Assembly: GCF_900113005.1 (NCBI RefSeq)
Contig: NZ_FONW01000017.1
Location: 1 to 64,000, forward strand
Length of the DNA stretch: 64,000 nt
Source: Sunxiuqinia elliptica
GTDB lineage: Bacteria; Bacteroidota; Bacteroidia; Bacteroidales; Prolixibacteraceae
Direction of reading: 5' to 3'
This document shows, piece after piece, positions 1 to 64,000 of the stretch. Numbering within the stretch: position 1 is the stretch's first letter; every line of letters begins with the position of its first letter. The translations under genes and the position numbers were made by a program. Under the pieces are notes generated by a model. It searched no databases and was not told where the DNA came from. It saw only the letters and a list, made by a program, of their open reading frames with translations.

Positions 1-335
1 GGTCTGCTTAACGAGATTGCGGCGCTTTACTTGTAAAAACTGAAACAGGGAAATGTAGTATTTGTCTACTGATAGAAGGTTGTTTTTACGGGATATTTAT
101 CAGCGTAAGCTATAGAAACCATATTGGGTTTTCTTTAGCCATTGAGGATTCCTGTATAAGTAAAAGGAAGGTCCGAGAACCTCCCCTTATACAGTGTATC
201 CGTAAAGAGTATTGCTGACAGGTTGCTCCCCAGCAGAGCCTGCGTCCTCTTCCTCTTTACAAGAAATAAAGATAATATACTTAGATTTAAAAAGTTATAG
301 CGAAAATAGTTTCAAAATAATACTCCCTAAGTTTG
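1..335. other. non-coding left edge with one hairpin
   Basis: I see no convincing gene here. A plus-strand frame that is open from the window edge stops with TAA at 34-36 and could be the last dozen codons of a gene outside the window, but it is too short to name. An inverted repeat at 152-160 and 186-194 (9 bp, perfect) could form a hairpin, without a clear T-tract after it. Confidence 0.35.
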
Positions 336-340
336 GATTA

Positions 341-463
341 CAACATAGAAGGGGGAGATGGTTGCGTGGTAATTCCCTGTCAAACCGCTACGCAGTTTGA
401 GCGGGCTGCGAAACTTGACATTTACCACATAGCCTGCCATTACTTATACAAAATGTTATGGGC
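341..463 (-). repeat. attC-like recombination site, diverged, at the left end of the cassette array
   Basis: Read on the minus strand it starts with GCCCATAAC and overlaps the last codons of the FRG gene. The central arms 360-372 and 422-434 pair with a few wobbles, and an inner stem-loop lies between them. The outer right arm (341-359) no longer pairs with the left one and ends in GTTG rather than GTTAGSC. It is therefore either a site with a long unpaired spacer or a decayed site. It follows the stop of a minus-strand gene, as an attC should. Confidence 0.5.
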
Positions 464-1552
464 TTTTTTTAATTCATTCATCAAATACTCTAAATTTTCT
501 GTCATTTTCCGAATGTCATCTTTTCGTATTGAAGCTGGATTGTGTACTAATTTATTCCTAAAATTCCTTAGATAGTCGAGTTCTTTCAAATAGTTATAAG
601 TTTGCTCCTCATTTTCCATTAAGATGAAAAGAGCTTTTCTCATATTGAATACGTTTCTTTGATATTTTTTAGCTCGTTCCAAGATGATGGATTCAATTTC
701 AGTCCATAATTTCAAGAACAATCCTAAATCACTGTCCTCGACTTCTGGCTGTAAATCAAGTTTTAAATTATCACAAATATCTTTGATGATGTCATTGTCA
801 GGATATAAAGCATTTTCAGGAATTCTATCAAATTCTGCATTCCAAAATTCATCAGAGTTTGGAATTTCAAATTTTGCAATCAATCTTTGGTTTAAGTCTA
901 ATTCTCCTTTATTTACGTATTCGTTAGTAATATCCTCAGTTCCTACAAGGTAACCCTCTTGAAAGTATGGTCTTAATGCAGATGGAGGCGTAATACTTAA
1001 CAGTCTAATATTTACTAAGTCGTGTTCTGAGTTTATAGAAATCCTGTTTGAGTAATAAGGAAGTCCAAAAACATAAATAAATGCAGTTTCATTTTCGTTA
1101 TACAACTGAGCAAAAGAGCAAGCCACCCTCAAAGATTGAGTAACGTCTGACAAGGGAGTTCCAGTTACTTCATAATGTTGCAATACACTCCACTGAATAT
1201 ATTTTTTCCTTTGTAGTTCGTGATATCCTTCAATCTTTTGGCTTTTGAACTCCTGAACCAACAGTTTACAAGCACTTTTAAGTAAGTCAAATCTGTAATT
1301 TAATTCTTGCTGAGTCAAATATTCTCCTCTGTATATTGTCGGATAGAAAGTTGAAACACCTGCTTTATTTTGATAATCATTCTTTTGTCCTCGATAAAAA
1401 AGCAAATAATCTTTATTCAGATATGATAGTTTAGCGACTTGTTCAACTAGTTCCCTAAAAGAATTAATTCTGTATCCAGGGTCTTTTCCAACAGTTTTAG
1501 GAGTTGTATGGTTTTTCAACTCAGCCGTTAGTTGTCCATAAATTTGTCTCAT
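440..1552 (-). CDS. FRG-domain protein with a C-terminal HEPN-like domain
   Basis: This 370-aa protein has an FRG domain in its first two thirds: the FYRGQ motif lies near residue 54 and a QHYEVTGTPL segment, the FRG counterpart of QHYGLPTRLLD, near residue 126. The last third is helical and ends in RNFRNKLVHNP; its R332-x4-H337 spacing is the RNase-type motif of HEPN domains. FRG proteins are widespread but of unsettled function, and HEPN domains often act as RNases in toxins and anti-phage systems. A toxin or defence role is an inference. The gene is AT-rich, lies in the array of attC-separated cassettes, and shares its cassette with a small Gly-rich gene upstream. There is no signal peptide, so it is probably cytoplasmic. 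Confidence 0.8.
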   Translation of the reverse strand: MRQIYGQLTAELKNHTTPKTVGKDPGYRINSFRELVEQVAKLSYLNKDYLLFYRGQKNDYQNKAGVSTFYPTIYRGEYLTQQELNYRFDLLKSACKLLVQEFKSQKIEGYHELQRKKYIQWSVLQHYEVTGTPLSDVTQSLRVACSFAQLYNENETAFIYVFGLPYYSNRISINSEHDLVNIRLLSITPPSALRPYFQEGYLVGTEDITNEYVNKGELDLNQRLIAKFEIPNSDEFWNAEFDRIPENALYPDNDIIKDICDNLKLDLQPEVEDSDLGLFLKLWTEIESIILERAKKYQRNVFNMRKALFILMENEEQTYNYLKELDYLRNFRNKLVHNPASIRKDDIRKMTENLEYLMNELKKAHNILYK

Positions 1553-1586
1553 TAAATAACCTCTTTACATTAGACTTTAAAAATTG

Positions 1587-1620
1587 AAATACGGACAGAA
1601 AATTTTACCTATCCGTATTT
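1587..1620 (-). terminator. hairpin between the Gly-rich gene and the FRG gene
   Basis: Positions 1587-1598 and 1609-1620 form a 12-bp stem with one wobble and a 10-nt loop. On the minus strand it follows the stop of the Gly-rich gene and is followed by a T-rich stretch ahead of the FRG start. It could end the small transcript or attenuate readthrough into the FRG gene. Confidence 0.5.
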
Positions 1621-1633
1621 TAAGTCATACAAA

Positions 1634-1795
1634 TTATTTTTTACCACCACCTTTAGAGCCTCCACCTGATTTTCCACTGCCAGAAGATTTTCCTCCTCCT
1701 GATGAGTTGTTACTTCTTCCACCACCAGACTTGCCACCTGTTGTTGATGGCCAACCCCCAGCATTTCCTTGTCCTGATTGTCCTGTTTTTCCCAT
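1634..1795 (-). CDS. Gly/Ser/Lys-rich mini-protein, 53 aa
   Basis: The minus strand encodes a 53-aa protein starting MGKTGQSGQGNAGGWPSTTG and ending GGGSKGGGKK. It has 22 Gly, 11 Ser, 7 Lys and one Arg and no acidic residue, so it is strongly basic and probably disordered. The antisense frame is an open Pro-rich frame, an artefact of the Gly codons. The gene begins the same cassette as the FRG gene, about 90 nt after the cassette junction. A 9-codon frame (1820-1849) precedes it. Small Gly-rich proteins with a GGWPSTTG segment occur in Bacteroidota, as far as I recall without known function. An RNA-binding or antitoxin-like partner role for the FRG protein is only a guess. Confidence 0.6.
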   Translation of the reverse strand: MGKTGQSGQGNAGGWPSTTGGKSGGGRSNNSSGGGKSSGSGKSGGGSKGGGKK

Positions 1796-1880
1796 GATTA
1801 ATTAAATTTAATTTGGCACCTACTTCTGTTTAAAGTCTTTTTTCGGCATGTTCCGACTCTATATCTCGGTTTTAATTGCC

Positions 1881-2662
1881 CGCTAACGGTCACTTGGTCG
1901 AGTAGACCGGGGGAATTTCACCCCCAGCCTCTCACAGAACCGTACTTGACAGTCTCCCGTCATACGGCTCTTCTAATATAGCTTGTTCTATAAAGCTCAT
2001 CCCCTTTCAGGTTGGCAAAAGATTTAACTATATCAGCTAACCCCTTCGCTCCATTCCCATTACAGAAACTTCATCACTACTACGGCTCAGTCCGTCCCAG
2101 TACATCGCATTACTATTCGGCCTTCAGGGTGTGCCTGTTGTGCCTTTCGCTTACCATCAATGTGACTGGTTCCCGAGTTCCGTAAATAAGCCCGGATATA
2201 AGTCCTACCGCCTGAAAGACGCCTGCCGCACAGCCAGTAAACAGGTCCCCGCTGTACTTATCGTTGCATAACATACGCTACAACTTTTGACAGAATGTGG
2301 CCACTTCTCGACTCCTCTTCAAGGGTTCACTTGCGTTCAGCTCCTATATTCACACCTGATATAATCGTGCTATATCTTTTCCTAAACGCTCAGCACCATG
2401 CCTCTTAAACACAGCACCTTTAGGTGGTTTGATGCCCCCTCCTGTAAGGCGACACCAGTGTCCTGTTGCTCGTTTGCAACTTCCACCATCTCAATTACAG
2501 TATGCAATGAACTTTATTTTGCCGATTCATCGCTTCTCGGCACACTATGTGGTCGTTGCGGATTTCGGAGCTCGTTCCTGTCCGGCAGGACGGAACGATG
2601 TTGCGAGAATCCAGCGAACGACACACCACGAACCCCGCAATGCAATTTACAATTTGTTAGCG
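1881..2662 (-). repeat. attC-like site A, interrupted by a group II intron
   Basis: The two halves are 2546-2662 and 1881-1896. On the minus strand the site runs from CGCTAAC (2662-2656) to GTTAGCG (1887-1881). Without the intron it is 133 bp, the same length as site B, and aligns with it end to end. The arms TTGTAAATTGCATTGCGG and CCGCAACGACCACATA pair imperfectly around a variable middle, as in attC sites. It overlaps the stop codon of the gene at 2647. Confidence 0.75.
1897..2545 (-). mobile_element. group II intron without a reading frame, inserted in an attC site
   Basis: The minus strand carries domain V: GAGCCGTA pairs with TACGGTTC around a GACGG-GAGA-CTGTC hairpin, with the AGC catalytic triad near its 5' side. 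Domain VI follows as a long stem with a G-run opposite a C-run and a single bulged A seven nt from the 3' end, the expected branch point. The 5' end is GTGTG, matching GUGYG, and the 3' end is AC, matching AY. The 649 nt have no reverse transcriptase frame; domain IV is only about 70 nt. Excision would rejoin ACCACATA with CAAGTGAC and restore a 133-bp attC. It could be mobilised only by a maturase acting in trans, or be a fixed relic that still splices. Confidence 0.85.
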
Positions 2663-2871
2663 GTAGTAATTTCAATTTTAACTATATCATCTGTGTTTAA
2701 ATCTTCATCCGTTTCTAACTGTAAAAATGTGGAATTAATTACAACTCGATTTTGTAAAATAATTCCGTTTTTCAAGTATAAGTCAACAACTTGATAACCC
2801 ATTCCTTGTTCTGGTTGAGTTTCCAAATACTCGACAAATTTGTCTTGAAGTTTAATATTCTTTTGGCTCAT
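2647..2871 (-). CDS. GMGYQ-domain protein, short form, 74 aa
   Basis: I do not recognise a named family. The 74-aa protein contains PEQGMGYQVVDLYLKNG in its first half, followed by NRVVINSTFLQL and a final acidic strand. The same pattern opens the neighbour upstream (PETGMGYQIIDAIQEGK, RFVVYNTELVV), so the two genes share a domain by duplication. The start ATG overlaps the stop of the neighbour by one base (TAATG), implying translational coupling. The stop codon falls inside attC site A, which is usual for cassette genes. No signal peptide or membrane segment is seen. A two-component toxin-antitoxin or immunity pair is conceivable but unproven. Confidence 0.7.
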   Translation of the reverse strand: MSQKNIKLQDKFVEYLETQPEQGMGYQVVDLYLKNGIILQNRVVINSTFLQLETDEDLNTDDIVKIEITTANKL

Positions 2872-3557
2872 TAATAAGCAGTTTTTCTGAAGAACGTATT
2901 GTTTGAAGTCCCGTTTTTAAAATAAGCTTCAATTCCTCCGCCGTCGTGACCAAAAGCTGGTTGTACAATTCCTCTTTGAAGTTTATCGTAAGATTTGGGT
3001 TGTATGTAAAAAGCCCATTTTATTTCTTCGTTATTTGGCAAAGCATATCTGTCAACTGGGTCATCATTATATCTTTTGCAAGTTTGATAGTCAACGTAGG
3101 TTGTTGTATAACTACCACTTTTTAACTTCTTGTTGTCAAAGTCAATTCTTTTATCGTCTTCATATGCAGAAAGTCTAACAAAAATTTCCTCCCCATTTGC
3201 ATATTCTTCTTTATTATCAGTTGCACCACTACCTCCAGTGAATCTCCCTTTTTCTGTCATTTTTGACTCAACTAATACTCTGAATTCTAAAATCTTGGAA
3301 CGGGAGACGAATTGAAAATCTTTTAGTTCCAAATAAGGTGAACTTGCTTTTATAGAAGAGTATCCTTCATTGATTATTTTTCTTTTGTATAAATCAAAAT
3401 CAGAGTCCAGATTGACAACTAATTCTGTATTATAAACAACAAATCTTTGTGAAGAATATTTTCCTTCTTGAATGGCATCAATTATTTGGTAGCCCATTCC
3501 TGTTTCAGGCATTTCAAGTAATTGAGATTTTAGTGATTGTCTTGCTTCAAATATCAT
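2871..3557 (-). CDS. GMGYQ-domain protein, long form, 228 aa
   Basis: This is the first gene of its cassette and starts about 30 nt after the recombination junction, leaving little room for its own promoter. Residues 1-55 hold the GMGYQIID domain shared with the 74-aa neighbour. The remainder is unrecognised, with a central charged part, a segment IKWAFYIQPKSYDKLQRG and a C-terminal AFGHDGGGIEAYF motif with a GTSNNTFF tail. No signal peptide or transmembrane helix is visible. AT-rich base use matches the other cassette genes and differs from the core genes to the right. The function is unknown; joint inheritance with the 74-aa gene in one cassette suggests that they act together. Confidence 0.75.
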   Translation of the reverse strand: MIFEARQSLKSQLLEMPETGMGYQIIDAIQEGKYSSQRFVVYNTELVVNLDSDFDLYKRKIINEGYSSIKASSPYLELKDFQFVSRSKILEFRVLVESKMTEKGRFTGGSGATDNKEEYANGEEIFVRLSAYEDDKRIDFDNKKLKSGSYTTTYVDYQTCKRYNDDPVDRYALPNNEEIKWAFYIQPKSYDKLQRGIVQPAFGHDGGGIEAYFKNGTSNNTFFRKTAY

Positions 3558-3582
3558 AATGTAGGTTTTTAGTTATTATTAC

Positions 3583-3715
3583 CGCTAACGGTCACTTGCA
3601 AGTTGTCGTTGCGGATTTCGAAGAGCGTCTGTGTCCGGTAGGACATGACGGTCAAGAAAGGAGCAGAGACAACGCACACCACTGCACCCGCAATGCAATT
3701 TGCAATTTGTTAGGC
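3583..3715 (-). repeat. attC-like site B, intact, 133 bp
   Basis: On the minus strand it runs from GCCTAAC (3715-3709, fits RYYYAAC) to GTTAGCG (3589-3583, near GTTRRRY). The arms TTGCAAATTGCATTGCGG and CCGCAACGACAACTTGCAA are inverted repeats with small bulges, and the middle is a longer irregular hairpin. It lies 10 nt after the stop of the gene at 3725, the normal position for a cassette attC. Its length is at the upper end of the usual attC range. Confidence 0.75.
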
Positions 3716-3724
3716 AATCGTGCT

Positions 3725-4342
3725 TTATTTCTTATTCATTATATTAATCCAATCACCGATGAAAACTCTTATCCCCCTTGATGCTTGAGTCATATAATGT
3801 GCTGCTGCTATTTTTTCAGTGTTTGAAATAAATTCATCATTTTTTCTTATTCCTCCTGTCATAATTTCACCATCAATAGAATAAGATGAGTTAATATGAT
3901 TTATACTGAGATGTACGAATCCACTTCCTGCTTTATAAACATCATCGACCCAGCTCAACCCTTTTATTTCTTTGAGCCTTTCGACTAATTCGAAATCTTT
4001 CAATTTTTTCTTTCTAGTCTTGTCCTTCAAGTTGCTAATTTTTTCGCCCCTTCTTACTTTTTGAGCGAAAGTCTCATAATCAAATTCCGATTGTGATGAT
4101 GCAAACAATCGCAATAAACTGTCAAGATTTAGTCTCACGAGTGGTGCAGCCGCAATGTAATTTGAATCATTTATCAAAGTTATAAAGCCTCTATTCAAAT
4201 TGATTGTTCGATTCAAAATTGCTGTGCAAAAAAGAGAAAATTCAGTCATTCCGATATTTTCTAAAAGTTGTTTCCCGATTGAAATCAACTTATCACCTTC
4301 ATTTTCTAACTCTATTAAATATTGTTCAAGTTCGTCTTTCAT
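3725..4342 (-). CDS. DUF5677-like cassette protein, 205 aa
   Basis: This 205-aa helical protein has a run IAAAPLVRLNLDSLLRLFA near residue 65 and GSGFVHLSINHINSS near residue 140, resembling the HEPN-like DUF5677 families in layout. I do not see a clean R-x4-6-H motif, so RNase activity is not indicated. There is no signal peptide. It starts 11 nt after a GTTAGGC core (4359-4353) and ends 10 nt before attC site B, so it alone fills one cassette. The family match is by eye and uncertain. Expression probably depends on a promoter outside the cassette or on one I cannot recognise. Confidence 0.7.
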   Translation of the reverse strand: MKDELEQYLIELENEGDKLISIGKQLLENIGMTEFSLFCTAILNRTINLNRGFITLINDSNYIAAAPLVRLNLDSLLRLFASSQSEFDYETFAQKVRRGEKISNLKDKTRKKKLKDFELVERLKEIKGLSWVDDVYKAGSGFVHLSINHINSSYSIDGEIMTGGIRKNDEFISNTEKIAAAHYMTQASRGIRVFIGDWINIMNKK

Positions 4343-4352
4343 ATTGCATGTT

Positions 4353-4359
4353 GCCTAAC
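4353..4359 (-). repeat. attC core (GTTAGGC) at the right end of the array
   Basis: GTTAGGC on the minus strand sits 11 nt before the start of the 205-aa gene, where the preceding attC or attI should end. The sequence further upstream (to about 4490) holds a GCTACC/GGTAGC palindrome (4450-4478 region) and a direct repeat of TGTTCATATTTT, but I cannot align it convincingly with sites A and B. No integrase gene lies beyond it. Confidence 0.45.
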
Positions 4360-5443
4360 TTACTTATCTGTTCATATTTTTCAACTCTACCCACCATATA
4401 TTGCTGGATATGTTCATATTTTATGGTTTTACAGTTCAAAGTCCCCAAGCTACCGCGCGATTGCATCGCCTGGTAGCCGTTTATAACAAGACCATGATCC
4501 AAGCCCCTTCGCCACTCACCAAGCTTCCTCGCTGCTAAGGCTTATTCTCACCAACTCCCCAAGATACGCCTTTTCATAAACTAAACAGTACGGGAATGCT
4601 CAGTTTTAGGGCGCTCGGGCTGTTTGTCGGGCAGGGCAGGACTCGGGACCAGATTTAAACCTTTGCTATTATCTTCTTTTTCAGACTTTTCTAAAGCAGG
4701 TATTTGTTGGTATTATGCTGAAAAACATAAAATTATTGGGAGACAGTAGGCTTTGCCGCTTCCCTTTCTTGTTCATAATGATTATTTTTAATAAGTCGTT
4801 TCAAATCAGCTGCTTATTTATTCAGTTAACCGTAAAACCAGAAAACACGCCTGAAAAGACATCCCCCTGAAGCTTGGAGACTCGCTTCGTGCTTGAAATG
4901 ACTCTCCAAAGCATTGGATTCACCCAAAAAAGTTCTTTGACAAGCCAACCGACTGCTTCAATTGGTTTCCCGGGGGCTTAAACTGCCCGGCCTAGTGCTT
5001 GGTACACTGAAAAAAGTGCTCTGTATACTAAAAAAAGTGCTCCGGACACTCAGCCGAGCAAAAAAGGAGTGTTTTAAGTGCTCGGAATTGTGTTTCAACG
5101 GCTCCGCTGAGTGTTTCAAGTGCTCGGTTTGGTGTTTCAACTACTCGGTTTTGTGTTTTAATCACTCCGCTAAGTGCTTGAACTTCCCGGCTGAGTGTTT
5201 GAACTTCCCGGAATTGTGTTTCAACTTGTCGGCCTGGTATTTCAACTAAAAATGAGGGGTTTCAAACGCCCCGAAGTAAACGTTCAACGCTTCAGGCAGC
5301 ATCTTTAAGCCAAGCCATAACCCTTAAGGGTAGTCAATCGCGAATCGGAGTTCGCGACACCTGACAAACAGCCCTCCGATGAAGCTTATCCTGAAAAAGT
5401 AGTCTGACCGGACCAGCGAATTATAAATCTAAAAATTACAAAA
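4360..5443. other. 1.1-kb region without a supported gene
   Basis: Apart from the possible attC remnant near 4360-4490 and the 21-bp tandem repeat at 4974-5246, I find no gene or RNA signature. The GC content rises across this interval, marking the change from the AT-rich cassettes to the chromosome proper. An open frame across the repeat on both strands results from the repeat period being a multiple of three. Confidence 0.5.
4974..5246 (+). repeat. 21-bp tandem repeat, about 12 diverged units
   Basis: Units begin mostly with GTGTTTCAA or GTGCTT and contain a CTCGG or CCCGG core. Clear unit starts are 5069, 5090, 5111, 5132, 5153, 5174, 5195 and 5216, with a partial unit at 5237. More diverged units start at 4974, 4995, 5016 and 5037, then an 11-bp break. 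Because 21 is a multiple of three, both strands stay open and would encode 7-residue repeats (for example CFKCSEL on the plus strand). It is not a CRISPR: there are no spacers. Confidence 0.85.
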
Positions 5444-6154
5444 ATGAGAAAAAAGACAGTTACCGTAAACTTCAACATTGCTCTCTCTGCTCTTTATACC
5501 TTTGCCATGGCCAAGATCGGTTTTATGTTACGCGATTTGGTTGAGTTTATTAAGTATGGGGTTACCGAAGAAAAGCTCAACGCCCTGAAAGCCATGCTGA
5601 CTGACTTTGCCAACATTCCGACCGATGATGAGCTGGTAGGGGTGCAGGTAAGTGCCACCCAGGAAAAAGACGAGGCAGCCATCCAGCTGCGCGATGCCAT
5701 TGCCGAAATTATGCAGCGCGTGGAAAACAAGTTTGGTGCACAATCGGGCAACTACCGGAAGTTTGGCGTTTCAGGCGTCAGCGACCTGGACGGTGGGAAG
5801 CTGAGCTATGTGACCCGGCGGGTGCACCGGGTAGCCGAAACCATGTTACCCCAGCTGGAAAGCGAAGGGCTGACACCAGAACTACTGACCGAACTGAACT
5901 CCCGGCTGGATACCTACGAACAAGCACTAAGCAAGCAGGAAGACGCCATTGCCGACCGCGACATTGCCACCGAAAACCGCGTGGAAAAAGCCAACGAAAT
6001 TTATGCCTTGCTGGTGAAATACTGCAATACCGGCAAACAGATTTGGGAAGATACCAATCAGGCCAAATACAACGACTACATTATTTACGACACCCCAACC
6101 GGCAAACCCAAAGATAAAGACAACCAGGAAGTCCTGAGCGAAACCGAACAGTAA
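5444..6154 (+). CDS. unrecognised 236-aa helical protein
   Basis: I do not recognise this family. The 236-aa product is mainly helical: a moderately hydrophobic N-terminal part (about residues 8-40, not a clear signal peptide), a charged middle ending in a GVSGVSDLDGGKLSYVTRR segment, a coiled-coil-like stretch around residues 145-190, and a short acidic tail. It is more GC-rich than the cassette genes to the left. It follows the 21-bp tandem repeat by about 200 bp and is followed by REP hairpins, the first of which starts 34 bp after the stop and may end its transcript. It may belong to a repeat-associated gene family, but one copy in this window cannot show that. Confidence 0.7.
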   Translation: MRKKTVTVNFNIALSALYTFAMAKIGFMLRDLVEFIKYGVTEEKLNALKAMLTDFANIPTDDELVGVQVSATQEKDEAAIQLRDAIAEIMQRVENKFGAQSGNYRKFGVSGVSDLDGGKLSYVTRRVHRVAETMLPQLESEGLTPELLTELNSRLDTYEQALSKQEDAIADRDIATENRVEKANEIYALLVKYCNTGKQIWEDTNQAKYNDYIIYDTPTGKPKDKDNQEVLSETEQ

Positions 6155-6187
6155 ATTTATTCTTCTAGTTCCCAGGTGCCTTTAACT

Positions 6188-6220
6188 ACTGAGGGTCTCA
6201 CTTCGAGTGAGGCCCTCAGT
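6188..6220. repeat. REP hairpin 1
   Basis: A 15-bp stem (6188-6202 and 6206-6220, one wobble) closes a TCG loop; the core is CTCACT-TCG-AGTGAG. It is the first of four related hairpins around and inside the RAYT gene and may also serve as terminator for the gene at 5444. Confidence 0.8.
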
Positions 6221-6255
6221 AGCATCATATGGGCTCATGTTAGCGTCTCACTTCC

Positions 6256-6290
6256 TAGTGATCAGGTGACTCCAAGTCACCTGATCACTA
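6256..6290. repeat. REP hairpin 2
   Basis: A perfect 16-bp stem (6256-6271 and 6275-6290) closes a CCA loop; the core is GTGACT-CCA-AGTCAC. It lies 55 bp beyond the RAYT stop codon, so it may end RAYT transcripts. Confidence 0.85.
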
Positions 6291-6345
6291 AGCTTCATAT
6301 GCAAGCCATTCAACGACTCCAGCAAAGAAATCACCCGATCGGCTC

Positions 6346-6960
6346 TTAGCGATAAACCAAGCCAAATTCCTGGGCTCGTTTTTTATTTACCAGCGTTTCG
6401 TTTCGTAAGCCGGCATAATCACGGGCTGAAGAAAACTCCCACTCCTCCATTTCATTGACGAGCATATCTTTTACCGGGTTCGCATGAATGTAATCAAAAC
6501 AGACTTGAGGATAGGCTTTCTCGGGATGGTCAACATGAATCATCGCTCCATACTTACATTGAAACCAGGCAGGAGAAATACCATCATTGCAGGTTAAGCA
6601 AATCGCCTTAGTTCTGTTTTGAAAAAGGCTGCCTGTGCGGCTTTCTTGTTTCTGAATAGCCCGTGTATAGGATCGCAACAAAATAGCAATTGAATCATTA
6701 AACGAACGTGTTCTATTGAGCAGGTGACTTCGAGTCACCTGCTCAATACGCTCAATACGCTCCATATGCAAATCATTCACATGCACCATCAAATGAAAGT
6801 GTGTTGGCATCAAACACCAAGCTAAAATATCAGCATGAGGTAAAACATGAGTTCTGATTTTTTCAATAAAGAACAAGTAGTTGTCACGCGTAAAGAACAG
6901 GCATTGCGAGTTGTTTCCCCGATTGAAAATAGGAAAAATATGGTCGGTTTCAAATTCCAC
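6346..6960 (-). CDS. REP-associated tyrosine transposase (RAYT, IS200-like fold)
   Basis: This is a Y1-type single-strand DNA transposase. The HUH motif is in CLMPTHFHLMVHV, and the likely nucleophile Tyr is in LLRSYTRAIQKQE, followed by RTGSLFQNRTKA as in this branch of the family. RAYTs act on REP hairpins, and four lie nearby. I chose GTG at 6960 because related proteins begin with an FETDHI.. segment there; a longer frame from TTG at 7014 would overlap the mutS-like gene and adds 18 residues that look like flanking DNA. A REP hairpin (6715-6747) is inserted in frame and adds 11 residues between the HUH and Tyr motifs, in a spot likely to be a loop. Both motifs are intact, so activity is possible. 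Confidence 0.85.
   Translation of the reverse strand: MEFETDHIFPIFNRGNNSQCLFFTRDNYLFFIEKIRTHVLPHADILAWCLMPTHFHLMVHVNDLHMERIERIEQVTRSHLLNRTRSFNDSIAILLRSYTRAIQKQESRTGSLFQNRTKAICLTCNDGISPAWFQCKYGAMIHVDHPEKAYPQVCFDYIHANPVKDMLVNEMEEWEFSSARDYAGLRNETLVNKKRAQEFGLVYR
6715..6747. repeat. REP hairpin 3, inside the RAYT coding sequence
   Basis: A perfect 15-bp stem (6715-6729 and 6733-6747) closes a TCG loop; the core is GTGACT-TCG-AGTCAC. Its 33 bp equal 11 codons, so the RAYT frame is kept. It is followed by a short direct repeat (CTCAATACG). Confidence 0.85.
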
Positions 6961-6997
6961 GGCTTGATTCGAAATTGGTTGCTTTAAATTACGACTT

Positions 6998-8929
6998 TCA
7001 TACAAGCCCGGCAAACCTTGTTTTGGACAATGAGGGTTTCACTTCAAGTGAAGCCCTAACTTCTTTACAATTCACGATAGGCTCCGAAGAACTGGGGAGA
7101 TTGGCTAATATTTTAATTCCGCTTCTTTCCATCAGTTCACTTGCGTTAAAATCATTGCAAATAACCGGCTCAAGTTTGTAGCTGAAATACATGGAGCCAT
7201 TTTTAATTTCACTGTTAAAACTATAGTTGGTCACTAAGCTTTTACTTCCGGATAGTTTGGCCAGTTCAATATCGTGTGTTGCAATAATGCCTGATGTTTC
7301 AAGCTCACTGATTTGATTAATCAACGAAAAGCCACCACGATGCCGATCTTCGGAGTTTGTTCCTTTAAACATCTCATCCAACAGGAAAAAAACGTTTTGA
7401 CTACTTGCGATGAGTTGCAGCATCTTTTCAATTCGCCCCAATTCGGCATAAAAAGAAGAAATTCCTTCCTTCAAATTATCCTGGGTACGCATACTTGAAA
7501 ACAGCTTAAGGTTCGACACCCGTCCGCTTGTTGCACAGCAAGGAGCGCCAGCCAGGGCCAGCACAATGTTAACGCCTACCGTTCTTAAAAAGGTGCTTTT
7601 TCCTCCCATGTTGGAGCCCGTAACCATCACTACCTGCCCATGTCCTTCTGAATGAAAATCATTACATACCCGCTTTTCCGAATTGATTAACGGATGCCCC
7701 AGGTCCTCAAACTGAACGTAGTTGTCGTCCTCGCTTATCTCCGGGAACGTATAGGCAGGGTTGGAATAGCAAAAACCGGCAAAACTGTTGATCACTTCAA
7801 ACTCACTTACGACTTCAGCCCACCCTTTCAAAAACACTTTATTTTTTGACTTCCACTTTTCGGTGGCAATAATCACGTAAATATCAATGAGCAGGAAACG
7901 GTTTAACAGTGGGTAAAGGTAATTTCCACCTACCGGAATCTTTTTGATGCCCCGTTGCTGTGAAAATTCCAATAAGCGACACAGCTTCTTAATTTCATTG
8001 AACGCCGAATACTTGCTTTTCTTCAGAACAGCCTGCAATTCGCACAATTTTTTGGACTTGAAATTTTCCCGTTCAATCTTATCAATCAAGATCTGGTAAC
8101 CTTTAAGGGTTTTGATATTTTCTTGAGACGTTTTAACGATATCTTCGGCCAGGGAATCCACTTTTCTTAAGACAAGGATATTGATTACAAAAACAGCAAG
8201 AAAGGGAATGATATAGTCAAACCGATTAGGGGAGCCGATATTGGCGATGGAAAAATAGAAACCAAGTAACGCCAGGATTGAAAGGAATATGGCGAGCGCG
8301 GTATAGATCGCTCTATTTTTTAACAGCACGATGGGAGCCTCTACCCATGCTAACAATTTAGAATAATCACTTTTCTTATTTTGAAAGTGCATCCCCGAGG
8401 CCTGAAAATCCTGCCTCCAATCCAGCTTTTGAGCCAACTCGCGGATAGCTTCCTGCCGATCATGAATTTCCTTGTTCGGTGCCGGCTCCGACAGCCATTC
8501 CGATAAACGCATCGTCCCGGACTCTGTTGTTGTTCGATTAACCAACTGAAAAATGGAATGCTGACCAAAAATATCCAGATCGGAGGTATACGGATGATCC
8601 GGATTAACAAACTGCTGCCCGGGATCAAAGCCTCCAAGCGTCGATTGCTCTCTTGAAACTTCGGCTTCATTGATCTCTTTCAGGAATGCAGTATGTTTTT
8701 TTAGGAAAGCTATTTTGTTGTGATATTTGACTGAAGCACCGAAAACAACCAGCAACAGTGGCAAAACAATCAGAATAGACGTAAACAACCGGAGATTAAA
8801 CAAGTAGATCAGAATGCCGCATGAAAGAACAAAAATAAATAAGCGTAGTAAGGAAATACGACTCAACAACTTACTTACTTGCTGCAGCTTGGCGTCGTAC
8901 TTATTTATGTAGTCTCTGTAAATTTTCAT
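6998..8929 (-). CDS. membrane-anchored MutS-like ATPase
   Basis: The C-terminal third is a MutS-type ATPase: Walker A GSNMGGKST near residue 430, Walker B FFLLDEMFKG near 515, followed by a THD-type motif ATHDIELAKLS. The middle is the helical lever/clamp region. The first 90 residues have two transmembrane helices (LLRLFIFVLSCGILIYLF and the next hydrophobic run), and another pair lies near residues 205-260. The mismatch-recognition domain of MutS is missing, so this is the 600-aa membrane MutS relative common in Bacteroidota, whose role is unknown, not the repair MutS. The last 20 residues run through REP hairpin 4 and beyond, suggesting that REP insertion replaced the original stop. Confidence 0.85.
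   Translation of the reverse strand: MKIYRDYINKYDAKLQQVSKLLSRISLLRLFIFVLSCGILIYLFNLRLFTSILIVLPLLLVVFGASVKYHNKIAFLKKHTAFLKEINEAEVSREQSTLGGFDPGQQFVNPDHPYTSDLDIFGQHSIFQLVNRTTTESGTMRLSEWLSEPAPNKEIHDRQEAIRELAQKLDWRQDFQASGMHFQNKKSDYSKLLAWVEAPIVLLKNRAIYTALAIFLSILALLGFYFSIANIGSPNRFDYIIPFLAVFVINILVLRKVDSLAEDIVKTSQENIKTLKGYQILIDKIERENFKSKKLCELQAVLKKSKYSAFNEIKKLCRLLEFSQQRGIKKIPVGGNYLYPLLNRFLLIDIYVIIATEKWKSKNKVFLKGWAEVVSEFEVINSFAGFCYSNPAYTFPEISEDDNYVQFEDLGHPLINSEKRVCNDFHSEGHGQVVMVTGSNMGGKSTFLRTVGVNIVLALAGAPCCATSGRVSNLKLFSSMRTQDNLKEGISSFYAELGRIEKMLQLIASSQNVFFLLDEMFKGTNSEDRHRGGFSLINQISELETSGIIATHDIELAKLSGSKSLVTNYSFNSEIKNGSMYFSYKLEPVICNDFNASELMERSGIKILANLPSSSEPIVNCKEVRASLEVKPSLSKTRFAGLV
7033..7057. repeat. 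REP hairpin 4, at the 3' end of the mutS-like gene
   Basis: An 11-bp stem (7033-7043 and 7047-7057, one wobble) closes a short loop; the core is TTCACT-TCA-AGTGAA. It is translated as part of the C-terminus of the mutS-like product and lies just upstream of the RAYT gene. Confidence 0.75.
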
Positions 8930-9320
8930 GCGTTTATCCTTAAAACCAAGACATTAGACCCAAGACACCAGATAAGGTAAGTTGTTAACCATCAGCCTTT
9001 GTGTCAATTTTCCTTGCCATGGATGTTTATAACTGTTTATTTTTTTATCGCAACGCCCACCTGTCCGGCTTGCGCGGTCAGACGGGAAACCCACTTCTAA
9101 TTACACTCCTGTGTGTAAGCTAATTGCCACGCCCGTTGCATCTCTTATCAATAGCGGGTTTGCCTACTCGAACGCCAAGGTACAGTTTTTTGCACACTCT
9201 CAATACGACAAACTCAACGGAAGTAAGAGCAAAAAAGTTCTGAAACGCCTCTTTTCCCCTTGAATAAACAGTAAAAATCCTTACTTTTAATGATAGTCAG
9301 CTAACGCAAAAGCAAAGTTT
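8930..9320. other. intergenic region between divergent genes
   Basis: This 391-bp stretch separates the minus-strand mutS-like gene from the plus-strand lipocalin gene and must hold both promoters. I see no RNA gene or repeat. A near-consensus box TACTTTTA (9282-9289) could be the lipocalin promoter element. Confidence 0.4.
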
Positions 9321-9848
9321 ATGCACACTCAAGTCATTCGTATCATGTTTCTTGTTACCCTTCTTTTTTCCTGTCAACCCAAGCAGTCGGTCATTGACAA
9401 AACCACCATCAAAGAGTTGGATCTTGAGCGCTATATGGGCACTTGGTATGAAATTGCCCGTTTCCCACATTCTTTTGAGAAAGATTTGGTTGGTGTTACG
9501 GCTAGTTACCATTTACGCGACGATGGAAAAATTGATGTGATTAACGCTGGCTACAAAAACAGCCTGAACGGCCCCTACGAAGAAGCCAAAGGCAAGGCCA
9601 AGATGCCTAATCCGGAAAAGCCCGGAGAACTGAAAGTGGCCTTTTTCTTGTTCTTTTATGCCGACTATAATATTCTGGAGCTTGCCGACGATTATTCCTA
9701 TGCCTTAATTGGAAGTTCAAGCCCCAAGTATTTATGGATTTTAAGCCGGACGCCTCAACTGGAAGAAACAACGTACCAGCAGCTGGTTCAAGAAGCTCAA
9801 AAACGAGGGTATGATACCAGCCAGCTCATCCGTGTTCCGCAGAAATAG
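9321..9848 (+). CDS. lipocalin-family lipoprotein (Blc-like)
   Basis: The N-terminus MHTQVIRIMFLVTLLFSC is a lipoprotein signal with LFSC as lipobox, so the protein should be lipid-anchored, probably in the outer membrane. The lipocalin signature follows: LERYMGTWYEIARFPHSFE near residue 37 with the conserved G-x-W, and the Blc-type segment YALIGSSSPKYLWILSR near residue 130. At 175 aa it fits bacterial lipocalins, which bind lipids or other hydrophobic ligands, often under envelope stress. The true ligand cannot be read from the sequence. The following gene begins about 100 bp later in the same direction and may be co-transcribed. Confidence 0.92.
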   Translation: MHTQVIRIMFLVTLLFSCQPKQSVIDKTTIKELDLERYMGTWYEIARFPHSFEKDLVGVTASYHLRDDGKIDVINAGYKNSLNGPYEEAKGKAKMPNPEKPGELKVAFFLFFYADYNILELADDYSYALIGSSSPKYLWILSRTPQLEETTYQQLVQEAQKRGYDTSQLIRVPQK

Positions 9849-9945
9849 CTAAAAAATGTTCCGCAAAACAAGGAAGTGTCTGAACGAACGCGCAACACAC
9901 CAAAAAATACGTAACTTTGAGCATACGCAATTTAAATTGGCAACT

Positions 9946-11355
9946 ATGAAATCAGGACTACTCTGGCTTATCCTTCTTTTATTGACTGTTTTAAATCCCG
10001 CATTGGCGCAGGACACGATTACAACAACAGGCCAAAAGCCGTTGATTTACAAGTTCAATATCAAAGAAAATATTGCACCGGCAGTATGGCGACAAACCCA
10101 GCAGGCCTTTGAGGAAGCAGATAGTCTTGATGCCGATGTAATTTTAATCCATATGAATACGTATGGAGGCACCGTTCTCGATGCCGACTCCATTCGTACC
10201 AAGATCTTAAATAGCACACGTCCGGTTTATGTGTTTATCGACAACAATGCAGCCAGCGCCGGTGCCCTGATTTCAGTGGCCTGCGACAGCATTTTTATGC
10301 GCAAAGGAGCATCGATTGGTGCAGCAACTGTGGTGAACCAAACGGGCGAAAAGATGCCGGACAAATACCAATCTTACATGCGCTCCATTATGCGGGCAAC
10401 GGCCGAGTCTCATGGTGGCGACACCATCATTAGCGGGCAGGATACCACCTTCCAATGGTTCCGTGACCCCAAAATTGCCGAGGCCATGGTTGATGAAAGC
10501 ATTTACATCCCGGGCGTTATTGACACTGGCAAAATATTGACCTTCACCCCATCGGAAGCTATGAAATATGGCTTTTGCGAAGGAATTGCAGAAAATGTTC
10601 CCGAGGTGCTGGAACAAATAGGCTATGAAGATTACGAACTGGTTGAATACAAGCCGACCGCTTTGGAAAAACTCATTGGCTTCCTGGTTAACCCAATGGT
10701 TTCCGGCTTACTAATCATGGCTATCCTGGGAGGTATTTATTTTGAAATGCAAACCCCTGGCATAGGCTTCCCACTGATTATTGCCATCGCTGCTGCCTTT
10801 GCCTACTTTGCACCACTCTACCTCGAAGGCCTTGCTGCTAATTGGGAAATCATGTTGTTCATTGTCGGACTGATTCTGATTGCCGTTGAGATCTTTGTCC
10901 TCCCGGGCTTTGGTATTGCCGGACTACTCGGAATTACGCTGAGCTTTACCGGGCTTGTGCTCAGTTTGCTTGATAACATCAACTTCAATTTTGAAGGTGT
11001 TCATCCTGAAAAAATACTCTCCGCCCTCACCACGGTTATTGTTGCCTTGTTTGGAGGTTTTCTGCTCAGCTTGGTACTCAGCAAAAGGTTGTTTACGGCT
11101 AACTCAGGCGCTTTTAAAAACTTGTCGCTGCACTCAACTCAGGAAAAAGAAGAAGGTTTTGTAGGCGTTGATACCAGCTACAAATACTTGGTTGGACACA
11201 AAGGCGTTGCCTACACCGTTTTACGCCCTTCAGGAAAAGTTAAAATTGAAGGAAAAATTTATGATGCCGTTGCCGGACTGGGAATGATTGATCGCGGAGA
11301 TGAAGTCATTGTGATTAAAGCAGAAGCGGCCCAGCTATACGTTGAAAAGGCGTAA
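9946..11355 (+). CDS. NfeD-family membrane serine protease (long form, NfeD1b type)
   Basis: I start the gene at ATG 9946, because the signal peptide MKSGLLWLILLLLTVLNPALAQ begins there; a frame extending to 9856 adds an unlikely charged leader. The 469-aa protein has a ClpP-like periplasmic protease domain (NTYGGTVLDADSIRTK; catalytic Ser in NNAASAGALISVA), then four to five membrane helices (about residues 225-390) and a C-terminal OB-fold NfeD domain (GVAYTVLRPSGKVKIEGK). Long NfeD proteins cleave membrane proteins such as stomatins and often work with flotillin partners; here a separate short NfeD sits beside floA at 23.1 kb. It follows the lipocalin gene. Confidence 0.88.
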   Translation: MKSGLLWLILLLLTVLNPALAQDTITTTGQKPLIYKFNIKENIAPAVWRQTQQAFEEADSLDADVILIHMNTYGGTVLDADSIRTKILNSTRPVYVFIDNNAASAGALISVACDSIFMRKGASIGAATVVNQTGEKMPDKYQSYMRSIMRATAESHGGDTIISGQDTTFQWFRDPKIAEAMVDESIYIPGVIDTGKILTFTPSEAMKYGFCEGIAENVPEVLEQIGYEDYELVEYKPTALEKLIGFLVNPMVSGLLIMAILGGIYFEMQTPGIGFPLIIAIAAAFAYFAPLYLEGLAANWEIMLFIVGLILIAVEIFVLPGFGIAGLLGITLSFTGLVLSLLDNINFNFEGVHPEKILSALTTVIVALFGGFLLSLVLSKRLFTANSGAFKNLSLHSTQEKEEGFVGVDTSYKYLVGHKGVAYTVLRPSGKVKIEGKIYDAVAGLGMIDRGDEVIVIKAEAAQLYVEKA

Positions 11356-11562
11356 GAAAGGCAGAGGTAAAAAAAGGCACAGACACAGGCAAAGGCAAAG
11401 AAAAAAGAGCAGGCACAGGCAAAGGCGAAGGACCAAGAGGAAAAATTGAAACAGAAACAGATAAAAGTTTAAGAATAGGCCTGCTATTTAATGAACGGTT
11501 CGAGCTGCCAAGCCCAAATCAAACTTTTTCATCTTTTACTTCTTTTTCGATCTAAACAATTC

Positions 11563-11570
11563 TACTTTTG
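11563..11570 (+). promoter_or_regulatory. TAnnTTTG -7 box before the permease gene
   Basis: TACTTTTG matches the Bacteroidota -7 consensus and lies 38 bp before the start codon; no clear -33 TTTG is seen at the right distance. Confidence 0.5.
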
Positions 11571-11600
11571 CATTGCTTTTAATAGTGTAAAGGAGATGTG

Positions 11601-12920
11601 ATGAAGGAGTTTATAATCAATTACCTGGAAGAACTAATTTATTTAGTTAATGAAATGGCCCCCTGGTTATTGCTGGGACTTATATTTGCGGGCCTGCTCA
11701 AAATATTTTTCCCTCAAAACAAGGTGCAAAAGTACCTAGGCAAACCAACAACAAAATCTGCTGTCAATGCATCCTTGTTGGGTATCCCAATGCCACTTTG
11801 TTCGTGCGGGGTTATTCCCACAGGCATTTCCTTTTTTCGCAATGGCGCCTCCAAAGGAGCAACCAACTCGTTCTTGATCTCCACGCCTCAAACCGGAGTT
11901 GATTCAATCTTAGCCACCTACTCCATGCTGGGTTGGCCATTTGCCTTGCTACGCCCCATCGTCGCCTTTATAACCGGTATTGCTGGAGGAATTTTAACCA
12001 ACCTGCTTGTCAAAGAAAAGCCTGCTCCTCAAAATCCATACGCCAATTTTAAACTGGATACCCAAGCACTGGGAAAACAACCGGATGCGGCTAGCTGCAA
12101 GGACGACAGTTGTGGATGTCATGAAGAAAAAGCACCTAAAGGCAATGCTTTTGTTCGAGCAACCCACTACGCCTTTGTTGAATTACTGCAAGATATTGCC
12201 AAGTGGCTCATCATTGGATTTCTGATTGCTGCTTTTATTTCAGTGATCTTACCCGATGACTTTTTCAGCTCGTTCAGGGGCTGGGGATTCCTCGAAATAC
12301 TGATTATTCTGGCAGCTTCAATCCCTCTCTACATCTGTGCAACAGGTTCCATACCCATTGCGGCCGTTTTGTTATTAAAAGGTGTTTCGCCTGGTGCTGC
12401 CTTGGTTTTTCTAATGGCCGGGCCGGCAACCAACGTCGCTACGATGACAGTTATTGGCAATACCATGGGACGCAAGTCCTTAGCCGTTTACCTTGCGACC
12501 ATCACCGGAGGAGCAATCCTGTTTGGTCTGTTAATAAACTGGCTTATCCCTGCCGACTTATTTATGTCACAGCTAGTCCACATCCATGGCGAGGAAGGTC
12601 ATGAAATGCTTCCCCAATGGTTGCAAGTAAGCTCAACAATCCTTTTGTTTGGATCGCTTATTTTTGGTTATTTTTATGAGCGTTTTGAAAAGTCGCAAAA
12701 AACAAACACCATGAAATTAACCACATTGAAAGTTGAAGGAATGACCTGCTCGCACTGTGAAGCCAGCGTGGTCAGAAACCTTTCGAAACTAGATGGTGTT
12801 GATGAAGTTTTTGCAGATAAAAACACCTCGGAAGTTCGATTAAAAGGAAAGCAATTCGACCTAAACGAAGTGGGACGCGTGTTAACAGAAATTGGCTACG
12901 ATTACAAAGGCGAAATCTAA
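11601..12920 (+). CDS. SO_0444-type Cu/Zn efflux permease with fused HMA domain
   Basis: The main part is a DUF318/ArsP-type permease with about eight to ten membrane helices. It shows the typical PMPLCSCGVIPTG motif (metal-binding Cys pair) near residue 66 and the second half repeat ICATGSIPIAAVLLLKG. A cytoplasmic loop after about residue 155 has a Cys/His cluster (SCKDDSCGCHEE), likely metal-binding. The last 70 residues are a heavy-metal-associated domain with GMTCSHCEASV. The likely role is export of Cu or Zn; the fused HMA domain would deliver metal. I prefer ATG 11601 over GTG 11598; AAGGAG lies just upstream. It overlaps the next gene by one base. Confidence 0.9.
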   Translation: MKEFIINYLEELIYLVNEMAPWLLLGLIFAGLLKIFFPQNKVQKYLGKPTTKSAVNASLLGIPMPLCSCGVIPTGISFFRNGASKGATNSFLISTPQTGVDSILATYSMLGWPFALLRPIVAFITGIAGGILTNLLVKEKPAPQNPYANFKLDTQALGKQPDAASCKDDSCGCHEEKAPKGNAFVRATHYAFVELLQDIAKWLIIGFLIAAFISVILPDDFFSSFRGWGFLEILIILAASIPLYICATGSIPIAAVLLLKGVSPGAALVFLMAGPATNVATMTVIGNTMGRKSLAVYLATITGGAILFGLLINWLIPADLFMSQLVHIHGEEGHEMLPQWLQVSSTILLFGSLIFGYFYERFEKSQKTNTMKLTTLKVEGMTCSHCEASVVRNLSKLDGVDEVFADKNTSEVRLKGKQFDLNEVGRVLTEIGYDYKGEI

Positions 12921-13504
12921 TGCAACTACTACAGGCAGGACTAATTTTATTGAGCTTTCTTCCCTTGATCAGCACGCTGCTGTTGGGGTACCAACTTCTA
13001 AGAAACGGACAGGGAGCATGGGGCAAACCAACCATTAACAAATGGGTGTTTTTTGCCACAAAACTTGCAATCTCGTTACTGCTGGCAGGTCCCGCTGTGG
13101 CCAGTGTTTTCCCTAATTTTTTCAGCTACCTGCCCATACTTATTCAGTCAGAAATTCCGGATGTTCAGAAATTACTGGCTTTGATCTTTCTGCTAGCAGG
13201 AAACCTCCTGTTAATTCCGGCTTATTACACCATGAGTATCTTTACGCGCGTGGGGCTTCCAACTCGCCAGCATGCCTTACAAACCAGTGGCGTGTATAAA
13301 ATTAGCCGCAACCCCATGTACGCCAGCTTCATTTTTTTCAACACCGCTTGTTTTCTTTTGATTCCAAGCTTGCTGATTACTGCACTGATTATCTTTAGCC
13401 TCCTAGCTCACCACATCATTATCCTCCGGGAGGAACAATTTCTAACAAGTACATTTCAACAAGACTACCTCAACTACAAAAACCAGACTGCCCGCTATTT
13501 GTAA
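12920..13504 (+). CDS. isoprenylcysteine methyltransferase-like (ICMT/PEMT) membrane protein
   Basis: The 194-aa protein has five or so membrane helices and the ICMT/PEMT signature at its C-terminal half: SGVYKISRNPMYASFIFF near residue 125, with the conserved R-N-P-M-Y that binds S-adenosylmethionine, and REEQFLTSTF near residue 170. Members methylate small lipophilic or protein thiol substrates at the membrane; the substrate here is unknown. TAATG overlap with the permease gene shows translational coupling, so a link to metal homeostasis is possible. No separate promoter is seen. Confidence 0.85.
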   Translation: MQLLQAGLILLSFLPLISTLLLGYQLLRNGQGAWGKPTINKWVFFATKLAISLLLAGPAVASVFPNFFSYLPILIQSEIPDVQKLLALIFLLAGNLLLIPAYYTMSIFTRVGLPTRQHALQTSGVYKISRNPMYASFIFFNTACFLLIPSLLITALIIFSLLAHHIIILREEQFLTSTFQQDYLNYKNQTARYL

Positions 13505-13575
13505 ATAAGCTTCAAGTTAATGGCAATCCTACGCAACCTAATTATACTATTTGCCATCTAACGAAAAAAGAACTT

Positions 13576-14253
13576 ATGAAAAAGTATTTCCTGCTTTTGA
13601 TTTTAATGCCCTTTCTTTTCGCAAGCTGTGTTGATGAAAATGAATCTCTTCAGACCAGTTGTAATTACACCGACTTTAAATACTACAACGGAAGTGAAGA
13701 TTACTTAGGAGAGCTTTCAGGAAATTATGTCCTTCTTGCTTGTGATACGACTTATACAGACGATGAAATTCAAAACTTTATATCGACTTTAAGCGACTTC
13801 GACCAAGACTACAATTACACAATCTACGCTCAACCAAGCTACAAATACAAAGAGATCCCTCTAAAGCTTAATTCGTCAAAAAGCTGTGAGGAAATTACCA
13901 CGATCATCTCAGCAATACAAGAGCGAAGTCTAGTTTCCTATGTACACTACACAATCCAAAGTGACAACTGCCAAAATCTAATTTGGGAACCAATTGGCAA
14001 CCGATGTGTAAATAGCTACAGCAGCCTTTTCTATGTAAAGGTAATGGACGAAACAGATTTAACAGCTCTAAAAAGAGTGATCGCAGAAACAAATACGGAA
14101 TTGGTGAAGCAAAATGAATTTATGGAAAAATGGTTTACCTTAAGAGCAACCAAGCACTCGAAAGGAGATGCTTTAAAAATGGCCAATCATTTTTTCGAAA
14201 CCGGGCTTTTTGAATCAAGTGAGCCAGACATAACCAAATATCCTGTTGAGTGA
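13576..14253 (+). CDS. lipoprotein resembling the pro-region of Bacteroidota S8 peptidases
   Basis: The signal MKKYFLLLILMPFLFASC has a lipobox (FASC), so this is a lipoprotein of 225 aa. Its second half (SSLFYVKVMDETDLTALKRV, then EKWFTLRAT, then ALKMANHFFETGLFESSEPD) follows the pattern I know from the pro-regions that precede subtilisin-like S8 catalytic domains in Bacteroidota. No catalytic domain follows: the gene ends with a proper stop and the next gene is on the other strand. It could be a stand-alone propeptide-like inhibitor or chaperone, or a remnant of a truncated protease. The first half is unrecognised. Confidence 0.7.
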   Translation: MKKYFLLLILMPFLFASCVDENESLQTSCNYTDFKYYNGSEDYLGELSGNYVLLACDTTYTDDEIQNFISTLSDFDQDYNYTIYAQPSYKYKEIPLKLNSSKSCEEITTIISAIQERSLVSYVHYTIQSDNCQNLIWEPIGNRCVNSYSSLFYVKVMDETDLTALKRVIAETNTELVKQNEFMEKWFTLRATKHSKGDALKMANHFFETGLFESSEPDITKYPVE

Positions 14254-14354
14254 AAACACCAAAAGCCTAAGAAAAAAGAAAGCAGTAAAAAAACGATTGT
14301 TTTCCACTGCTTCCAAGTATTTCATGTGCACCAAATAGAGTGCAGTTTCGTTGA

Positions 14355-15659
14355 TCAACTTCTCGCTAACAGGTACTTTTTGAATGCCTCAAAATCTTTA
14401 CTGAGTGGAACAGTCTGCTTCTCGCCCTTCATAAAAGCAGCTAGCTTTTCGGGCAAGTTAACTTTTCCAAGTCCAATTATTTTCTCGACAGTTTCCGTAA
14501 ACTTTGCGGGATGTGCCGTTTCCAGAAAAACACCAACTTCCCCATCTTGTAAACTTTCCTCCAAGGCTTTATAGGCCGTAGCTCCGTGAGGATCTGTCAG
14601 GTAGCCATATTTATGATACACGTCTTTAACCACTTCCCGAATTTCAGCATCGGAATAGCGATAGCCTGTCATTTCTGCTTTTATAGCCTCATGTGAGTGA
14701 TCGTATAAATCCAGAATTCGGGCAAAATTACTCGGATCACCAACATCCATGGCATTGGCAATTGTAGCTACCGACGGCCTAGGCTCATACTGACCGGTTT
14801 TCAAATAATTGTAAACAATATCGTTCTCGTTATTGGCAGCAATGAACCGCTTAATGGGCAGCCCCATTTTCTTTCCAAACAAGCCAGCTGTCAGGTTTCC
14901 AAAATTTCCGCTGGGAACAGCAACAACCAAGTCTTCAGTCAATCCACGCTCGCGCAAACGCGCATAAGCATTGAAGTAGTAGAATGCCTGTGGTAAAAAA
15001 CGTGCCACATTAATGGAGTTGGCAGATGTAAGTGTTAGCTGGCTTTTCAACTCCTCATCTAAAAAGGCTGTTTTCACCAAGCGCTGGCAATCATCAAAAG
15101 TTCCATCCACCTCAATCGCGGTAATGTTTTGCCCTAAAGTGGTGAACTGTTTTTCCTGAATTTCGCTTACCAAGCCTTTAGGATAAAGCACATAAACGTG
15201 AATCCCCGGAACACCCAAAAAGCCATTAGCAACAGCACTTCCGGTATCTCCAGAAGTAGCAACCAGCACATTCACCTGCTCTTCATTTCCCTGCAGAAAA
15301 TAGCCAAGCAAGCGCGCCATAAAACGGCCACCAACATCTTTAAAGGCCAGGGTTGGACCATGCCACAACTCCAAGGCAAAGATATTATCGTTGACATGAG
15401 CTATCGGACAATCAAAGTTCAGGGTGTCATCGACCAACGTTTTCAAATCATCATTGGGAATATCTTCGCCAAAAAACTTTTTGGCTACCTCAAAAGCAAT
15501 CTCCTGAAACGATAATTGGTGAATTGTTTCAAAAAATGATGGCGGAAATGCTTCGATTCGTTCGGGCATAAACAAGCCTTTATCATCGGCGAGTCCTTTA
15601 GTTACAGCCTCTTTCAATGAGATTCCAGAAACTGTTTTATTGGTACTGTAGTATTTCAT
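14355..15659 (-). CDS. thrC: threonine synthase
   Basis: The product converts O-phosphohomoserine to threonine with pyridoxal phosphate. The start MKYYSTNKTVSGISLKEAV at 15659 matches the family; a longer frame to 15713 is unlikely. LWHGPTLAFKDVGGRF near residue 105 holds the PLP lysine, and VATSGDTGSAVANGF and VAVPSGNFGNLTAGLF are the usual cofactor and substrate loops. At 434 aa it is of normal length. It is the last gene of thrA-apgM-thrC on the minus strand, about 60 bp after apgM. Confidence 0.96.
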   Translation of the reverse strand: MKYYSTNKTVSGISLKEAVTKGLADDKGLFMPERIEAFPPSFFETIHQLSFQEIAFEVAKKFFGEDIPNDDLKTLVDDTLNFDCPIAHVNDNIFALELWHGPTLAFKDVGGRFMARLLGYFLQGNEEQVNVLVATSGDTGSAVANGFLGVPGIHVYVLYPKGLVSEIQEKQFTTLGQNITAIEVDGTFDDCQRLVKTAFLDEELKSQLTLTSANSINVARFLPQAFYYFNAYARLRERGLTEDLVVAVPSGNFGNLTAGLFGKKMGLPIKRFIAANNENDIVYNYLKTGQYEPRPSVATIANAMDVGDPSNFARILDLYDHSHEAIKAEMTGYRYSDAEIREVVKDVYHKYGYLTDPHGATAYKALEESLQDGEVGVFLETAHPAKFTETVEKIIGLGKVNLPEKLAAFMKGEKQTVPLSKDFEAFKKYLLARS

Positions 15660-15719
15660 TTTTAGTAAAGATTTTTGGATGTTTGGATTTTCAGACAACT
15701 TGTTTCTTGGCATCTGAAA

Positions 15720-16946
15720 CTAAGAAGCTGCTTCCTCGTTTTGCTGCAATAAAGCCCGCATAAATTCGGCTCCACGAAGCAGTCCATAACTGCCTTTTCG
15801 AACCGTGAACTCATCGTAAGCCTCAACCTGATCGCCATCAATACCCGGTTTATAAATCAAGAATGGCACCGGATCTTTGGTATGAACGGTTGTTGCACAT
15901 GGAGTAGGATGATCGGGTAATACGGCTATCGCTACAGGTTCATCCATTTTTGCTGTTTCTTCAATTAAATAGCGAACCACTCGTTGATCCAGGTATTCAA
16001 TCGTCCGGGTTTTAAGCTCAACATCTCCTTCATGGCCAGCTTCATCACTGGCTTCGATATGCAGATAAACCAAGTCATGATCCTTCAAGGCCTGAATTGT
16101 TGCTTCGGCTTTGCCCTCATAATTGGTATCGTAAAGCCCAGTGGCACCTTCCACCTTAATAACATCCATGCCAGCATACACGCCAATTCCCTGAATCAGG
16201 TCGACAGCAGAAATAACCGCAGATTTTTCAACTCCAAACAACTCTTTTAAGGTTGGCATTTGGGGTTTATAGCCCGGCGACCACGGCCAAATACTATTCG
16301 CCATATCTTTCCCGGCAGCCTTCCGCTTTTGGTTCACCGGATGACTCGCCAATAGCTCCATCGAACGGGCAATAAGTTCATTCAATTTCTCAGCAGTATT
16401 TTGAGCTTCATCAGCTGTTGCTTTTACCAAGTGTTGTTCAAAAGCTTGTCCGGGCACATCGTGAGGAGGCGTACAATCCAATTGCTTGCTTCCTCCTTTA
16501 ACTACCAATAAGTTCCGGTATGAAACTCCTTTGTGAAACACAATTTCTTCAGAGCCAAGTTGCTCATTCAAGTAATCGATTAACTCATGAGCTTCTTCGT
16601 TTGAAATATGACCTGCAGAGTGATTTCTAATTTGTTCGCCCTCAACACAAATCAGGTTGCATCGTAAGGCCAAGTCTCCGGGTTCCAAGACAACACCGAT
16701 GCTGGCTGCTTCCAGAGTTCCACGGCCCTCAAATACTTGAGCAACATCATACCCTAAAACCGAAAGATTGGCAATCTCGCTTCCAGGATGCATGTTTTCA
16801 GGAACCGTAACCAACTGGCCACAAGTCCCCATTTTTGCTAATTGGTCAATGGCCGGGGTGTTAGCCATTTGTAACGGAGTTTTATCACCATAGTTAGCCA
16901 ACGGCTCATCAGCCATTCCGTCTCCTAATACAATTATATACTTCAT
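15720..16946 (-). CDS. apgM: cofactor-independent phosphoglycerate mutase, archaeal type
   Basis: The start MKYIIVLGDGMADEPL at 16946 gives the metal-binding N-terminus of the alkaline-phosphatase superfamily; an upstream frame to 17021 lacks that logic. Other marks are HPGSEIANLSVLGYD with the catalytic Ser and C-terminal LPDHPTPCATTVHT with metal ligands. At 408 aa it fits ApgM. It interconverts 3- and 2-phosphoglycerate. In Bacteroidota this gene is often placed between thrA and thrC, as here; a phosphohomoserine-related role (homoserine kinase-like function) has been considered for such neighbours because no thrB is present in this operon, but that is inference. Confidence 0.93.
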   Translation of the reverse strand: MKYIIVLGDGMADEPLANYGDKTPLQMANTPAIDQLAKMGTCGQLVTVPENMHPGSEIANLSVLGYDVAQVFEGRGTLEAASIGVVLEPGDLALRCNLICVEGEQIRNHSAGHISNEEAHELIDYLNEQLGSEEIVFHKGVSYRNLLVVKGGSKQLDCTPPHDVPGQAFEQHLVKATADEAQNTAEKLNELIARSMELLASHPVNQKRKAAGKDMANSIWPWSPGYKPQMPTLKELFGVEKSAVISAVDLIQGIGVYAGMDVIKVEGATGLYDTNYEGKAEATIQALKDHDLVYLHIEASDEAGHEGDVELKTRTIEYLDQRVVRYLIEETAKMDEPVAIAVLPDHPTPCATTVHTKDPVPFLIYKPGIDGDQVEAYDEFTVRKGSYGLLRGAEFMRALLQQNEEAAS

Positions 16947-17169
16947 CTGTTTAATGTTTAATTTTGAAGGTAACAGATACCTGCCTGTCGGCAGACAAAA
17001 ACTCACATGTACTTCAATCACTCCCCCAAGTGTACCCCTTACATGCTCATTTTGTATGATTAAGTTTCTATACGATCAATTTGATTTATGAGAATCGATT
17101 TCTCGTTCAGGCTTTCAGCATCACATTTCCCCTTCCGCTGCATTCCTATGACAAGCTGAACAACATGCA

Positions 17170-19599
17170 TTACACATTCGAAACCCGAATAATATCAGCA
17201 AAGACGCCAGCTGCCGTTACCTCGGCACCTGCCCCATAGCCTTTAATAATCATTGGGAACTCATGGTAGCGCTCCGTTGTGAACATCACCAGGTTATTAC
17301 TTCCCTGCAAATCAAAGAAGGGATGTCCTTGTTCAATCTCCTGCAAGCCAACTTCTGCTTTTCCATCTTCATATTTGGCCACAAAACGCCAGCATTTATT
17401 TTCCGACTCCAGCTTTTGACGGCGTTGCTCAAAATCCGCATCAAGATTGGATACTCCATCCCAGAAGTCTTCCATACTTCCGTCGAAAAATTCATCAGGA
17501 ATAAACTTATTAATGACCACATCTTCTTTATCAATCCGATAGCCCGACTCACGAACCAAAATCATCAACTTACGAACCACATCAATCCCACTCAGGTCAA
17601 TCCGTGGATCTGGTTCCGAATAGCCTTCCTCTTGAGCCATTTTAATGGTCTTACTCATGGGAACATCTTGAGCAATTGTATTGAAAATAAAATTTAGCGT
17701 TCCTGAAAGAACTGCTTCAATCTTCTGAATTTTATCGCCTGCATTCACTAAATCATTCAAGGTATTAATGATTGGTAAACCTGCTCCAACATTGGTTTCA
17801 AACAAGAATTTGATTCCTTTTTGTTTGGCTATTTTCTTCAGCTTCAAATAATTTTCATATTCCGAAGATGCAGCCACTTTATTGGCAGTCACAATCGACA
17901 CGTTGGCATTCAGCAAATCGGCATACAAATCAGCGGCATCATTTGAAGCCGTACAGTCAACAAAAACCGGGTTGAAAATATTCATATCAATCACCGCTTG
18001 CTTGTAGGCTTCCAAGCCCGATTGTTCTCCTTCTGCATCCAAGCGCTCCTTAAAACCATCAATGGCAATTCCATCGCGATCGAGCAACATTTTCTTCGAA
18101 TTGGCGACACCAACCAGTTTCAATTTCAGGTGCTTTTCCTTCATCAGTTTCTCCTGTTGCTGACGAACTTGTTGCAACAAGTTTCCACCAACTAAACCAA
18201 TCCCCAACATGAAAATATTGACCTCAACATTTTCAGATAAGAAGAATGATTCATGAACGACATTCAATGTTTTTCGCAGATCGCCGTCTTTTACCACCCA
18301 TGAAATATTTAACTCCGAAGCTCCCTGTGCAATGGCGATGATGTTCACCCCGTTTTTACCGATGGTGTTGAAAAGCTTTCCGGCAATACCTGTTGTTTGC
18401 TTCATGTTTTCGCCAACGATAGCCACAATCGATAAGCCACTCTCAACTTCCACTTTATTAATTTGCTGACCAGCTATTTCACGCTCAAACTCGTTACTTA
18501 TTGCCTGTTCAGCTGCTTCAGCCTTAGGTGTATCTACCGCAAACGAGATGGAGTTTTCAGAAGAAGCCTGTGAAATCAAAATCACGTTGATATCTTCCCG
18601 GGCAAGTGCCCCAAACAAACGCATGGAAATCCCAGTCACTCCTACCATTCCTAGTCCTTGAACGGTAATCAGGCTAATATTTGAAATGGATGAAATTCCT
18701 TTAATCGGCCGATCCTTCCCATTGGGTTCGCTTTCCCGAATCAATGAACCTTCCGCTTCTGGCTTCATGGTATTTTTAATCTGAATCGGAATCCCTTTCT
18801 GGTACACCGGCAAAATTGTTGGCGGATAAATCACCTTTGCTCCAAAATGCGACAATTCCATCGCTTCGGAATAACTTAACGACTCAATTGTATATGCCTT
18901 CCGGATGACCCGTGGATCAGCCGTCATAAAGCCATCAACATCGGTCCAGATTTCCAACACATGGGCATCCAAGGCTGCCGCAAAAATCGCTGCCGTATAA
19001 TCAGAGCCACCACGTCCCAAAGTTGTATATTCTCCAGCGTTGTTGCTAGACACAAATCCCGGAGCAACACAAATTCCAGAAAATCCATTGAAGGCTTCTT
19101 GCACCAACTTTTCGGATTTCTCAAAGTCAACCAAAGCCCGGCCAAAAGCACTGTCTGTTTTAATTAGTTTGGAAGAATCAACCCACTGAGCACCGTCGAT
19201 AAACTGACTGATAATATGCGAAGACAAACGCTCCCCAAAACCGCCAATCTTATCCAAGGTTTTGGGAGTCAACTCCCCAATCATTGAAACGCCTTGAATC
19301 ACTTTATCTAACTCATCAAGCAAATGAATGACAGTTTCTTTTACGGTCTCTTTCTGTTCGCCATTAAACAAAGCCTCCACCACTTCTTCGTGCCGTTCTT
19401 TAATTCCCGTCATTTCCGTGTTGAAATATTCCGTACCCATCACTGCCATTCGGGCTGCATTCAATATTTTATCGGTAATTCCGCCCAATGCAGACACCAC
19501 AACGATAACATCGTCCTGCTGATTTTTAACGATCTCTTTAACTCTCCGGATATTTTCGGCACTTCCTACTGAAGTACCGCCAAATTTCAACACTTTCAT
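17170..19599 (-). CDS. thrA: bifunctional aspartokinase / homoserine dehydrogenase I
   Basis: The N-terminal domain is aspartokinase (MKVLKFGGTSVGSAENI at the start; TLGRGGSDYTAAI near residue 195). Two ACT-type regulatory segments follow (about residues 310-460). The homoserine dehydrogenase domain begins near residue 465 with the NAD(P)-binding GIGLVGGNLLQQV and contains NVGAGLPIINTL and EEGYSEPDPRIDLSGIDVVRK. At 809 aa it has the usual length. It phosphorylates aspartate and reduces aspartate semialdehyde, the first and third steps towards threonine. It leads the thrA-apgM-thrC set. I looked for a threonine-rich leader peptide in 19600-19800 and found none. Confidence 0.97.
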   Translation of the reverse strand: MKVLKFGGTSVGSAENIRRVKEIVKNQQDDVIVVVSALGGITDKILNAARMAVMGTEYFNTEMTGIKERHEEVVEALFNGEQKETVKETVIHLLDELDKVIQGVSMIGELTPKTLDKIGGFGERLSSHIISQFIDGAQWVDSSKLIKTDSAFGRALVDFEKSEKLVQEAFNGFSGICVAPGFVSSNNAGEYTTLGRGGSDYTAAIFAAALDAHVLEIWTDVDGFMTADPRVIRKAYTIESLSYSEAMELSHFGAKVIYPPTILPVYQKGIPIQIKNTMKPEAEGSLIRESEPNGKDRPIKGISSISNISLITVQGLGMVGVTGISMRLFGALAREDINVILISQASSENSISFAVDTPKAEAAEQAISNEFEREIAGQQINKVEVESGLSIVAIVGENMKQTTGIAGKLFNTIGKNGVNIIAIAQGASELNISWVVKDGDLRKTLNVVHESFFLSENVEVNIFMLGIGLVGGNLLQQVRQQQEKLMKEKHLKLKLVGVANSKKMLLDRDGIAIDGFKERLDAEGEQSGLEAYKQAVIDMNIFNPVFVDCTASNDAADLYADLLNANVSIVTANKVAASSEYENYLKLKKIAKQKGIKFLFETNVGAGLPIINTLNDLVNAGDKIQKIEAVLSGTLNFIFNTIAQDVPMSKTIKMAQEEGYSEPDPRIDLSGIDVVRKLMILVRESGYRIDKEDVVINKFIPDEFFDGSMEDFWDGVSNLDADFEQRRQKLESENKCWRFVAKYEDGKAEVGLQEIEQGHPFFDLQGSNNLVMFTTERYHEFPMIIKGYGAGAEVTAAGVFADIIRVSNV

Positions 19600-19807
19600 T
19601 CGTTTATATTTTTATTTAAGACGTTAGATTTTAGACACCTTATTGGGATTTTTAATTACGACGGCAGTCCCATCGACAAGTAGATAAAATAACTAGAACC
19701 AGTCATTCTAATTTCGCTTCCGGACCATTACCTACTAATGAATTGTTTCCTAATACTTTGACATTCGCTTATTCTATCATTCACTCCCAAAAACCTTACA
19801 ATTTTTC

Positions 19808-19846
19808 AAAAAAAATCTGGATGAAGCAGTTATAGCCTCACCCAGA
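19808..19846 (-). terminator. recA terminator
   Basis: On the minus strand GTCTGGGTGAGGC pairs with GCTTCATCCAGA (19816-19846, a few wobbles), followed by eight Ts (19815-19808), 25 bp after the recA stop. Confidence 0.85.
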
Positions 19847-19870
19847 CATCAACTGCAAGTTAATTCATTT

Positions 19871-20896
19871 TTATTGCATCGTAGCAGCAGCCGTAGCTAC
19901 AGCTTCAATAATTTTCGTTTCTAACTCCTGAGCTAATTCCTGGTTATCGCGCAAAATATTTTTCACCGCCTCACGCCCTTGCCCAAGTTTTGTTTCGCCA
20001 TAGCTAAACCATGAACCACTTTTCTTAATGATGTTGTAATTTACTCCCAAATCAATAATCTCTCCCACTTTGGAAATTCCTTCACCATACATAATATCAA
20101 ACTCTGCTTTACGGAATGGTGGAGCCACCTTGTTTTTCACCACTTTTACGCGGGTATGGTTCCCCATCACTTCTTCGCCATCTTTAATTTGTCCAATCCG
20201 CCGAATATCCAAACGTACAGAAGAGTAAAACTTAAGTGCATTACCCCCCGTAGTCGTCTCGGGGTTTCCAAACATGACGCCGATTTTTTCACGCAGCTGG
20301 TTGATAAAAATACAGCAAGTCTTGGTTTTATTAATCGTACCGGTAAGCTTACGCAAGGCTTGTGACATCAAACGAGCCTGCAAGCCCATTTTGGAGTCAC
20401 CCATTTCACCTTCGATTTCCGATTTTGGAGTCAAGGCAGCCACCGAGTCAATGACAACAATATCAATTGCACCAGAGCGAATCAGGTTATCGGCAATTTC
20501 CAATGCTTGTTCTCCGTTATCCGGCTGAGAAATCAACAATTCATCGGTATCAACACCAAGCTTTTTGGCATAATATGGATCAAACGCATGCTCTGCATCA
20601 ATGATGGCAGCAATGCCTCCCGCCTTTTGAGCCTCAGCAATTGCATGAATCGCCAAAGTCGTTTTACCAGATGACTCAGGCCCATAAATCTCGACAATTC
20701 TTCCCTTGGGAAATCCACCGACCCCCAAAGCAATATCCAAGCCAATTGAGCCGGAAGAAATTGCCGGAACATCTTCAACAGGGCGATCCCCCATTTTCAT
20801 GATCGAGCCTTTTCCGTAACTTTTTTCAATTTTATCCATGGTAAGCTGAAGGGCTTTCAGCTTTTCCTTATTTACATTCGTGTCTTCTTTTGCCAT
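19871..20896 (-). CDS. recA: recombinase RecA
   Basis: The 341-aa RecA has the Walker A motif [14 protein letters not shown] near residue 70, the Walker B segment [15 protein letters not shown] near residue 140, loop L1 [14 protein letters not shown] and loop L2 [25 protein letters not shown]. It forms filaments on single-stranded DNA for recombination and SOS signalling. Unlike many bacteria there is no recX next to it. It starts only five bases after the bcp stop, so the two are one operon, and a strong terminator follows. I see no obvious SOS box upstream of bcp, but Bacteroidota LexA sites are not reliably known to me. Confidence 0.98.
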
Positions 20897-20901
20897 AGTT
20901 A

Positions 20902-21366
20902 CTATAAATCTAGAGCTTTGATTATTTGGTTTGTATGATCCTTTGTTTTCACCTTTGCAAACACTTCCTCGATAACACCTTCTTCGTTAATCACATAAGT
21001 TGTCCGCAATACTCCCATGTATTTTCTTCCGTACATGTTCTTTTCACCCCACACACCATACGCCTGCAAAATTTCCTTTTCGGTATCAGCAATCAGGTTA
21101 AACCCAAAGCTAAACTTATCAGCAAATTTTTTGTGCGATGCCACACTGTCCGGGCTAACCCCTATGACCTCGTAGCCTTTAGCCAACCAAGCATCATAAT
21201 TATCGTTCAGGTTACAGGATTCAGCCGTACACCCAGGTGTATTATCTTTCGGATAAAAGTATAAAATTAACTTTTTGCCTTTAAAATCCGACAAAGAAAT
21301 GGTTTCGTTATTTTGATTAAGTCCCTTAAAGTTAGGTGCAACTTCACCTTTTTCTAACAATGCCAT
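20902..21366 (-). CDS. bcp: thioredoxin-dependent thiol peroxidase (Bcp/PrxQ)
   Basis: A 154-aa peroxiredoxin of the Bcp/PrxQ class. The peroxidatic Cys lies in [14 protein letters not shown] with a second Cys five residues later, the PrxQ resolving position. The fold starts with [19 protein letters not shown] and ends in a [10 protein letters not shown] helix. It reduces hydrogen peroxide and lipid peroxides in the cytoplasm using thioredoxin, and trxB lies elsewhere in this window (43.8 kb). It is the first gene of bcp-recA and is preceded by a -7 box (21389-21396). Confidence 0.96.
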
Positions 21367-21388
21367 ACATTTTTTTTGTTTAATTAGA

Positions 21389-21396
21389 CAAATATA
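21389..21396 (-). promoter_or_regulatory. TAnnTTTG -7 box for bcp-recA
   Basis: TATATTTG on the minus strand lies 22 bp before the bcp ATG, the usual spacing. I cannot place the -33 element with certainty. Confidence 0.55.
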
Positions 21397-21518
21397 CTTG
21401 AATTAATGATAAATATCAGCGTTTTCACGCTCGAAAAACTAACAAAAACTAAACAGTTAAAGAAAAATTAGCTTTCAACATTTTTTGTAATTTTACTTTC
21501 GAAAACGATTTAGCTAAT

Positions 21519-22829
21519 ATGTGCGAAAACATGACAACTTCTTTGAAAACAACTTCATTTCTCTTATTGTTTGTGCTCATTTCTGCTTTCTTTACTAAAA
21601 GCACTCAGGCACAAAATGATCCAGAGCAATTGGCGAAGGATTTTGTGGAAAACGGCAACTATTCCGAAGCACTTCCCTATTTTGAGGATTTGGTTCACTT
21701 ATACCCTCAGGACAAGGAACTAAACTACTATTTGGGTATGTGTTTGGTCGAAACAGAGAATTTTTCACAACAAGCCAGAAATGCTCTTCAAATTGCCCTG
21801 GGAGATGATACCCCTGCCAAGAGTTTCTACTATTTAGGGCAGTGTTTTCACGCCGAAAATAATTTCTCCGAGGCACTCCAATATTATCAGCAATACGACA
21901 AGGAAGCCAAAAAGAGGGAAAAACGCTCGACCCGTATCGAAGAATTAATCGAGCTTTGCGAACAGCAAGTTAATCCTTTCCCTGTGCCTGAAGAAGAAAT
22001 TACAGAAGAACAAGAGGAAACAGCTGCTCCAGAAGAAGAGCTAATCCCCGAAGTCGTTGAAATTCCGACAGGCCTAGCTGACAGCTTAATTAATTTTCAG
22101 GTAAATGCGACCATAAAATACCTGAACATTGATCAGTTTAACAGCAAAAATTCATTGAATGCTTTTGTAAAAGCCTGGCAAGCCGAACAAAACCTGAATA
22201 ATATCCAGGAACAAACCAGTCGATTACGTAATGCGTACAAGACTGCGCTGGCTAGCAATAAAAATAAAATTGCAGAACAAATCCTTCAACTTGAAAAAGA
22301 AACTTACCAGCAAACACAGGCTATCAATCAGTTTTATGCTGAAGCACGTGCGCTGGAGAAAGCATACTGGGACGGTCAATCTGCTCAATCGATTCAAGAT
22401 TTTGCGCTACAGGTTCGCCAAATGGAAGATAGCATTCAACATGCCCGTGAACAAAAACGCATTGAAAAGTTGGAAGCACAAAAGCCAATTGTGCTACCCG
22501 ACAGCCTGGTCAAAACCATGCTACCTGAAGAGCCGGTCGTTGTTGACAAAGGAGTCGTATATAAGATACAGATCGGTGCATACAGTAAAACACCGCCAGA
22601 CTGGGTACAGCGCCTGTATAAGAAGCTAGCAATTATTCGAAGGATTGACCAATATACTGATGAAAAAGGAGTTACTGTTTATACCGTCGGTGAGTTAAAA
22701 TCATACAACGATGCACTGCAAATGCAATCGCAGGTACGTACCGAAGGTGTAAAAGATGCGTTTATTGCCGCCTATCAAGACGGTCAACGAATTTCGGTGC
22801 AAGAAGCTCGAAAGATATCAGAAGAATGA
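21519..22829 (+). CDS. TPR and SPOR-like periplasmic protein
   Basis: After a signal peptide (TSFLLLFVLISAFFTKSTQA) the 436-aa protein has two to three TPR units (about residues 35-140: GNYSEALPYFEDLVHLYP, KSFYYLGQCFHAENNFSEALQYY), an acidic linker rich in Glu, a long coiled coil (about residues 210-320), and a C-terminal SPOR-like domain starting VVYKIQIGAYSKTPPDWVQ. SPOR domains bind denuded peptidoglycan glycans, so a cell-wall or division-related periplasmic role is likely. ATG at 21519 or 21531 would both work. It opens the operon with clpS, nfeD and floA; the stop overlaps clpS by four bases (ATGA). Confidence 0.8.
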   Translation: MCENMTTSLKTTSFLLLFVLISAFFTKSTQAQNDPEQLAKDFVENGNYSEALPYFEDLVHLYPQDKELNYYLGMCLVETENFSQQARNALQIALGDDTPAKSFYYLGQCFHAENNFSEALQYYQQYDKEAKKREKRSTRIEELIELCEQQVNPFPVPEEEITEEQEETAAPEEELIPEVVEIPTGLADSLINFQVNATIKYLNIDQFNSKNSLNAFVKAWQAEQNLNNIQEQTSRLRNAYKTALASNKNKIAEQILQLEKETYQQTQAINQFYAEARALEKAYWDGQSAQSIQDFALQVRQMEDSIQHAREQKRIEKLEAQKPIVLPDSLVKTMLPEEPVVVDKGVVYKIQIGAYSKTPPDWVQRLYKKLAIIRRIDQYTDEKGVTVYTVGELKSYNDALQMQSQVRTEGVKDAFIAAYQDGQRISVQEARKISEE

Positions 22830-23122
22830 AAGCCATGACCATGAAAGCAAAAGAATCTCCGGAAAAACAGTCAGAGCAGGTAAAAAAAACAAAAGAAGAG
22901 GAAGCTCGTTTCCTGATTTTGCACAACGATGACCACCATAGTTTCGACTATGTTATTGATGCCCTCATCAGTGTTTGTGAACACGATGCAGAACAAGCAA
23001 CCCAATGCACTTTAATCACACATTATAAGGGGAAATGTGATGTTAAAAAGGGAAGTTTTACTTATCTTAGTCCAATGAAGAAAGCCTTGGTTGCTCGTGA
23101 ACTAACAGCCACCATCGATTAA
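22826..23122 (+). CDS. clpS: ATP-dependent Clp protease adaptor ClpS
   Basis: The 98-aa protein has the ClpS core: RFLILHNDDHHSFDYVIDAL near residue 29 (the usual LxNDDxxxxxxV), EQATQCTLITHYKGKC near residue 54 and a final helix KKALVARELTATID. The N-terminal 25 residues are a charged flexible arm. ClpS brings N-degron substrates to ClpAP. The start overlaps the stop of the TPR/SPOR gene (ATGA), and nfeD follows after 10 bp. Confidence 0.94.
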   Translation: MKAMTMKAKESPEKQSEQVKKTKEEEARFLILHNDDHHSFDYVIDALISVCEHDAEQATQCTLITHYKGKCDVKKGSFTYLSPMKKALVARELTATID

Positions 23123-23132
23123 CCTGTAGCAA

Positions 23133-23606
23133 ATGACCATATTAATCATTCTATTCCTGATTTTCCTTGGAATCTTATTACTCCTGTTGGAGTTTGTTGT
23201 TATTCCAGGAATCACCATCGCCGGAATTGGCGGTGTATTGTTATTAGGAGCCAGTGTTTACTTAGCTTTTGACACCTATGGGGTCGTGGCAGGAATTATC
23301 ACCTTGGCAGTTGTTTTAATTGCCGCACCAGTAGTTGTCTTCCGCTTTTTTCAAAGCCGAACCGGGAAAAAAATGCTACTCAATTCGGAGATTGATGGTC
23401 ATGTAGACCAAATCGATTCGCAGACGATCCATGAAGGCGACGAAGGAATCACCCTTGGACGCTTAGTTCCCACTGGTAAAGTACGCATCAACGAGCAAAT
23501 TATGGAAGCCAAATCAGCCACAGGCTTCGTTGATCCAAACGTAAAAATCCGCGTCATTGAAGTATTGAAAACACAAGTAATTGTTGAACCCATAAATCAA
23601 GAATAA
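23133..23606 (+). CDS. short NfeD-family membrane protein
   Basis: The 157-aa protein has three membrane helices in its first half ([18 protein letters not shown], then two more up to residue 70) and a C-terminal OB-fold domain ([21 protein letters not shown]). It lacks a protease domain. Short NfeD proteins are usually encoded next to flotillins and are thought to act with them at membrane microdomains; floA follows at once with a TAATG overlap. The second, protease-type NfeD of this window lies at 9.9 kb. Confidence 0.9.
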
Positions 23607-24613
23607 TGGAATATTTTGGAACTTTTGGATTAGTTATGATAGAATATTTTGGAACTTTTGGATTAGTTGTAGGAATTTTTGTCCTACTAATCATTATCCT
23701 GTACTTTATCCCTATTGGCCTCTGGTTTTCGGCCTTAGTATCTGGTGTTCGTATTTCGCTGTTGCAGCTTTTCCTGATGCGTTTCAGGAAGGTTCCGCCC
23801 TCAATTATTGTTCGCGCACTCATTGAAGGAACAAAGGCTGGAATCAAACTTGACCGCGATAAACTGGAAGCTCACTACCTGGCTGGAGGAAAAGTTGACA
23901 TGGTTGTTCATGCGCTGGTCTCTGCTGAAAAAGCAAATATTGATTTGGGCTTTAACATGGCCACAGCCATTGACCTTGCCGGTCGTGATGTATTTGAAGC
24001 AGTACAAATGTCGGTAAACCCCAAAGTAATTGACACCCCTCCTGTTGCTGCTGTTGCCAAAGATGGAATACAGTTGATTGCAAAAGCTCGAGTTACCGTT
24101 CGTGCAAGCATCAAACAATTGGTTGGTGGTGCAGGTGAAGACACCATTCTTGCTCGTGTTGGCGAAGGAATCGTATCATCGATAGGTTCATCGCACACAC
24201 ACAAAGCAGTATTGGAAAATCCAGATTCGATTTCAAAAGTCGTTCTAGACAAAGGCCTCGATGCCGGAACTGCTTTCGAAATACTTTCAATTGATATCGC
24301 TGATATTGATATAGGTAAAAACATTGGAGCTGGTTTGCAAATTGATCAAGCAAGTGCTGATAAAAACATTGCTCAGGCGAAAGCTGAAGAGCGTCGTGCA
24401 ATGGCTGTCGCTCTAGAACAAGAGATGATTGCGAAAGCACAAGAAATGCGTGCGAAAGTTATTGAAGCTGAGGCTCAAGTACCACTGGCTATTTCTGAAG
24501 CTTTCAAATCAGGAAATCTAGGAATCATGGACTACATGAAATACAAAAACATCATGGCAGATACGTCTATGAGGGATTCAATTGCCGGAGAAGAGAAGAA
24601 AAAGAAAAAGTAA
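23606..24613 (+). CDS. floA: flotillin-like protein FloA
   Basis: The 335-aa protein has an N-terminal membrane segment ([21 protein letters not shown]), the FloA-specific PHB/SPFH domain ([21 protein letters not shown], then [18 protein letters not shown]) and a C-terminal coiled coil rich in Glu/Ala ([17 protein letters not shown]). FloA organises membrane microdomains. The first 20 residues show an exact tandem duplication: 23609-23635 recurs at 23642-23668, giving EYFGTFGLV twice. Either ATG 23606 (coupled to the nfeD stop) or ATG 23636 could start translation; the second gives a product without the duplicated part. Confidence 0.95.
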
Positions 24614-24635
24614 TCCAGATCCAACCAGATATTAC

Positions 24636-24666
24636 AAGGGTGCAACGAATAGTTGTACCCTTTTTT
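24636..24666 (+). terminator. terminator after floA
   Basis: AAGGGTGCAAC pairs with GTTGTACCCTT around a 5-nt loop, followed by a run of six Ts, 23 bp after the floA stop. It closes the four-gene operon. Confidence 0.9.
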
Positions 24667-24853
24667 ATTGACTAGCTGAGGCTATATAAAAAACCAAGAT
24701 AATTATTTCGAGCAAGCGTAATTTCTTTTCAAAAAAGATGATTTAGCCCTATTAACTTTGAATTAACAATCAACAACGCATCTCCAATTCACCTACACAT
24801 CCATTCAGCGACAATAAGTTACAGTAAGAATAAAGATGCAAAAAATACGGAAC

Positions 24854-25007
24854 TGTTCTACAACACAACTTTTAATATTCGCTTAACACTCATTTCTGCT
24901 CCCCGGCATATCTTTGCCACTGAATTTATTTCATAAGTTTAGGTTTGATTAGTTTTATTGGTTTAGTTAGGTTAGAAAAGGGTAGATGGAGATCTACTCT
25001 TTTTTTT
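24854..25007 (+). ncRNA. putative small RNA gene, copy 1 (promoter to terminator)
   Basis: This 154-bp unit contains TTAACA (-33 region), a -7 box TATCTTTG at 24909-24916, and a terminator: GGGTAGAT, loop GGAG, ATCTACTC, then eight Ts ending at 25007. The predicted RNA starts near 24922 and is about 85 nt. Its 5' part is U/G-rich, nearly free of C, with five UUAG motifs. There is no open frame with a start codon of useful length. The last 83 nt are identical to copy 2. I do not recognise it as a known RNA family. Confidence 0.7.
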
Positions 25008-25040
25008 AAGCTCTTTTCGAAATAAGGCTTTTCAAAAAAA

Positions 25041-25194
25041 TGTTCTACAACACAATTTTTAATATTGGCTTAACACATATTTGTGTTTTAAAACATATAT
25101 TTGCCGTAGATTTTATTTCATAAGTTTAGGTTTGATTAGTTTTATTGGTTTAGTTAGGTTAGAAAAGGGTAGATGGAGATCTACTCTTTTTTTT
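25041..25194 (+). ncRNA. putative small RNA gene, copy 2
   Basis: This is a second 154-bp unit, offset exactly 187 bp from copy 1. TTAACA at 25070-25075 and the -7 box TATATTTG at 25096-25103 are kept, while the bases between them differ strongly from copy 1. From 25112 to 25194 the two copies are identical. The terminator ends at 25194. Conservation of promoter boxes and of the whole predicted RNA, but not of the spacer, argues for a transcribed RNA and not for a random duplication. Confidence 0.7.
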
Positions 25195-25280
25195 GCTCTA
25201 AACCGAACGCCTCCAACACCTTAGTTCTTCTTAAAAAAGCAACAACTCATCATTTAACCACTTGGGGGCTTTTCTCTTGG

Positions 25281-25853
25281 CTATTTCTTATCTTTTAGTT
25301 CGGCATGCCTAAAACAGCTCACTAAATGGTCATTCACCATTCCTGTTGCCTGCATATGTGCATACACAATGGTAGAACCGACAAACTTAAAACCTCGCTT
25401 TTTTAAGTCCTTACTGATTAAGTCTGACAAAGGCGTTTTTGCAGGAACTTCTGATAAGCTTTCAAAATAATTAACAATTGGTTTGAAATCGACAAACGAC
25501 CAGATGTAGCGATCAAAGCTTCCAAACTCTTTTTGAACCTCTAAAAAACATTTCGCATTATTTACACTAGCAGCTATCTTCAATCGATTCCTGATTAAGC
25601 CCTCGTTTTGCAACAACTCATTTAGCTTTGCCTCATCATAAACAGCTACTTTCACCGGATCAAAATCATCATAGGCTTTTCGATAGTTTTCTCGTTTTTT
25701 TAAAACGGTAAGCCAACTTAAGCCGGCCTGCACGCCTTCCAATAAAAGAAACTCAAACAATTTTTGATCATCATGTAAGGGAACACCCCATTCTTTATCA
25801 TGGTAATCAATATACAATTCATTTTTAAGGCACCATTCACAACGTGTTTTCAT
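25281..25853 (-). CDS. tag: DNA-3-methyladenine glycosylase I
   Basis: The 190-aa protein matches Tag along its length: RCEWCLKNELYIDYHDKEWG at the start has the zinc Cys and the conserved Glu/Trp, EGVQAGLSWLTVLKKRENYR is the substrate-pocket segment, and the C-terminus has KKRGFKFVGSTIVYAHMQA with ending His/Cys zinc ligands (VNDHLVSCFRH). It excises 3-methyladenine from alkylated DNA. It is a single gene on the minus strand, with the twin RNA units behind it and 327 bp of non-coding DNA before it. Confidence 0.95.
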   Translation of the reverse strand: MKTRCEWCLKNELYIDYHDKEWGVPLHDDQKLFEFLLLEGVQAGLSWLTVLKKRENYRKAYDDFDPVKVAVYDEAKLNELLQNEGLIRNRLKIAASVNNAKCFLEVQKEFGSFDRYIWSFVDFKPIVNYFESLSEVPAKTPLSDLISKDLKKRGFKFVGSTIVYAHMQATGMVNDHLVSCFRHAELKDKK

Positions 25854-26180
25854 TTGGATTAAAGATTAGATTATAGATATTCAGACCTTAGACTATGGAC
25901 AGCAGAAAGTAGCTACTATCAACTTCTGCCACATGCTTTCAAGCTAAGAAATAATTGTATTATTCAACAATGGACATTCAACTTTCAAGATGTTCGGACA
26001 ATTTATAAATTGAAAACTTGAAACAATTCTGTTTCATTTTCATTGGTTTGATTTTTGTTAATAATTTGAAATTTCACTAAAAATACGAAAAACTAATTCG
26101 TAGACATTCAAATATTCGTTTTGCTCTTCGTAAATTGCACGGCACGAAAAACGAATACTACATAGAAAGACTGACTGCTC
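25854..26180. other. intergenic region between divergent genes
   Basis: AT-rich 327 bp holding the promoters of tag (minus) and the TPR gene (plus). I find no convincing TAnnTTTG pair, repeat or RNA in it. Confidence 0.4.
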
Positions 26181-28103
26181 ATGAAACTCAAATTGTCGAT
26201 CTTACTTCTTTTGATCAGTAATCTGGCCTTTAGCCAGCTAAATATTAGCCACTACATCCGTGTAGGTCAAACTCGAATTCAGGTTGGAAACTATGTTGGA
26301 GCCATAGAAAACTTCAACATTGTCATTAAGTTTAAACCCCAACTACCCGAGCCTTATTATTACCGTGGCGTTGCAAAACATCAGCTTGAAGACTTTCGTG
26401 GTGCTATCCGGGATTATGATCAGGCTGTTAAAATTAAGCCCTACTACCCCGATGCTTATATGCACAGAGGACTTGCTTTTCTCGAGCTGAAAGATTACGA
26501 CTCTGCTTTGAGCGACTACGACAAAGCACTGGAACTATCCCCAAACAATGCTGCGATATACAATAATCGGGGAATTGTCAAACTTTCGTTGAAAGACATT
26601 GAGGGCGCCATTGCCGATTACGACAAAGCACTGGAAATCAACCCAAATTTTATCAATAGCTTTATCAACCGAAGCAACGCGAACATCCTCAAGGGCGACA
26701 TAAAAGAAGCCATTCGCGACTTGAACCGGGCAATCATCATTCGACCTCACTATGCGAGTGCCTATTTGCTTAGAGGGTTGGCCCGCTTTGAGCTTGAAGA
26801 CTACGCAGCTGCCTTGCGCGATTTCGATCAAACAATAAAACTTGATCCACAAAATGCTTTTGCCTACAACAACCGAGGGATTGTTAAGCAAAAATTGGAA
26901 GACTATCGGGGTGCAATTATGGATTACGACTTGGCGCTTGATATTAATCCCACACTTCCAAATGCTTACCTAAACCGGGGAATTGCCAAAGAAGTCTTAG
27001 GAGAAGCTGGTTATGAACACGATTACGACGTTGCAGCCAAGCTTGATCCTCGCTTAGATATTAGAAAACGAATGATGGAGGAAGCACTGGCTCAGAACCA
27101 ACAAAGTCAGCAGTCTCAACAACAGTCTTCAACGAGCAACCAACAACAAGGCAGTGCTCAACAAAGTCAAAGTACACAACAAAAAACTCCTGCTCAGAGT
27201 CCCAAGCGGCCTTCCATGCAACAACAAGAGGAGACCAAGGAGCAACGCGATCGCCGGCGCTTCCGATTATCACTGGCTGATACCCGAAACCTACCAACTG
27301 ACGAAGAGCAGGAAATTGATGATGGACGCATTCAAAACCGCAATATTGTTATTGAACTGCAGGATATTTTCGTGATTTCATCATACAGCCAGAACTCGGT
27401 CGACTACGAACGCTTGCAGTATTATAACCTCGCGTTGGAAGAACTGAATAGTTTCAATAATTACACGCCCACCATGACCATCAGTAATATTGAGACCTCC
27501 AAGTTCATAGACTATTTTAGAAACAACATCCTTTATTTCAATGAAAAAATAAAAACAAACCAGGTCGCCCAAAACTACCTAAGCCGGGGAGTTTTTAAGT
27601 TTTTGGTTAATGAATATAGCGAAGCAATGGAAGACTTTGACCAAGCGTTGAAATTGAACGAAAGAAGTACTTTGGCCCATTTTAGCCGGGCGAATTGCCG
27701 CACAGAAATGGTCAAGTTACTAGAATCCTTACCTGATTTTTCGGAAGATCTTACAATTCCGGTTGGAACAAACTCAGGAAATTCAGCTCAAGCTTCGGAA
27801 TTTATCAACGACTACGAAAATATTTTGGATGATTATCAGGTGTGTATCCACCTCAACCCAAATTTTCCGTTTGCCTATTATAATAAAGCCTACATTCTTT
27901 GTAAATTGGGCCGCTACCAAGAAGCGATCCGCAACTTGGACAAGGCGATTGAATTGCAGCCTGATTTTGCCGAAGCCTACTACAACCGGGGACTCACCAA
28001 AATTTATCTTGACGAAGTTGATGGTGGTGCAGTTGATTTGAGTAAGGCAGGAGAATTAGGAATTCAAGATGCCTACAATGTGATTAAACGTTATTGTAAC
28101 TAA
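26181..28103 (+). CDS. TPR-repeat protein, exported
   Basis: After a signal peptide (MKLKLSILLLLISNLAFS) the 640-aa protein carries about eight consecutive TPR units in residues 20-290, with the typical pattern YYRGVAKHQLEDFRGAIRDYD, then a low-complexity Gln/Ser linker (about residues 300-345), a second region of unknown fold (365-460), and three or more further TPRs at the C-terminus (LPFAYYNKAYILCKLGRYQEAI type). TPRs bind partner proteins; the partner is unknown. It is a single gene; rarA follows 80 bp downstream on the same strand, separated by AT-rich sequence. The family is common in Bacteroidota without a fixed role. Confidence 0.85.
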   Translation: MKLKLSILLLLISNLAFSQLNISHYIRVGQTRIQVGNYVGAIENFNIVIKFKPQLPEPYYYRGVAKHQLEDFRGAIRDYDQAVKIKPYYPDAYMHRGLAFLELKDYDSALSDYDKALELSPNNAAIYNNRGIVKLSLKDIEGAIADYDKALEINPNFINSFINRSNANILKGDIKEAIRDLNRAIIIRPHYASAYLLRGLARFELEDYAAALRDFDQTIKLDPQNAFAYNNRGIVKQKLEDYRGAIMDYDLALDINPTLPNAYLNRGIAKEVLGEAGYEHDYDVAAKLDPRLDIRKRMMEEALAQNQQSQQSQQQSSTSNQQQGSAQQSQSTQQKTPAQSPKRPSMQQQEETKEQRDRRRFRLSLADTRNLPTDEEQEIDDGRIQNRNIVIELQDIFVISSYSQNSVDYERLQYYNLALEELNSFNNYTPTMTISNIETSKFIDYFRNNILYFNEKIKTNQVAQNYLSRGVFKFLVNEYSEAMEDFDQALKLNERSTLAHFSRANCRTEMVKLLESLPDFSEDLTIPVGTNSGNSAQASEFINDYENILDDYQVCIHLNPNFPFAYYNKAYILCKLGRYQEAIRNLDKAIELQPDFAEAYYNRGLTKIYLDEVDGGAVDLSKAGELGIQDAYNVIKRYCN

Positions 28104-28185
28104 AATCAACAGATCGTTAGTTTTTCAATCTGTCAGACATTTTAGAATTATTCAAACGGAAAACCCTTAAATTAAAAATACAACT

Positions 28186-29463
28186 ATGAGTCGATCTCCC
28201 CTTGCAGAGCGTCTTCGTCCGAAAAAACTGGACGACTACATTGGCCAGGAACATTTGGTTGGTGAAGGCGGTGTTTTGCGTAAAATGATTGAGTCCGGAA
28301 ACATCTCATCCATCATTTTGTGGGGACCTCCCGGAGTTGGGAAAACGACTTTGGCAAAGATTATTGCGAATACACTCGACCGCCCGTTTTATACCCTTAG
28401 TGCGATCAACTCAGGGGTAAAAGACGTTCGGGAAGTGATTGAGAAAGCCCGCAAGCAACAATTCTTCAATCACCCCAACCCAATCCTATTTATCGATGAA
28501 ATTCATCGATTCAGTAAATCCCAACAGGACTCGCTACTGGGAGCTGTTGAACAAGGAACCGTTACGCTGATTGGTGCCACCACTGAAAATCCATCATTCG
28601 AGGTGATTAGCCCACTATTATCGCGCTGTCAAGTCTATGTCTTAAAGCATCTTGACAAAACTAACCTGCAGCGCATTTTAGAATTGGCAATTACCAAAGA
28701 CACCGATCTAAAACAAAAAGAAATTGTCATTAAAGAATATGAATCATTGCTTCGTTTTTCAGGAGGCGATGCACGTAAGCTACTCAACATTCTTGAATTG
28801 GTGATTTTAGCGGAGGAAAATGAAAAAGTTGTGGTGACAAACGACAAGGTGACCGAACGGCTGCAAAGTAATCCGGCGATTTACGATAAGAATGGAGAAA
28901 TGCATTACGACATCATTTCGGCCTTTATCAAAAGTATCCGAGGGAGTGATCCTGATGCTGCAGTCTACTGGCTTGCCCGGATGATTGAAGGAGGTGAAGA
29001 TGTTAAATTTATTGCCCGCCGGCTAATTATTTCAGCGGCCGAAGATATTGGCTTAGCCAATCCCAACGCCTTACTATTAGCGCAAAGTGCTTTTGATGCC
29101 GTGCATAAAATCGGGCACCCCGAATCTCGAATTATCCTCTCGGAATGCACCATTTACCTAGCAACCTCTCCCAAGAGTAACTCGGCCTACGAGGCAATAA
29201 ACTCGGCACAAGCACTGGTAAAACGCACTGGCAACTTGCCCGTTCCGCTTCAAATTCGGAATGCACCAACCAAGCTGATGAAAGAACTGGGCTATGGCAA
29301 AGATTATAAGTATTCCCACGCCTATAAAGGAAATTTTGCTGAGCAGGATTTTCTTCCAGAAATGGTAAAAAATGAACGGCTTTACAAACCGCAATCCAAT
29401 GCTTCAGAACTTAAAATTTTGGAACGCCTAAAAGCCTGGTGGGGAAAACGCTTCGATAAATAA
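28186..29463 (+). CDS. rarA: replication-associated recombination protein A (AAA ATPase)
   Basis: The 425-aa protein is RarA/MgsA: PLAERLRPKKLDDYIGQEHL at the start, Walker A GPPGVGKTTLAK near residue 50, Walker B ILFIDEIHRFSKSQQD near residue 103, sensor IGATTENPSFE, and the C-terminal family block SDPDAAVYWLARMIEGGED with PKSNSAYEAINSA. It acts at stalled replication forks and binds SSB and clamp-loader-related DNA ends. At 425 aa it has normal length. It is preceded by the TPR gene and followed by a small zinc-ribbon-like gene. Confidence 0.97.
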   Translation: MSRSPLAERLRPKKLDDYIGQEHLVGEGGVLRKMIESGNISSIILWGPPGVGKTTLAKIIANTLDRPFYTLSAINSGVKDVREVIEKARKQQFFNHPNPILFIDEIHRFSKSQQDSLLGAVEQGTVTLIGATTENPSFEVISPLLSRCQVYVLKHLDKTNLQRILELAITKDTDLKQKEIVIKEYESLLRFSGGDARKLLNILELVILAEENEKVVVTNDKVTERLQSNPAIYDKNGEMHYDIISAFIKSIRGSDPDAAVYWLARMIEGGEDVKFIARRLIISAAEDIGLANPNALLLAQSAFDAVHKIGHPESRIILSECTIYLATSPKSNSAYEAINSAQALVKRTGNLPVPLQIRNAPTKLMKELGYGKDYKYSHAYKGNFAEQDFLPEMVKNERLYKPQSNASELKILERLKAWWGKRFDK

Positions 29464-29601
29464 TCCAGCAAAATCCTCCAAACCCTACGGCTTGAGATAA
29501 TTGTTAATGAACCTACGGAATCTCCGTCGATTTCAGCACTCCCCACAAACAATTTCTAAGCTTTGTTGTTTTTCTGACAATAGATAAAAACAATTGAACA
29601 A

Positions 29602-29727
29602 ATGGGTAAAACAGCCTGTAAGAAGAAAGATTTTGAGGAGTCGGAAACCCCCAAGTATTGTTGTAAAAAATGTGGCGCAAAGGTTAAGAAAGAAGGAAAA
29701 GTCTGCAAACCCAAAAAACTCAAATAA
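29602..29727 (+). CDS. Cys/Lys-rich mini-protein, zinc-ribbon-like, 41 aa
   Basis: The ATG at 29602 opens a 41-aa frame: MGKTACKKKDFEESETPKYC, then CKKCGAKVKKEGKVCKPKKL and a final Lys. The five Cys include a C-x2-C pair and a later single Cys, suggesting a small zinc ribbon or knuckle, and the protein is very basic. I recall similar tiny proteins in Bacteroidota annotated as hypothetical. It lies 6 bp upstream of the TonB receptor start, so the two may be co-translated. A plausible role is nucleic-acid or metal binding, but the sequence does not prove it. Confidence 0.65.
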   Translation: MGKTACKKKDFEESETPKYCCKKCGAKVKKEGKVCKPKKLK

Positions 29728-29733
29728 GCTGCG

Positions 29734-31815
29734 ATGAAGCACCTATTAGTAGGCTTGGCTACCGTTTTTCTATTGTTACAAGTTAACAGCCTCCAAGCCC
29801 AGGATAACTGGTCAGAATACAACGAAACAGTCCTGGAAGACTCCATTTTTGCCATTGATGAAATCACCGTAAAAGCCTTTCATTATGAAAGTCGCCTACA
29901 AGAAGCACCAGCTGCCATCGCAATTATTCCTGCTTTGCAATTGGAACGCAACTCGCTCCAGCCCGTCGATTTTACCTTGAATCAGATACCCGGTATTTAC
30001 ATGCAAAGTGCCAGTCTGACAACCAATCGACTTACCATTCGAGGAATTGGCAGTCGGTCTCCCTATGCGTCAAACAAAATTAGAGCCTACTATGGTGGTA
30101 TTCCCTTGACCAACGGGGTTGGTGAAACAAGTATCGAAGATTTAAACCTGGCAGTATTGGGAAGTGCTGAAATCATCAAAGGACCGGCATCCGGATTTTA
30201 TGGCTCGGGATTGGGAGGAACCATCCTTTTTTCGCCAAGACAAGCACGCCAAAACCAATTTCTATTTGACTATGGAATAGGCTCTTTTCAGTCGCAACAA
30301 CAACATGTCCAAATGGCATTATCCGACTCCAGTAAGAGCCATTTTCTTGCCTTGGAAAACATTCAATCAGCAGGATTTCGGAGAAATAATGAAACGGACC
30401 GTCAAAACTTAAACTATGCCGGACAGCTCCGCATTGATAATCACCAGCTCCACTTCATCGCCAATCATACTGACTTAAAAGCCTATATTCCGAGCTCAAT
30501 AAACATTGAAACATTTGAAGATTCCCCACAGGAAGCCGCTGGAAATTGGGCAGCTATCCGAGGGTATGAAGATTCAGAAAAGAGCCTTTTCGGTGCCTCC
30601 ATAGACTCTGAATGGAAAAACCGCTGGCATTCCACCATTGGACTTTTTGGACAGCGAAGAAAAGCTGATGAGTTGCGCCCTTTCAATTTTCTAAAAGAAA
30701 GTAGCCATTACCTTGGTGCCAGGATGGTTTTGGAAAAAATGATTAAAACAACCGAAGGACATTGGAAATTTCTTCTTGGTAATGAAACGTTTTTTGAAAC
30801 CTACCATTGGGAAACCTACCAAAATACCGAAGACCGGGCTCCCAGAGATACTCTTTCCGATAATCGAGAACGACGTAATTACTTCAATATTTTTACCCAG
30901 CTAGAATATCATTTTGCTAGCAAATGGCACCTTTCAGCAGGGCTAAACCTCAACCAAACCCGGTACAATTACACCGACCAGTTTTTGACGAATGGTAATC
31001 AGTCGGGGAAACACACTTTTAAACTCATGTACTCGCCACGCCTGGCAATGAATTATGAACTAAGCCAACGAAAAAATATATATGCGCAAGTTAGCCATGG
31101 TTTTTCACCTCCAAGTTTAGAAGAGACCTTACTACCTGATGGTGATCGCAATACCGCGATAAAACCAGAAAGTGGCTGGAATTTTGAACTCGGTAGCCGA
31201 GGCTATTTATTCGACCGCTTTTACTACGATATTTCCGCTTACTACATGACTGTAAAAAATTTACTAGTCGCCCGGCGAGTAGGAGAAGATGCTTACTTTG
31301 GAATTAATGCCGGCAAAACTGCTCATCCAGGTTTGGAGTACGATTTGCGCTACCAGTTATCATTGCCAACCAGCGCATGGAGCCACCAACTTCAACTAAA
31401 TGGAAGTTATTCGCCTTACTCTTTTATTGACTTTGTTGATGGCGAAAACGACTATTCAAACAATGAACTAACTGGCAGTCCTCGCAGTCAGGTCAACGCT
31501 AGTTACCTTGTCAGTTTTAAGCGAAAAATTGACTTGCAGCTTTTCTATAAACATGTCAGTGAGATCCCACTGCGGGATGATAACTCGATATACTCCGATG
31601 CTTATGGCGTAGTGAACTTACAAGCGCAATACACCAGAGAATGGGGCAATTTTCAACTCAAAGCATTTCTGGCTCTTAACAACCTTACTGACGAAAAATA
31701 CAGTTCCATGGTCTTAATTAACGCCAGTTCATTTGGCGGAAATGCGCCTCGTTATTACTATCCTGGAGCATCGCGGAACCTAAATGGGAAACTACAACTC
31801 GCCTACTTCTTTTAA
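29734..31815 (+). CDS. TonB-dependent outer-membrane receptor
   Basis: A signal peptide (MKHLLVGLATVFLLLQVNSLQA) is followed by a TonB-box-like stretch, a plug domain (about residues 45-165: IPGIYMQSASLTTNRLTIRG, then AEIIKGPASGFYGSGLGG) and a 22-stranded beta-barrel ending in an aromatic residue (LQLAYFF). At 693 aa it is a FecA/BtuB-sized receptor for a siderophore, cobalamin-like or other metal ligand. There is no N-terminal carboxypeptidase-like domain as in SusC proteins, and no SusD follows, so it is not a polysaccharide system. No Fur-type operator could be identified. Substrate unknown. Confidence 0.93.
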   Translation: MKHLLVGLATVFLLLQVNSLQAQDNWSEYNETVLEDSIFAIDEITVKAFHYESRLQEAPAAIAIIPALQLERNSLQPVDFTLNQIPGIYMQSASLTTNRLTIRGIGSRSPYASNKIRAYYGGIPLTNGVGETSIEDLNLAVLGSAEIIKGPASGFYGSGLGGTILFSPRQARQNQFLFDYGIGSFQSQQQHVQMALSDSSKSHFLALENIQSAGFRRNNETDRQNLNYAGQLRIDNHQLHFIANHTDLKAYIPSSINIETFEDSPQEAAGNWAAIRGYEDSEKSLFGASIDSEWKNRWHSTIGLFGQRRKADELRPFNFLKESSHYLGARMVLEKMIKTTEGHWKFLLGNETFFETYHWETYQNTEDRAPRDTLSDNRERRNYFNIFTQLEYHFASKWHLSAGLNLNQTRYNYTDQFLTNGNQSGKHTFKLMYSPRLAMNYELSQRKNIYAQVSHGFSPPSLEETLLPDGDRNTAIKPESGWNFELGSRGYLFDRFYYDISAYYMTVKNLLVARRVGEDAYFGINAGKTAHPGLEYDLRYQLSLPTSAWSHQLQLNGSYSPYSFIDFVDGENDYSNNELTGSPRSQVNASYLVSFKRKIDLQLFYKHVSEIPLRDDNSIYSDAYGVVNLQAQYTREWGNFQLKAFLALNNLTDEKYSSMVLINASSFGGNAPRYYYPGASRNLNGKLQLAYFF

Positions 31816-31846
31816 AAGCTGTTTGTCGCCAAAACTACACCCAATT

Positions 31847-32488
31847 TTAAATAAAAAAGTGAAGGTTAATTCCGACAGCGTCTGCCCCCTGCCAATCACT
31901 GTTTCGCTTGGTTTGCTGCCAAACATAGTACATATCAATACGCAAGTAGTCCAGTTTCAACATTTCCAACCCACCGTAAATACGAGCCAAGTGTGTTCCG
32001 TCTGAACTTAACTTGGTAAATAACTCTTCTCCCAGGTAGGGTTTTGGCCAAGCTCCTTGCCCCGGAAAGCGAACAAAAATATTGTGGTAATACCTGGCAT
32101 AGGCATCTCCTTCACTAAAAGTGCGATACTCCAGCCGGTTTGTTGTTTTACACTTTATTTTAGATTTTGGTAATTGAAGTCCTGTAACAAATTGAGGACG
32201 ATACTCCATGACGTCTCCAGTCTCCTTGCGAGTTTGCGCTCCTCTAAATGCCAATCCCAAGCTAAACCAATCATTCATTTTCCGAGATAAGGCAAAATCG
32301 AGGTAAGTCATATCCCGAAAATGCTCCTCTGGCAGGTAATGAATTTTTGAACTAAACTTCATTTTATAATCCGAATTTAGCTTCAGATGTACACATGAAG
32401 TATTCCACAAATAGAACTTTTTCTCTTCCTGAGCTTGGCTTGAAATTACGCAAGCAAGCAAAACAAACAATCCCAATAAGCGTTTCAC
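31847..32488 (-). CDS. DUF2490 outer-membrane-type beta-barrel protein
   Basis: The 213-aa protein has a signal peptide (MKRLLGLFVLLACVISSQA) and the DUF2490 pattern of amphipathic strands (FYLWNTSCVHLKLNSDYKMK, then NRLEYRTFSEGDAYARYYHN) ending in INLHFFI with a C-terminal aromatic-hydrophobic signal. Members are predicted small barrels of unknown function. The start codon is GTG (32488). It converges with the TonB receptor, with only 31 bp between stops and no terminator that I can see. Confidence 0.85.
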   Translation of the reverse strand: MKRLLGLFVLLACVISSQAQEEKKFYLWNTSCVHLKLNSDYKMKFSSKIHYLPEEHFRDMTYLDFALSRKMNDWFSLGLAFRGAQTRKETGDVMEYRPQFVTGLQLPKSKIKCKTTNRLEYRTFSEGDAYARYYHNIFVRFPGQGAWPKPYLGEELFTKLSSDGTHLARIYGGLEMLKLDYLRIDMYYVWQQTKRNSDWQGADAVGINLHFFI

Positions 32489-32589
32489 AACGTATTCTCC
32501 TTTTTTTTAATAGCCGACAAAGATAGCCTTTCAAAATCAATTTCGGTTTAAATAAGTATCTTAGTCTTTCACACGAAACCTAATTAACC

Positions 32590-33489
32590 ATGCGAATACT
32601 CCTTATTTTGCTCATTCTAAACCTAACAAGCAGTTTCGAAAACCGTGCACAAATGGCTTCCGCCATCGATCATTTGATAAAAACGAAGGGCTCCATCACT
32701 CAAGTTGCCTCAGGCTTTTCATTTACTGAAGGCCCCGCAGTTAACTCGTTAGGAGAAGTTTATTTCACCGACCAGCCCAATAATAAAATCTACCGATGGC
32801 AAGAGCCTGATCAAATAACAGAATGGGAAGTAGATGGCGAAAGAGCCAACGGCCTTTACTTTCTATCCGATAGTGTGTTGATTGCTTGTGCTGACTACCG
32901 CAACAAGTTAATTGGCATAGACAAACAAGGGAATAAAACAGTTTTAGTCGAAGGATACCAAGGCAAGCATTTAAACGGCCCTAACGATTTGTGGATTCAC
33001 CCCAATGGAAACATTTACTTTTCGGATAGCTATTACCATCGACCATGGTGGCCCGAAGGTCATGAGGAAGTGCAAGATCAACGAGCTGCATATTGTTTCA
33101 AGCCTAATGGAGATCTTATGCGAGTAGCTGAAGGTTTTGAAATGCCCAACGGACTAATCGGAACTCCAGATGGAAAACAACTTTACATCTCGGATATACG
33201 CGCAAAGAAGATTTGGAAATATACGATTGAAGCCGATGGTCACTTAGCTCAGAAGACCTTTTTTGCACCTGAGGGTTCCGATGGAATGACAATCGACAAT
33301 CAGGGAAACGTTTATCTGACGAATTCGGTCGTTTCAGTCTTTTCTGCAAAAGGAGATAAACTTGGAGAAATTGAGGTACCAGAGCGCCCCTCAAATGTTT
33401 GTTTTGGCGGAAAGAATCGACAAACGCTCTTTATCACCGCACGAACTTCTGTTTACTCTATAGCAATGCGAGTAAAAGGCGTAAACTAA
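32590..33489 (+). CDS. SMP-30/gluconolactonase-family exported hydrolase
   Basis: After a short signal peptide (MRILLILLILNLTSSFENRA) the 299-aa protein is a six-bladed propeller of the SMP-30/gluconolactonase/LRE family: FTEGPAVNSLGEVYFTDQPN near residue 48 with the metal-binding Glu, NGPNDLWIHPNGNIYFSDSYY near residue 130 with Asn/Asp ligands, and SDGMTIDNQGNVYLTNS near residue 228 with the last Asp. Such enzymes hydrolyse sugar lactones with a divalent metal. Export suggests a periplasmic sugar or aldonolactone substrate. It is a single gene. Confidence 0.92.
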   Translation: MRILLILLILNLTSSFENRAQMASAIDHLIKTKGSITQVASGFSFTEGPAVNSLGEVYFTDQPNNKIYRWQEPDQITEWEVDGERANGLYFLSDSVLIACADYRNKLIGIDKQGNKTVLVEGYQGKHLNGPNDLWIHPNGNIYFSDSYYHRPWWPEGHEEVQDQRAAYCFKPNGDLMRVAEGFEMPNGLIGTPDGKQLYISDIRAKKIWKYTIEADGHLAQKTFFAPEGSDGMTIDNQGNVYLTNSVVSVFSAKGDKLGEIEVPERPSNVCFGGKNRQTLFITARTSVYSIAMRVKGVN

Positions 33490-33518
33490 CAAAAGCCGCC
33501 CCGAAGAGCAGCTTTTGT
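33489..33518. terminator. possible bidirectional hairpin terminator
   Basis: ACAAAAGC (33489-33496) pairs with GCTTTTGT (33511-33518). It lies between the convergent SMP-30 and TPR genes, but the T-tract lies within the stem. Confidence 0.45.
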
Positions 33519-33538
33519 CACTATAATCATTTTAATAA

Positions 33539-34195
33539 CTATCCGTTGATCGCCTGACTTGCTGCAGCTTTCAATTGCTTTGCAGTGTCATTATTAGGAG
33601 TTAACTCCAAAGCTTTATCAAACAAAGGCAATGATTTTTTGAATTCTTCTTTTGCCTTAGTTGTTGCTTGTTTGTACTGATCATCCGTTGTTTTGAATTT
33701 CCCAGCAGCAACATCGGCAGCAGCTTGTTTCAAAATGGCAGCACCTTTTTTGTAGAAGGCATTACCTTCTTTCAAGTAGTAAGTTGAAAGCATTGATTTC
33801 ATCTTTGTACTATTGGGATTAGCTGCAATACCAGCTTCCAATGTCGCAATAAAACCTTCTTCGTCTTTTGCTTTACGTTGTGAGTTTGCTTTGTACAAGT
33901 AAGCAGTAGAAGTTTTGTAGTTATTTTGAATAGACTGGTCAAAATACTTGACAGCCTTTTCATAAGCTTTCACTTTATACGCACAATAACCTGCATTGTA
34001 GATCATTGCATTGTCCTCTTCCTCTTCGCCCCAATTGGCAATTGATTTCTCAAATAACTCCAGAGCCTTTTTGTAATCTTTGCCTCTCAAAGCATCATTT
34101 CCATCATTCTTCAATTGAACGGCATCCACTGCATCCTGTGCAAAACCGGCTACCATTCCCAGGCAAAATACAATTACTAAAAAAAATCGCTTCAT
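33539..34195 (-). CDS. small exported TPR protein
   Basis: The 218-aa protein starts with a signal peptide (MKRFFLVIVFCLGMVAGFAQ) and holds three to four TPR-type units (GNDALRGKDYKKALELFEKS, then YNAGYCAYKVKAYEKAVKYF, and a C-terminal KEEFKKSLPLFDKALELTPN). It lacks other domains and is probably periplasmic. Such proteins are common in Bacteroidota and serve as binding partners in envelope assemblies. There is no operon partner: the neighbour upstream (DUF2807) begins over 200 bp away. Confidence 0.85.
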   Translation of the reverse strand: MKRFFLVIVFCLGMVAGFAQDAVDAVQLKNDGNDALRGKDYKKALELFEKSIANWGEEEEDNAMIYNAGYCAYKVKAYEKAVKYFDQSIQNNYKTSTAYLYKANSQRKAKDEEGFIATLEAGIAANPNSTKMKSMLSTYYLKEGNAFYKKGAAILKQAAADVAAGKFKTTDDQYKQATTKAKEEFKKSLPLFDKALELTPNNDTAKQLKAAASQAING

Positions 34196-34408
34196 AATTT
34201 ATTCGCTTTTCAGTTTTATTAAATTAATACGGTTAACTTTTTCAACCCTCTTTTTTTGAAGTTTCTCAAAAGTAACAATAATGATTTAAAAAACTAAACA
34301 AAAATCAATCTGCTCCGATTTTATTCTCTCATTAACAACCAATTATAGCGCAAAAAAATACAGAATACCGTCAGTATCCTGTATTTCATTTACTAACTAA
34401 TCTAAAAA

Positions 34409-35116
34409 CTAATCAGGGCGAACAAAACCAATGCCCTCGATATTCTTGTCTATTTGCGGATTTCCTCGATAACGTATTTTCCCAACGCCCTCGATTTGGG
34501 CTTTTAAATATTTCGTTGCATAAACCGATGCCCCTCCAACACCTTCAATGTCAATCGCCACTTCTTCGGTTTTAAAGTCATTTGCATTTAAGTGTCCAGC
34601 TCCCGATAAGCGAACATCCATCTTGCGGGCAACTCCCCGAAAAGTATAACTCACGCCACCTTCTCCTTGCAAATGAACTTCTTCGGCTTTCATTTCCATC
34701 TCAATTTTCGCTCCCCCCTCAACCGACAAGTAAAAATCATTCAAATCAAGATAGCCCTTGGTTTCTAACTTAACGCCTCCTTCAATTTTCAATGACTCCA
34801 GTTGCTCAAATTCAATGTAGAGGATCATGCTTTCAAAATTGAAATGCTTTTCTTTTAGCTCAACATGAAGCGTCCCATTGTCACTGTCAACATCAATGTA
34901 TTCAAAGGATTCTTCATCGGCTTTAATTCGGAGTCCTGGCTTTCCCGATTGCTCCAAAATTACCTTATAACCACCTTCAAGCACGACTCGTTGAAAGTTC
35001 TCAACATCATAGGTACGCACATCATCATCATCCCATTCCTTATTTGCCAGGGAGAAAAAAGGGCTAAGCACAAAAACACTTAGAAAAAGTAAAGTTGTAA
35101 TTTGAGTTATCTTCAT
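34409..35116 (-). CDS. DUF2807 (head-GIN) exported protein
   Basis: The 235-aa protein has a signal peptide (MKITQITTLLFLSVFVLSPF) and a DUF2807 beta-helix-like domain: NFQRVVLEGGYKVILEQSGK near residue 40, repeated short strands with Gly-Gly turns (SLKIEGGVKLETKG, HLQGEGGVSYTF, VDIEGVGGASVYA), ending RYRGNPQIDKNIEGIG. These proteins are thought to be surface or periplasmic with adhesin-like folds; function is not established. The gene stands alone with AT-rich flanks. Confidence 0.9.
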   Translation of the reverse strand: MKITQITTLLFLSVFVLSPFFSLANKEWDDDDVRTYDVENFQRVVLEGGYKVILEQSGKPGLRIKADEESFEYIDVDSDNGTLHVELKEKHFNFESMILYIEFEQLESLKIEGGVKLETKGYLDLNDFYLSVEGGAKIEMEMKAEEVHLQGEGGVSYTFRGVARKMDVRLSGAGHLNANDFKTEEVAIDIEGVGGASVYATKYLKAQIEGVGKIRYRGNPQIDKNIEGIGFVRPD

Positions 35117-35345
35117 AAGGTCTGCTTTACGGTATTATCTGTTCGAAAAACAATCAATCATTGAACTTGTCAAATCAAAATCGTTTAGGTAAAAGTAGAT
35201 AAAATGCCCCCCTTAGAGCTAACTTTTTCGATAAACCCCCATTTTTCACAGGTAAACAGAGATCAGTTGTCGGAATCTTTTAGGTTTACAAACTATCAGC
35301 TTCATCCTGTCTTATAAAAAATCCCGACTAAAGGTAATGCGCAGC

Positions 35346-35930
35346 TTACTTTTTTGCTTGATATCGATTTACAAGCACCGCCAAATAGAACAGCACATAA
35401 GCAATCAACAGAATTCCCACTGCAATGACCACCCAATCGGCAAGCTGCAGGTATGAAAAAGTCATTTTTTGCAGAGCCATATATCCCAAAGCAGCAACTA
35501 ATACACCTATAAGAGCATAGGCAAAAACAGCTTTCTTTTGTCGAGCTAAAAGCACACTTAACGTTAGCCAGCTGCCTCCTGTTAGTAATAAAAAGGCAGC
35601 CTCGTTGCTATTGTTTTCGGTCAATTCCAGGAGTCCAAGCACCAAGGGAACAACTGCAATCAGGCAAAGCATGCGAGTTAAGCTGGAAAACACTTTTGAG
35701 AATTGCAGAGCTGTTGTCAGGTGAGGGAAGATCGACTTTGTAGACTTTTCACTTACAGCAAATTGCGCTAAGTCCAAATCAGCTTTCGATTGCAGCACTC
35801 CCCGCTTGATCGCTTCTTCAATAGCAAACTGTACTGCAATGGGTTCGTAGGAATTACGCTGCCTCAGCAGATCAATCAATGCTTCATCCGTCAAATTGCC
35901 AATCCGTTCTTTTAGTTCCATGTTTTCCAT
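35346..35930 (-). CDS. multi-spanning membrane protein of unknown function
   Basis: I do not recognise a named family. The N-terminal 50 residues form a small soluble helical segment (RIGNLTDEALIDLLRQRNSY, then QFAIEEAIKRGVLQSKADLD). Four membrane helices follow between about residues 80 and 185. The soluble segment resembles a short helical module often found before membrane parts in Bacteroidota. No partner gene is evident. The start may be either Met1 or Met4 (MELKERIG). Stop codon and base use are normal for the region. Confidence 0.7.
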   Translation of the reverse strand: MENMELKERIGNLTDEALIDLLRQRNSYEPIAVQFAIEEAIKRGVLQSKADLDLAQFAVSEKSTKSIFPHLTTALQFSKVFSSLTRMLCLIAVVPLVLGLLELTENNSNEAAFLLLTGGSWLTLSVLLARQKKAVFAYALIGVLVAALGYMALQKMTFSYLQLADWVVIAVGILLIAYVLFYLAVLVNRYQAKK

Positions 35931-36095
35931 AAAACAAAAATAGAAAAGTTCCCTTAGTCAGGGGAAGGAAAGACTATATAATTCAACAAATAGGAGAAAC
36001 AAATGGAAAAAGCTTTCCAGCTAACTTTTGTTCTCGATATCGACTTAGCCCATGACCTTTAAACTTTATTAACAACAAATGTGAGTAAGGTTTAT

Positions 36096-36103
36096 TAAAT
36101 TTG
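36096..36103 (+). promoter_or_regulatory. TAnnTTTG -7 box before the alcohol dehydrogenase
   Basis: TAAATTTG lies 25 bp upstream of the start codon; the -33 element is not clear. Confidence 0.45.
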
Positions 36104-36128
36104 ATGTTTCACCTAAAATTTTTCAAAC

Positions 36129-37289
36129 ATGTATAATTTCGATTTTAAGAATCCCGTAAAGATATGCTTTGGGAAAGGGCAAATTACCAAGCTCTCAAAA
36201 GAACTCCCCGCCAATAAAAAAATCCTTTTAACCTATGGTGGAGGAAGTATTTTTAAGAATGGAGTTTATGACCAAGTTAAGGCAGCTACCCAAGGAATGG
36301 ATATTGTGGAGTTTGGAGGAATTGAGCCCAACCCACATTATGAAACGCTGATGAAAGCAGTAGAAGTTGTTAAGAACGAAAAAATCGATTATCTACTCGC
36401 TGTTGGTGGTGGTTCGGTCCTTGATGGAACCAAATTTATTGCAGCTGCCGCGCTGTATGAGGGAGATGATCCTTGGGATATTTGTGCCAAAAGAAGCGAG
36501 ATCATCGTAACAGAAGCACTTCCAATCGGAGCCGTAATTACACTCCCAGCTACAGGGTCTGAAATGAATGGAAACTCGGTGGTAACACGCGTTTCGACCC
36601 AGGAAAAACTGGCCTTCGGCTCAACTGCTGTCATGCCTCAGTTTTCAATCCTTGATCCAGAAGTTATTTTCTCTCTTCCCGACCGGCAAGTTGCCAACGG
36701 AGTGGTTGACGCTTTTGTGCATGTGATGGAACAATACCTGACCTTCCCGGCTGATGCTCCACTACAAGATCGTTTTGCCGAAGGCATTTTACACACCTTA
36801 ATTGAAGAAGGCCCAAAAGTATTGGCCGACCGCCAAAATTATGAAGCGGCTGCCAACTTCATGTGGAGTGCAACCATGGCTTTGAACGGCTTAATTGGAA
36901 TGGGAGTTCCTCAAGATTGGGGTACACACATGATTGGCCATGAATTAACCGCTTACCATGGCATTGATCACGCCCGAACACTGGCCATTGTTCTTCCTGG
37001 AATGATGCATATTCGTCGCAAAGAAAAGCAAGATAAAATTCTACAATATGGTGAACGCATCTGGAATATTTCGGAAGGCTCCGTTGATGAACGGATTGAT
37101 CAGACCATCCAGAAAACCATTGCCTTTTTTGAGTCGGTTGGAATAAAAACAACCCTCCCTGATTATGAAGTTCCGAATAGTACGATTGAAAAAATCACGA
37201 ACCGCTTTGAAGAACGCGGAATGAAAATTGGAGAAAAAGTCGATATCGGCCCAAAAGAAATTCAGGCGATTTTGGAAGATCGTTTATAA
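36129..37289 (+). CDS. iron-containing alcohol dehydrogenase (YqhD/butanol dehydrogenase type)
   Basis: The 386-aa enzyme has the nucleotide-binding segment KILLTYGGGSIFKNGVYDQ near residue 31 with the GGGSVLDGTKF motif near residue 93, and the metal site in the C-terminal half: VVDAFVHVMEQYL, HMIGHELTAYHGIDHARTLA with His/His ligands. The pattern matches YqhD-type NADPH-dependent enzymes that reduce aldehydes to alcohols, in fermentation or in aldehyde detoxification. The exact substrate is unknown. It is a single gene converging on recN. Confidence 0.92.
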   Translation: MYNFDFKNPVKICFGKGQITKLSKELPANKKILLTYGGGSIFKNGVYDQVKAATQGMDIVEFGGIEPNPHYETLMKAVEVVKNEKIDYLLAVGGGSVLDGTKFIAAAALYEGDDPWDICAKRSEIIVTEALPIGAVITLPATGSEMNGNSVVTRVSTQEKLAFGSTAVMPQFSILDPEVIFSLPDRQVANGVVDAFVHVMEQYLTFPADAPLQDRFAEGILHTLIEEGPKVLADRQNYEAAANFMWSATMALNGLIGMGVPQDWGTHMIGHELTAYHGIDHARTLAIVLPGMMHIRRKEKQDKILQYGERIWNISEGSVDERIDQTIQKTIAFFESVGIKTTLPDYEVPNSTIEKITNRFEERGMKIGEKVDIGPKEIQAILEDRL

Positions 37290-37342
37290 AATAGATTTGA
37301 AAGCTTCACAATTAAGTGGAGCCTTTCTTCTTTCAATTCATT

Positions 37343-38995
37343 TTACTCCAATAGCTCACGAGCAGTCTCCCTTGCGGTATCTGAATGACGATCTCCACTC
37401 AGCATCTGAGCTAATTCATCTACCCGTTCATGCTCTTCCAGTTTACGGATGGACGTAAAAGTTTGCTCCTCCTCATCAAACTTGTAAACCTGGTAATGAT
37501 GATCGCCTTTCGCTGCAATCTGAGGTAGGTGGGTAATATTAATCACCTGCATTCGTGCAGAGATCGATTTTAAGATGTCCCCCATTTTTACCGCTATCTC
37601 GCCTGAAATTCCGGTATCAATCTCATCGAAAATAATCGTTGGCAAGGCTTTGCTATCAGTTATCAAGCTTTTGAGTGCCAACATCAAACGCGACATCTCA
37701 CCGCCCGAAGCAATTTTCGAGATCTCCTGAGCTTCTGCATTTTTGTTCGCATTGAATAAAAAGCGAACCTCGTCGCCTCCAGTCATTCCCCGTTGGTTGG
37801 TCTTAGCAAAACTCAACTGAAAAACGGCATTAGCCATTCCCAGCTTTTGCAACATACTCACTACAGCTTGCTGGAACTTGTCGGTTACAGCCATTCTACT
37901 TTCGGTAAGCTCATTGGCAGCTTTATTTAAAACTGCTTCTTCTTTTGCCAGCTGAACTTCGAGCTGAGTCAGTGTTTCATCGTAAGATGCCACCTGCCCT
38001 ATTTTTTGATCCAGGTCCTCCCGAATTTCAATCAAGCCTGCGACGGAATCGGCATGGAACTTTTGCTGTAACGAATAAATTAGATCCAATCGTTCAGCAA
38101 CCAATTCAACTCTCGCCGGATCATGCTCAATGCGCTCGGCAATACTTTGACTCTCGCCAGCCAGATCCTGCAACTCGATATAGCATGACTCCAACCGCTG
38201 ATTCAACTCTCCGGCCTGATCAAAGTAATCAGCCATTTTACCCAAGCGATTAACATGCTCCTTCAGCCGAGTTAAAAGTCCCGCTTCATCTCCCTCTAAA
38301 TCATCAGCCAACTGTCCAAAAGTCAGTTTGATATCTTCTGCATGCTCTAAACGGTTCTGCTCAGCTTCCAGCTCTTCTTGTTCCTCTGGCTTAAGCTTTG
38401 CTTCGTCAAGCTGGTTAAACTGAAATTGATAATAATCCAGATCCTTTTTAGCCTGCTCCGCTTTCTCCAGCAGCTCTGTGTACTCATTATGGGTTTGGGT
38501 ATAAACGCGGAATGCCTGTTGATAACTCTTCAAAACGGATTGGTTTTGAGCGACCAGATCAACCAGGTTCAACTGAAATTGCCGGTTTCCAAGCTCCAAA
38601 TTCTGATGTTGCGAGTGAATATCAATCAGGCGAAGTGCCAACTCTCGAATTGTTTTTAGATTCACCGGAGTATCGTTAATAAAAGCCCGCGATTTCCCCG
38701 ATGGAGTTATTTCTCTACGCAGAATCGTCTGATCATCATAGTCCAACTCGTTTGCTGCAAAAAAGTCAGTTAACTGGTAGTTTTTCACCTCAAAACTTCC
38801 TTCAACCGTACATTTCTTACTCTTGTCGCGTAAAACAGATAGATCAGCCCGCTGCCCCAGGATTAATCCCAAAGCACCCAACAAAATAGACTTCCCTGCC
38901 CCCGTTTCTCCGGTAATAATGTTAAACCCTGAGTTAAAATCGATGGACAACCGATCGATCAGTGCATAGTTCTTGATATATAACGATTGTAACAC
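37343..38995 (-). CDS. recN: DNA repair protein RecN
   Basis: The 550-aa SMC-like ATPase opens with MLQSLYIKNYALIDRLSIDF and Walker A GETGAGKSILLGALG; the coiled-coil arms occupy about residues 150-350; signature ASGGEMSRLMLALK lies near residue 430 and Walker B LPTIIFDEIDTGISGEIA near 455. It acts in double-strand break repair with RecA. The start is GTG at 38995, fixed by the family N-terminus. It is the last gene of the five-gene run bamD-rpoZ-coaBC-porD-recN, 18 bp after porD. Confidence 0.96.
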   Translation of the reverse strand: MLQSLYIKNYALIDRLSIDFNSGFNIITGETGAGKSILLGALGLILGQRADLSVLRDKSKKCTVEGSFEVKNYQLTDFFAANELDYDDQTILRREITPSGKSRAFINDTPVNLKTIRELALRLIDIHSQHQNLELGNRQFQLNLVDLVAQNQSVLKSYQQAFRVYTQTHNEYTELLEKAEQAKKDLDYYQFQFNQLDEAKLKPEEQEELEAEQNRLEHAEDIKLTFGQLADDLEGDEAGLLTRLKEHVNRLGKMADYFDQAGELNQRLESCYIELQDLAGESQSIAERIEHDPARVELVAERLDLIYSLQQKFHADSVAGLIEIREDLDQKIGQVASYDETLTQLEVQLAKEEAVLNKAANELTESRMAVTDKFQQAVVSMLQKLGMANAVFQLSFAKTNQRGMTGGDEVRFLFNANKNAEAQEISKIASGGEMSRLMLALKSLITDSKALPTIIFDEIDTGISGEIAVKMGDILKSISARMQVINITHLPQIAAKGDHHYQVYKFDEEEQTFTSIRKLEEHERVDELAQMLSGDRHSDTARETARELLE

Positions 38996-39013
38996 AGAAG
39001 CAATTTTTAGGTT

Positions 39014-39925
39014 TTAAAACTCCTCTGCAGCCTCCTTAATCTTATCGTACTTACTTCCGTTAGAAGGATCAACTTCATTCAAAATAGCCAATATCCGATT
39101 TCGTTCATCAGGATATGATTTTGAAAAAACGTTGACTAACTCATTTGCTTTAGCATCAAAGAAGATTTGCAGAATATACAGCGAAGGTCTGGAGCGAAAA
39201 ACTTTCTGGATAGACTTCAAGGATTCAGCTATTTCAGCACGTCCTTCTTCAATCCGTTCCGACATTTGATCCAAGCCTAAGCGATGGTATTGATAGATAC
39301 AATCACGGTAAGGTGCATAAGACTTATTCAGCAAGTTCTCCACTAACCAGTAGCGGTTTCGTTCACTCTCATAGGCTTTCCACCCAGAATAGCGAACATT
39401 TTGCGAGTTATTAACAATTTGCTGTGCCTTTTGATAATATTCGGTACCTCCATTCGGTGAAAAGGAATCGTAATCCATTCCCAAAATCACGTAAGCATAA
39501 TAGGCCATGATATTGGTTAGGTTATCCCTGTTCGAGGTTTCATTAAACTCCATGGTTTGATACTCCACATATTCCACATGAAAGTCATTGTCTTTAATAT
39601 TCAACACAGGACTCTCATAATCGGAATTAAAAATGGGGCGTCGTAGCTGCACCTGAATACTTCCTTTAAACTCATTGGCTGATACTTGTTCAGTAAGACG
39701 AATGTAAATACTACATTCAATACGTTCGTCCATGGAGTAGACATGATCCGTCCACTTACGGTTGTTCATAAATTCGTACAAGTCGGCCTGCATAGTCCGA
39801 AACACATTCCGGTTAGCTCCTTGAATTTGTTGCCCCGACACACTGACGTTGCACCTTAACTCTTGCGCTACACCTGTAACGACACTCCATAAAACAATCA
39901 GAAATAACAAGCTCAGTCTTCTCAT
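39014..39925 (-). CDS. porD: DUF4835 protein, type IX secretion PorD-like
   Basis: The 303-aa exported protein (signal MRRLSLLFLIVLWSVVTGVA) belongs to DUF4835: ELRCNVSVSGQQIQGANRNVF near residue 22, MAYYAYVILGMDYDSFSPNGG near residue 140, and C-terminal FFDAKANELVNVFSKSYPDE. The family includes PorD of the type IX secretion system, an outer-membrane-associated factor. The name is by family membership; whether this cell has a complete type IX system cannot be read here. It lies between coaBC and recN, a conserved order in Bacteroidota. Confidence 0.85.
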   Translation of the reverse strand: MRRLSLLFLIVLWSVVTGVAQELRCNVSVSGQQIQGANRNVFRTMQADLYEFMNNRKWTDHVYSMDERIECSIYIRLTEQVSANEFKGSIQVQLRRPIFNSDYESPVLNIKDNDFHVEYVEYQTMEFNETSNRDNLTNIMAYYAYVILGMDYDSFSPNGGTEYYQKAQQIVNNSQNVRYSGWKAYESERNRYWLVENLLNKSYAPYRDCIYQYHRLGLDQMSERIEEGRAEIAESLKSIQKVFRSRPSLYILQIFFDAKANELVNVFSKSYPDERNRILAILNEVDPSNGSKYDKIKEAAEEF

Positions 39926-39974
39926 AAGTCGATAATAGCTGTGGAGTAAAAGTAATCAAATTTCTACAGAAGTC

Positions 39975-41183
39975 TTAGTCATTGGTCAATTCACCAATAA
40001 GCTTTTTAACGATATCCACCGCAACTTCTGTCTTTTGTTTTAACTCAAATTCCTGAGCATTATTGTCTTTCGACAGGATTGTAATTTTATTGGTATCCAC
40101 CCCAAATCCAGCTCCGTTGTCCTGCAAGGAATTTAGAACAATAAAGTCCAGATTCTTTTTCTGCATCTTCGCTAAGGCATTCTGTTTTTCATCGTTCGTT
40201 TCCAAAGCAAAGCCTACCAAGCGTTGACTCGGTGTTTTCAGTTGTCCTAAAGCAGCAGCAATATCTTCAGTTGCTTGCAACTCAATGTTCATTTCACCGG
40301 CTTTTCGCTTGATTTTTCTATCTGCCTGTTCTTTTGGACGATAATCAGCAACAGCAGCACACATAATGGCTGCATCGGTTGCTGGAAAATGCTCCAAGCA
40401 TGCGTTGTGCATTTCCATAGCTGACTCTACATCAACTCGATGAATATTGGGATGAGTAGTTTTCAAATGAACAGGCCCGGTCACCAGAGTAACCTCTGCC
40501 CCTTCTTTTGCTAATTCTTCAGCAAGGGCAAAGCCCATTTTGCCAGAAGAATAATTACCAATAAACCTTACGGGATCAATTTTTTCGTAGGTAGGTCCGG
40601 CCGTCACCAGCACCTTTTTATTCAGAAGTTTTTTTTTTGAGTGGAAAAAAGCAACCACTTCTTCAACTAACTGTTCCGGCTCCTGCATCCGCCCCTTGCC
40701 ATGTAAACCACTAGCCAACTCCCCTTCTCCGGGTTCCAAAATGACATCGCCATAGGAACGTAAAGTTTCCAGGTTATTCAGAGTAGATTGATGTTTGAAC
40801 ATGTCCAGGTCCATTGCCGGAGCCAAGTAAACCGGACATTTGGCTGACATGTAGGTCGTCACCAACAAATTATCAGCAATACCATGAGCCATTTTGCCCA
40901 AAGTTGCCGCCGTTACCGGAGCAATCAACATCAGGTCAGCCCACTGTCCCATGTCAACATGCGAATGCCAGGTTCCATCGTTTGCTGCAAAAAACTCGGA
41001 TGCAACCGGACGTCCAGACAAAGCCGACATCGTGACCGGAGTAATAAACTCTTTGGCAGCAGGAGTCATCACTACCTGTACCTCGGCACCTTCTTTCACA
41101 AGGCCCCTTAAAAGATAAGCTGCCTTGTAGGCAGCTATACTTCCGGTCAATCCTAAAATGATATGTTTTCCTTTGAGCCTCAT
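39975..41183 (-). CDS. coaBC: phosphopantothenoylcysteine decarboxylase / phosphopantothenate-cysteine ligase
   Basis: The N-terminal flavoprotein half (CoaC) has GKHIILGLTGSIAAYKAA at the start, the active-site His in GTWHSHVDMGQW and the substrate clamp PAMDLDMFKH. The C-terminal half (CoaB) starts near residue 185 with KKVLVTAGPTYEKIDPVRFIGN and contains GKMGFALAEELAKEGAEVTLV and the ligase segment AAVADYRPK. The 402-aa fusion makes 4'-phosphopantetheine for coenzyme A. It starts 15 bp after rpoZ. Confidence 0.97.
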   Translation of the reverse strand: MRLKGKHIILGLTGSIAAYKAAYLLRGLVKEGAEVQVVMTPAAKEFITPVTMSALSGRPVASEFFAANDGTWHSHVDMGQWADLMLIAPVTAATLGKMAHGIADNLLVTTYMSAKCPVYLAPAMDLDMFKHQSTLNNLETLRSYGDVILEPGEGELASGLHGKGRMQEPEQLVEEVVAFFHSKKKLLNKKVLVTAGPTYEKIDPVRFIGNYSSGKMGFALAEELAKEGAEVTLVTGPVHLKTTHPNIHRVDVESAMEMHNACLEHFPATDAAIMCAAVADYRPKEQADRKIKRKAGEMNIELQATEDIAAALGQLKTPSQRLVGFALETNDEKQNALAKMQKKNLDFIVLNSLQDNGAGFGVDTNKITILSKDNNAQEFELKQKTEVAVDIVKKLIGELTND

Positions 41184-41198
41184 AAAAGGCTAATATTT

Positions 41199-41534
41199 TT
41201 ATAGTCCTTTGCGATTTTCTTTCGCAGGATTACGATGATAAATCTGTCCTTGTTTCAACTCTTCAAATGCAATTAAAGTTGGTTTAGGTAGACGTTCGTA
41301 ATACTTTGAAATTTCAATTTGTTCGCGGTTTTCAAATACTTCTTCCAAGTTATCTGAATACGACGCAAATTCCTGTAATTTCTGGTTCAATTCTTCCTTC
41401 ATTTCTGAAGCAATCTGATTTGAACGTTTCGCAAGAATCATTACGGTTTCGTATACATTACCGGTTTGATCTTCCAAGTCAGTCAAATCTCTTGGAATTG
41501 TTGTGTTTTCTGCTTTGATTTTCTTGTAATCCAT
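41199..41534 (-). CDS. rpoZ: RNA polymerase omega subunit, Bacteroidota type
   Basis: The 111-aa protein has the Bacteroidota omega/Rpb6-like pattern: MDYKKIKAENTTIPRDLTDL, then GNVYETVMILAKRSNQIAS with the conserved R-x-x-Q-I, and a tail with KPTLIAFEELKQGQIYHRNP. It is longer than the proteobacterial subunit because of an insertion of about 35 residues in the middle. It helps RNA polymerase assembly. It lies six bases after bamD and 15 before coaBC, a fixed order in the phylum. Confidence 0.92.
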   Translation of the reverse strand: MDYKKIKAENTTIPRDLTDLEDQTGNVYETVMILAKRSNQIASEMKEELNQKLQEFASYSDNLEEVFENREQIEISKYYERLPKPTLIAFEELKQGQIYHRNPAKENRKGL

Positions 41535-41540
41535 ATCTAT

Positions 41541-42347
41541 TTATAAATTAGCCTCTTCGTTATAATTCAGCAATTTTGCGGTCTCTTTGTAAAACTTATC
41601 AACCTCTTTCCGATGTTCACTTTCCGGAAATTCATCGACAAAGGTAAAATATTCATCCAAAGCAGCCGTCAAACGTTGCTCTTTTTTTTCTTCTATACTT
41701 CTGATTGCCAACAAGTATTTTGCTCTTAACAGCATATACATGAGCTCTTCACGGTATTGCGTATCTGGAAAATCCTTCAACGAATTGCTCAGTGCCACCA
41801 CTGCTGCCTTATAGTTTTCAAGGTCATAATACAATCTTCCGCTCAAAAATGACTTATAAACCAACTTGTCGCGCATCTCAATAATCAAGCGGTTGGCTTC
41901 TTCTACCCGATCACTCCCCGGGTAAATATTTACATAAAGCTGTAAGGCATCAATTGCCTTTTGAGTTACCTGTTGATCTAAACGAGGTTTTGGTGACTCT
42001 TTATAAAAACAGTATCCAATCATGTATTGAGACTCCTCGGCATACTGACTTTTTGGAAAATCTTTCACCAAAGTACGGAACCAATGTCCAGCCATTAAGT
42101 AATCGCCCATACCAAAATGACTCTTGGCATAGTAATAATAAACCTCATCGGCACGACTTGTTCCCCGGTAAATATTAACCAACTCACTTAATAGTTGAGA
42201 AGAGCGAACAAATTCCTCATCTTCATAATATTCCAGAGCCTTTTTATACTTGAATTCGTAGTCTGTACTTTTAACAACTTTGTTATAATCGCTACATGAA
42301 GTTGCAGCAACAAGTAAGAACAGTGCAAATACGATTAAATTCTTCAT
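41541..42347 (-). CDS. bamD: outer-membrane assembly lipoprotein BamD
   Basis: I start at 42347 because the lipoprotein signal MKNLIVFALFLLVAATSC begins there, with lipobox ATSC; the longer frame to 42374 is not needed. The 268-aa protein holds five TPR-like units typical of BamD (YEFKYKKALEYYEDEEFVRS, then DEVYYYYAKSHFGMGDYLMA, YAEESQYMIGYCFYKESP). It joins BamA in inserting outer-membrane proteins. It heads the bamD-rpoZ-coaBC-porD-recN run; a -7 box TATCTTTG lies 17 bp upstream (42364-42371). Confidence 0.94.
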   Translation of the reverse strand: MKNLIVFALFLLVAATSCSDYNKVVKSTDYEFKYKKALEYYEDEEFVRSSQLLSELVNIYRGTSRADEVYYYYAKSHFGMGDYLMAGHWFRTLVKDFPKSQYAEESQYMIGYCFYKESPKPRLDQQVTQKAIDALQLYVNIYPGSDRVEEANRLIIEMRDKLVYKSFLSGRLYYDLENYKAAVVALSNSLKDFPDTQYREELMYMLLRAKYLLAIRSIEEKKEQRLTAALDEYFTFVDEFPESEHRKEVDKFYKETAKLLNYNEEANL

Positions 42348-42363
42348 TTTTATAAGCATGGCG

Positions 42364-42371
42364 CAAAGATA
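42364..42371 (-). promoter_or_regulatory. TAnnTTTG -7 box for the bamD operon
   Basis: TATCTTTG on the minus strand, 17 bp before the chosen bamD start; a TTTG lies 24 bp further upstream, slightly too far for a perfect -33. Confidence 0.5.
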
Positions 42372-42448
42372 CATTTTTAGTTAAAAAACTAACGCCAAAA
42401 TAAGCAAGAATTGTTTATCTACTCTCTGGTTTAATATAAATTAACAAA

Positions 42449-42479
42449 TTTGTAGACTTCTGGAAAAAAATTACTTTTG
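42449..42479 (+). promoter_or_regulatory. consensus Bacteroidota promoter before the alpha-oxoamine synthase gene
   Basis: TTTG (42449-42452), a 19-bp spacer, and TACTTTTG (42472-42479) match TTTG-N19-TAnnTTTG exactly. The start codon follows 28 bp after the -7 box. Confidence 0.8.
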
Positions 42480-42506
42480 CATTGTTAATTTTTAAAGCTT
42501 TTTGAA

Positions 42507-43751
42507 GTGGATATTTTTGAAAAATTTCGATCAAATAGAGGCGACATTGGAAAGCACATGGAAAGAGCCCATGGCTATTTTGCCTTCCCAAAACTAGAAG
42601 GGGAAATCAGTGCCCGCATGAAATTCAGAGGTAAAGAAGTTTTAACCTGGAGTTTGAATAATTACATCGGTTTGGCCAACCACCCCGAAGTGCGCAAAGT
42701 AGATGCTGAAGCAGCTAAAGATTGGGGATTGGCTTATCCAATGGGGGCTCGAATGATGTCGGGACAAACTACCCAGCATGAAAATTTAGAAAAAGAATTG
42801 GCAGCTTATGTTGGTAAGCCTGACTCTTTCCTTCTAAACTACGGCTACCAAGGGATGGTTTCAATCATCGACGCAGTTTGTGGTCGTAATGATGTAATTG
42901 TTTATGACAGTGAATCACATGCCTGTATTTTGGATGGTGTTCGTCTTCACATGGGTAAACGTTACGTGTATCCGCACAACGATATTGACAACCTGAAAAT
43001 TCAGCTTGGACGTGCAACAAAACTTGCCGAAAAACAAGGTGGCGGTATCTTAGTTATTACTGAAGGTGTTTTCGGAATGTCGGGAGACCTTGGTAAATTG
43101 GATGAAATTGTTGCACTGAAAAAAGAGTTCAACTTCCGTTTGTTGGTTGATGATGCTCATGGATTTGGTGTAATGGGACCTACCGGAGCTGGTGCACCAG
43201 AGCACTTTGGTGTTCAAGATCAAGTGGATCTTCACTTCTGTACCTTTGCCAAAGCGATGGCCGGGATTGGTGCTTTCATCGCTTGTGATACGGACATCTG
43301 TAACTTCTTACGTTACAACATGCGTTCACAAACTTTTGCGAAATCGTTGCCAATGCCAATGGTTGTTGGAGCAATGAAACGTTTGGACTTGTTGAAAAAC
43401 AGCCCAGAGCTTCGTGAAAAACTTTGGACCGTTGTTAACGCCCTGCAATCAGGATTGAAAGAAGCTGGTTTCGACCTTGGACGTACCAACTCTCCTGTTA
43501 CTCCTGTTTACATGAAAGGAGGCGTAGGTGAAGCAACTCATGTGGTTATGGATCTTCGCGAAAACTTTGGCATCTTCTGCTCAGTAGTTGTTTATCCAGT
43601 TATTCCAAAAGGAGAAATCATTCTTCGTTTGATCCCAACTGCAATGCACTCGCTGGAAGATGTAACTGAAACAATCGAAGCATTCAAACAAGTTAGAGAT
43701 AAGCTGGAATCAGGTGCATATAAAGGCGCTGAAGTTCCAAACATGGCTTAA
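42507..43751 (+). CDS. PLP-dependent alpha-oxoamine synthase family enzyme
   Basis: The 414-aa enzyme belongs to the group of 2-amino-3-ketobutyrate ligase, serine palmitoyltransferase and aminooxononanoate synthase. Key parts are VLTWSLNNYIGLANHPEVRK near residue 46, DSESHACILDGVRLHMGKR near residue 135, VDDAHGFGVMGPTGAGAP near residue 213 (PLP-binding Asp and His) and FCTFAKAMAGIGAF near residue 243 with the PLP Lys in FAKA. The start is GTG at 42507, and the N-terminus MDIFEKFRSNRG matches the Bacteroidota relatives. Which acyl-CoA and amino acid it joins is open; sphingolipid or glycine-metabolic roles are both possible. Confidence 0.85.
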   Translation: MDIFEKFRSNRGDIGKHMERAHGYFAFPKLEGEISARMKFRGKEVLTWSLNNYIGLANHPEVRKVDAEAAKDWGLAYPMGARMMSGQTTQHENLEKELAAYVGKPDSFLLNYGYQGMVSIIDAVCGRNDVIVYDSESHACILDGVRLHMGKRYVYPHNDIDNLKIQLGRATKLAEKQGGGILVITEGVFGMSGDLGKLDEIVALKKEFNFRLLVDDAHGFGVMGPTGAGAPEHFGVQDQVDLHFCTFAKAMAGIGAFIACDTDICNFLRYNMRSQTFAKSLPMPMVVGAMKRLDLLKNSPELREKLWTVVNALQSGLKEAGFDLGRTNSPVTPVYMKGGVGEATHVVMDLRENFGIFCSVVVYPVIPKGEIILRLIPTAMHSLEDVTETIEAFKQVRDKLESGAYKGAEVPNMA

Positions 43752-43770
43752 TAAAAGCTTGCTACGACAT

Positions 43771-43808
43771 AAAAAAATAGCCATCGAAAAATCGATGGCT
43801 ATTTTTTT
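43771..43808. terminator. bidirectional terminator
   Basis: A perfect 16-bp stem (43771-43786 and 43793-43808), with A/T runs at its base, lies between the convergent oxoamine synthase and trxB genes and can terminate both. Confidence 0.92.
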
Positions 43809-43849
43809 ATCTTTTATTATCTTCTTAGAAACTGTTTAAGCTTTATTGC

Positions 43850-44848
43850 TTAAGCATGCTTTTCAGATAAGTATCTTTCAACATCCATGGCTGCTTTACA
43901 TCCTGATCCGGCTGCAGTAACCGCCTGACGATAAATACTGTCCATCACATCACCACAGGCAAAGACTCCGGGTACATTTGTTTTTGACGATCCGGCCTCT
44001 GTCTTAATGTAACCAACTTCGTCACGCTCCAAAAAGTCAGCAACAAAATCGGAGTTCGGTTTGTGCCCGATAGCCAAGAAGAATCCATCAATTTTAATTT
44101 TCACTTCTTCTTCATTCGCTTCGCCTTTATTTTTCAGCAAGGTAGCACCTTCAACTACGCCATCGCCAAACAACCCTTTTGTTTGATGTTTCCACAAAAT
44201 TTCGATGTTCGGAGCTTTCTTAACGCGGTCAGCCATTACACGTGAAGCGCGCAACACATCACGACGCACAATCAAGTACACTTTGTTAGCCAAGCCTGCC
44301 AGGTAAAGTGCTTCTTCTGCAGCAGTGTCACCACCACCAACGACAGCAACATCTTTCCCACGGTAAAAGAAACCATCACAAGTGGCACAAGCCGAAACAC
44401 CACCACCGGCATATTTCGTTTCATCTTCAAGTCCCAGGTATTTAGCAGTTGCTCCCGTCGCCAGAATCACTGCTTCAGCCTCAATCAATTTTTTCCCGTC
44501 AATCCACACTTTATGAATATCGCCCGAGAAATCAACTTTTGTTGCATAGCCGAAACGAACATCTGTTCCAAAGCGTTCTGCTTGCTTTTTGAAGTCTTCC
44601 ATCATGACCGGCCCTGTTACTCCTTCCGGATATCCGGGGTAGTTTTCAACTTCAGTTGTAGTTGTCAGTTGTCCTCCAGGCTGAAGGCCTTCATACATCA
44701 CCGGGCTTAAATTAGCGCGGGCAGCGTAGATAGCTGCGGTATAACCAGCAGGGCCAGATCCAACAATTAAACATTTGACGCGCTCTGCATCACCTACTGG
44801 CTCCTGTTGAGTTTTCTCGTTTTCCTTAAGATCTAATGATTTAAACAT
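43850..44848 (-). CDS. trxB: thioredoxin reductase
   Basis: The 332-aa flavoprotein has the FAD motif VKCLIVGSGPAGYTAAIYAAR near residue 25, the redox-active CATC in GGGVSACATCDGFFY near residue 158, the NADPH motif VAVVGGGDTAAEEALYLA and the C-terminal FAD motif VFACGDVMDSIYRQAVTAAG. A leader of about 20 polar residues precedes the FAD motif, longer than in E. coli. It recycles thioredoxin with NADPH and thereby supports Bcp. It is a single gene on the minus strand. Confidence 0.97.
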   Translation of the reverse strand: MFKSLDLKENEKTQQEPVGDAERVKCLIVGSGPAGYTAAIYAARANLSPVMYEGLQPGGQLTTTTEVENYPGYPEGVTGPVMMEDFKKQAERFGTDVRFGYATKVDFSGDIHKVWIDGKKLIEAEAVILATGATAKYLGLEDETKYAGGGVSACATCDGFFYRGKDVAVVGGGDTAAEEALYLAGLANKVYLIVRRDVLRASRVMADRVKKAPNIEILWKHQTKGLFGDGVVEGATLLKNKGEANEEEVKIKIDGFFLAIGHKPNSDFVADFLERDEVGYIKTEAGSSKTNVPGVFACGDVMDSIYRQAVTAAGSGCKAAMDVERYLSEKHA

Positions 44849-44995
44849 GACTATTATTTTTAGCTTTTTTTTTAATAATTTGGAACAGCAAAATTACACA
44901 ACATCTAGATATATACAACATTTACTCCATCAATAATAACGAAGATGCGATAGAGAGAAGCTATCAGAAATAAATCCTCAATAGTGCAAATTAAT

Positions 44996-45026
44996 TTTGC
45001 AAAATTCGCGTCTTTATATACTTTTG
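44996..45026 (+). promoter_or_regulatory. tRNA-Pro promoter
   Basis: TTTG (44996-44999), a 19-bp spacer and TACTTTTG (45019-45026) match the Bacteroidota consensus exactly, 43 bp before the mature tRNA. Confidence 0.85.
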
Positions 45027-45069
45027 CACTCACTTCAACGGAAATCAAATTCTGGCGAAGGAAACTAAT

Positions 45070-45144
45070 CGGGATGTAGCTCAGCCAGGTTAGAGTACAC
45101 GTCTGGGGGGCGTGGGGTCGCTAGTTCGAATCTAGTCATCCCGA
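45070..45144 (+). tRNA. tRNA-Pro (anticodon GGG)
   Basis: The cloverleaf is clear: acceptor CGGGATG / CATCCCG, D-arm GCTCAGCC..., anticodon stem CACGT / GCGTG with loop CTGGGGG, T-arm GCTAG-TTCGAAT-CTAGT, discriminator A. The anticodon is GGG, so it reads proline CCC/CCT. C1-G72 fits tRNA-Pro. The 3' CCA is not encoded. It has its own promoter and terminator. Confidence 0.95.
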
Positions 45145-45154
45145 CTGGCTAAAA

Positions 45155-45191
45155 GGATCGTTTCAAGTTTTTTTGAAGCGATCCTTTTTTT
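45155..45191 (+). terminator. terminator of tRNA-Pro
   Basis: GGATCGTTTCAA pairs with TTGAAGCGATCC (45155-45166, 45173-45184, one wobble), followed by seven Ts. Confidence 0.92.
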
Positions 45192-45700
45192 AGGTTAAAA
45201 CTGTTGGCTGTTTAGGTGTTTTATCCCAAGAGAAGGAATTCCAACTCAGCGGTTTTAGAGTAAACGTTCCATGAAAAGGGATTTTCCCTAGCGCAATACC
45301 AAAAACCAACGAGAAATGGGATTTAACCAGGTTGTGTCGTATTTCCACCTGGTTTTTAACAGTTCCGTACCGGATTTTACGAATCCGCCCGAGTTTTTGG
45401 CTTTTCCGCGTAGTTTAATGGCTTTCCCGTTGGGTATTTACCCATTTCTGTGACGAATAAGCCAGAAATTCTTGGATGAAGGCATTTTATTTTGGATTTC
45501 GACTCGTCATTCTAACCCTTTTCATTTTCATTATAAAGTTCCGCCCCCTTTCGGAAATCCTGTTCCACTCATGAAAACTTTTGGGCACCACAAGTGTTTG
45601 TTACGCTTAAAATACCATTTGTCATCTGTCCAGTATCTACATAGCTATTTACAAGTTAATTTCATAATTTTGTTCTTCCCTAAAAATCAAGAAATTGAAT
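45192..45700. other. 509-bp region with several hairpins, no gene
   Basis: No protein gene is supported. AACCAGGT (45325-45332) pairs with ACCTGGTT (45347-45354), followed by a short T-run, and CGGATT/AATCCG forms another stem near 45372-45388. A TAATTTTG box (45665-45672) lies 29 bp before the ATP-grasp gene and may be its -7 element. Confidence 0.4.
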
Positions 45701-46702
45701 ATGGAAAAAACAACATATAACTTCACGCCCCTTCCGGGATACGAGAATTTCGAAGCAACAACCCAAATTCTGATCGCAGAAATCCTTCGTCGGAAACTTC
45801 CTTTCGAAATCATTGATTCCAACAACAACTTAATTGCTGTTACCTACAACAATAAGCAATACATCATTCTGGAGGGAACTATTTCTGATGCCAATAGCCT
45901 GATTGCCTATTGGATCTCGAATGACAAATGGATGAGCCGTCAATTTTTGGTGCGTGAAGGCTTAAGTGTTGCCCAAGGTCTTCTGCTAACCGACAGGCCA
46001 TCGGCGCAAGAGCTGGAGCAGGTGAAATTTCCAGCGGTGGTTAAACCTGTTGATACAGACCATGGCATTGCCGTTAGCACAAATATTACCAATCAGGAAG
46101 AACTAAACAAAGCCATTGAAAATGCGTTTAAACATGCCAAGAGAGTGATTGTCGAACAATTCTTTAGCGGGCAGGAATATCGTTTTTTGGTTATCGACGG
46201 CCAAGTGCGAGCCATTGCTTACCGTGTTCCGGCCAATGTTACTGGCGATGGGAAACAAACCATTAGTCAGCTGGTGGAGCGGAAAAACGAAGGACGCGGA
46301 ACAGACTACCGTCATCCCTTGTTAAAGATTGTGATTGATGATGAAGTGCGCAGGCACCTCCAAGCCATGTCGTTGGATGAAAACTCGGTATTGGATTTTG
46401 GCCAGCAGGTTTTTCTCCGCCAAAATTCGAACCTGAGCACCGGTGGCGACAGCATTGATGTAACAGATGAGATGCCCGATTTCTACAAGCAAGTTGCTGT
46501 TCGGGCAGCCAAAGCAGCTGAACTCAACATTGCGGGTATCGATATCATCATCAACGACCTCAACACAGTGCCTTCAGATGAAAGTTATATTGTTGTTGAG
46601 TTAAATGCTCCGGCCATGCTCTCGATGCACGATTTTCCTTACGTCGGAAAAAACAGGCGGGTCGAAAAATATGTTCTGGATAGTATCCTGAACTCAAAAT
46701 AA
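45701..46702 (+). CDS. stand-alone GshF-type ATP-grasp ligase (probable glutathione synthetase)
   Basis: I use ATG 45701 (MEKTTYNF); TTG 45695 adds two residues. The 333-aa protein matches the C-terminal ATP-grasp half of bifunctional GshF (GshAB), not classical GshB: FPAVVKPVDTDHGIAVSTNI near residue 110, VEQFFSGQEYRFLVIDGQVR near 150, RVPANVTGDGKQTISQLVER near 172, LRQNSNLSTGGDSIDVTDEM near 235 and the metal/ATP end VVELNAPAMLSMHDFPYVGK. It should join glycine to gamma-glutamylcysteine. The next gene makes the precursor, so they form a two-gene glutathione pathway. Cyanophycin-synthetase-like enzymes share the fold, but the neighbour favours glutathione. Confidence 0.85.
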   Translation: MEKTTYNFTPLPGYENFEATTQILIAEILRRKLPFEIIDSNNNLIAVTYNNKQYIILEGTISDANSLIAYWISNDKWMSRQFLVREGLSVAQGLLLTDRPSAQELEQVKFPAVVKPVDTDHGIAVSTNITNQEELNKAIENAFKHAKRVIVEQFFSGQEYRFLVIDGQVRAIAYRVPANVTGDGKQTISQLVERKNEGRGTDYRHPLLKIVIDDEVRRHLQAMSLDENSVLDFGQQVFLRQNSNLSTGGDSIDVTDEMPDFYKQVAVRAAKAAELNIAGIDIIINDLNTVPSDESYIVVELNAPAMLSMHDFPYVGKNRRVEKYVLDSILNSK

Positions 46703-46786
46703 AAATTAGAACCAAGAGCCAAGCAATTAAACAATAGATGTCCAGACTCTCAAATGAGCGGACAACTTTGAACTTAGAATTTTACA

Positions 46787-48160
46787 ATGACAGAAACAGA
46801 ACAACAACAAGCCATACTTACAAAGGAGCAACTCATTGCTTACTTTGAACAAGGGTGTAAACCTCCGGAACAATGGGGCATCGGCACCGAGCATGAAAAA
46901 TTTCTATACCAAACCGGAACGCTAAAGCGTTTAGCTTATGACAACACTCCAGGTATAAAAACGATTCTGAAACACTTGGAAGGTCATGGTTGGCAACCAA
47001 TCTTGGAAAAAGGGAAAAGCATTGGCCTGAAGAAAGATGGCGCTTCCATTACCTTGGAGCCCGGCGGTCAATTTGAGCTCTCGGGGCGCAACTTCAGCAC
47101 GATACATGAGACATTTGTTGAAACAAAAAAGCACTTTGAAGAGCTGCGATCAATTTGCCAACAAATTGGCTTTTTCAGTCTGCCCATGGGAGTTGATCCT
47201 ATTTGGCAAGTTCCAGACATCTCCTGGATGCCCAAGGAGCGTTACGCTTTCATGCGTGACTACATGCCAACAAAGGGAAACCTTGGGCTTGACATGATGA
47301 CTAATACCGCAACCATCCAGGTCAATCTCGATTATGACAGTGAAGCTGATATGATCAAGAAAATGCGGGTTGCCCAAGCCTTGCAGCCCATTGCGACCGC
47401 CATTTTTGCCAACTCGCCTTTTTCTGCCGGAAAGCCTAATGGGTATTTGAGCTACCGGGCACAGATATGGAACGATACCGATCCTGACCGCTGTGGCTTT
47501 TTGCCTTTCATTTTTGATGAAGGATTTGGCTTCGAACGTTGGGTCGACTATTTACTTGATGTTCCGATGTATTTTATTTACCGGGGTGAAACCTACCACC
47601 CTGCTCAAGGACTTAGCTTCCGTGACTTTATGGATGGAAAACACGATTTTCTACACCCAACCATGCAAGATTGGGAAACGCACGTCTCAACCGTATTTCC
47701 AGACGTTCGGCTCAAACAATTTATTGAAATGCGAGGCGCAGATGCCAGCTGTGTTCACCACATCGCAGCGCTATCGGCATTTTGGGTAGGCTTGCTCTAC
47801 GATTCCACCAGCTTGGACGAAGCCCTTCAATTAATCTCGCAATGGGATCTTCAAACTATACAGGAAATCAGAGCTCAAGTTCCAAAAGCAGGATTAAAAG
47901 CTAGTTCTGGGACGGTTCAGGTTGGCGAAGTAGCACGTCAGCTCTACGGGATAGCACGTGCAGGCCTCAACAGACGCTCGAAAGTGTGTTGCTCATCCGA
48001 TGAGGTTCGTTATTTGGATCCGGTCAAGGAAATTACGGCAAGCGGAATAACGCAGGCTGAAGATCTCTTACGAATTTATCATCAGGACTTTAATCAAGAT
48101 ATTAACAAATTGGTGAACAACTGGCAAAATTTACAGTTACAAAGTTGCCCAAACGATTAA
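46787..48160 (+). CDS. gshA: glutamate-cysteine ligase, plant/alphaproteobacterial type
   Basis: The 457-aa enzyme belongs to the GCS2/plant-type family: EQWGIGTEHEKFLYQTGTLK near residue 25, ASITLEPGGQFELSGRNF near residue 87, MGVDPIWQVPDISWMPKERY near 130, MTNTATIQVNLDYDSEADM and FIEMRGADASCVHHIAALSA near 310. It makes gamma-glutamylcysteine from glutamate and cysteine with ATP. It follows the ATP-grasp gene by 84 bp, and the ABC genes start 22 bp later. In the plant-type family a disulphide can regulate activity; I did not identify the Cys pair. Confidence 0.93.
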   Translation: MTETEQQQAILTKEQLIAYFEQGCKPPEQWGIGTEHEKFLYQTGTLKRLAYDNTPGIKTILKHLEGHGWQPILEKGKSIGLKKDGASITLEPGGQFELSGRNFSTIHETFVETKKHFEELRSICQQIGFFSLPMGVDPIWQVPDISWMPKERYAFMRDYMPTKGNLGLDMMTNTATIQVNLDYDSEADMIKKMRVAQALQPIATAIFANSPFSAGKPNGYLSYRAQIWNDTDPDRCGFLPFIFDEGFGFERWVDYLLDVPMYFIYRGETYHPAQGLSFRDFMDGKHDFLHPTMQDWETHVSTVFPDVRLKQFIEMRGADASCVHHIAALSAFWVGLLYDSTSLDEALQLISQWDLQTIQEIRAQVPKAGLKASSGTVQVGEVARQLYGIARAGLNRRSKVCCSSDEVRYLDPVKEITASGITQAEDLLRIYHQDFNQDINKLVNNWQNLQLQSCPND

Positions 48161-48182
48161 AAGCAAAAGATCGACTAGTAGA

Positions 48183-49928
48183 ATGATCGGAAAACTCAAA
48201 TTTCTTTTAAAATATACCCATCAATACCGCTGGTGGTATACCGGCGGACTCTTGTTTCTTGCGCTCACGGTTTGGGTGTCAGTAACCATTCCCGAGTTTA
48301 TTCAGAAAAGTATCGACCTGATTGCTTTAGGGCAACTTGGCAATGAATCAGATTTTCAAAAGAATGTTCTGATCATCGTTGGCCTGGCCTTAGCACTCAT
48401 TATTGTTCGAACGCTTTCGCGCATTCTAATTTTTATTCCAGCGCGTCTAATTGAGCGAAAGCTCAAAGGAGAGATGTTTCAAAAGCTGAGTTCTTTTGGC
48501 AAGGATTACTATGATGAAAACAGCACGGGAACAATTATTTCGCGTATCAACAACGACATCAACGGCGTTCGGATGATTACGGGGTTTGGAATCCTGCAAA
48601 TCGGAAATATCCTGCTATCTCTTTCGCTTACGCCATACAAGATGTGGCAACTATCGCCTACACTAACACTTTACTGTGTTATTCCGATGGTGGTTGTTTT
48701 TGTTATTGTACGAATTGGCATGGCTGTTATGGTTAAAAATACGCGACTGAGGATGAACACCCTTCAACAATTGTCGGGTAAAACCATTTCATTCTTATCC
48801 GGTAATAGCGTAATCAAAAGCTACAATATTTACCAATGGGCCGAAGACGAAGTTCAAAAAGAGAATCTTTCGCTGTTTCATGAAACCATGCGTATCACCT
48901 GGATTCGCTCGTTCATCATGCCACTACTTTCCAACTTGGGACAAATCTTGAAAATTGTTGTTCTTTTTGCAGGTGGATTATATGTTATCAATGGCCAGTT
49001 TACCATTGGAGAGCTGACCGGATACATTGCTTATGCTGCCTTGCTGAGCCAACCAATCATGGGATTGGGCTGGGTGCTCACCATCTTTCAGCAAGGATTT
49101 GTTGGCATCAGCAGTATTCAAACCATTATGGACCGAGAAGGAGCCGACGATAAAAGACAAGCAATTGACCAAAATGAAAAAGAGAAGTTGTTTGAACAAG
49201 GGATTGAGGTAAAGAATTTAAACTTCACCTATCACAATGGTGACAAGCCTGTTTTAAGCGATATTTCATTTTCAATAAACCCTGGGCAAGTGGTTGGCAT
49301 TACGGGGCAAGTAGGCTCTGGAAAAACCACACTCATCAACTGCCTGAACGGTTACCTTCGCCCGGATTCAGGAATGGTTTACTTTGGCAAGCAAGATGCA
49401 CATAAACTAACAAGTGAAGACATTCGTTCGGCTGTACGAACGGTCAGCCAAGAGGTTTTTCTTTTTTCTGACTCCATTGAAAATAACATCACTTTTGGAT
49501 CTAAAAAAGCAACTCAGGTTAATCCTTTTGAAGAAGTCGTCTACCAAAGTGCTTTTGCCGATGAATTAAGCCGCTTCACAAAAAAAGAAAAAACGCTGGT
49601 AGGTGAAAAAGGCATCATGCTTTCCGGTGGGCAAAAACAGCGTATTAGCTTGGCACGAGCTCTTTATACGCCTTGCGACCTGCTCATTCTCGATGATGTA
49701 TTTTCGGCTGTTGATACCGATACCGAACGTTTTTTAATTCAACAGATTTTTGAAAATCACTCAGCAAAAAGCTTGCTGATCATCTCAAACCGGATTAGTG
49801 TGCTCGAAAAAACGGACTATACGCTAGTTCTGGAAGAAGGACGTCTCGCAGCAAAAGGCACTCACGAGGAATTGATCAAACAATCGGATTTTTATCGCGA
49901 GATATTAACATTGCAGCAAGAAAACTAG
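48183..49928 (+). CDS. heterodimeric ABC exporter, subunit with degenerate ATP site
   Basis: The 581-aa half-transporter has six membrane helices (about residues 1-310) and a nucleotide-binding domain: Walker A GQVGSGKTTLINCL, Q-loop VSQEVFLFSDSI, signature LSGGQKQRISLARAL, then Walker B LLILDDVFSAVD where the catalytic Glu is Asp, and an H-loop ISNRISV with Asn in place of His. The Walker A/B and H-loop sites here are thus likely inactive, while its signature motif is intact. This pattern is typical of MdlA-like subunits. It is followed after 26 bp by the partner and belongs to the glutathione gene run. Confidence 0.92.
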   Translation: MIGKLKFLLKYTHQYRWWYTGGLLFLALTVWVSVTIPEFIQKSIDLIALGQLGNESDFQKNVLIIVGLALALIIVRTLSRILIFIPARLIERKLKGEMFQKLSSFGKDYYDENSTGTIISRINNDINGVRMITGFGILQIGNILLSLSLTPYKMWQLSPTLTLYCVIPMVVVFVIVRIGMAVMVKNTRLRMNTLQQLSGKTISFLSGNSVIKSYNIYQWAEDEVQKENLSLFHETMRITWIRSFIMPLLSNLGQILKIVVLFAGGLYVINGQFTIGELTGYIAYAALLSQPIMGLGWVLTIFQQGFVGISSIQTIMDREGADDKRQAIDQNEKEKLFEQGIEVKNLNFTYHNGDKPVLSDISFSINPGQVVGITGQVGSGKTTLINCLNGYLRPDSGMVYFGKQDAHKLTSEDIRSAVRTVSQEVFLFSDSIENNITFGSKKATQVNPFEEVVYQSAFADELSRFTKKEKTLVGEKGIMLSGGQKQRISLARALYTPCDLLILDDVFSAVDTDTERFLIQQIFENHSAKSLLIISNRISVLEKTDYTLVLEEGRLAAKGTHEELIKQSDFYREILTLQQEN

Positions 49929-49954
49929 AAAACAGACAAGGACACAAATAATTC

Positions 49955-51733
49955 ATGATAAAAGCAATAAACAACATATTTAAAACAAAAGACTGGCAAT
50001 TGCTCCAGCGATTTGGTCGATATTTTGTCCCTCACAAAAAGTGGTTCTTCTTTAGTATCGCATCAATCCCAATTACCACCGTTGCCGGAATCTTGTTTCT
50101 TTGGTTAGTTGAGAATATTATAGACAACTACATTGTGCCGGGAAATTTTGAAGGATTAAAAGTTCAAATTCTGTTACTGGCAGCTGTGCTTCTTCTCAAT
50201 TTGCTTTTCGATGGCTTTTACAGCTACTCTTTTAGCAAATCCGGTGGCTTGGCAATTGTCGATATCCGCAAGGAGCTCTTTGCAAAATCATTGCGTTTTC
50301 CGCTTAGCTACTTCGATAAAAAACCGATTGGTGTCACCCTTTCACGACTGACCAGCGATATGGAATCCATTTCCGAATCGTTTGCGGCAGGGATTTTGGG
50401 CCTGCTAGCCGACAGCATCAAAACGATGGCCTTGGTTGGCTACCTTTTTTACCTGAATTGGCAACTAACATTAGTCCTACTGTTGGTCGTTCCTTTAATC
50501 ATTTTGGTGATGCGTTTTCTGCGAAAGAAAATTCGTGTTGCCTACAATAATTCCCGAAGTAGCCTGGCTAAATCTGCTGCTTACCTGCAAGAAGCCCTCA
50601 ACGGCATGAAAACCGTTCAACTTTATGCCGCCGAAGAAGAAGCCCTGCAGAAGTACGATGCGTTGAATAAGCAATACTGTGATGCTCAAAACAACAGCAA
50701 CGTATACGATTCGGCCCTGTACTCAATTGTAGAAGGAATTACCTCGGTCGCCACAGCCTTGGTCATTTGGTATGGCGCAATCCAGATTTGGAGCGATGGT
50801 TTTACCATGGGAGTTTTGATCGTTTTCATTACAACCCTGGAACGCTTGTTTATTCCGGTCAAGCAATTTGCTCAGCAAATGTCGACCATCCAACGAGCAC
50901 TTTCAGCCTTGGAACACATTAGCGAACTTTTTGAGCAAGAAGTAGAAGCCCCCAAAGAAGCCAACACTCAAACCATTCCGGAACCTCTTCCGCTGCAGGA
51001 AATTGTGTTTGACAACGTTTCATTCCGCTACTCCGAAGACACACCCGACGTTCTTAAAAATGTGTCCTTCACCCTCAAAAAAGGCGATCGACTGGCTTTA
51101 GTTGGAACTACAGGATCCGGCAAATCAACCATCATCAAGCTGCTGGCCAAAACATACACAGGCTACCGAGGCTCAATAAAAATTAATGGAATTGAACTCA
51201 CAGACCTTCCTCTAGCCCAGGTTCGGGAGACAATTTCAGTAATGCAACAAGATATTTTCATGTTCAACAATACGATTGAATTCAATATCTCTTTAGGACG
51301 AGAAGCAATCACTCATGAAGCAGTAGAGCAAGCCGCCTCCTTTGTATTTGCCAATCATTTTATCAACAAACTTCCTGGAGGCTACCAATTTGTTGTTCAA
51401 GACAATGGCGACAACCTTTCGAAAGGGCAGGCACAGCTAATCTCCTTTGCTCGCGCCATTTGCAGCAATAATGAGTTGATTATTTTGGATGAAGCAACCA
51501 GTGCCGTTGATTCCGTTACCGAACAGTATATCCAGCAAGCCATTGCCAATATTTTCTCGCTGAAAACGGTTATCGCCGTAGCCCACCGATTGAGTACAAT
51601 TAAAAATTCAGATTTGATTTTGGTTTTGGAAGAAGGCGAAATTATTGAGCGTGGCAACCACCTAGAGTTGATCAAACAAGGAGGCAAATACGCTCAACTG
51701 GTACACCAATTTGAAGAAGAAAAAACTAGCTGA
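49955..51733 (+). CDS. heterodimeric ABC exporter, subunit with canonical ATP site
   Basis: The 592-aa half-transporter has six membrane helices and a nucleotide-binding domain with Walker A GTTGSGKSTIIKLL, Q-loop MQQDIFMFNNTI, a changed signature LSKGQAQLISFARAI (LSKGQ for LSGGQ), Walker B LIILDEATSAVD with catalytic Glu, and H-loop VAHRLSTI. Its signature faces the degenerate Walker motifs of the first subunit, so all deviations fall in one composite site, the mark of asymmetric exporters such as MdlAB. The cargo is unknown; the position after glutathione synthesis genes suggests a thiol or thiol conjugate, by inference. Confidence 0.92.
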   Translation: MIKAINNIFKTKDWQLLQRFGRYFVPHKKWFFFSIASIPITTVAGILFLWLVENIIDNYIVPGNFEGLKVQILLLAAVLLLNLLFDGFYSYSFSKSGGLAIVDIRKELFAKSLRFPLSYFDKKPIGVTLSRLTSDMESISESFAAGILGLLADSIKTMALVGYLFYLNWQLTLVLLLVVPLIILVMRFLRKKIRVAYNNSRSSLAKSAAYLQEALNGMKTVQLYAAEEEALQKYDALNKQYCDAQNNSNVYDSALYSIVEGITSVATALVIWYGAIQIWSDGFTMGVLIVFITTLERLFIPVKQFAQQMSTIQRALSALEHISELFEQEVEAPKEANTQTIPEPLPLQEIVFDNVSFRYSEDTPDVLKNVSFTLKKGDRLALVGTTGSGKSTIIKLLAKTYTGYRGSIKINGIELTDLPLAQVRETISVMQQDIFMFNNTIEFNISLGREAITHEAVEQAASFVFANHFINKLPGGYQFVVQDNGDNLSKGQAQLISFARAICSNNELIILDEATSAVDSVTEQYIQQAIANIFSLKTVIAVAHRLSTIKNSDLILVLEEGEIIERGNHLELIKQGGKYAQLVHQFEEEKTS

Positions 51734-51987
51734 TTGGGAAGGAAAGGCGTAGGCACAGGCTCAGGGAAAGGGGCAGAGAGCAGAGGGCATGGAGCTAAGC
51801 GAAGATCGGAAACAGGAGACGGGAAACCGGCAGGAAATCAGAAGGCAGCGAGCACTGCGGCATTCAGCTTAGCTGTCTGAAAATTTGAACATCCAACAAT
51901 CCGATAAGCTTGCCAACATTCGCTGCGCAAAGAAAAAAGCTCAACCTTTATGATCCCCAAGAGTTGAAAACATCAACACACTAGTCG

Positions 51988-52905
51988 TTAAATAAAGAAA
52001 ATAGCTACTCCCAATACCGTTATTATTGCTCCAACCACTTCTTTCCAATTCACTTTTTCTTTAAACACAATAATTGCCGGAGGAATGATCAACACGGGAA
52101 CAATCGACATGATTGTTGCTGCAATCCCCGCTTTGGTGTGCTGAACAGCCAGCAAGGAAAAAGATACTCCCAGAAAAGGGCCGAAGAAAGAACCCAAGGT
52201 AATTCGCTTCATTGCCGCTCCATTTTTGAGTGCAGCCCACACTCTTCCGTAGCGTTTCATAAATACAAAGAGAACAGCAAACCCAACAATACCGGTCATC
52301 ACCCGAATTTGAGAAGCAGCAAAAGCATCATAAGTTCCCATTCCTTTTTTACTCAATACCAAGCCTGTTGCTTGTCCCAAAGCACCGCCCAAGGCAAGCA
52401 AAATACCCGGCAAAGAATACGCTGAGGTTAGTCGTTTTCTAATTTTTTGCCCATTCTTCTGCGCACTGTTTTCGCGTTTCAGAATCACCAGACTTATTCC
52501 GAATATGGTAACTGCCATCCCCAGCCAGTTCATACCTGAAAGCACTTCACCCAACATGAAATAAGAAATAAAAGCCGTAAAAGGAGGAGTGAGTGCCATG
52601 ATCAACATGGCTATGCGGGCACCAACGACAACAAAAGCCTGAAATAAAAGCAAGTCGCCAATAACAAAACCGATCAAACCCGATAAGGCTAACCAGAACC
52701 ACTGGTAAGTTGTTGCATCAAAAGGAAACCACATCCCACGGCTTAGCTGTGTATAAACAGCATAAATAAAGAAAGCGATAACCAGGCGAATCAGATTCAC
52801 CGCCAAGGAACCAACACGTTTGCCTGCTGACTCAAAAGCCATACTTGTCACCGTCCAAAAAACAGCCGTCAACAATGCTGCTATTTCTCCCCAGTAAGCC
52901 GCCAT
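51988..52905 (-). CDS. EamA/DMT-family transporter
   Basis: The 305-aa protein has ten predicted membrane helices in two EamA repeats (AYWGEIAALLTAVFWTVTSM at the start; LPGILLALGGALGQATGLVL opening the second half near residue 165) and ends in a KEKVNWKEVVGAIITVLGVA helix. DMT transporters export metabolites, amino acids or nucleotides; the substrate is unknown. It is a single gene, divergent from the amidotransferase gene. Confidence 0.9.
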   Translation of the reverse strand: MAAYWGEIAALLTAVFWTVTSMAFESAGKRVGSLAVNLIRLVIAFFIYAVYTQLSRGMWFPFDATTYQWFWLALSGLIGFVIGDLLLFQAFVVVGARIAMLIMALTPPFTAFISYFMLGEVLSGMNWLGMAVTIFGISLVILKRENSAQKNGQKIRKRLTSAYSLPGILLALGGALGQATGLVLSKKGMGTYDAFAASQIRVMTGIVGFAVLFVFMKRYGRVWAALKNGAAMKRITLGSFFGPFLGVSFSLLAVQHTKAGIAATIMSIVPVLIIPPAIIVFKEKVNWKEVVGAIITVLGVAIFFI

Positions 52906-53117
52906 AATTTATTTCCTGCTTAAATGTTTGATCTAAAAGAATTGCATACTCAATCAGCAACTCTCTAAATTTCAGTTCGCTAAAATAAAAAAATTATTCA
53001 CAGCATCAGCGTTGATCAAACCGCTTGTCTCGCTTTTTTTATTGGTTCGGATTCATTTATCTTCGAGCCATAAAACTCCATGATTTGAATGAAGGGAAAA
53101 TTGAAGTAACAGATCAA

Positions 53118-53684
53118 ATGAAAATTCTAATTATCAATAGTGCCGAACCGGAAATCCGGGAATTTGTATTAAACATTCAACAACATTTTAACGACTCCGA
53201 GGTCACCTGTACTCTTCTTGAATACGCCGATTGCCTCCAAACCGACCTCTTGGCCTACGACGGGATTGTTATCTCAGGATCCCCGCAAGGGGACGACATT
53301 GTTGAACACCACCAACCCTTTTTTCAATGGATCTTAAACTACCCCAAACCAATCCTGGGAATTTGTGCCGGACACCATATCACTGCTGTCCTTTATGGAG
53401 GAAGCTACTTGCGAGGACTCGAATCCGAATCTGGTGATTTGCCTGTTGACCTGCTTGTTGACGATCCCATTTTTCATGGACTCCCCCAACAACTCACCGT
53501 TCATCAAATGCACAATGATTCAGTCACACTCCCCGATGGCTTCATTCATATCGCACAATCATCGCAATGCCTCAATCAAGGCATGAAACACCAAGAGAAA
53601 GCCTTATACACTTTCCAGTTTCATCCGGAATATTTAAATCCGAAACTGTTTGAAAATTTTGCAGCTATCTGCAAAAAGGATTAA
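53118..53684 (+). CDS. class I glutamine amidotransferase-like protein
   Basis: I start at ATG 53118 (MKILIINSAEPEIREFV); the longer frame to 53025 begins with unlikely residues. The 188-aa protein has the nucleophile elbow ILGICAGHHITAVLYGG near residue 85, with Cys in GICAG, and the His-Glu pair in FQFHPEYLNPK near residue 172; VHQMHNDSVTLP is the typical substrate-channel segment. It is a free-standing GATase of the GMP-synthase-like type. It may hydrolyse glutamine or gamma-glutamyl compounds. It converges on asnB. Confidence 0.88.
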   Translation: MKILIINSAEPEIREFVLNIQQHFNDSEVTCTLLEYADCLQTDLLAYDGIVISGSPQGDDIVEHHQPFFQWILNYPKPILGICAGHHITAVLYGGSYLRGLESESGDLPVDLLVDDPIFHGLPQQLTVHQMHNDSVTLPDGFIHIAQSSQCLNQGMKHQEKALYTFQFHPEYLNPKLFENFAAICKKD

Positions 53685-53693
53685 AAACATCAA

Positions 53694-53724
53694 TAAAAAA
53701 AGCCGGTACCTTTCGATACCGGCT
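53694..53724 (-). terminator. asnB terminator
   Basis: AGCCGGTA (53701-53708) pairs with TACCGGCT (53717-53724). On the minus strand a run of seven Ts follows. It lies about 70 bp beyond the asnB stop and only 10 bp beyond the convergent amidotransferase stop. Confidence 0.85.
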
Positions 53725-53795
53725 CGCTCATTTTTGGCAAAATGTGCCATTGCCTACCAGGCAATGTTCGTATTGATAATGATTTAGCTTGAGGT

Positions 53796-55472
53796 CTATT
53801 TTTCAAATACGGTTGATTGCTCATGTACGCCACTAACAGCACGTCCTGAAGGATCGGCATTGTTCTGAAAAGATTCGTCCCAGGCCAGCGCTTCTGCAGT
53901 ACTACAGGCGATTGAGGGTACCGAAGGCACACAAGAAGCCGCTGCATCCGACGGGAAATGTTCTTCAAAAATACTTCGGTACAAATATTCTTCTTTCGAC
54001 ATTGGTGTATTGATCGGGAACCGGTAACCGGCATTGGTCATCATCTCATCCGAAACCTGCTCTTTAGCAATTTGTTTCAAAGTGTCAATCCAGCCGTAGC
54101 CCACGCCATCAGAAAACTGTTCCTTTTGTCGCCAGGCAACACTCTCAGGCAAGAGATCTTCGAAAGCTTTCCGAACCACCCACTTTTCCATGCGTCCATT
54201 ACCTGCCATTTTTTCTGCTGGGTTTAACCTCATGGCCACGTCGATAAACTCTTTGTCCAAAAACGGAACACGTCCCTCAACACCCCACGCTGCTAACGAC
54301 TTATTTGCCCGCAAGCAATCGTAAAGATTCAGTTTACTCAGTTTACGTAGCGTTTCTTTGTGAAACTCTTCAGCGTTCGGTGCTTTATGAAAATACAAGT
54401 AGCCACCGAAAATCTCATCAGCACCTTCTCCGGTCAACACCATTTTAATTCCCATCGACTTAATTACCCGGGCCAGCATATACATTGGGGTTGATGCTCT
54501 TATTGTTGTTACGTCATATGTCTCGATATGATAGATCACATCCCGGATAGCATCCAAGCCTTCCTGAATCGTGTAATGTATTTCATGATGAATAGTTCCG
54601 ATATGCTCAGCCACTTCTTTCGCGGCAGCTAAATCAGGCGATCCTTCCAGGCCAATCACAAAGGAGTGCAATTGAGGCCACCAAGCTTCTTTTTGGTCTC
54701 CTTCTTCCACGCGACGGCCGGCAAACTTTTTAGCCAAAGCCGAAGTTACTGATGAATCCAATCCGCCTGACAATAAAACACCGTAAGGCACATCTGACAT
54801 CAACTGACGGTGAACAGCTCCTTCCATCGCTTCTCTTAATTCGTCGATACTAGCAGCATTGTCTTTCACTTGTTCATACTCCATCCAATCGCGAGTCCAC
54901 CAACGTTTAATTTCACCGTCCTTGCTATACAAATAGCTTCCTGGAGGGAATTCTTCAATCTTGGAACAAACACCTTCCAAAGCTTTCAACTCAGAGGCTA
55001 CATAGAAATTGCCCAATTTGTCCCACCCCGTATACAATGGAATAATCCCAATATGGTCCCGACCAATCAAATAGGCATCATTCTCCACATCATACAAAGC
55101 AAACGCAAAAATGCCATTCAAATCATCTAAAAAATCCGGTCCTTTTTCTTTGTATAAAGCCAAAATAACTTCACAATCAGAACCGGTCTGATAGTCGTAA
55201 ATATCTTTTGTTCGTTCCCGAATTTCGCGATGGTTATAAATCTCGCCATTCACTCCAAGAACAAGCTTTTTATCGCTACTGTACAGCGGCTGTCCTCCTG
55301 ACTCAGGATCGACAATAGCCAAACGTTCGTGCGCAATGATTGCTTTCTCTCCGCAATAAATGCCCGACCAATCTGGTCCCCGATGTCTTACTTTTTTTGA
55401 TTGCTCCAATATCTGCGGACGCAACTCTGTTGCCTCCGTCTTTAAATCAAATACGCCTACGATTCCACACAT
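53796..55472 (-). CDS. asnB: asparagine synthase, glutamine-hydrolysing
   Basis: The 558-aa enzyme begins MCGIVGVFDLK with the N-terminal nucleophile Cys2 after Met removal; the glutaminase half contains HRGPDWSGIYCGEKAIIAHE and LGVNGEIYNHREIRE. The synthetase half has the ATP pyrophosphatase loop LLSGGLDSSVTSALAKK near residue 236 and LTGEGADEIFGGYLYFHKAP near 350. It makes asparagine from aspartate with glutamine as nitrogen donor. A box TATTTTTG on the minus strand (55522-55529) lies about 50 bp upstream. The gene is single. Confidence 0.97.
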   Translation of the reverse strand: MCGIVGVFDLKTEATELRPQILEQSKKVRHRGPDWSGIYCGEKAIIAHERLAIVDPESGGQPLYSSDKKLVLGVNGEIYNHREIRERTKDIYDYQTGSDCEVILALYKEKGPDFLDDLNGIFAFALYDVENDAYLIGRDHIGIIPLYTGWDKLGNFYVASELKALEGVCSKIEEFPPGSYLYSKDGEIKRWWTRDWMEYEQVKDNAASIDELREAMEGAVHRQLMSDVPYGVLLSGGLDSSVTSALAKKFAGRRVEEGDQKEAWWPQLHSFVIGLEGSPDLAAAKEVAEHIGTIHHEIHYTIQEGLDAIRDVIYHIETYDVTTIRASTPMYMLARVIKSMGIKMVLTGEGADEIFGGYLYFHKAPNAEEFHKETLRKLSKLNLYDCLRANKSLAAWGVEGRVPFLDKEFIDVAMRLNPAEKMAGNGRMEKWVVRKAFEDLLPESVAWRQKEQFSDGVGYGWIDTLKQIAKEQVSDEMMTNAGYRFPINTPMSKEEYLYRSIFEEHFPSDAAASCVPSVPSIACSTAEALAWDESFQNNADPSGRAVSGVHEQSTVFEK

Positions 55473-55844
55473 ATTGCCAAAATTTTAGTGTTTTTTCTAT
55501 CATTTATCTTCAATACTGTGACAAAAATACACCTAATGATTAAAAATAAAAATTTTAAACATCTTTTTTCTACATATCATGTAAAATATTTTACAAAGAG
55601 ACAGCGAACCTGTCTTTTTGCCTACATTTTGAGATTTTCATAAAAGATCACTAAAAAGGAAGAGACAGGCCTCCTGTTATTCATTATTCGGACAATTCTA
55701 TTTTTTGAACATCCTGCGCCAGACACCTTAAAAATGTCTTTAGATACCTTTTATCAGCAAACACCCTCAGACGAAATAACATCGCAAAAAAAAAGAGGCC
55801 ATCCTGATGGACAGCCTCTTTGCAACTATATTTTTAGAATGTAT
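55473..55844. other. intergenic region with the asnB promoter and ychF terminator
   Basis: Of the 372 bp, the left part holds the likely asnB promoter (TATTTTTG, 55522-55529, minus) and the right end holds the ychF terminator; I see nothing else. Confidence 0.5.
55786..55821 (-). terminator. ychF terminator
   Basis: AAAGAGGC (55792-55799) pairs with GCCTCTTT (55814-55821) with an inner CATC/GATG stem. On the minus strand a T-run follows. It lies 24 bp after the ychF stop. Confidence 0.9.
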
Positions 55845-56945
55845 TTACACGTTAAAGCGGAAGTGCATGATATCGCCATCTTGAACGATATACTCTTTCC
55901 CCTCGATGGCCATTTTCCCAGCTTCTTTACAAGCTTGTTCTGATCCCAGCGTAACAAAATCATTGTACTTAATTACTTCAGCACGAATGAAGCCTTTCTC
56001 AAAATCGGAGTGAATGACGCCTGCAGCCTGCGGAGCTTTAAACCCCTTTTTGTAAGTCCAGGCCCGTACTTCTTTCACGCCTGCAGTAAAATAAGTTTCC
56101 AGCTCCAACAACTTATAGGCTGATTTAATCAGCTTATTGACTCCTGATTCTTTCAATCCTAAATCTTCAAGAAACATTTGACGTTCTTCAAAGTCGTCCA
56201 GTTCAGCAATGTCAGCTTCTGTTGCTGCAGCAATCATCAGCATTTCAGCATTCTCATCCTTGATTGCCTCTTTTAGTGCCTCAACATGCGCATTCCCTTT
56301 CACGACTGATGGCTCATCCACATTACAGATGTAAAGAATCGGCTTATTGGTCAGCAATTGTAAATCCTTCGCTACTTTCAAGTCCGTATCATCCAACTCA
56401 ACGGTACGCGCCGATTTTCCTTGTAACAACACGTCTTTATAAAGCGACAAGACTTTAAACAAGCGTTTGGCCTCGGGATCATTTCCAGTACGAGCCTGCT
56501 TTTCAACTTTAGCAATCCGACTTTCTACTGTTTCCAGATCTTTTAATTGCAACTCAATATCGATGGTTTCCTTGTCGCGAACCGGGTCAATGGTTGTATC
56601 AACGTGGGTAATATTTTCATTCTCGAAACAACGCAAAACGTGAATAATAGCGTCGGTTTCACGAATATTTCCCAGGAATTTGTTGCCCAAACCTTCTCCT
56701 TTACTGGCTCCCCTCACCAAACCGGCGATGTCAACAATCTCAACAGTTGTTGGTAAAACCCGCTCTGGATGCACTAATTCCTCCAGCTTAATTAACCGAT
56801 CGTCAGGAACAGTAATTACCCCAACATTAGGCTCGATTGTACAAAAAGGAAAGTTTGCCGACTGCGCTTTCGCATTCGATAAACAATTAAACAGGGTTGA
56901 CTTACCAACATTAGGAAGTCCGACAATTCCACACTTTAAAGCCAT
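55845..56945 (-). CDS. ychF: redox-regulated ATPase/GTPase YchF
   Basis: The 366-aa Obg-family protein starts MALKCGIVGLPNVGKSTLFN with the G1 loop, has EIVDIAGLVRGASKGEGLGN (G3) near residue 70, and NKPILYICNVDEPSV where the NVDE motif replaces NKxD, the mark of ATP-preferring YchF. The TGS domain ends it with ADVIKYNDFVTLGSEQACKE type residues and a final QDGDIMHFRFNV. It binds ribosomes and responds to oxidative stress. A single gene, with a clear terminator. Confidence 0.97.
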   Translation of the reverse strand: MALKCGIVGLPNVGKSTLFNCLSNAKAQSANFPFCTIEPNVGVITVPDDRLIKLEELVHPERVLPTTVEIVDIAGLVRGASKGEGLGNKFLGNIRETDAIIHVLRCFENENITHVDTTIDPVRDKETIDIELQLKDLETVESRIAKVEKQARTGNDPEAKRLFKVLSLYKDVLLQGKSARTVELDDTDLKVAKDLQLLTNKPILYICNVDEPSVVKGNAHVEALKEAIKDENAEMLMIAAATEADIAELDDFEERQMFLEDLGLKESGVNKLIKSAYKLLELETYFTAGVKEVRAWTYKKGFKAPQAAGVIHSDFEKGFIRAEVIKYNDFVTLGSEQACKEAGKMAIEGKEYIVQDGDIMHFRFNV

Positions 56946-57197
56946 TCTTTTTTCTTCTTAAAAATTGAGGGGCAAAGTTAATCCTTTTTGACTATTTTTG
57001 GTCATTGATTTTTCGGGAAGGGTAATAATTTAACAAAGGCAGACTTCTTCCTCTTTTTTTAGATCGTAACAGACTGATTTTCTCACAATAAAGTTTTTAC
57101 ATTTTAAAGAAAATAGGATAAAACGTTAAAAAATGTTGCGCCTTTTAAACTTTTGCTGATTAACAGAATCTATCAGAGTAAACCCATCAGGTAATTC

Positions 57198-57743
57198 ATG
57201 AATAACGACCAGCAGATTATCGCTGAATTGAAGGACGAAGCAACACGACAAGCTGCTTTTCGTCAACTGGTAGGCCTCTACAAAGAGCGTCTATACTGGC
57301 ATATACGAAAGATTCTGCTCTGTCATGAAGATACTGATGATGTCCTTCAAAACACCTTTATAAAAGTATGGCGTAACATTGATAGCTTTCGGGAAGAATC
57401 CGGTTTATTTACCTGGCTATTCCGAATTGCCACCAACGAAGCACTGACCTTCCTCAACCAGAAAAAGAAAAAAACCTTTACAGGAGGAGACGAAACCACG
57501 GCCTATCTCATTGAAAATTTGCAAACCGATCCTTATTTTGACGGCAACGAAATACAGTACCGGCTGCAAAAAGCCATTGCCATGTTGCCTGAAAAGCAGC
57601 GATTGGTCTTTAACATGCGCTATTTTGATGAAATAAAGTACCAGGATATGGAAGAAATCCTGGGGACATCAGCCGGAGCACTAAAAGCATCGTACCACCA
57701 TGCAGTCAAAAAAATTGAAGAGCATCTAAAATCTGAAGAGTAA
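57198..57743 (+). CDS. ECF-type RNA polymerase sigma factor
   Basis: The 181-aa sigma factor has region 2 (LVGLYKERLYWHIRKILLCH, then EDTDDVLQNTFIKVWRNIDS near residue 49) and region 4 near the C-terminus (LPEKQRLVFNMRYFDEIKYQ, then MEEILGTSAGALKASYHHAV). It would direct transcription of its own operon and others. The gene after it encodes a membrane protein that may act as its anti-sigma factor, and a periplasmic Spy-like protein follows, so a signal from the envelope is likely. The -7 sequence before it (AACTTTTG) is near the standard promoter box. Confidence 0.95.
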   Translation: MNNDQQIIAELKDEATRQAAFRQLVGLYKERLYWHIRKILLCHEDTDDVLQNTFIKVWRNIDSFREESGLFTWLFRIATNEALTFLNQKKKKTFTGGDETTAYLIENLQTDPYFDGNEIQYRLQKAIAMLPEKQRLVFNMRYFDEIKYQDMEEILGTSAGALKASYHHAVKKIEEHLKSEE

Positions 57744-57799
57744 AAGAAGGACTGAAAATCCAATTAAACTTTTTTCAACTTTTAAAGTCAAAAGAAGTG

Positions 57800-58261
57800 A
57801 TGAAGAATAAGAAAAATATATGGGAAGAATTGCAAGATAAACCGCATAAGGTTCCTTTTCAGGTTCCGGAGGATTATTTTGAGACATTCGAAGACCAGCT
57901 CGAAGCTAAATTAAGAGCAGTAGACGAACCGATTTCCCCTAAAGGCAAAATTATTCAAATGCTGCAGCCAGTATTGGGAATGGCTGCCAGTTTTGCGCTT
58001 ATCTTCCTGTTTGTTTATTATCCATTAAGTGTTTTTCTGCCTGATTATTTGGCAAAAAATGGAGCAAAACCGACGGATCAAACGCAAACACTTTCCGACG
58101 AAGATTTACTCTACGACTATCTTTCAAGCTCTGAACAGTCGATTTATGACTTACTGAGTGGAGATACTGAAGTACCAACAGCAGAGGTTAGTTCTGACGA
58201 AATTCTATCCTATCTTTCTGCTGAAATGAACGAAACAGAGATTTTTGCTGAATTAAAATAA
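57800..58261 (+). CDS. membrane protein, candidate anti-sigma factor
   Basis: The 153-aa protein starts MKNKKNIWEELQDKPHKVPF (ATG 57800, after a GTG at 57797). The N-terminal 55 residues are probably cytoplasmic and contain FQVPEDYFETFEDQLEAKL, a pattern seen in proteins encoded after Bacteroidota ECF sigma genes. One membrane helix follows (about residues 57-78, MAASFALIFLFVYYPLSV), then a 70-residue acidic periplasmic tail. The position and topology fit an anti-sigma factor, but I see no ZAS zinc motif, so this is inference. It lies 56 bp after the sigma gene. Confidence 0.75.
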   Translation: MKNKKNIWEELQDKPHKVPFQVPEDYFETFEDQLEAKLRAVDEPISPKGKIIQMLQPVLGMAASFALIFLFVYYPLSVFLPDYLAKNGAKPTDQTQTLSDEDLLYDYLSSSEQSIYDLLSGDTEVPTAEVSSDEILSYLSAEMNETEIFAELK

Positions 58262-58372
58262 TGATTGATTTAATAAAAAAATAGAACGACCACAGCTGGA
58301 ACTTAGGCTACACCAGCGCTACAAATCGCGCTTACTGCAGTTTCCTTCCCAGTGGTTATAAATTTTATACCT

Positions 58373-58840
58373 ATGAAAAAATTAATCTTAATCCTGGCTA
58401 TATTCTTCACCGCCTCTGGCTACCTGGTTGCACAACCAGACATGAAGCATAACGATGAATGGGTAAAAAAAATAAGAGCTGAGAAAGTCGCTTTCCTAAC
58501 AACAAAATTGGAACTTACGCCTGAAGAAGCTCAAACCTTTTGGCCTGTTTACAATGAGTTTGAGGAAAAACGATTTAAAATTCATATGCAACGTCGCTAT
58601 ATGGAGCGCAACACCATGAATGAGCTTGAGGGATTGAGCGAAAAAGAACTGCATAAAATCTCTAAGGATTTCATTGACTTGTTTCAACAAGAAGCAGACT
58701 TAATGAAAGAATATGATCAGAAATTTTTCAACGCATTGCCAGCGAAAAAGGTAGTCATGTTCTATGATATGGAAAATGACTTCCGATCGCACATGCTAAA
58801 GGAATACCGCAAGAAAAAACGGGAAGCAGATCGACAATAA
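58373..58840 (+). CDS. Spy/CpxP-like periplasmic protein
   Basis: I start at ATG 58373, giving the signal MKKLILILAIFFTASGYLVAQ. The mature protein (about 135 aa) is all helical and has two LTxxQ-like segments: TTKLELTPEEAQTFWPVYNE near residue 46 and LSEKELHKISKDFIDLFQQ near residue 91. This layout is that of Spy/CpxP, chaperone-like sensors of envelope or metal stress; here it sits third after an ECF sigma factor and its likely anti-sigma. A terminator follows. Confidence 0.85.
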   Translation: MKKLILILAIFFTASGYLVAQPDMKHNDEWVKKIRAEKVAFLTTKLELTPEEAQTFWPVYNEFEEKRFKIHMQRRYMERNTMNELEGLSEKELHKISKDFIDLFQQEADLMKEYDQKFFNALPAKKVVMFYDMENDFRSHMLKEYRKKKREADRQ

Positions 58841-58845
58841 ATCAA

Positions 58846-58868
58846 AAAGGCCGCAAATAGCGGCCTTT
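58846..58868. terminator. terminator between the Spy-like gene and hutH
   Basis: AAAGGCCGC pairs with GCGGCCTTT around a 5-nt loop. It can serve both convergent genes. Confidence 0.85.
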
Positions 58869-58889
58869 CTTATGTTTTTTTACAATCGA

Positions 58890-60386
58890 TTATTCAAACT
58901 TTCCATATTCCAGGAAATTGATGGTTTCATTGATTCCTTCGTACATCAACGTATCTTCGCGAACAAATGGCACATACTGACGATACTGCTCAATAAAGCT
59001 TTCCAGGTAAGGCGAGCTTTTCAACGGCCGACGAAAATCCAAAGCCTGACTTCCATTATATAATTCAATGGCAAGTACTTTCAATACATTTTGAGTAACC
59101 TTCAAGACCTTGGTTGCCGCATTACCTCCCATACTCACATGGTCTTCCTGCTCGTTTGACGACGGAATAGAGTCCACTGAAGCCGGAGTACACAACTGCT
59201 TGTTCTGGCTAACAATAGAGGCTGCTGCATATTGAGGAATCATAAACCCGGAATTCAAGCCTGGGTCGGCAACTAAAAACTCAGGTAAGCCACGCTCTCC
59301 GGAGATTAAACGGTAAGTACGTCGTTCCGAGATACTTCCCAACTCAGCAATGGCGATCGCTAAAAAGTCAAGCGACAAAGCCAAGGGTTCTCCATGAAAA
59401 TTTCCTCCACTAATGATCAAATCATCATCTGGAAAAACGGTTGGATTGTCGGTAACCGAATTGATTTCAGTTTCAATCACCCTTGAGACATACTCAACGG
59501 CATCTTTTACAGCGCCATGCACCTGCGGAATACAGCGGAAAGAATAAGGATCCTGAACGTGTGCTTTCTTGCGGGAAATCAATTCGCTCCCTTCGAGTAA
59601 TTTTCTGAAATTCTCGGCCGTGTCGATTTGTCCGGAGTGAGGTCTGATTTGTTGAACTTGTGCCATGAATGGCTCAATCAGCCCATCAAAACTATCTAAG
59701 GAAATAGCTCCAATCAAATCAGCATACTTGACAACTTTAAAAGCTTTGATCAGCGTATAAACCCCATGAGCACTCATAAACTGAGTTCCATTCAGCAAGG
59801 CCAATCCTTCTTTAGCTTCAAGTCGGATAGGTTCCCATCCTTTTTCTTCCAACACCTTGGCGGCTTCGCGCTTTTCGCCTTGGTAATTTACCTTTCCCAT
59901 TCCCAGCAAAGGCAGAAAAAGCATTGCCAAAGGAGCTAGATCACCGCTGGCGCCTAACGATCCCTGTTCAAATACTTCCGGTAAAATGCCTTCATTAAAC
60001 AGATCGAGAATACGCTGGACGGTTTTTAACTGAACTGCGGAGTTTCCTTTGGCCAATGCATGAGCTTTCAACAACAACATCAATCGAACCACATCCTGCG
60101 GAACTTCGGTTCCAATATTACAGGCATGAGAAACCACGAGATTTTCCTGTAGTTTACTCAATTCAGCTTTGGATACTTTGATGTCGCATAAGGCACCAAA
60201 GCCAGTGTTGATCCCATAAATAGGATCCTCACTCTGCGCCAACTTGCGATCAAGAAATGCTTTTGATTTTTGAATGAGTGCTACTGACTCCTCCGACAGA
60301 ACTAGCTTTTTCTTTTCCTCAAGAATCGCTTCGATGATTTCGAAGCTCAATGGTTCGGGACTAATATAATGTGTTTTTGACTCCAT
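58890..60386 (-). CDS. hutH: histidine ammonia-lyase
   Basis: I start at ATG 60386 (MESKTHYISPEPLSF); a longer frame to 60404 adds six residues. The 498-aa enzyme has YGINTGFGALCDIKVSKAE near residue 54, GSLGASGDLAPLAMLFLP near residue 141 with the Ala-Ser-Gly that forms the MIO prosthetic group, and NFHGEPLALSLDFLAIA near residue 325. It removes ammonia from histidine, giving urocanate. No other hut genes lie nearby, so it may not be the first step of a local degradation cluster; a tyrosine ammonia-lyase activity is not excluded, but the active-site set fits HAL. Confidence 0.92.
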   Translation of the reverse strand: MESKTHYISPEPLSFEIIEAILEEKKKLVLSEESVALIQKSKAFLDRKLAQSEDPIYGINTGFGALCDIKVSKAELSKLQENLVVSHACNIGTEVPQDVVRLMLLLKAHALAKGNSAVQLKTVQRILDLFNEGILPEVFEQGSLGASGDLAPLAMLFLPLLGMGKVNYQGEKREAAKVLEEKGWEPIRLEAKEGLALLNGTQFMSAHGVYTLIKAFKVVKYADLIGAISLDSFDGLIEPFMAQVQQIRPHSGQIDTAENFRKLLEGSELISRKKAHVQDPYSFRCIPQVHGAVKDAVEYVSRVIETEINSVTDNPTVFPDDDLIISGGNFHGEPLALSLDFLAIAIAELGSISERRTYRLISGERGLPEFLVADPGLNSGFMIPQYAAASIVSQNKQLCTPASVDSIPSSNEQEDHVSMGGNAATKVLKVTQNVLKVLAIELYNGSQALDFRRPLKSSPYLESFIEQYRQYVPFVREDTLMYEGINETINFLEYGKFE

Positions 60387-60546
60387 CTTTTCGTTTTTTA
60401 GCATTCAACAATACATTTAACACATAAAAGAAAGAATCTACTCACGGGCATCGGGTATCACTCCCGAAAGCCTTTATTGGTCGGTCGTCCAACGAACTAT
60501 GTCTGTTCTTTGCCAGCCTCATGCAGGCAAGAACGCAAAATCCTGT

Positions 60547-61911
60547 TTACTCAGAAAGGATATTTATCAGTTCTTCGAAGCTTAACAATTGCTGGTCACC
60601 GGTCTTCATGTTTTTCAGTGTAACCTTTTCCTGCTTCATTTCTTCTTCGCCAGCCATGGCCACAAAAGCCACTTGCTTGCGGTCAGCCCAAGTCATTTGT
60701 TTTTTCATTTTGGCCGGCTCAGGATAAATCTCTGCATTGATTTTTGCCGCACGAAGTTTTGCCAAAATTGGCAAGCAATAAGCTTCTTCTGCTGCTCCAA
60801 AATTCACAAACATCACTTTGGTAGAAGCTACAGTCGACTCAGGGAATAGCTCCAGTTGAGTCATTACATCATAGATTCGGTCAGCTCCAAACGAAATTCC
60901 AACTCCTGAAACATCCGGCATTCCAAAAATCCCGGTCAAGTCATCGTAACGACCTCCACCACAAATACTTCCGATCTGAACATCTTTGGCTTTAACCTCA
61001 AAAATGGCTCCGGTGTAGTAGTTTAGCCCACGAGCCAAAGTCAGGTCCAATTCCACTTCGGTGTTCAACTCAAACCCGGACAGGTAAGCAAACAAGGTAC
61101 GCATCTCTTCAATTCCTTTGCTCCCAACTTCCGAACCACCAATCACAGCTTCAATCTGGTCCAGTTTCTCTGCGTTGCTTCCGCTCAATTTTAGGATCGG
61201 TTGCAATTTTTCAACAGCTGTTTCTGAAACACCTTTGTCCAACAACTCTTGGTTAACTTTATCCAAGCCTATTTTATCCAGCTTGTCGATGGCTACTGTG
61301 ATATCCACAATTCGTTCAGCCTCACCAATGGTTTCAGCAATACCAGCCAAAATCTTCCTATTGTTGATTTTCACTACCGTGTTTACCTTCAACGCTGAAA
61401 ATACATCATTGATAATCTGCACCAATTCCAACTCATTCAACAAGGAAGTGCTACCAATCATATCAACATCGCATTGATAAAACTCGCGGTAACGCCCTTT
61501 TTGAGGCCGGTCGGCACGCCAAACCGGTTGAATCTGATAACGCTTGAAAGGGAATGAAATATCATTGCGGTGCTGAACCACAAAGCGTGCAAAAGGAACT
61601 GTCAAATCATAGCGCAGTCCTTTTTCCGAAATTCGATTGGTTAATCGAATGCTATTGCGTTCCTGCAATTCGCTCTCCGGAACTTTCGAAATAAAATCGC
61701 CTGAATTCAGGATCTTAAACAGCAGCTTATCTCCTTCCTCGCCATATTTTCCCATCAGGGTTGAAAGGTTTTCCATAGCCGGTGTTTCAATCGGTTGAAA
61801 CCCGTAACGTTGAAAAATTACTTTAACCGTATCAAAAATATAATTCCGGCGAGCCATCTCTACCGGAGAAAAATCACGTGTCCCTTTAGGAATTGAAGGT
61901 TTTTGAGCCAT
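60547..61911 (-). CDS. hisS: histidyl-tRNA synthetase
   Basis: The 454-aa class II synthetase starts [20 protein letters not shown]; motif 2 is [23 protein letters not shown] near residue 120 (shortened here to its key residues R-P-Q-K-G-R-Y-R), and the histidine-specific signatures are [15 protein letters not shown] near residue 300 and [13 protein letters not shown] near residue 325. The C-terminal anticodon-binding domain begins near residue 365. It charges tRNA-His. A promoter box and the terminator of the preceding gene lie just upstream. Confidence 0.97.
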
Positions 61912-61935
61912 AATCTGTTATTTTATTTCGAACTG

Positions 61936-61943
61936 CAAAAGTA
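61936..61943 (-). promoter_or_regulatory. TAnnTTTG -7 box for hisS
   Basis: TACTTTTG on the minus strand, 24 bp before the hisS ATG; the -33 element is unclear. Confidence 0.55.
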
Positions 61944-61955
61944 ACTAAAAACAAG

Positions 61956-61982
61956 AAAAGCCGGAATCGATCCGACTTTTTT
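61956..61982. terminator. terminator between the DUF4870 gene and hisS
   Basis: AAAAGCCGGA and TCCGACTTTT form a 10-bp stem with one wobble and a 5-nt loop; A/T runs flank both sides. It ends the minus-strand DUF4870 transcript just before the hisS promoter. Confidence 0.8.
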
Positions 61983-62003
61983 CAATGTTTTTTAAAGTTT
62001 TTT

Positions 62004-62360
62004 CTACTTCAGGAAACGAATCGACCACGGATAGCGGTAAAATTCACCATCATTCGCTTTTACTGCAGCTATAATTGTAAACACAAAAGCGCCAATTCCA
62101 ATCAATCCCATCAATAAAAGCCCGATTCCAATAATGACCAACAAAGCAGAGACGGCAATCAAAATAGTTACCGTTATCTGAAAGTTTAACGACTCTTTTC
62201 CTTGGTCATCAACAAAGTCATATTCGTCTTTCTTCAGCAAATAGACAACAAGTGGACCAATGATATTTCCAGCCACGGGGATAATAAAGCCGGCAAAAGC
62301 AGCAACATGACAAAGCATTCCCCACATGCGTTCATCACGATCTTCAATAATCCGATGCAT
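62004..62360 (-). CDS. DUF4870 small membrane protein
   Basis: The 118-aa protein has three membrane helices and the DUF4870 pattern: ERMWGMLCHVAAFAGFIIPV at residue 10, GPLVVYLLKKDEYDFVDDQG near residue 31, ESLNFQITVTILIAVSALLV near residue 52 and a short tail with DGEFYRYPWSIRFLK. The family is of unknown function; members may be Tic20-related in fold. It is a single gene with its own terminator. Confidence 0.92.
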   Translation of the reverse strand: MHRIIEDRDERMWGMLCHVAAFAGFIIPVAGNIIGPLVVYLLKKDEYDFVDDQGKESLNFQITVTILIAVSALLVIIGIGLLLMGLIGIGAFVFTIIAAVKANDGEFYRYPWSIRFLK

Positions 62361-62439
62361 AAATTTTTTTTCGACAAGATATAGAGTTCAGTCTTTAAAT
62401 CAAAAAAGAGCATCCTCTAAGACATCAATTTTAACAATC

Positions 62440-64000
62440 TTATTTTTCAATTCGAATGCGGGCATCCACAGCCAAAATACGATCACCTTTTCCTAGCAGT
62501 GGGTTAATATCCATCTCCTTAATCTCAACAGCAAAACGAAGCATGCTTGACAAGCGAACTAAAATCTCCGCAAACTTACGTTGATTGGCTCCCTCCTTCC
62601 CCCGGTAACCTTTTATGATTTTATACGACTTGAGATTTTTAATCATTGAGGAGGCTTCGCACATGCCCAAAGGAGCCAAGCCTGAGGTAACGTCTTTCAG
62701 CACTTCTACCATGGTACCGCCCATGCCACACAGCATGATGTGCCCAAAACGATCTTCATATTTCGCGCCTAAAAACAGCTCAATCCCCGAGGCCATTTCA
62801 GCCATCAATACAGCTTCCGTCTCCGGAATGTTGATCAGCCGGTTAAACTCATGCAAAACGATTTCCTGATCATGTACATTGAGCACCACCCCTCGAACAT
62901 CACTTTTATGCACAGGGCCGATCACCTTCATCACCAAAGGCCAGCCTAGCTTCTCAGCAGCCAGAGCAGCTTCCTCCGGAGTTTTAACAACCAGTTCCTG
63001 CACCCGTGGAATTCCTGCTGCATCAAACAAACGATGGATAATTTCCGGTGGTTGATAGCCATTGTCAGCTTCATCAACAATCCTGCGAATTTCAGGAATA
63101 TCAACCCCATCCAGAAAAACTTCATCGGTATGTGGCTTGGGCGTATTGGCAACCTTGGATAAGGCCCGCCCCAACAAAACTTCATCCGGGAAATTCACAT
63201 TGCCTTCCGACAAAAAGTAAGCAACATCGTCACTCACATTGATCACTGAAGGTAAAATAGGATAGATTGGTTTTTTGCAGGTGTGCATTTTTTTATTCAG
63301 CACTTCATACACATCGCCAACCGGGAATAAGCCAGGGCTTCCGTATATAACCGCCATGCCGTCCACCTCTTGAAAATCATTATCACAAGCATCAATTATA
63401 GCTCCCAACTGCTCGGCATTCCCCGTCGCCAAAAAGTCGATTGGATTTTCTACCGACGAACCAGGGAACAGATGTTCTTTCAGCTTTTCTTTTGCGTCCG
63501 ATTCTTCAATCTGCGGAATTCTAAGTCCGCCTGCTTCCAAGGCATCAGTCAACATCACGGCCGGGCCTCCGGCGTGAGTAATGATGGCCATGCGTTTTCC
63601 TTTCATTTCTTTGCACATGAACACGCAGCCCACCGTAGTCAGCTCTTCCCGCCCATAGCAGCGAACAATTCCTGCCTTACGGAAAAGGGCCTCGACAGCC
63701 GAGTCGGAACTGGCCATTGCCCCCGTATGCGAAGATGCTGCCCGGCTTCCGGCATCACTGCTTCCTGCTTTTATCGCGGCAATCTTACATCCTTTGCGAA
63801 TCAGCGATGACGCATGCTTTAACAGCTTATCGGGGTTCTGAATACTTTCAATATATAAAAGTTTGACCCGTGTACTGGTTTTGGGGTCGAACACTTCATC
63901 CATAAACTCCAACACATCTTCGACTCCAACCTGGGCTGAATTCCCCACTGAGAACACACTTGCAAAGTGCAGACCTTTTGGAATTCCCGACTCCATAATA
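62440..64000 (-). CDS. ADP-forming acyl-CoA synthetase (acetate-CoA ligase), partial
   Basis: The gene runs off the right edge, so its N-terminal CoA-binding domain is missing; the Met at 63996 is internal. What remains (about 518 aa) holds the second CoA-ligase domain (IKAGSSDAGSRAASSHTGAM, then GIVRCYGREELTTVGCVF) and the C-terminal ATP-grasp domain (KLGWPLVMKVIGPVHKSDVR near 350, MLCGMGGTMVEVLKDVTSGL near 420, and ending ELD-type MDINPLLGKGDRILAVDARI). It is the fused alpha-beta form. It makes ATP and acetate or another acid from the acyl-CoA, an energy-yielding step of fermenting anaerobes, or the reverse. Confidence 0.92.
   Translation of the reverse strand, partial: IMESGIPKGLHFASVFSVGNSAQVGVEDVLEFMDEVFDPKTSTRVKLLYIESIQNPDKLLKHASSLIRKGCKIAAIKAGSSDAGSRAASSHTGAMASSDSAVEALFRKAGIVRCYGREELTTVGCVFMCKEMKGKRMAIITHAGGPAVMLTDALEAGGLRIPQIEESDAKEKLKEHLFPGSSVENPIDFLATGNAEQLGAIIDACDNDFQEVDGMAVIYGSPGLFPVGDVYEVLNKKMHTCKKPIYPILPSVINVSDDVAYFLSEGNVNFPDEVLLGRALSKVANTPKPHTDEVFLDGVDIPEIRRIVDEADNGYQPPEIIHRLFDAAGIPRVQELVVKTPEEAALAAEKLGWPLVMKVIGPVHKSDVRGVVLNVHDQEIVLHEFNRLINIPETEAVLMAEMASGIELFLGAKYEDRFGHIMLCGMGGTMVEVLKDVTSGLAPLGMCEASSMIKNLKSYKIIKGYRGKEGANQRKFAEILVRLSSMLRFAVEIKEMDINPLLGKGDRILAVDARIRIEK

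Follow-up and report, generated by a model that had tools for sequence, protein, structure and literature searches.

How does a group II intron without a reading frame come to lie inside the recombination site (attC) of an integron cassette, reading in the direction of the cassette genes, and what could have moved it there? The question is raised by a 64,000-nt stretch of Sunxiuqinia elliptica DNA, here called the window, which comprises bases 1–64000 of contig C7 (75.6 kb) in a genome of 5.1 Mb and 26 contigs. Near its start, a short cassette array occupies the minus strand, with genes at 4342–3725, 3557–2871 and 1552–440. The features of the array, in the order in which they are read, are as follows.

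3725–4342, minus strand: preceding cassette gene, 205 aa, with a DUF5677 match under the cut-off
3583–3715, minus strand: intact attC of the preceding cassette, 133 nt
2871–3557, minus strand: cassette gene whose attC carries the intron, 228 aa, no Pfam match
2546–2662, minus strand: 5′ part of the interrupted attC, with R″ CGCTAAC at 2656–2662
1897–2545, minus strand: ORF-free group II intron, 649 nt, with a 5′ GTGTG (2545–2541) and a 3′ AC (1898–1897)
1881–1896, minus strand: 3′ part of the interrupted attC, CAAGTGACC followed by R′ GTTAGCG
440–1552, minus strand: gene downstream of the intron, 370 aa, FRG domain

Judged from its sequence and predicted structure, the insert is a group II intron. 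Its recognisable parts are listed below.

2546–2551, minus strand: IBS1 CACATA, the last six nt of the 5′ exon
2354–2487, minus strand: match to Rfam RF01999 (group-II-D1D4-2, part of domains I–IV), cmscan 95.5 bits, E 3e-18
2270–2275, minus strand: likely EBS1 UAUGUU in a hairpin loop, intron positions 271–276
1993–2018, minus strand: core of a compact domain IV, including a hairpin that precedes the RT start codon in relatives carrying a reverse transcriptase (RT)
1897–1972, minus strand: domains V/VI, RF00029, cmscan 63.6 bits, E 3.6e-10

The predicted fold of the intron reaches −219.4 kcal/mol (z −4.68; 0 of 20 shuffles were as good) and leaves an unpaired A at 1903, 7 nt from the 3′ end. 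The two ends conform to the group II consensus (GUGYG at the start, AY at the end), and the domain V triad reads AGC (GAGCCG, by eye). When domains I–III of the window intron were aligned with those of nine relatives, a common fold of 123 pairs was obtained with 98.3% of cells paired. In this fold, which was predicted from the same 10-sequence alignment, 56 pairs show both-sided changes, compared with a mean of 25.6 in shuffles (0 of 500 as high). No RT is encoded in domain IV of the intron or anywhere in the window. The initial annotation, made from the sequence of the window, had described a group II intron without a reading frame in an attC-like site, its GTGTG and AC ends, a branch-point A 7 nt from the 3′ end, the absence of an RT and an orientation shared with the cassette genes. 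All of these points held, the first of them in the comparison with Infernal group II models that the annotation had proposed.

The split attC at 1881–2662 measures 782 nt, and subtracting the intron leaves 133 nt, the length of the intact attC at 3583–3715, as had been calculated previously. The insertion point lies in the L′ arm, and the R′ core GTT starts at base 10 of the 3′ exon. A hallmark of real cassettes is that the R″ of the attC is complementary to the R′ ahead of its gene. In the intron-bearing cassette, R″ TACCGCTAAC is complementary (by eye) to GTTAGCGGTA, the R′ ahead of the gene. Pairing of R″ with the R′ of the next cassette is not a requirement, and automatic selection of R″ was wrong in several of ten copies.

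The best candidate for a canonical integron integrase (IntI) is a recombinase on contig C23, which scored 207.4 bits against TIGR02249 (cut-off 265) and 218.6 bits against NF040815 (cut-off 220). This tyrosine recombinase of 377 aa (L023 4761–5894), below the integron-integrase cut-offs, is situated upstream of the C23 cassettes in the same direction. Short pieces matching its C-terminal end lie near cassettes on C8, C13 and C11 (L026, L027 and L028), and no piece of it was found within window positions 1–12000. Positions 4980–5250 of the window hold imperfect repeats of about 20 nt (tgtttcaa..gctcgg, by eye) in a region without a convincing gene.

Group IIC-attC introns (S.ma.I2 and relatives) also belong to group II and also home into attC within cassette arrays. 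They belong to class IIC, insert into the bottom strand, mostly at TTGT/T, and lie antisense to the cassettes (PMC7923331, PMC4424553). In contrast, the window intron is a sense insertion in the top-strand L′ arm, carries an AGC triad and likely uses a 6-bp EBS1–IBS1 pairing. Its location in an attC and its lack of an RT would also be expected of a IIC-attC intron that had lost its RT and come to face the opposite way by chance. This origin is highly improbable, as IIC introns read CGC in domain V (PMC7923331), the insertion is in the top-strand L′ arm and not at the bottom-strand TTGT/T of R″, and the RTs found at the shared site form a group of their own. Furthermore, an intron on C11 of the same genome does read CGC and lies antisense to the adjoining genes. 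Membership of the group IIC-attC family was therefore rejected on triad, strand, direction and target; the triad and the target position refute it unless the definition of the family is widened. The initial annotation had used these introns as its comparison class, and the window intron now appears to belong to a different lineage.

The C11 intron (L028, 11499 to ~12103, minus strand) represents a second intron type without an RT ORF; it matches RF02001, RF01998 and RF00029 and stands beside cassette genes. On C3 (L029, ~9001–10000), a broken RT gene with stops is followed by a CGC-type domain V/VI that scored 39.1 bits, just under the Rfam cut-off.

The lineage to which the window intron belongs was traced through its DNA and RT relatives. 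DNA matches to the intron occurred in 53 of 295 genomes of the order (E 1e-10) and in 20 of 60 genomes of the family (1e-8), many of them short and covering domain V/VI only, with at most two candidates scored per genome in the order scan and at most nine in the family scan. RT matches were obtained in 31 of 395 genomes of the phylum (1e-60), 28 of 393 of the order (1e-50) and 10 of 60 of the family (1e-40). RT loci were taken from the matches listed, and some weaker matches of the phylum scan lie outside this sample. Among the resulting 64 RT loci, nine, including the RT of the Sunxiuqinia genome itself, are at least 66% identical to that RT. The R′ core GTT stands at +8 to +10 of the 3′ exon in all nine, whereas it starts at +6 to +11 in 5 of the 51 other RT introns with a readable 3′ exon, which are at most 58% identical. 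Four of the other 55 loci dropped out of this comparison, two in which no domain V was found (L094, L095) and two with a 3′ exon cut short (L136, L156).

In an RT tree of 61 rows, from which L037, L094 and L095 were excluded, the nine attC-site introns fall on one side of a branch with support of 100/100. Six families of the order are represented among them, together with G492, a genome of the same class outside the order. In relatives, whether or not they carry an RT, the insertion point is in the L′ arm, with 7 to 9 nt between it and the R′ GTT. The RT-based count of 9/9 versus 5/51 is the one relied on here, rather than that from 33 author-chosen 3′ exons, in which GTT lies at +8 to +12 in 31, is missing from G727e and is at +9 in G050. 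A congener (G717) holds a full-length ORF-free copy that is 90% identical and has attC-type exons. The ORF-free copies of G107, G012, G279, G066, G089 and G187 have no GTT in the 3′ exon. Three loci with RT relatives were found in named genomes, none with an attC-type 3′ exon, and all 464 plasmid records with an RT match were below 60% identity. G717 and G704 gave no RT match in the family search, and G262, G114, G187 and G777 are absent from the 28 RT-positive genomes of the order; contigs often break at these repeats.

The orientation seen in the window recurs among the relatives. The longest upstream ORF is on the intron strand in 27 of 28 copies with at least 500 nt of upstream sequence, and the remaining copy has no upstream ORF of 60 aa. 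In 24 of these 27 copies, 90 to 250 nt separate the insertion from the end of the nearest upstream ORF of at least 90 aa; for G717c, the nearest ORF above this length has 127 aa and is on the opposite strand. A crude test for an L′/L″ duplex, in which only 15 of 29 5′ exons reached P ≤ 0.05, is not counted as proof; for the window copy, the partner that it picked was not the expected L″.

The choice of target by base pairing was examined from the last six nucleotides of the 5′ exon, which vary among copies (AACTTA, AACTTG, CACATA, CATATA, TTCATA and others). In a scan of exon windows against intron positions 1–319, positions 271–276 against exon −6 to −1 gave the top paired fraction, 78 of 84 in 14 copies, with each copy pairing at five or six of the six positions. 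By permutation z-score, the same combination ranked third, behind intron 66–71 (only 45% paired) and its own shifted version. Permutation of the exons reached 78 pairs in 3 of 200,000 trials; when each distinct combination was represented once (12 copies, 66/72 pairs), the figure was 27 of 200,000, and these values are not strict probabilities because the copies are related. The scan used 14 of the 31 copies, most others ending or breaking off before EBS1. G727d was excluded for want of a 5′ exon, G134b and G717b for deletions, and G096 and G089 were added afterwards (81/96 pairs; 4 of 200,000). G096, which has a deletion in domain I, pairs at 2 of 6 positions, and G089 at 1 of 6, or at 6 of 6 if shifted by one base (by eye).

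Positions 271–276 lie in the loop of a covarying hairpin (helix 14) and, from their pairing with the exons, likely represent EBS1. The 6-bp EBS1–IBS1 pairing with the 5′ exon that characterises group IIB introns is found in the 14 copies, G096 and G089 being off register. No second clear pairing corresponding to EBS2–IBS2 appeared in the scan of intron 1–319.

Within the Sunxiuqinia genome itself, there are eight matches to the intron. The 5′ halves on C8 and C20 are of the window-copy type, with 2 differences over the first 248 nt, and their domain IV is not seen; C22 holds an ORF-free 3′ half whose 3′ exon differs from that of the window copy. C13 and C23 carry intron 5′ ends of another subtype, while two intron 3′ ends of a third kind are present on C20 and C3. 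The 3′ end on C20 is preceded by 305 residues of a group II RT with a maturase domain; the gene runs off the contig end, its N-terminal part lies outside the assembled sequence, and no further domain match follows the maturase domain. A comparison of the sibling RT (P0001) with the whole genome at E ≤ 0.001 found it only here and as the broken piece on C3. The initial annotation had reported no RT and had called for a genome search for other copies and a maturase; sibling pieces and this partial RT are what that search returned. Attached attC-like exons are seen at the 5′ ends on C8, C13 and C23 and at the 3′ ends on C20 and C3. The 5′ half on C20 and the 3′ half on C22 adjoin genes that do not look like cassette genes, and may be the two ends of one copy; the C20 half (C20a; L′/L″ duplex P 0.22) is not clearly placed within an attC.

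On this evidence, the window intron is probably an ORF-free member of a non-IIC group II lineage that homes into the L′ arm of attC, in the cassette direction, with an RT acting in trans. The ribozyme domains, the covariation, the exact insertion point, the EBS1–IBS1 covariation and the RT-carrying siblings at the same point can each be read from the DNA itself. The action of a sibling RT on the window intron in trans is likely because an RT of the matching clade is encoded by siblings inserted at this point, including one in the same genome; the trans-mobilised origin suggested by the initial annotation thus gains weight. It is proposed that a sibling-encoded RT would bind the retained domain IV hairpin, aid splicing of the intron from the cassette transcript and carry the ORF-free intron RNA into new attC sites. 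Splicing would mend the cassette transcript while the attC DNA stays interrupted, and ORF-free and RT-carrying introns would swap segments, such that the small form tracks the local RT and target preference. The earlier suggestion that splicing keeps the cassette site functional at the RNA level had to be abandoned: attC recombines as a folded single DNA strand (PMC7923331), so splicing cannot restore it, and only the transcript between cassette genes would be mended.

A compact domain IV of about 70 nt is common to ten ORF-free copies from ten sources (the Sunxiuqinia genome, G717, G262, G096, G114, G187, G704, G129, G107 and a Tenacibaculum plasmid), and an eleventh copy, in G777, was found by motif. 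With at most 3 mismatches allowed, 6 of 393 genomes of the order, all from different families, contain the 26-nt motif, and none contains its reversed control. The motif includes a small hairpin that stands directly before the RT start in RT-carrying relatives, with all three pairs kept in 19 of 21 sequences and a middle pair of CG in 7, TA in 13 and TG in 1. Because domain IVa of group IIA introns binds protein (PMC2882425), this hairpin is, by analogy, a candidate for RT binding in trans.

The ORF-free relative on Tenacibaculum finnmarkense plasmid CP116296.1 (L033) has an attC-like 3′ exon, TACAAATCGTTACTAATAA, and no clear 5′ end, and it lies just before a tyrosine recombinase gene. In G777 (L216), an ORF-free intron lacking about its first 245 nt directly follows an R″-like AAC and runs into GTT, so that an intron remnant is found in place of the attC stem.

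Alternatively, an RT-carrying intron may have inserted at this site and then lost its ORF, leaving a relic that may splice but has never moved in its ORF-free form. Introns without an IEP are described in a review as splicing-only (PMC4424553), and deletion forms do occur: a 371-nt copy in G134 (L168 4560–4930) consists of the first 166 and last 198 nt of the RT intron of that genome. A relic is nevertheless unlikely, given the second ORF-free 3′ half on C22 with another 3′ exon, the 5′ halves of the same sequence type beside other 5′ exons on C8 and C20 (domain IV not seen) and the full-length ORF-free copy in G717. Copies from at least ten sources also have the compact domain IV in common, and EBS1 tracks IBS1 copy by copy; both observations argue against a relic. 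The 371-nt copy of G134 occupies an attC-like site of its own.

Comparison of the parts of the intron pointed to exchange between ORF-free and RT-carrying forms. In a tree of domains I–III (25 rows), the two forms are mixed, with 9 label changes, at least 4 of them forced by well-supported branches; this count is approximate because of the long branch of G114, which is of odd composition, and insertions in some rows. Several ORF-free copies are placed next to RT copies from their own genus or family (G262 with G776; the window copy and G717 with G707, G723 and G710). A 30-row tree built from the opening 66 nt of the domain IV region, by comparison, gathers all 12 ORF-free rows on the same side of a branch (90/88, present in 91% of bootstrap trees), with 1 label change. 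For so short a stretch, convergence following loss of the ORF could produce the same arrangement.

The window intron is itself a mosaic, as outlined by one further feature.

2055–2297, minus strand: mosaic tract, intron positions 249–491, departing from C8, C20 (5′ half) and C22

Relative to C8, the window copy has 2 differences over positions 1–248 and 30 over the next 109; relative to C22, it has 24 differences up to position 491 and none over the final 158. It is identical to C13 over intron 239–314. The tract includes EBS1. No domain IV is visible for C13, which probably belongs to the RT type, because its 5′ half resembles that of G725, whose matching contig starts carry an RT. With the window IBS1, CACATA, the copy's own EBS1 forms 5 of 6 pairs and the C8-type EBS1, UAUGUG, would form all 6, a difference suggesting that replacement of the tract followed insertion. 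The tract might instead be an assembly chimera of two repeat copies, in keeping with the fact that seven of the eight matches in this genome run into or close to a contig end, where repeats confuse assembly. The chance of this is fairly small, as the window copy is internal to its 75.6-kb contig and the conflict between trees from many genomes also suggests exchange between ORF-free and RT forms.

The mosaic structure of the window intron and the disagreement between the domains I–III and IV trees, together with the intron 3′ ends that form part of several cassette ends in G725, could also indicate that ORF-free copies spread by recombination, through exchange of cassettes or homologous recombination between two attC sites or two introns, rather than by RNA-based homing. 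Only a slim chance is given to this, since exact 5′ and 3′ junctions at one position in differing attC sequences, with EBS1–IBS1 covariation, are the mark of homing. A more far-reaching version of the preferred trans-homing account is that the compact domain IV forms a non-autonomous, SINE-like module that is long-lived and of single origin. It would have spread between families, acquiring domains I–III of local RT introns (and hence EBS1) by recombination and so inheriting both RT and target, and the window intron would represent this process under way, an RT-type sibling having overwritten its EBS1 tract once it had inserted. This extension is tentative and rather doubtful as a whole.

Other introns reported from integrons share individual properties with the window intron. 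UHB.I2, H.ha.F1 and H.ha.F2, group IIB introns of halophile integrons (Sonbol and Siam 2021, PMC7923331), are likewise non-IIC, and UHB.I2 follows the cassette direction, but lies after an attC and not inside it. Compared by description only, the three are single or truncated RT-carrying cases, for which that account describes no ORF-free partners and no common insertion point. An Enterobacter cloacae integron intron (cited in PMC7923331) occupies the top strand of attC in the cassette direction, as the window intron does; unlike the latter, it is a single case of class IIC. TeI3 of Thermosynechococcus elongatus is ORF-less and mobilised by TeI4 proteins (PMC2882425). It resembles the ORF-free type described here in its single ORF deletion, retained domain IVa, good EBS/IBS pairs, several copies and an RT acting in trans, and the partial C20 RT of 305 aa likewise provides a related RT elsewhere in the genome. 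TeI3 is confined to one genome, whereas the type in the window combines a compact domain IV found in several families with varied domains I–III and an attC target.

A literature search that took in few subscription papers, and in which PMC7923331 came closest, found no lineage with a fixed L′-arm site or ORF-free partners of one, and no domain IV module common to several families; main-text passages of two surveys of bacterial group II introns (PMC3552965, PMC8919778) do not mention attC. Published introns at integron sites are mainly antisense members of class IIC. The existence of another lineage that specialises on attC from the opposite strand would show that cassette arrays have been colonised more than once, and, lying in the sense direction, such an intron could be removed from the cassette transcript. 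Bacterial introns that lack an ORF have been characterised as rare and short-lived (PMC4424553); in the present comparison they turn up repeatedly, in several families, and have a core in common. The comparisons suggest a family of mobile introns specialised on attC, in which small members would borrow the RT of large ones, and swapping of the EBS1 tract offers a testable route by which introns may change target.

Several cassettes of G725 that carry different genes have an intron remnant (domain V/VI, with the RT end in two cases) flanked by R″ and R′, and these remnants have become part of the cassette ends. An intron remnant therefore need not end the life of a cassette. Such cassettes (at L169, L170, L171, L173, L187, L189 and L191) end in a shared repeat and a 5′-truncated intron 3′ end, followed by the R′ GTT.
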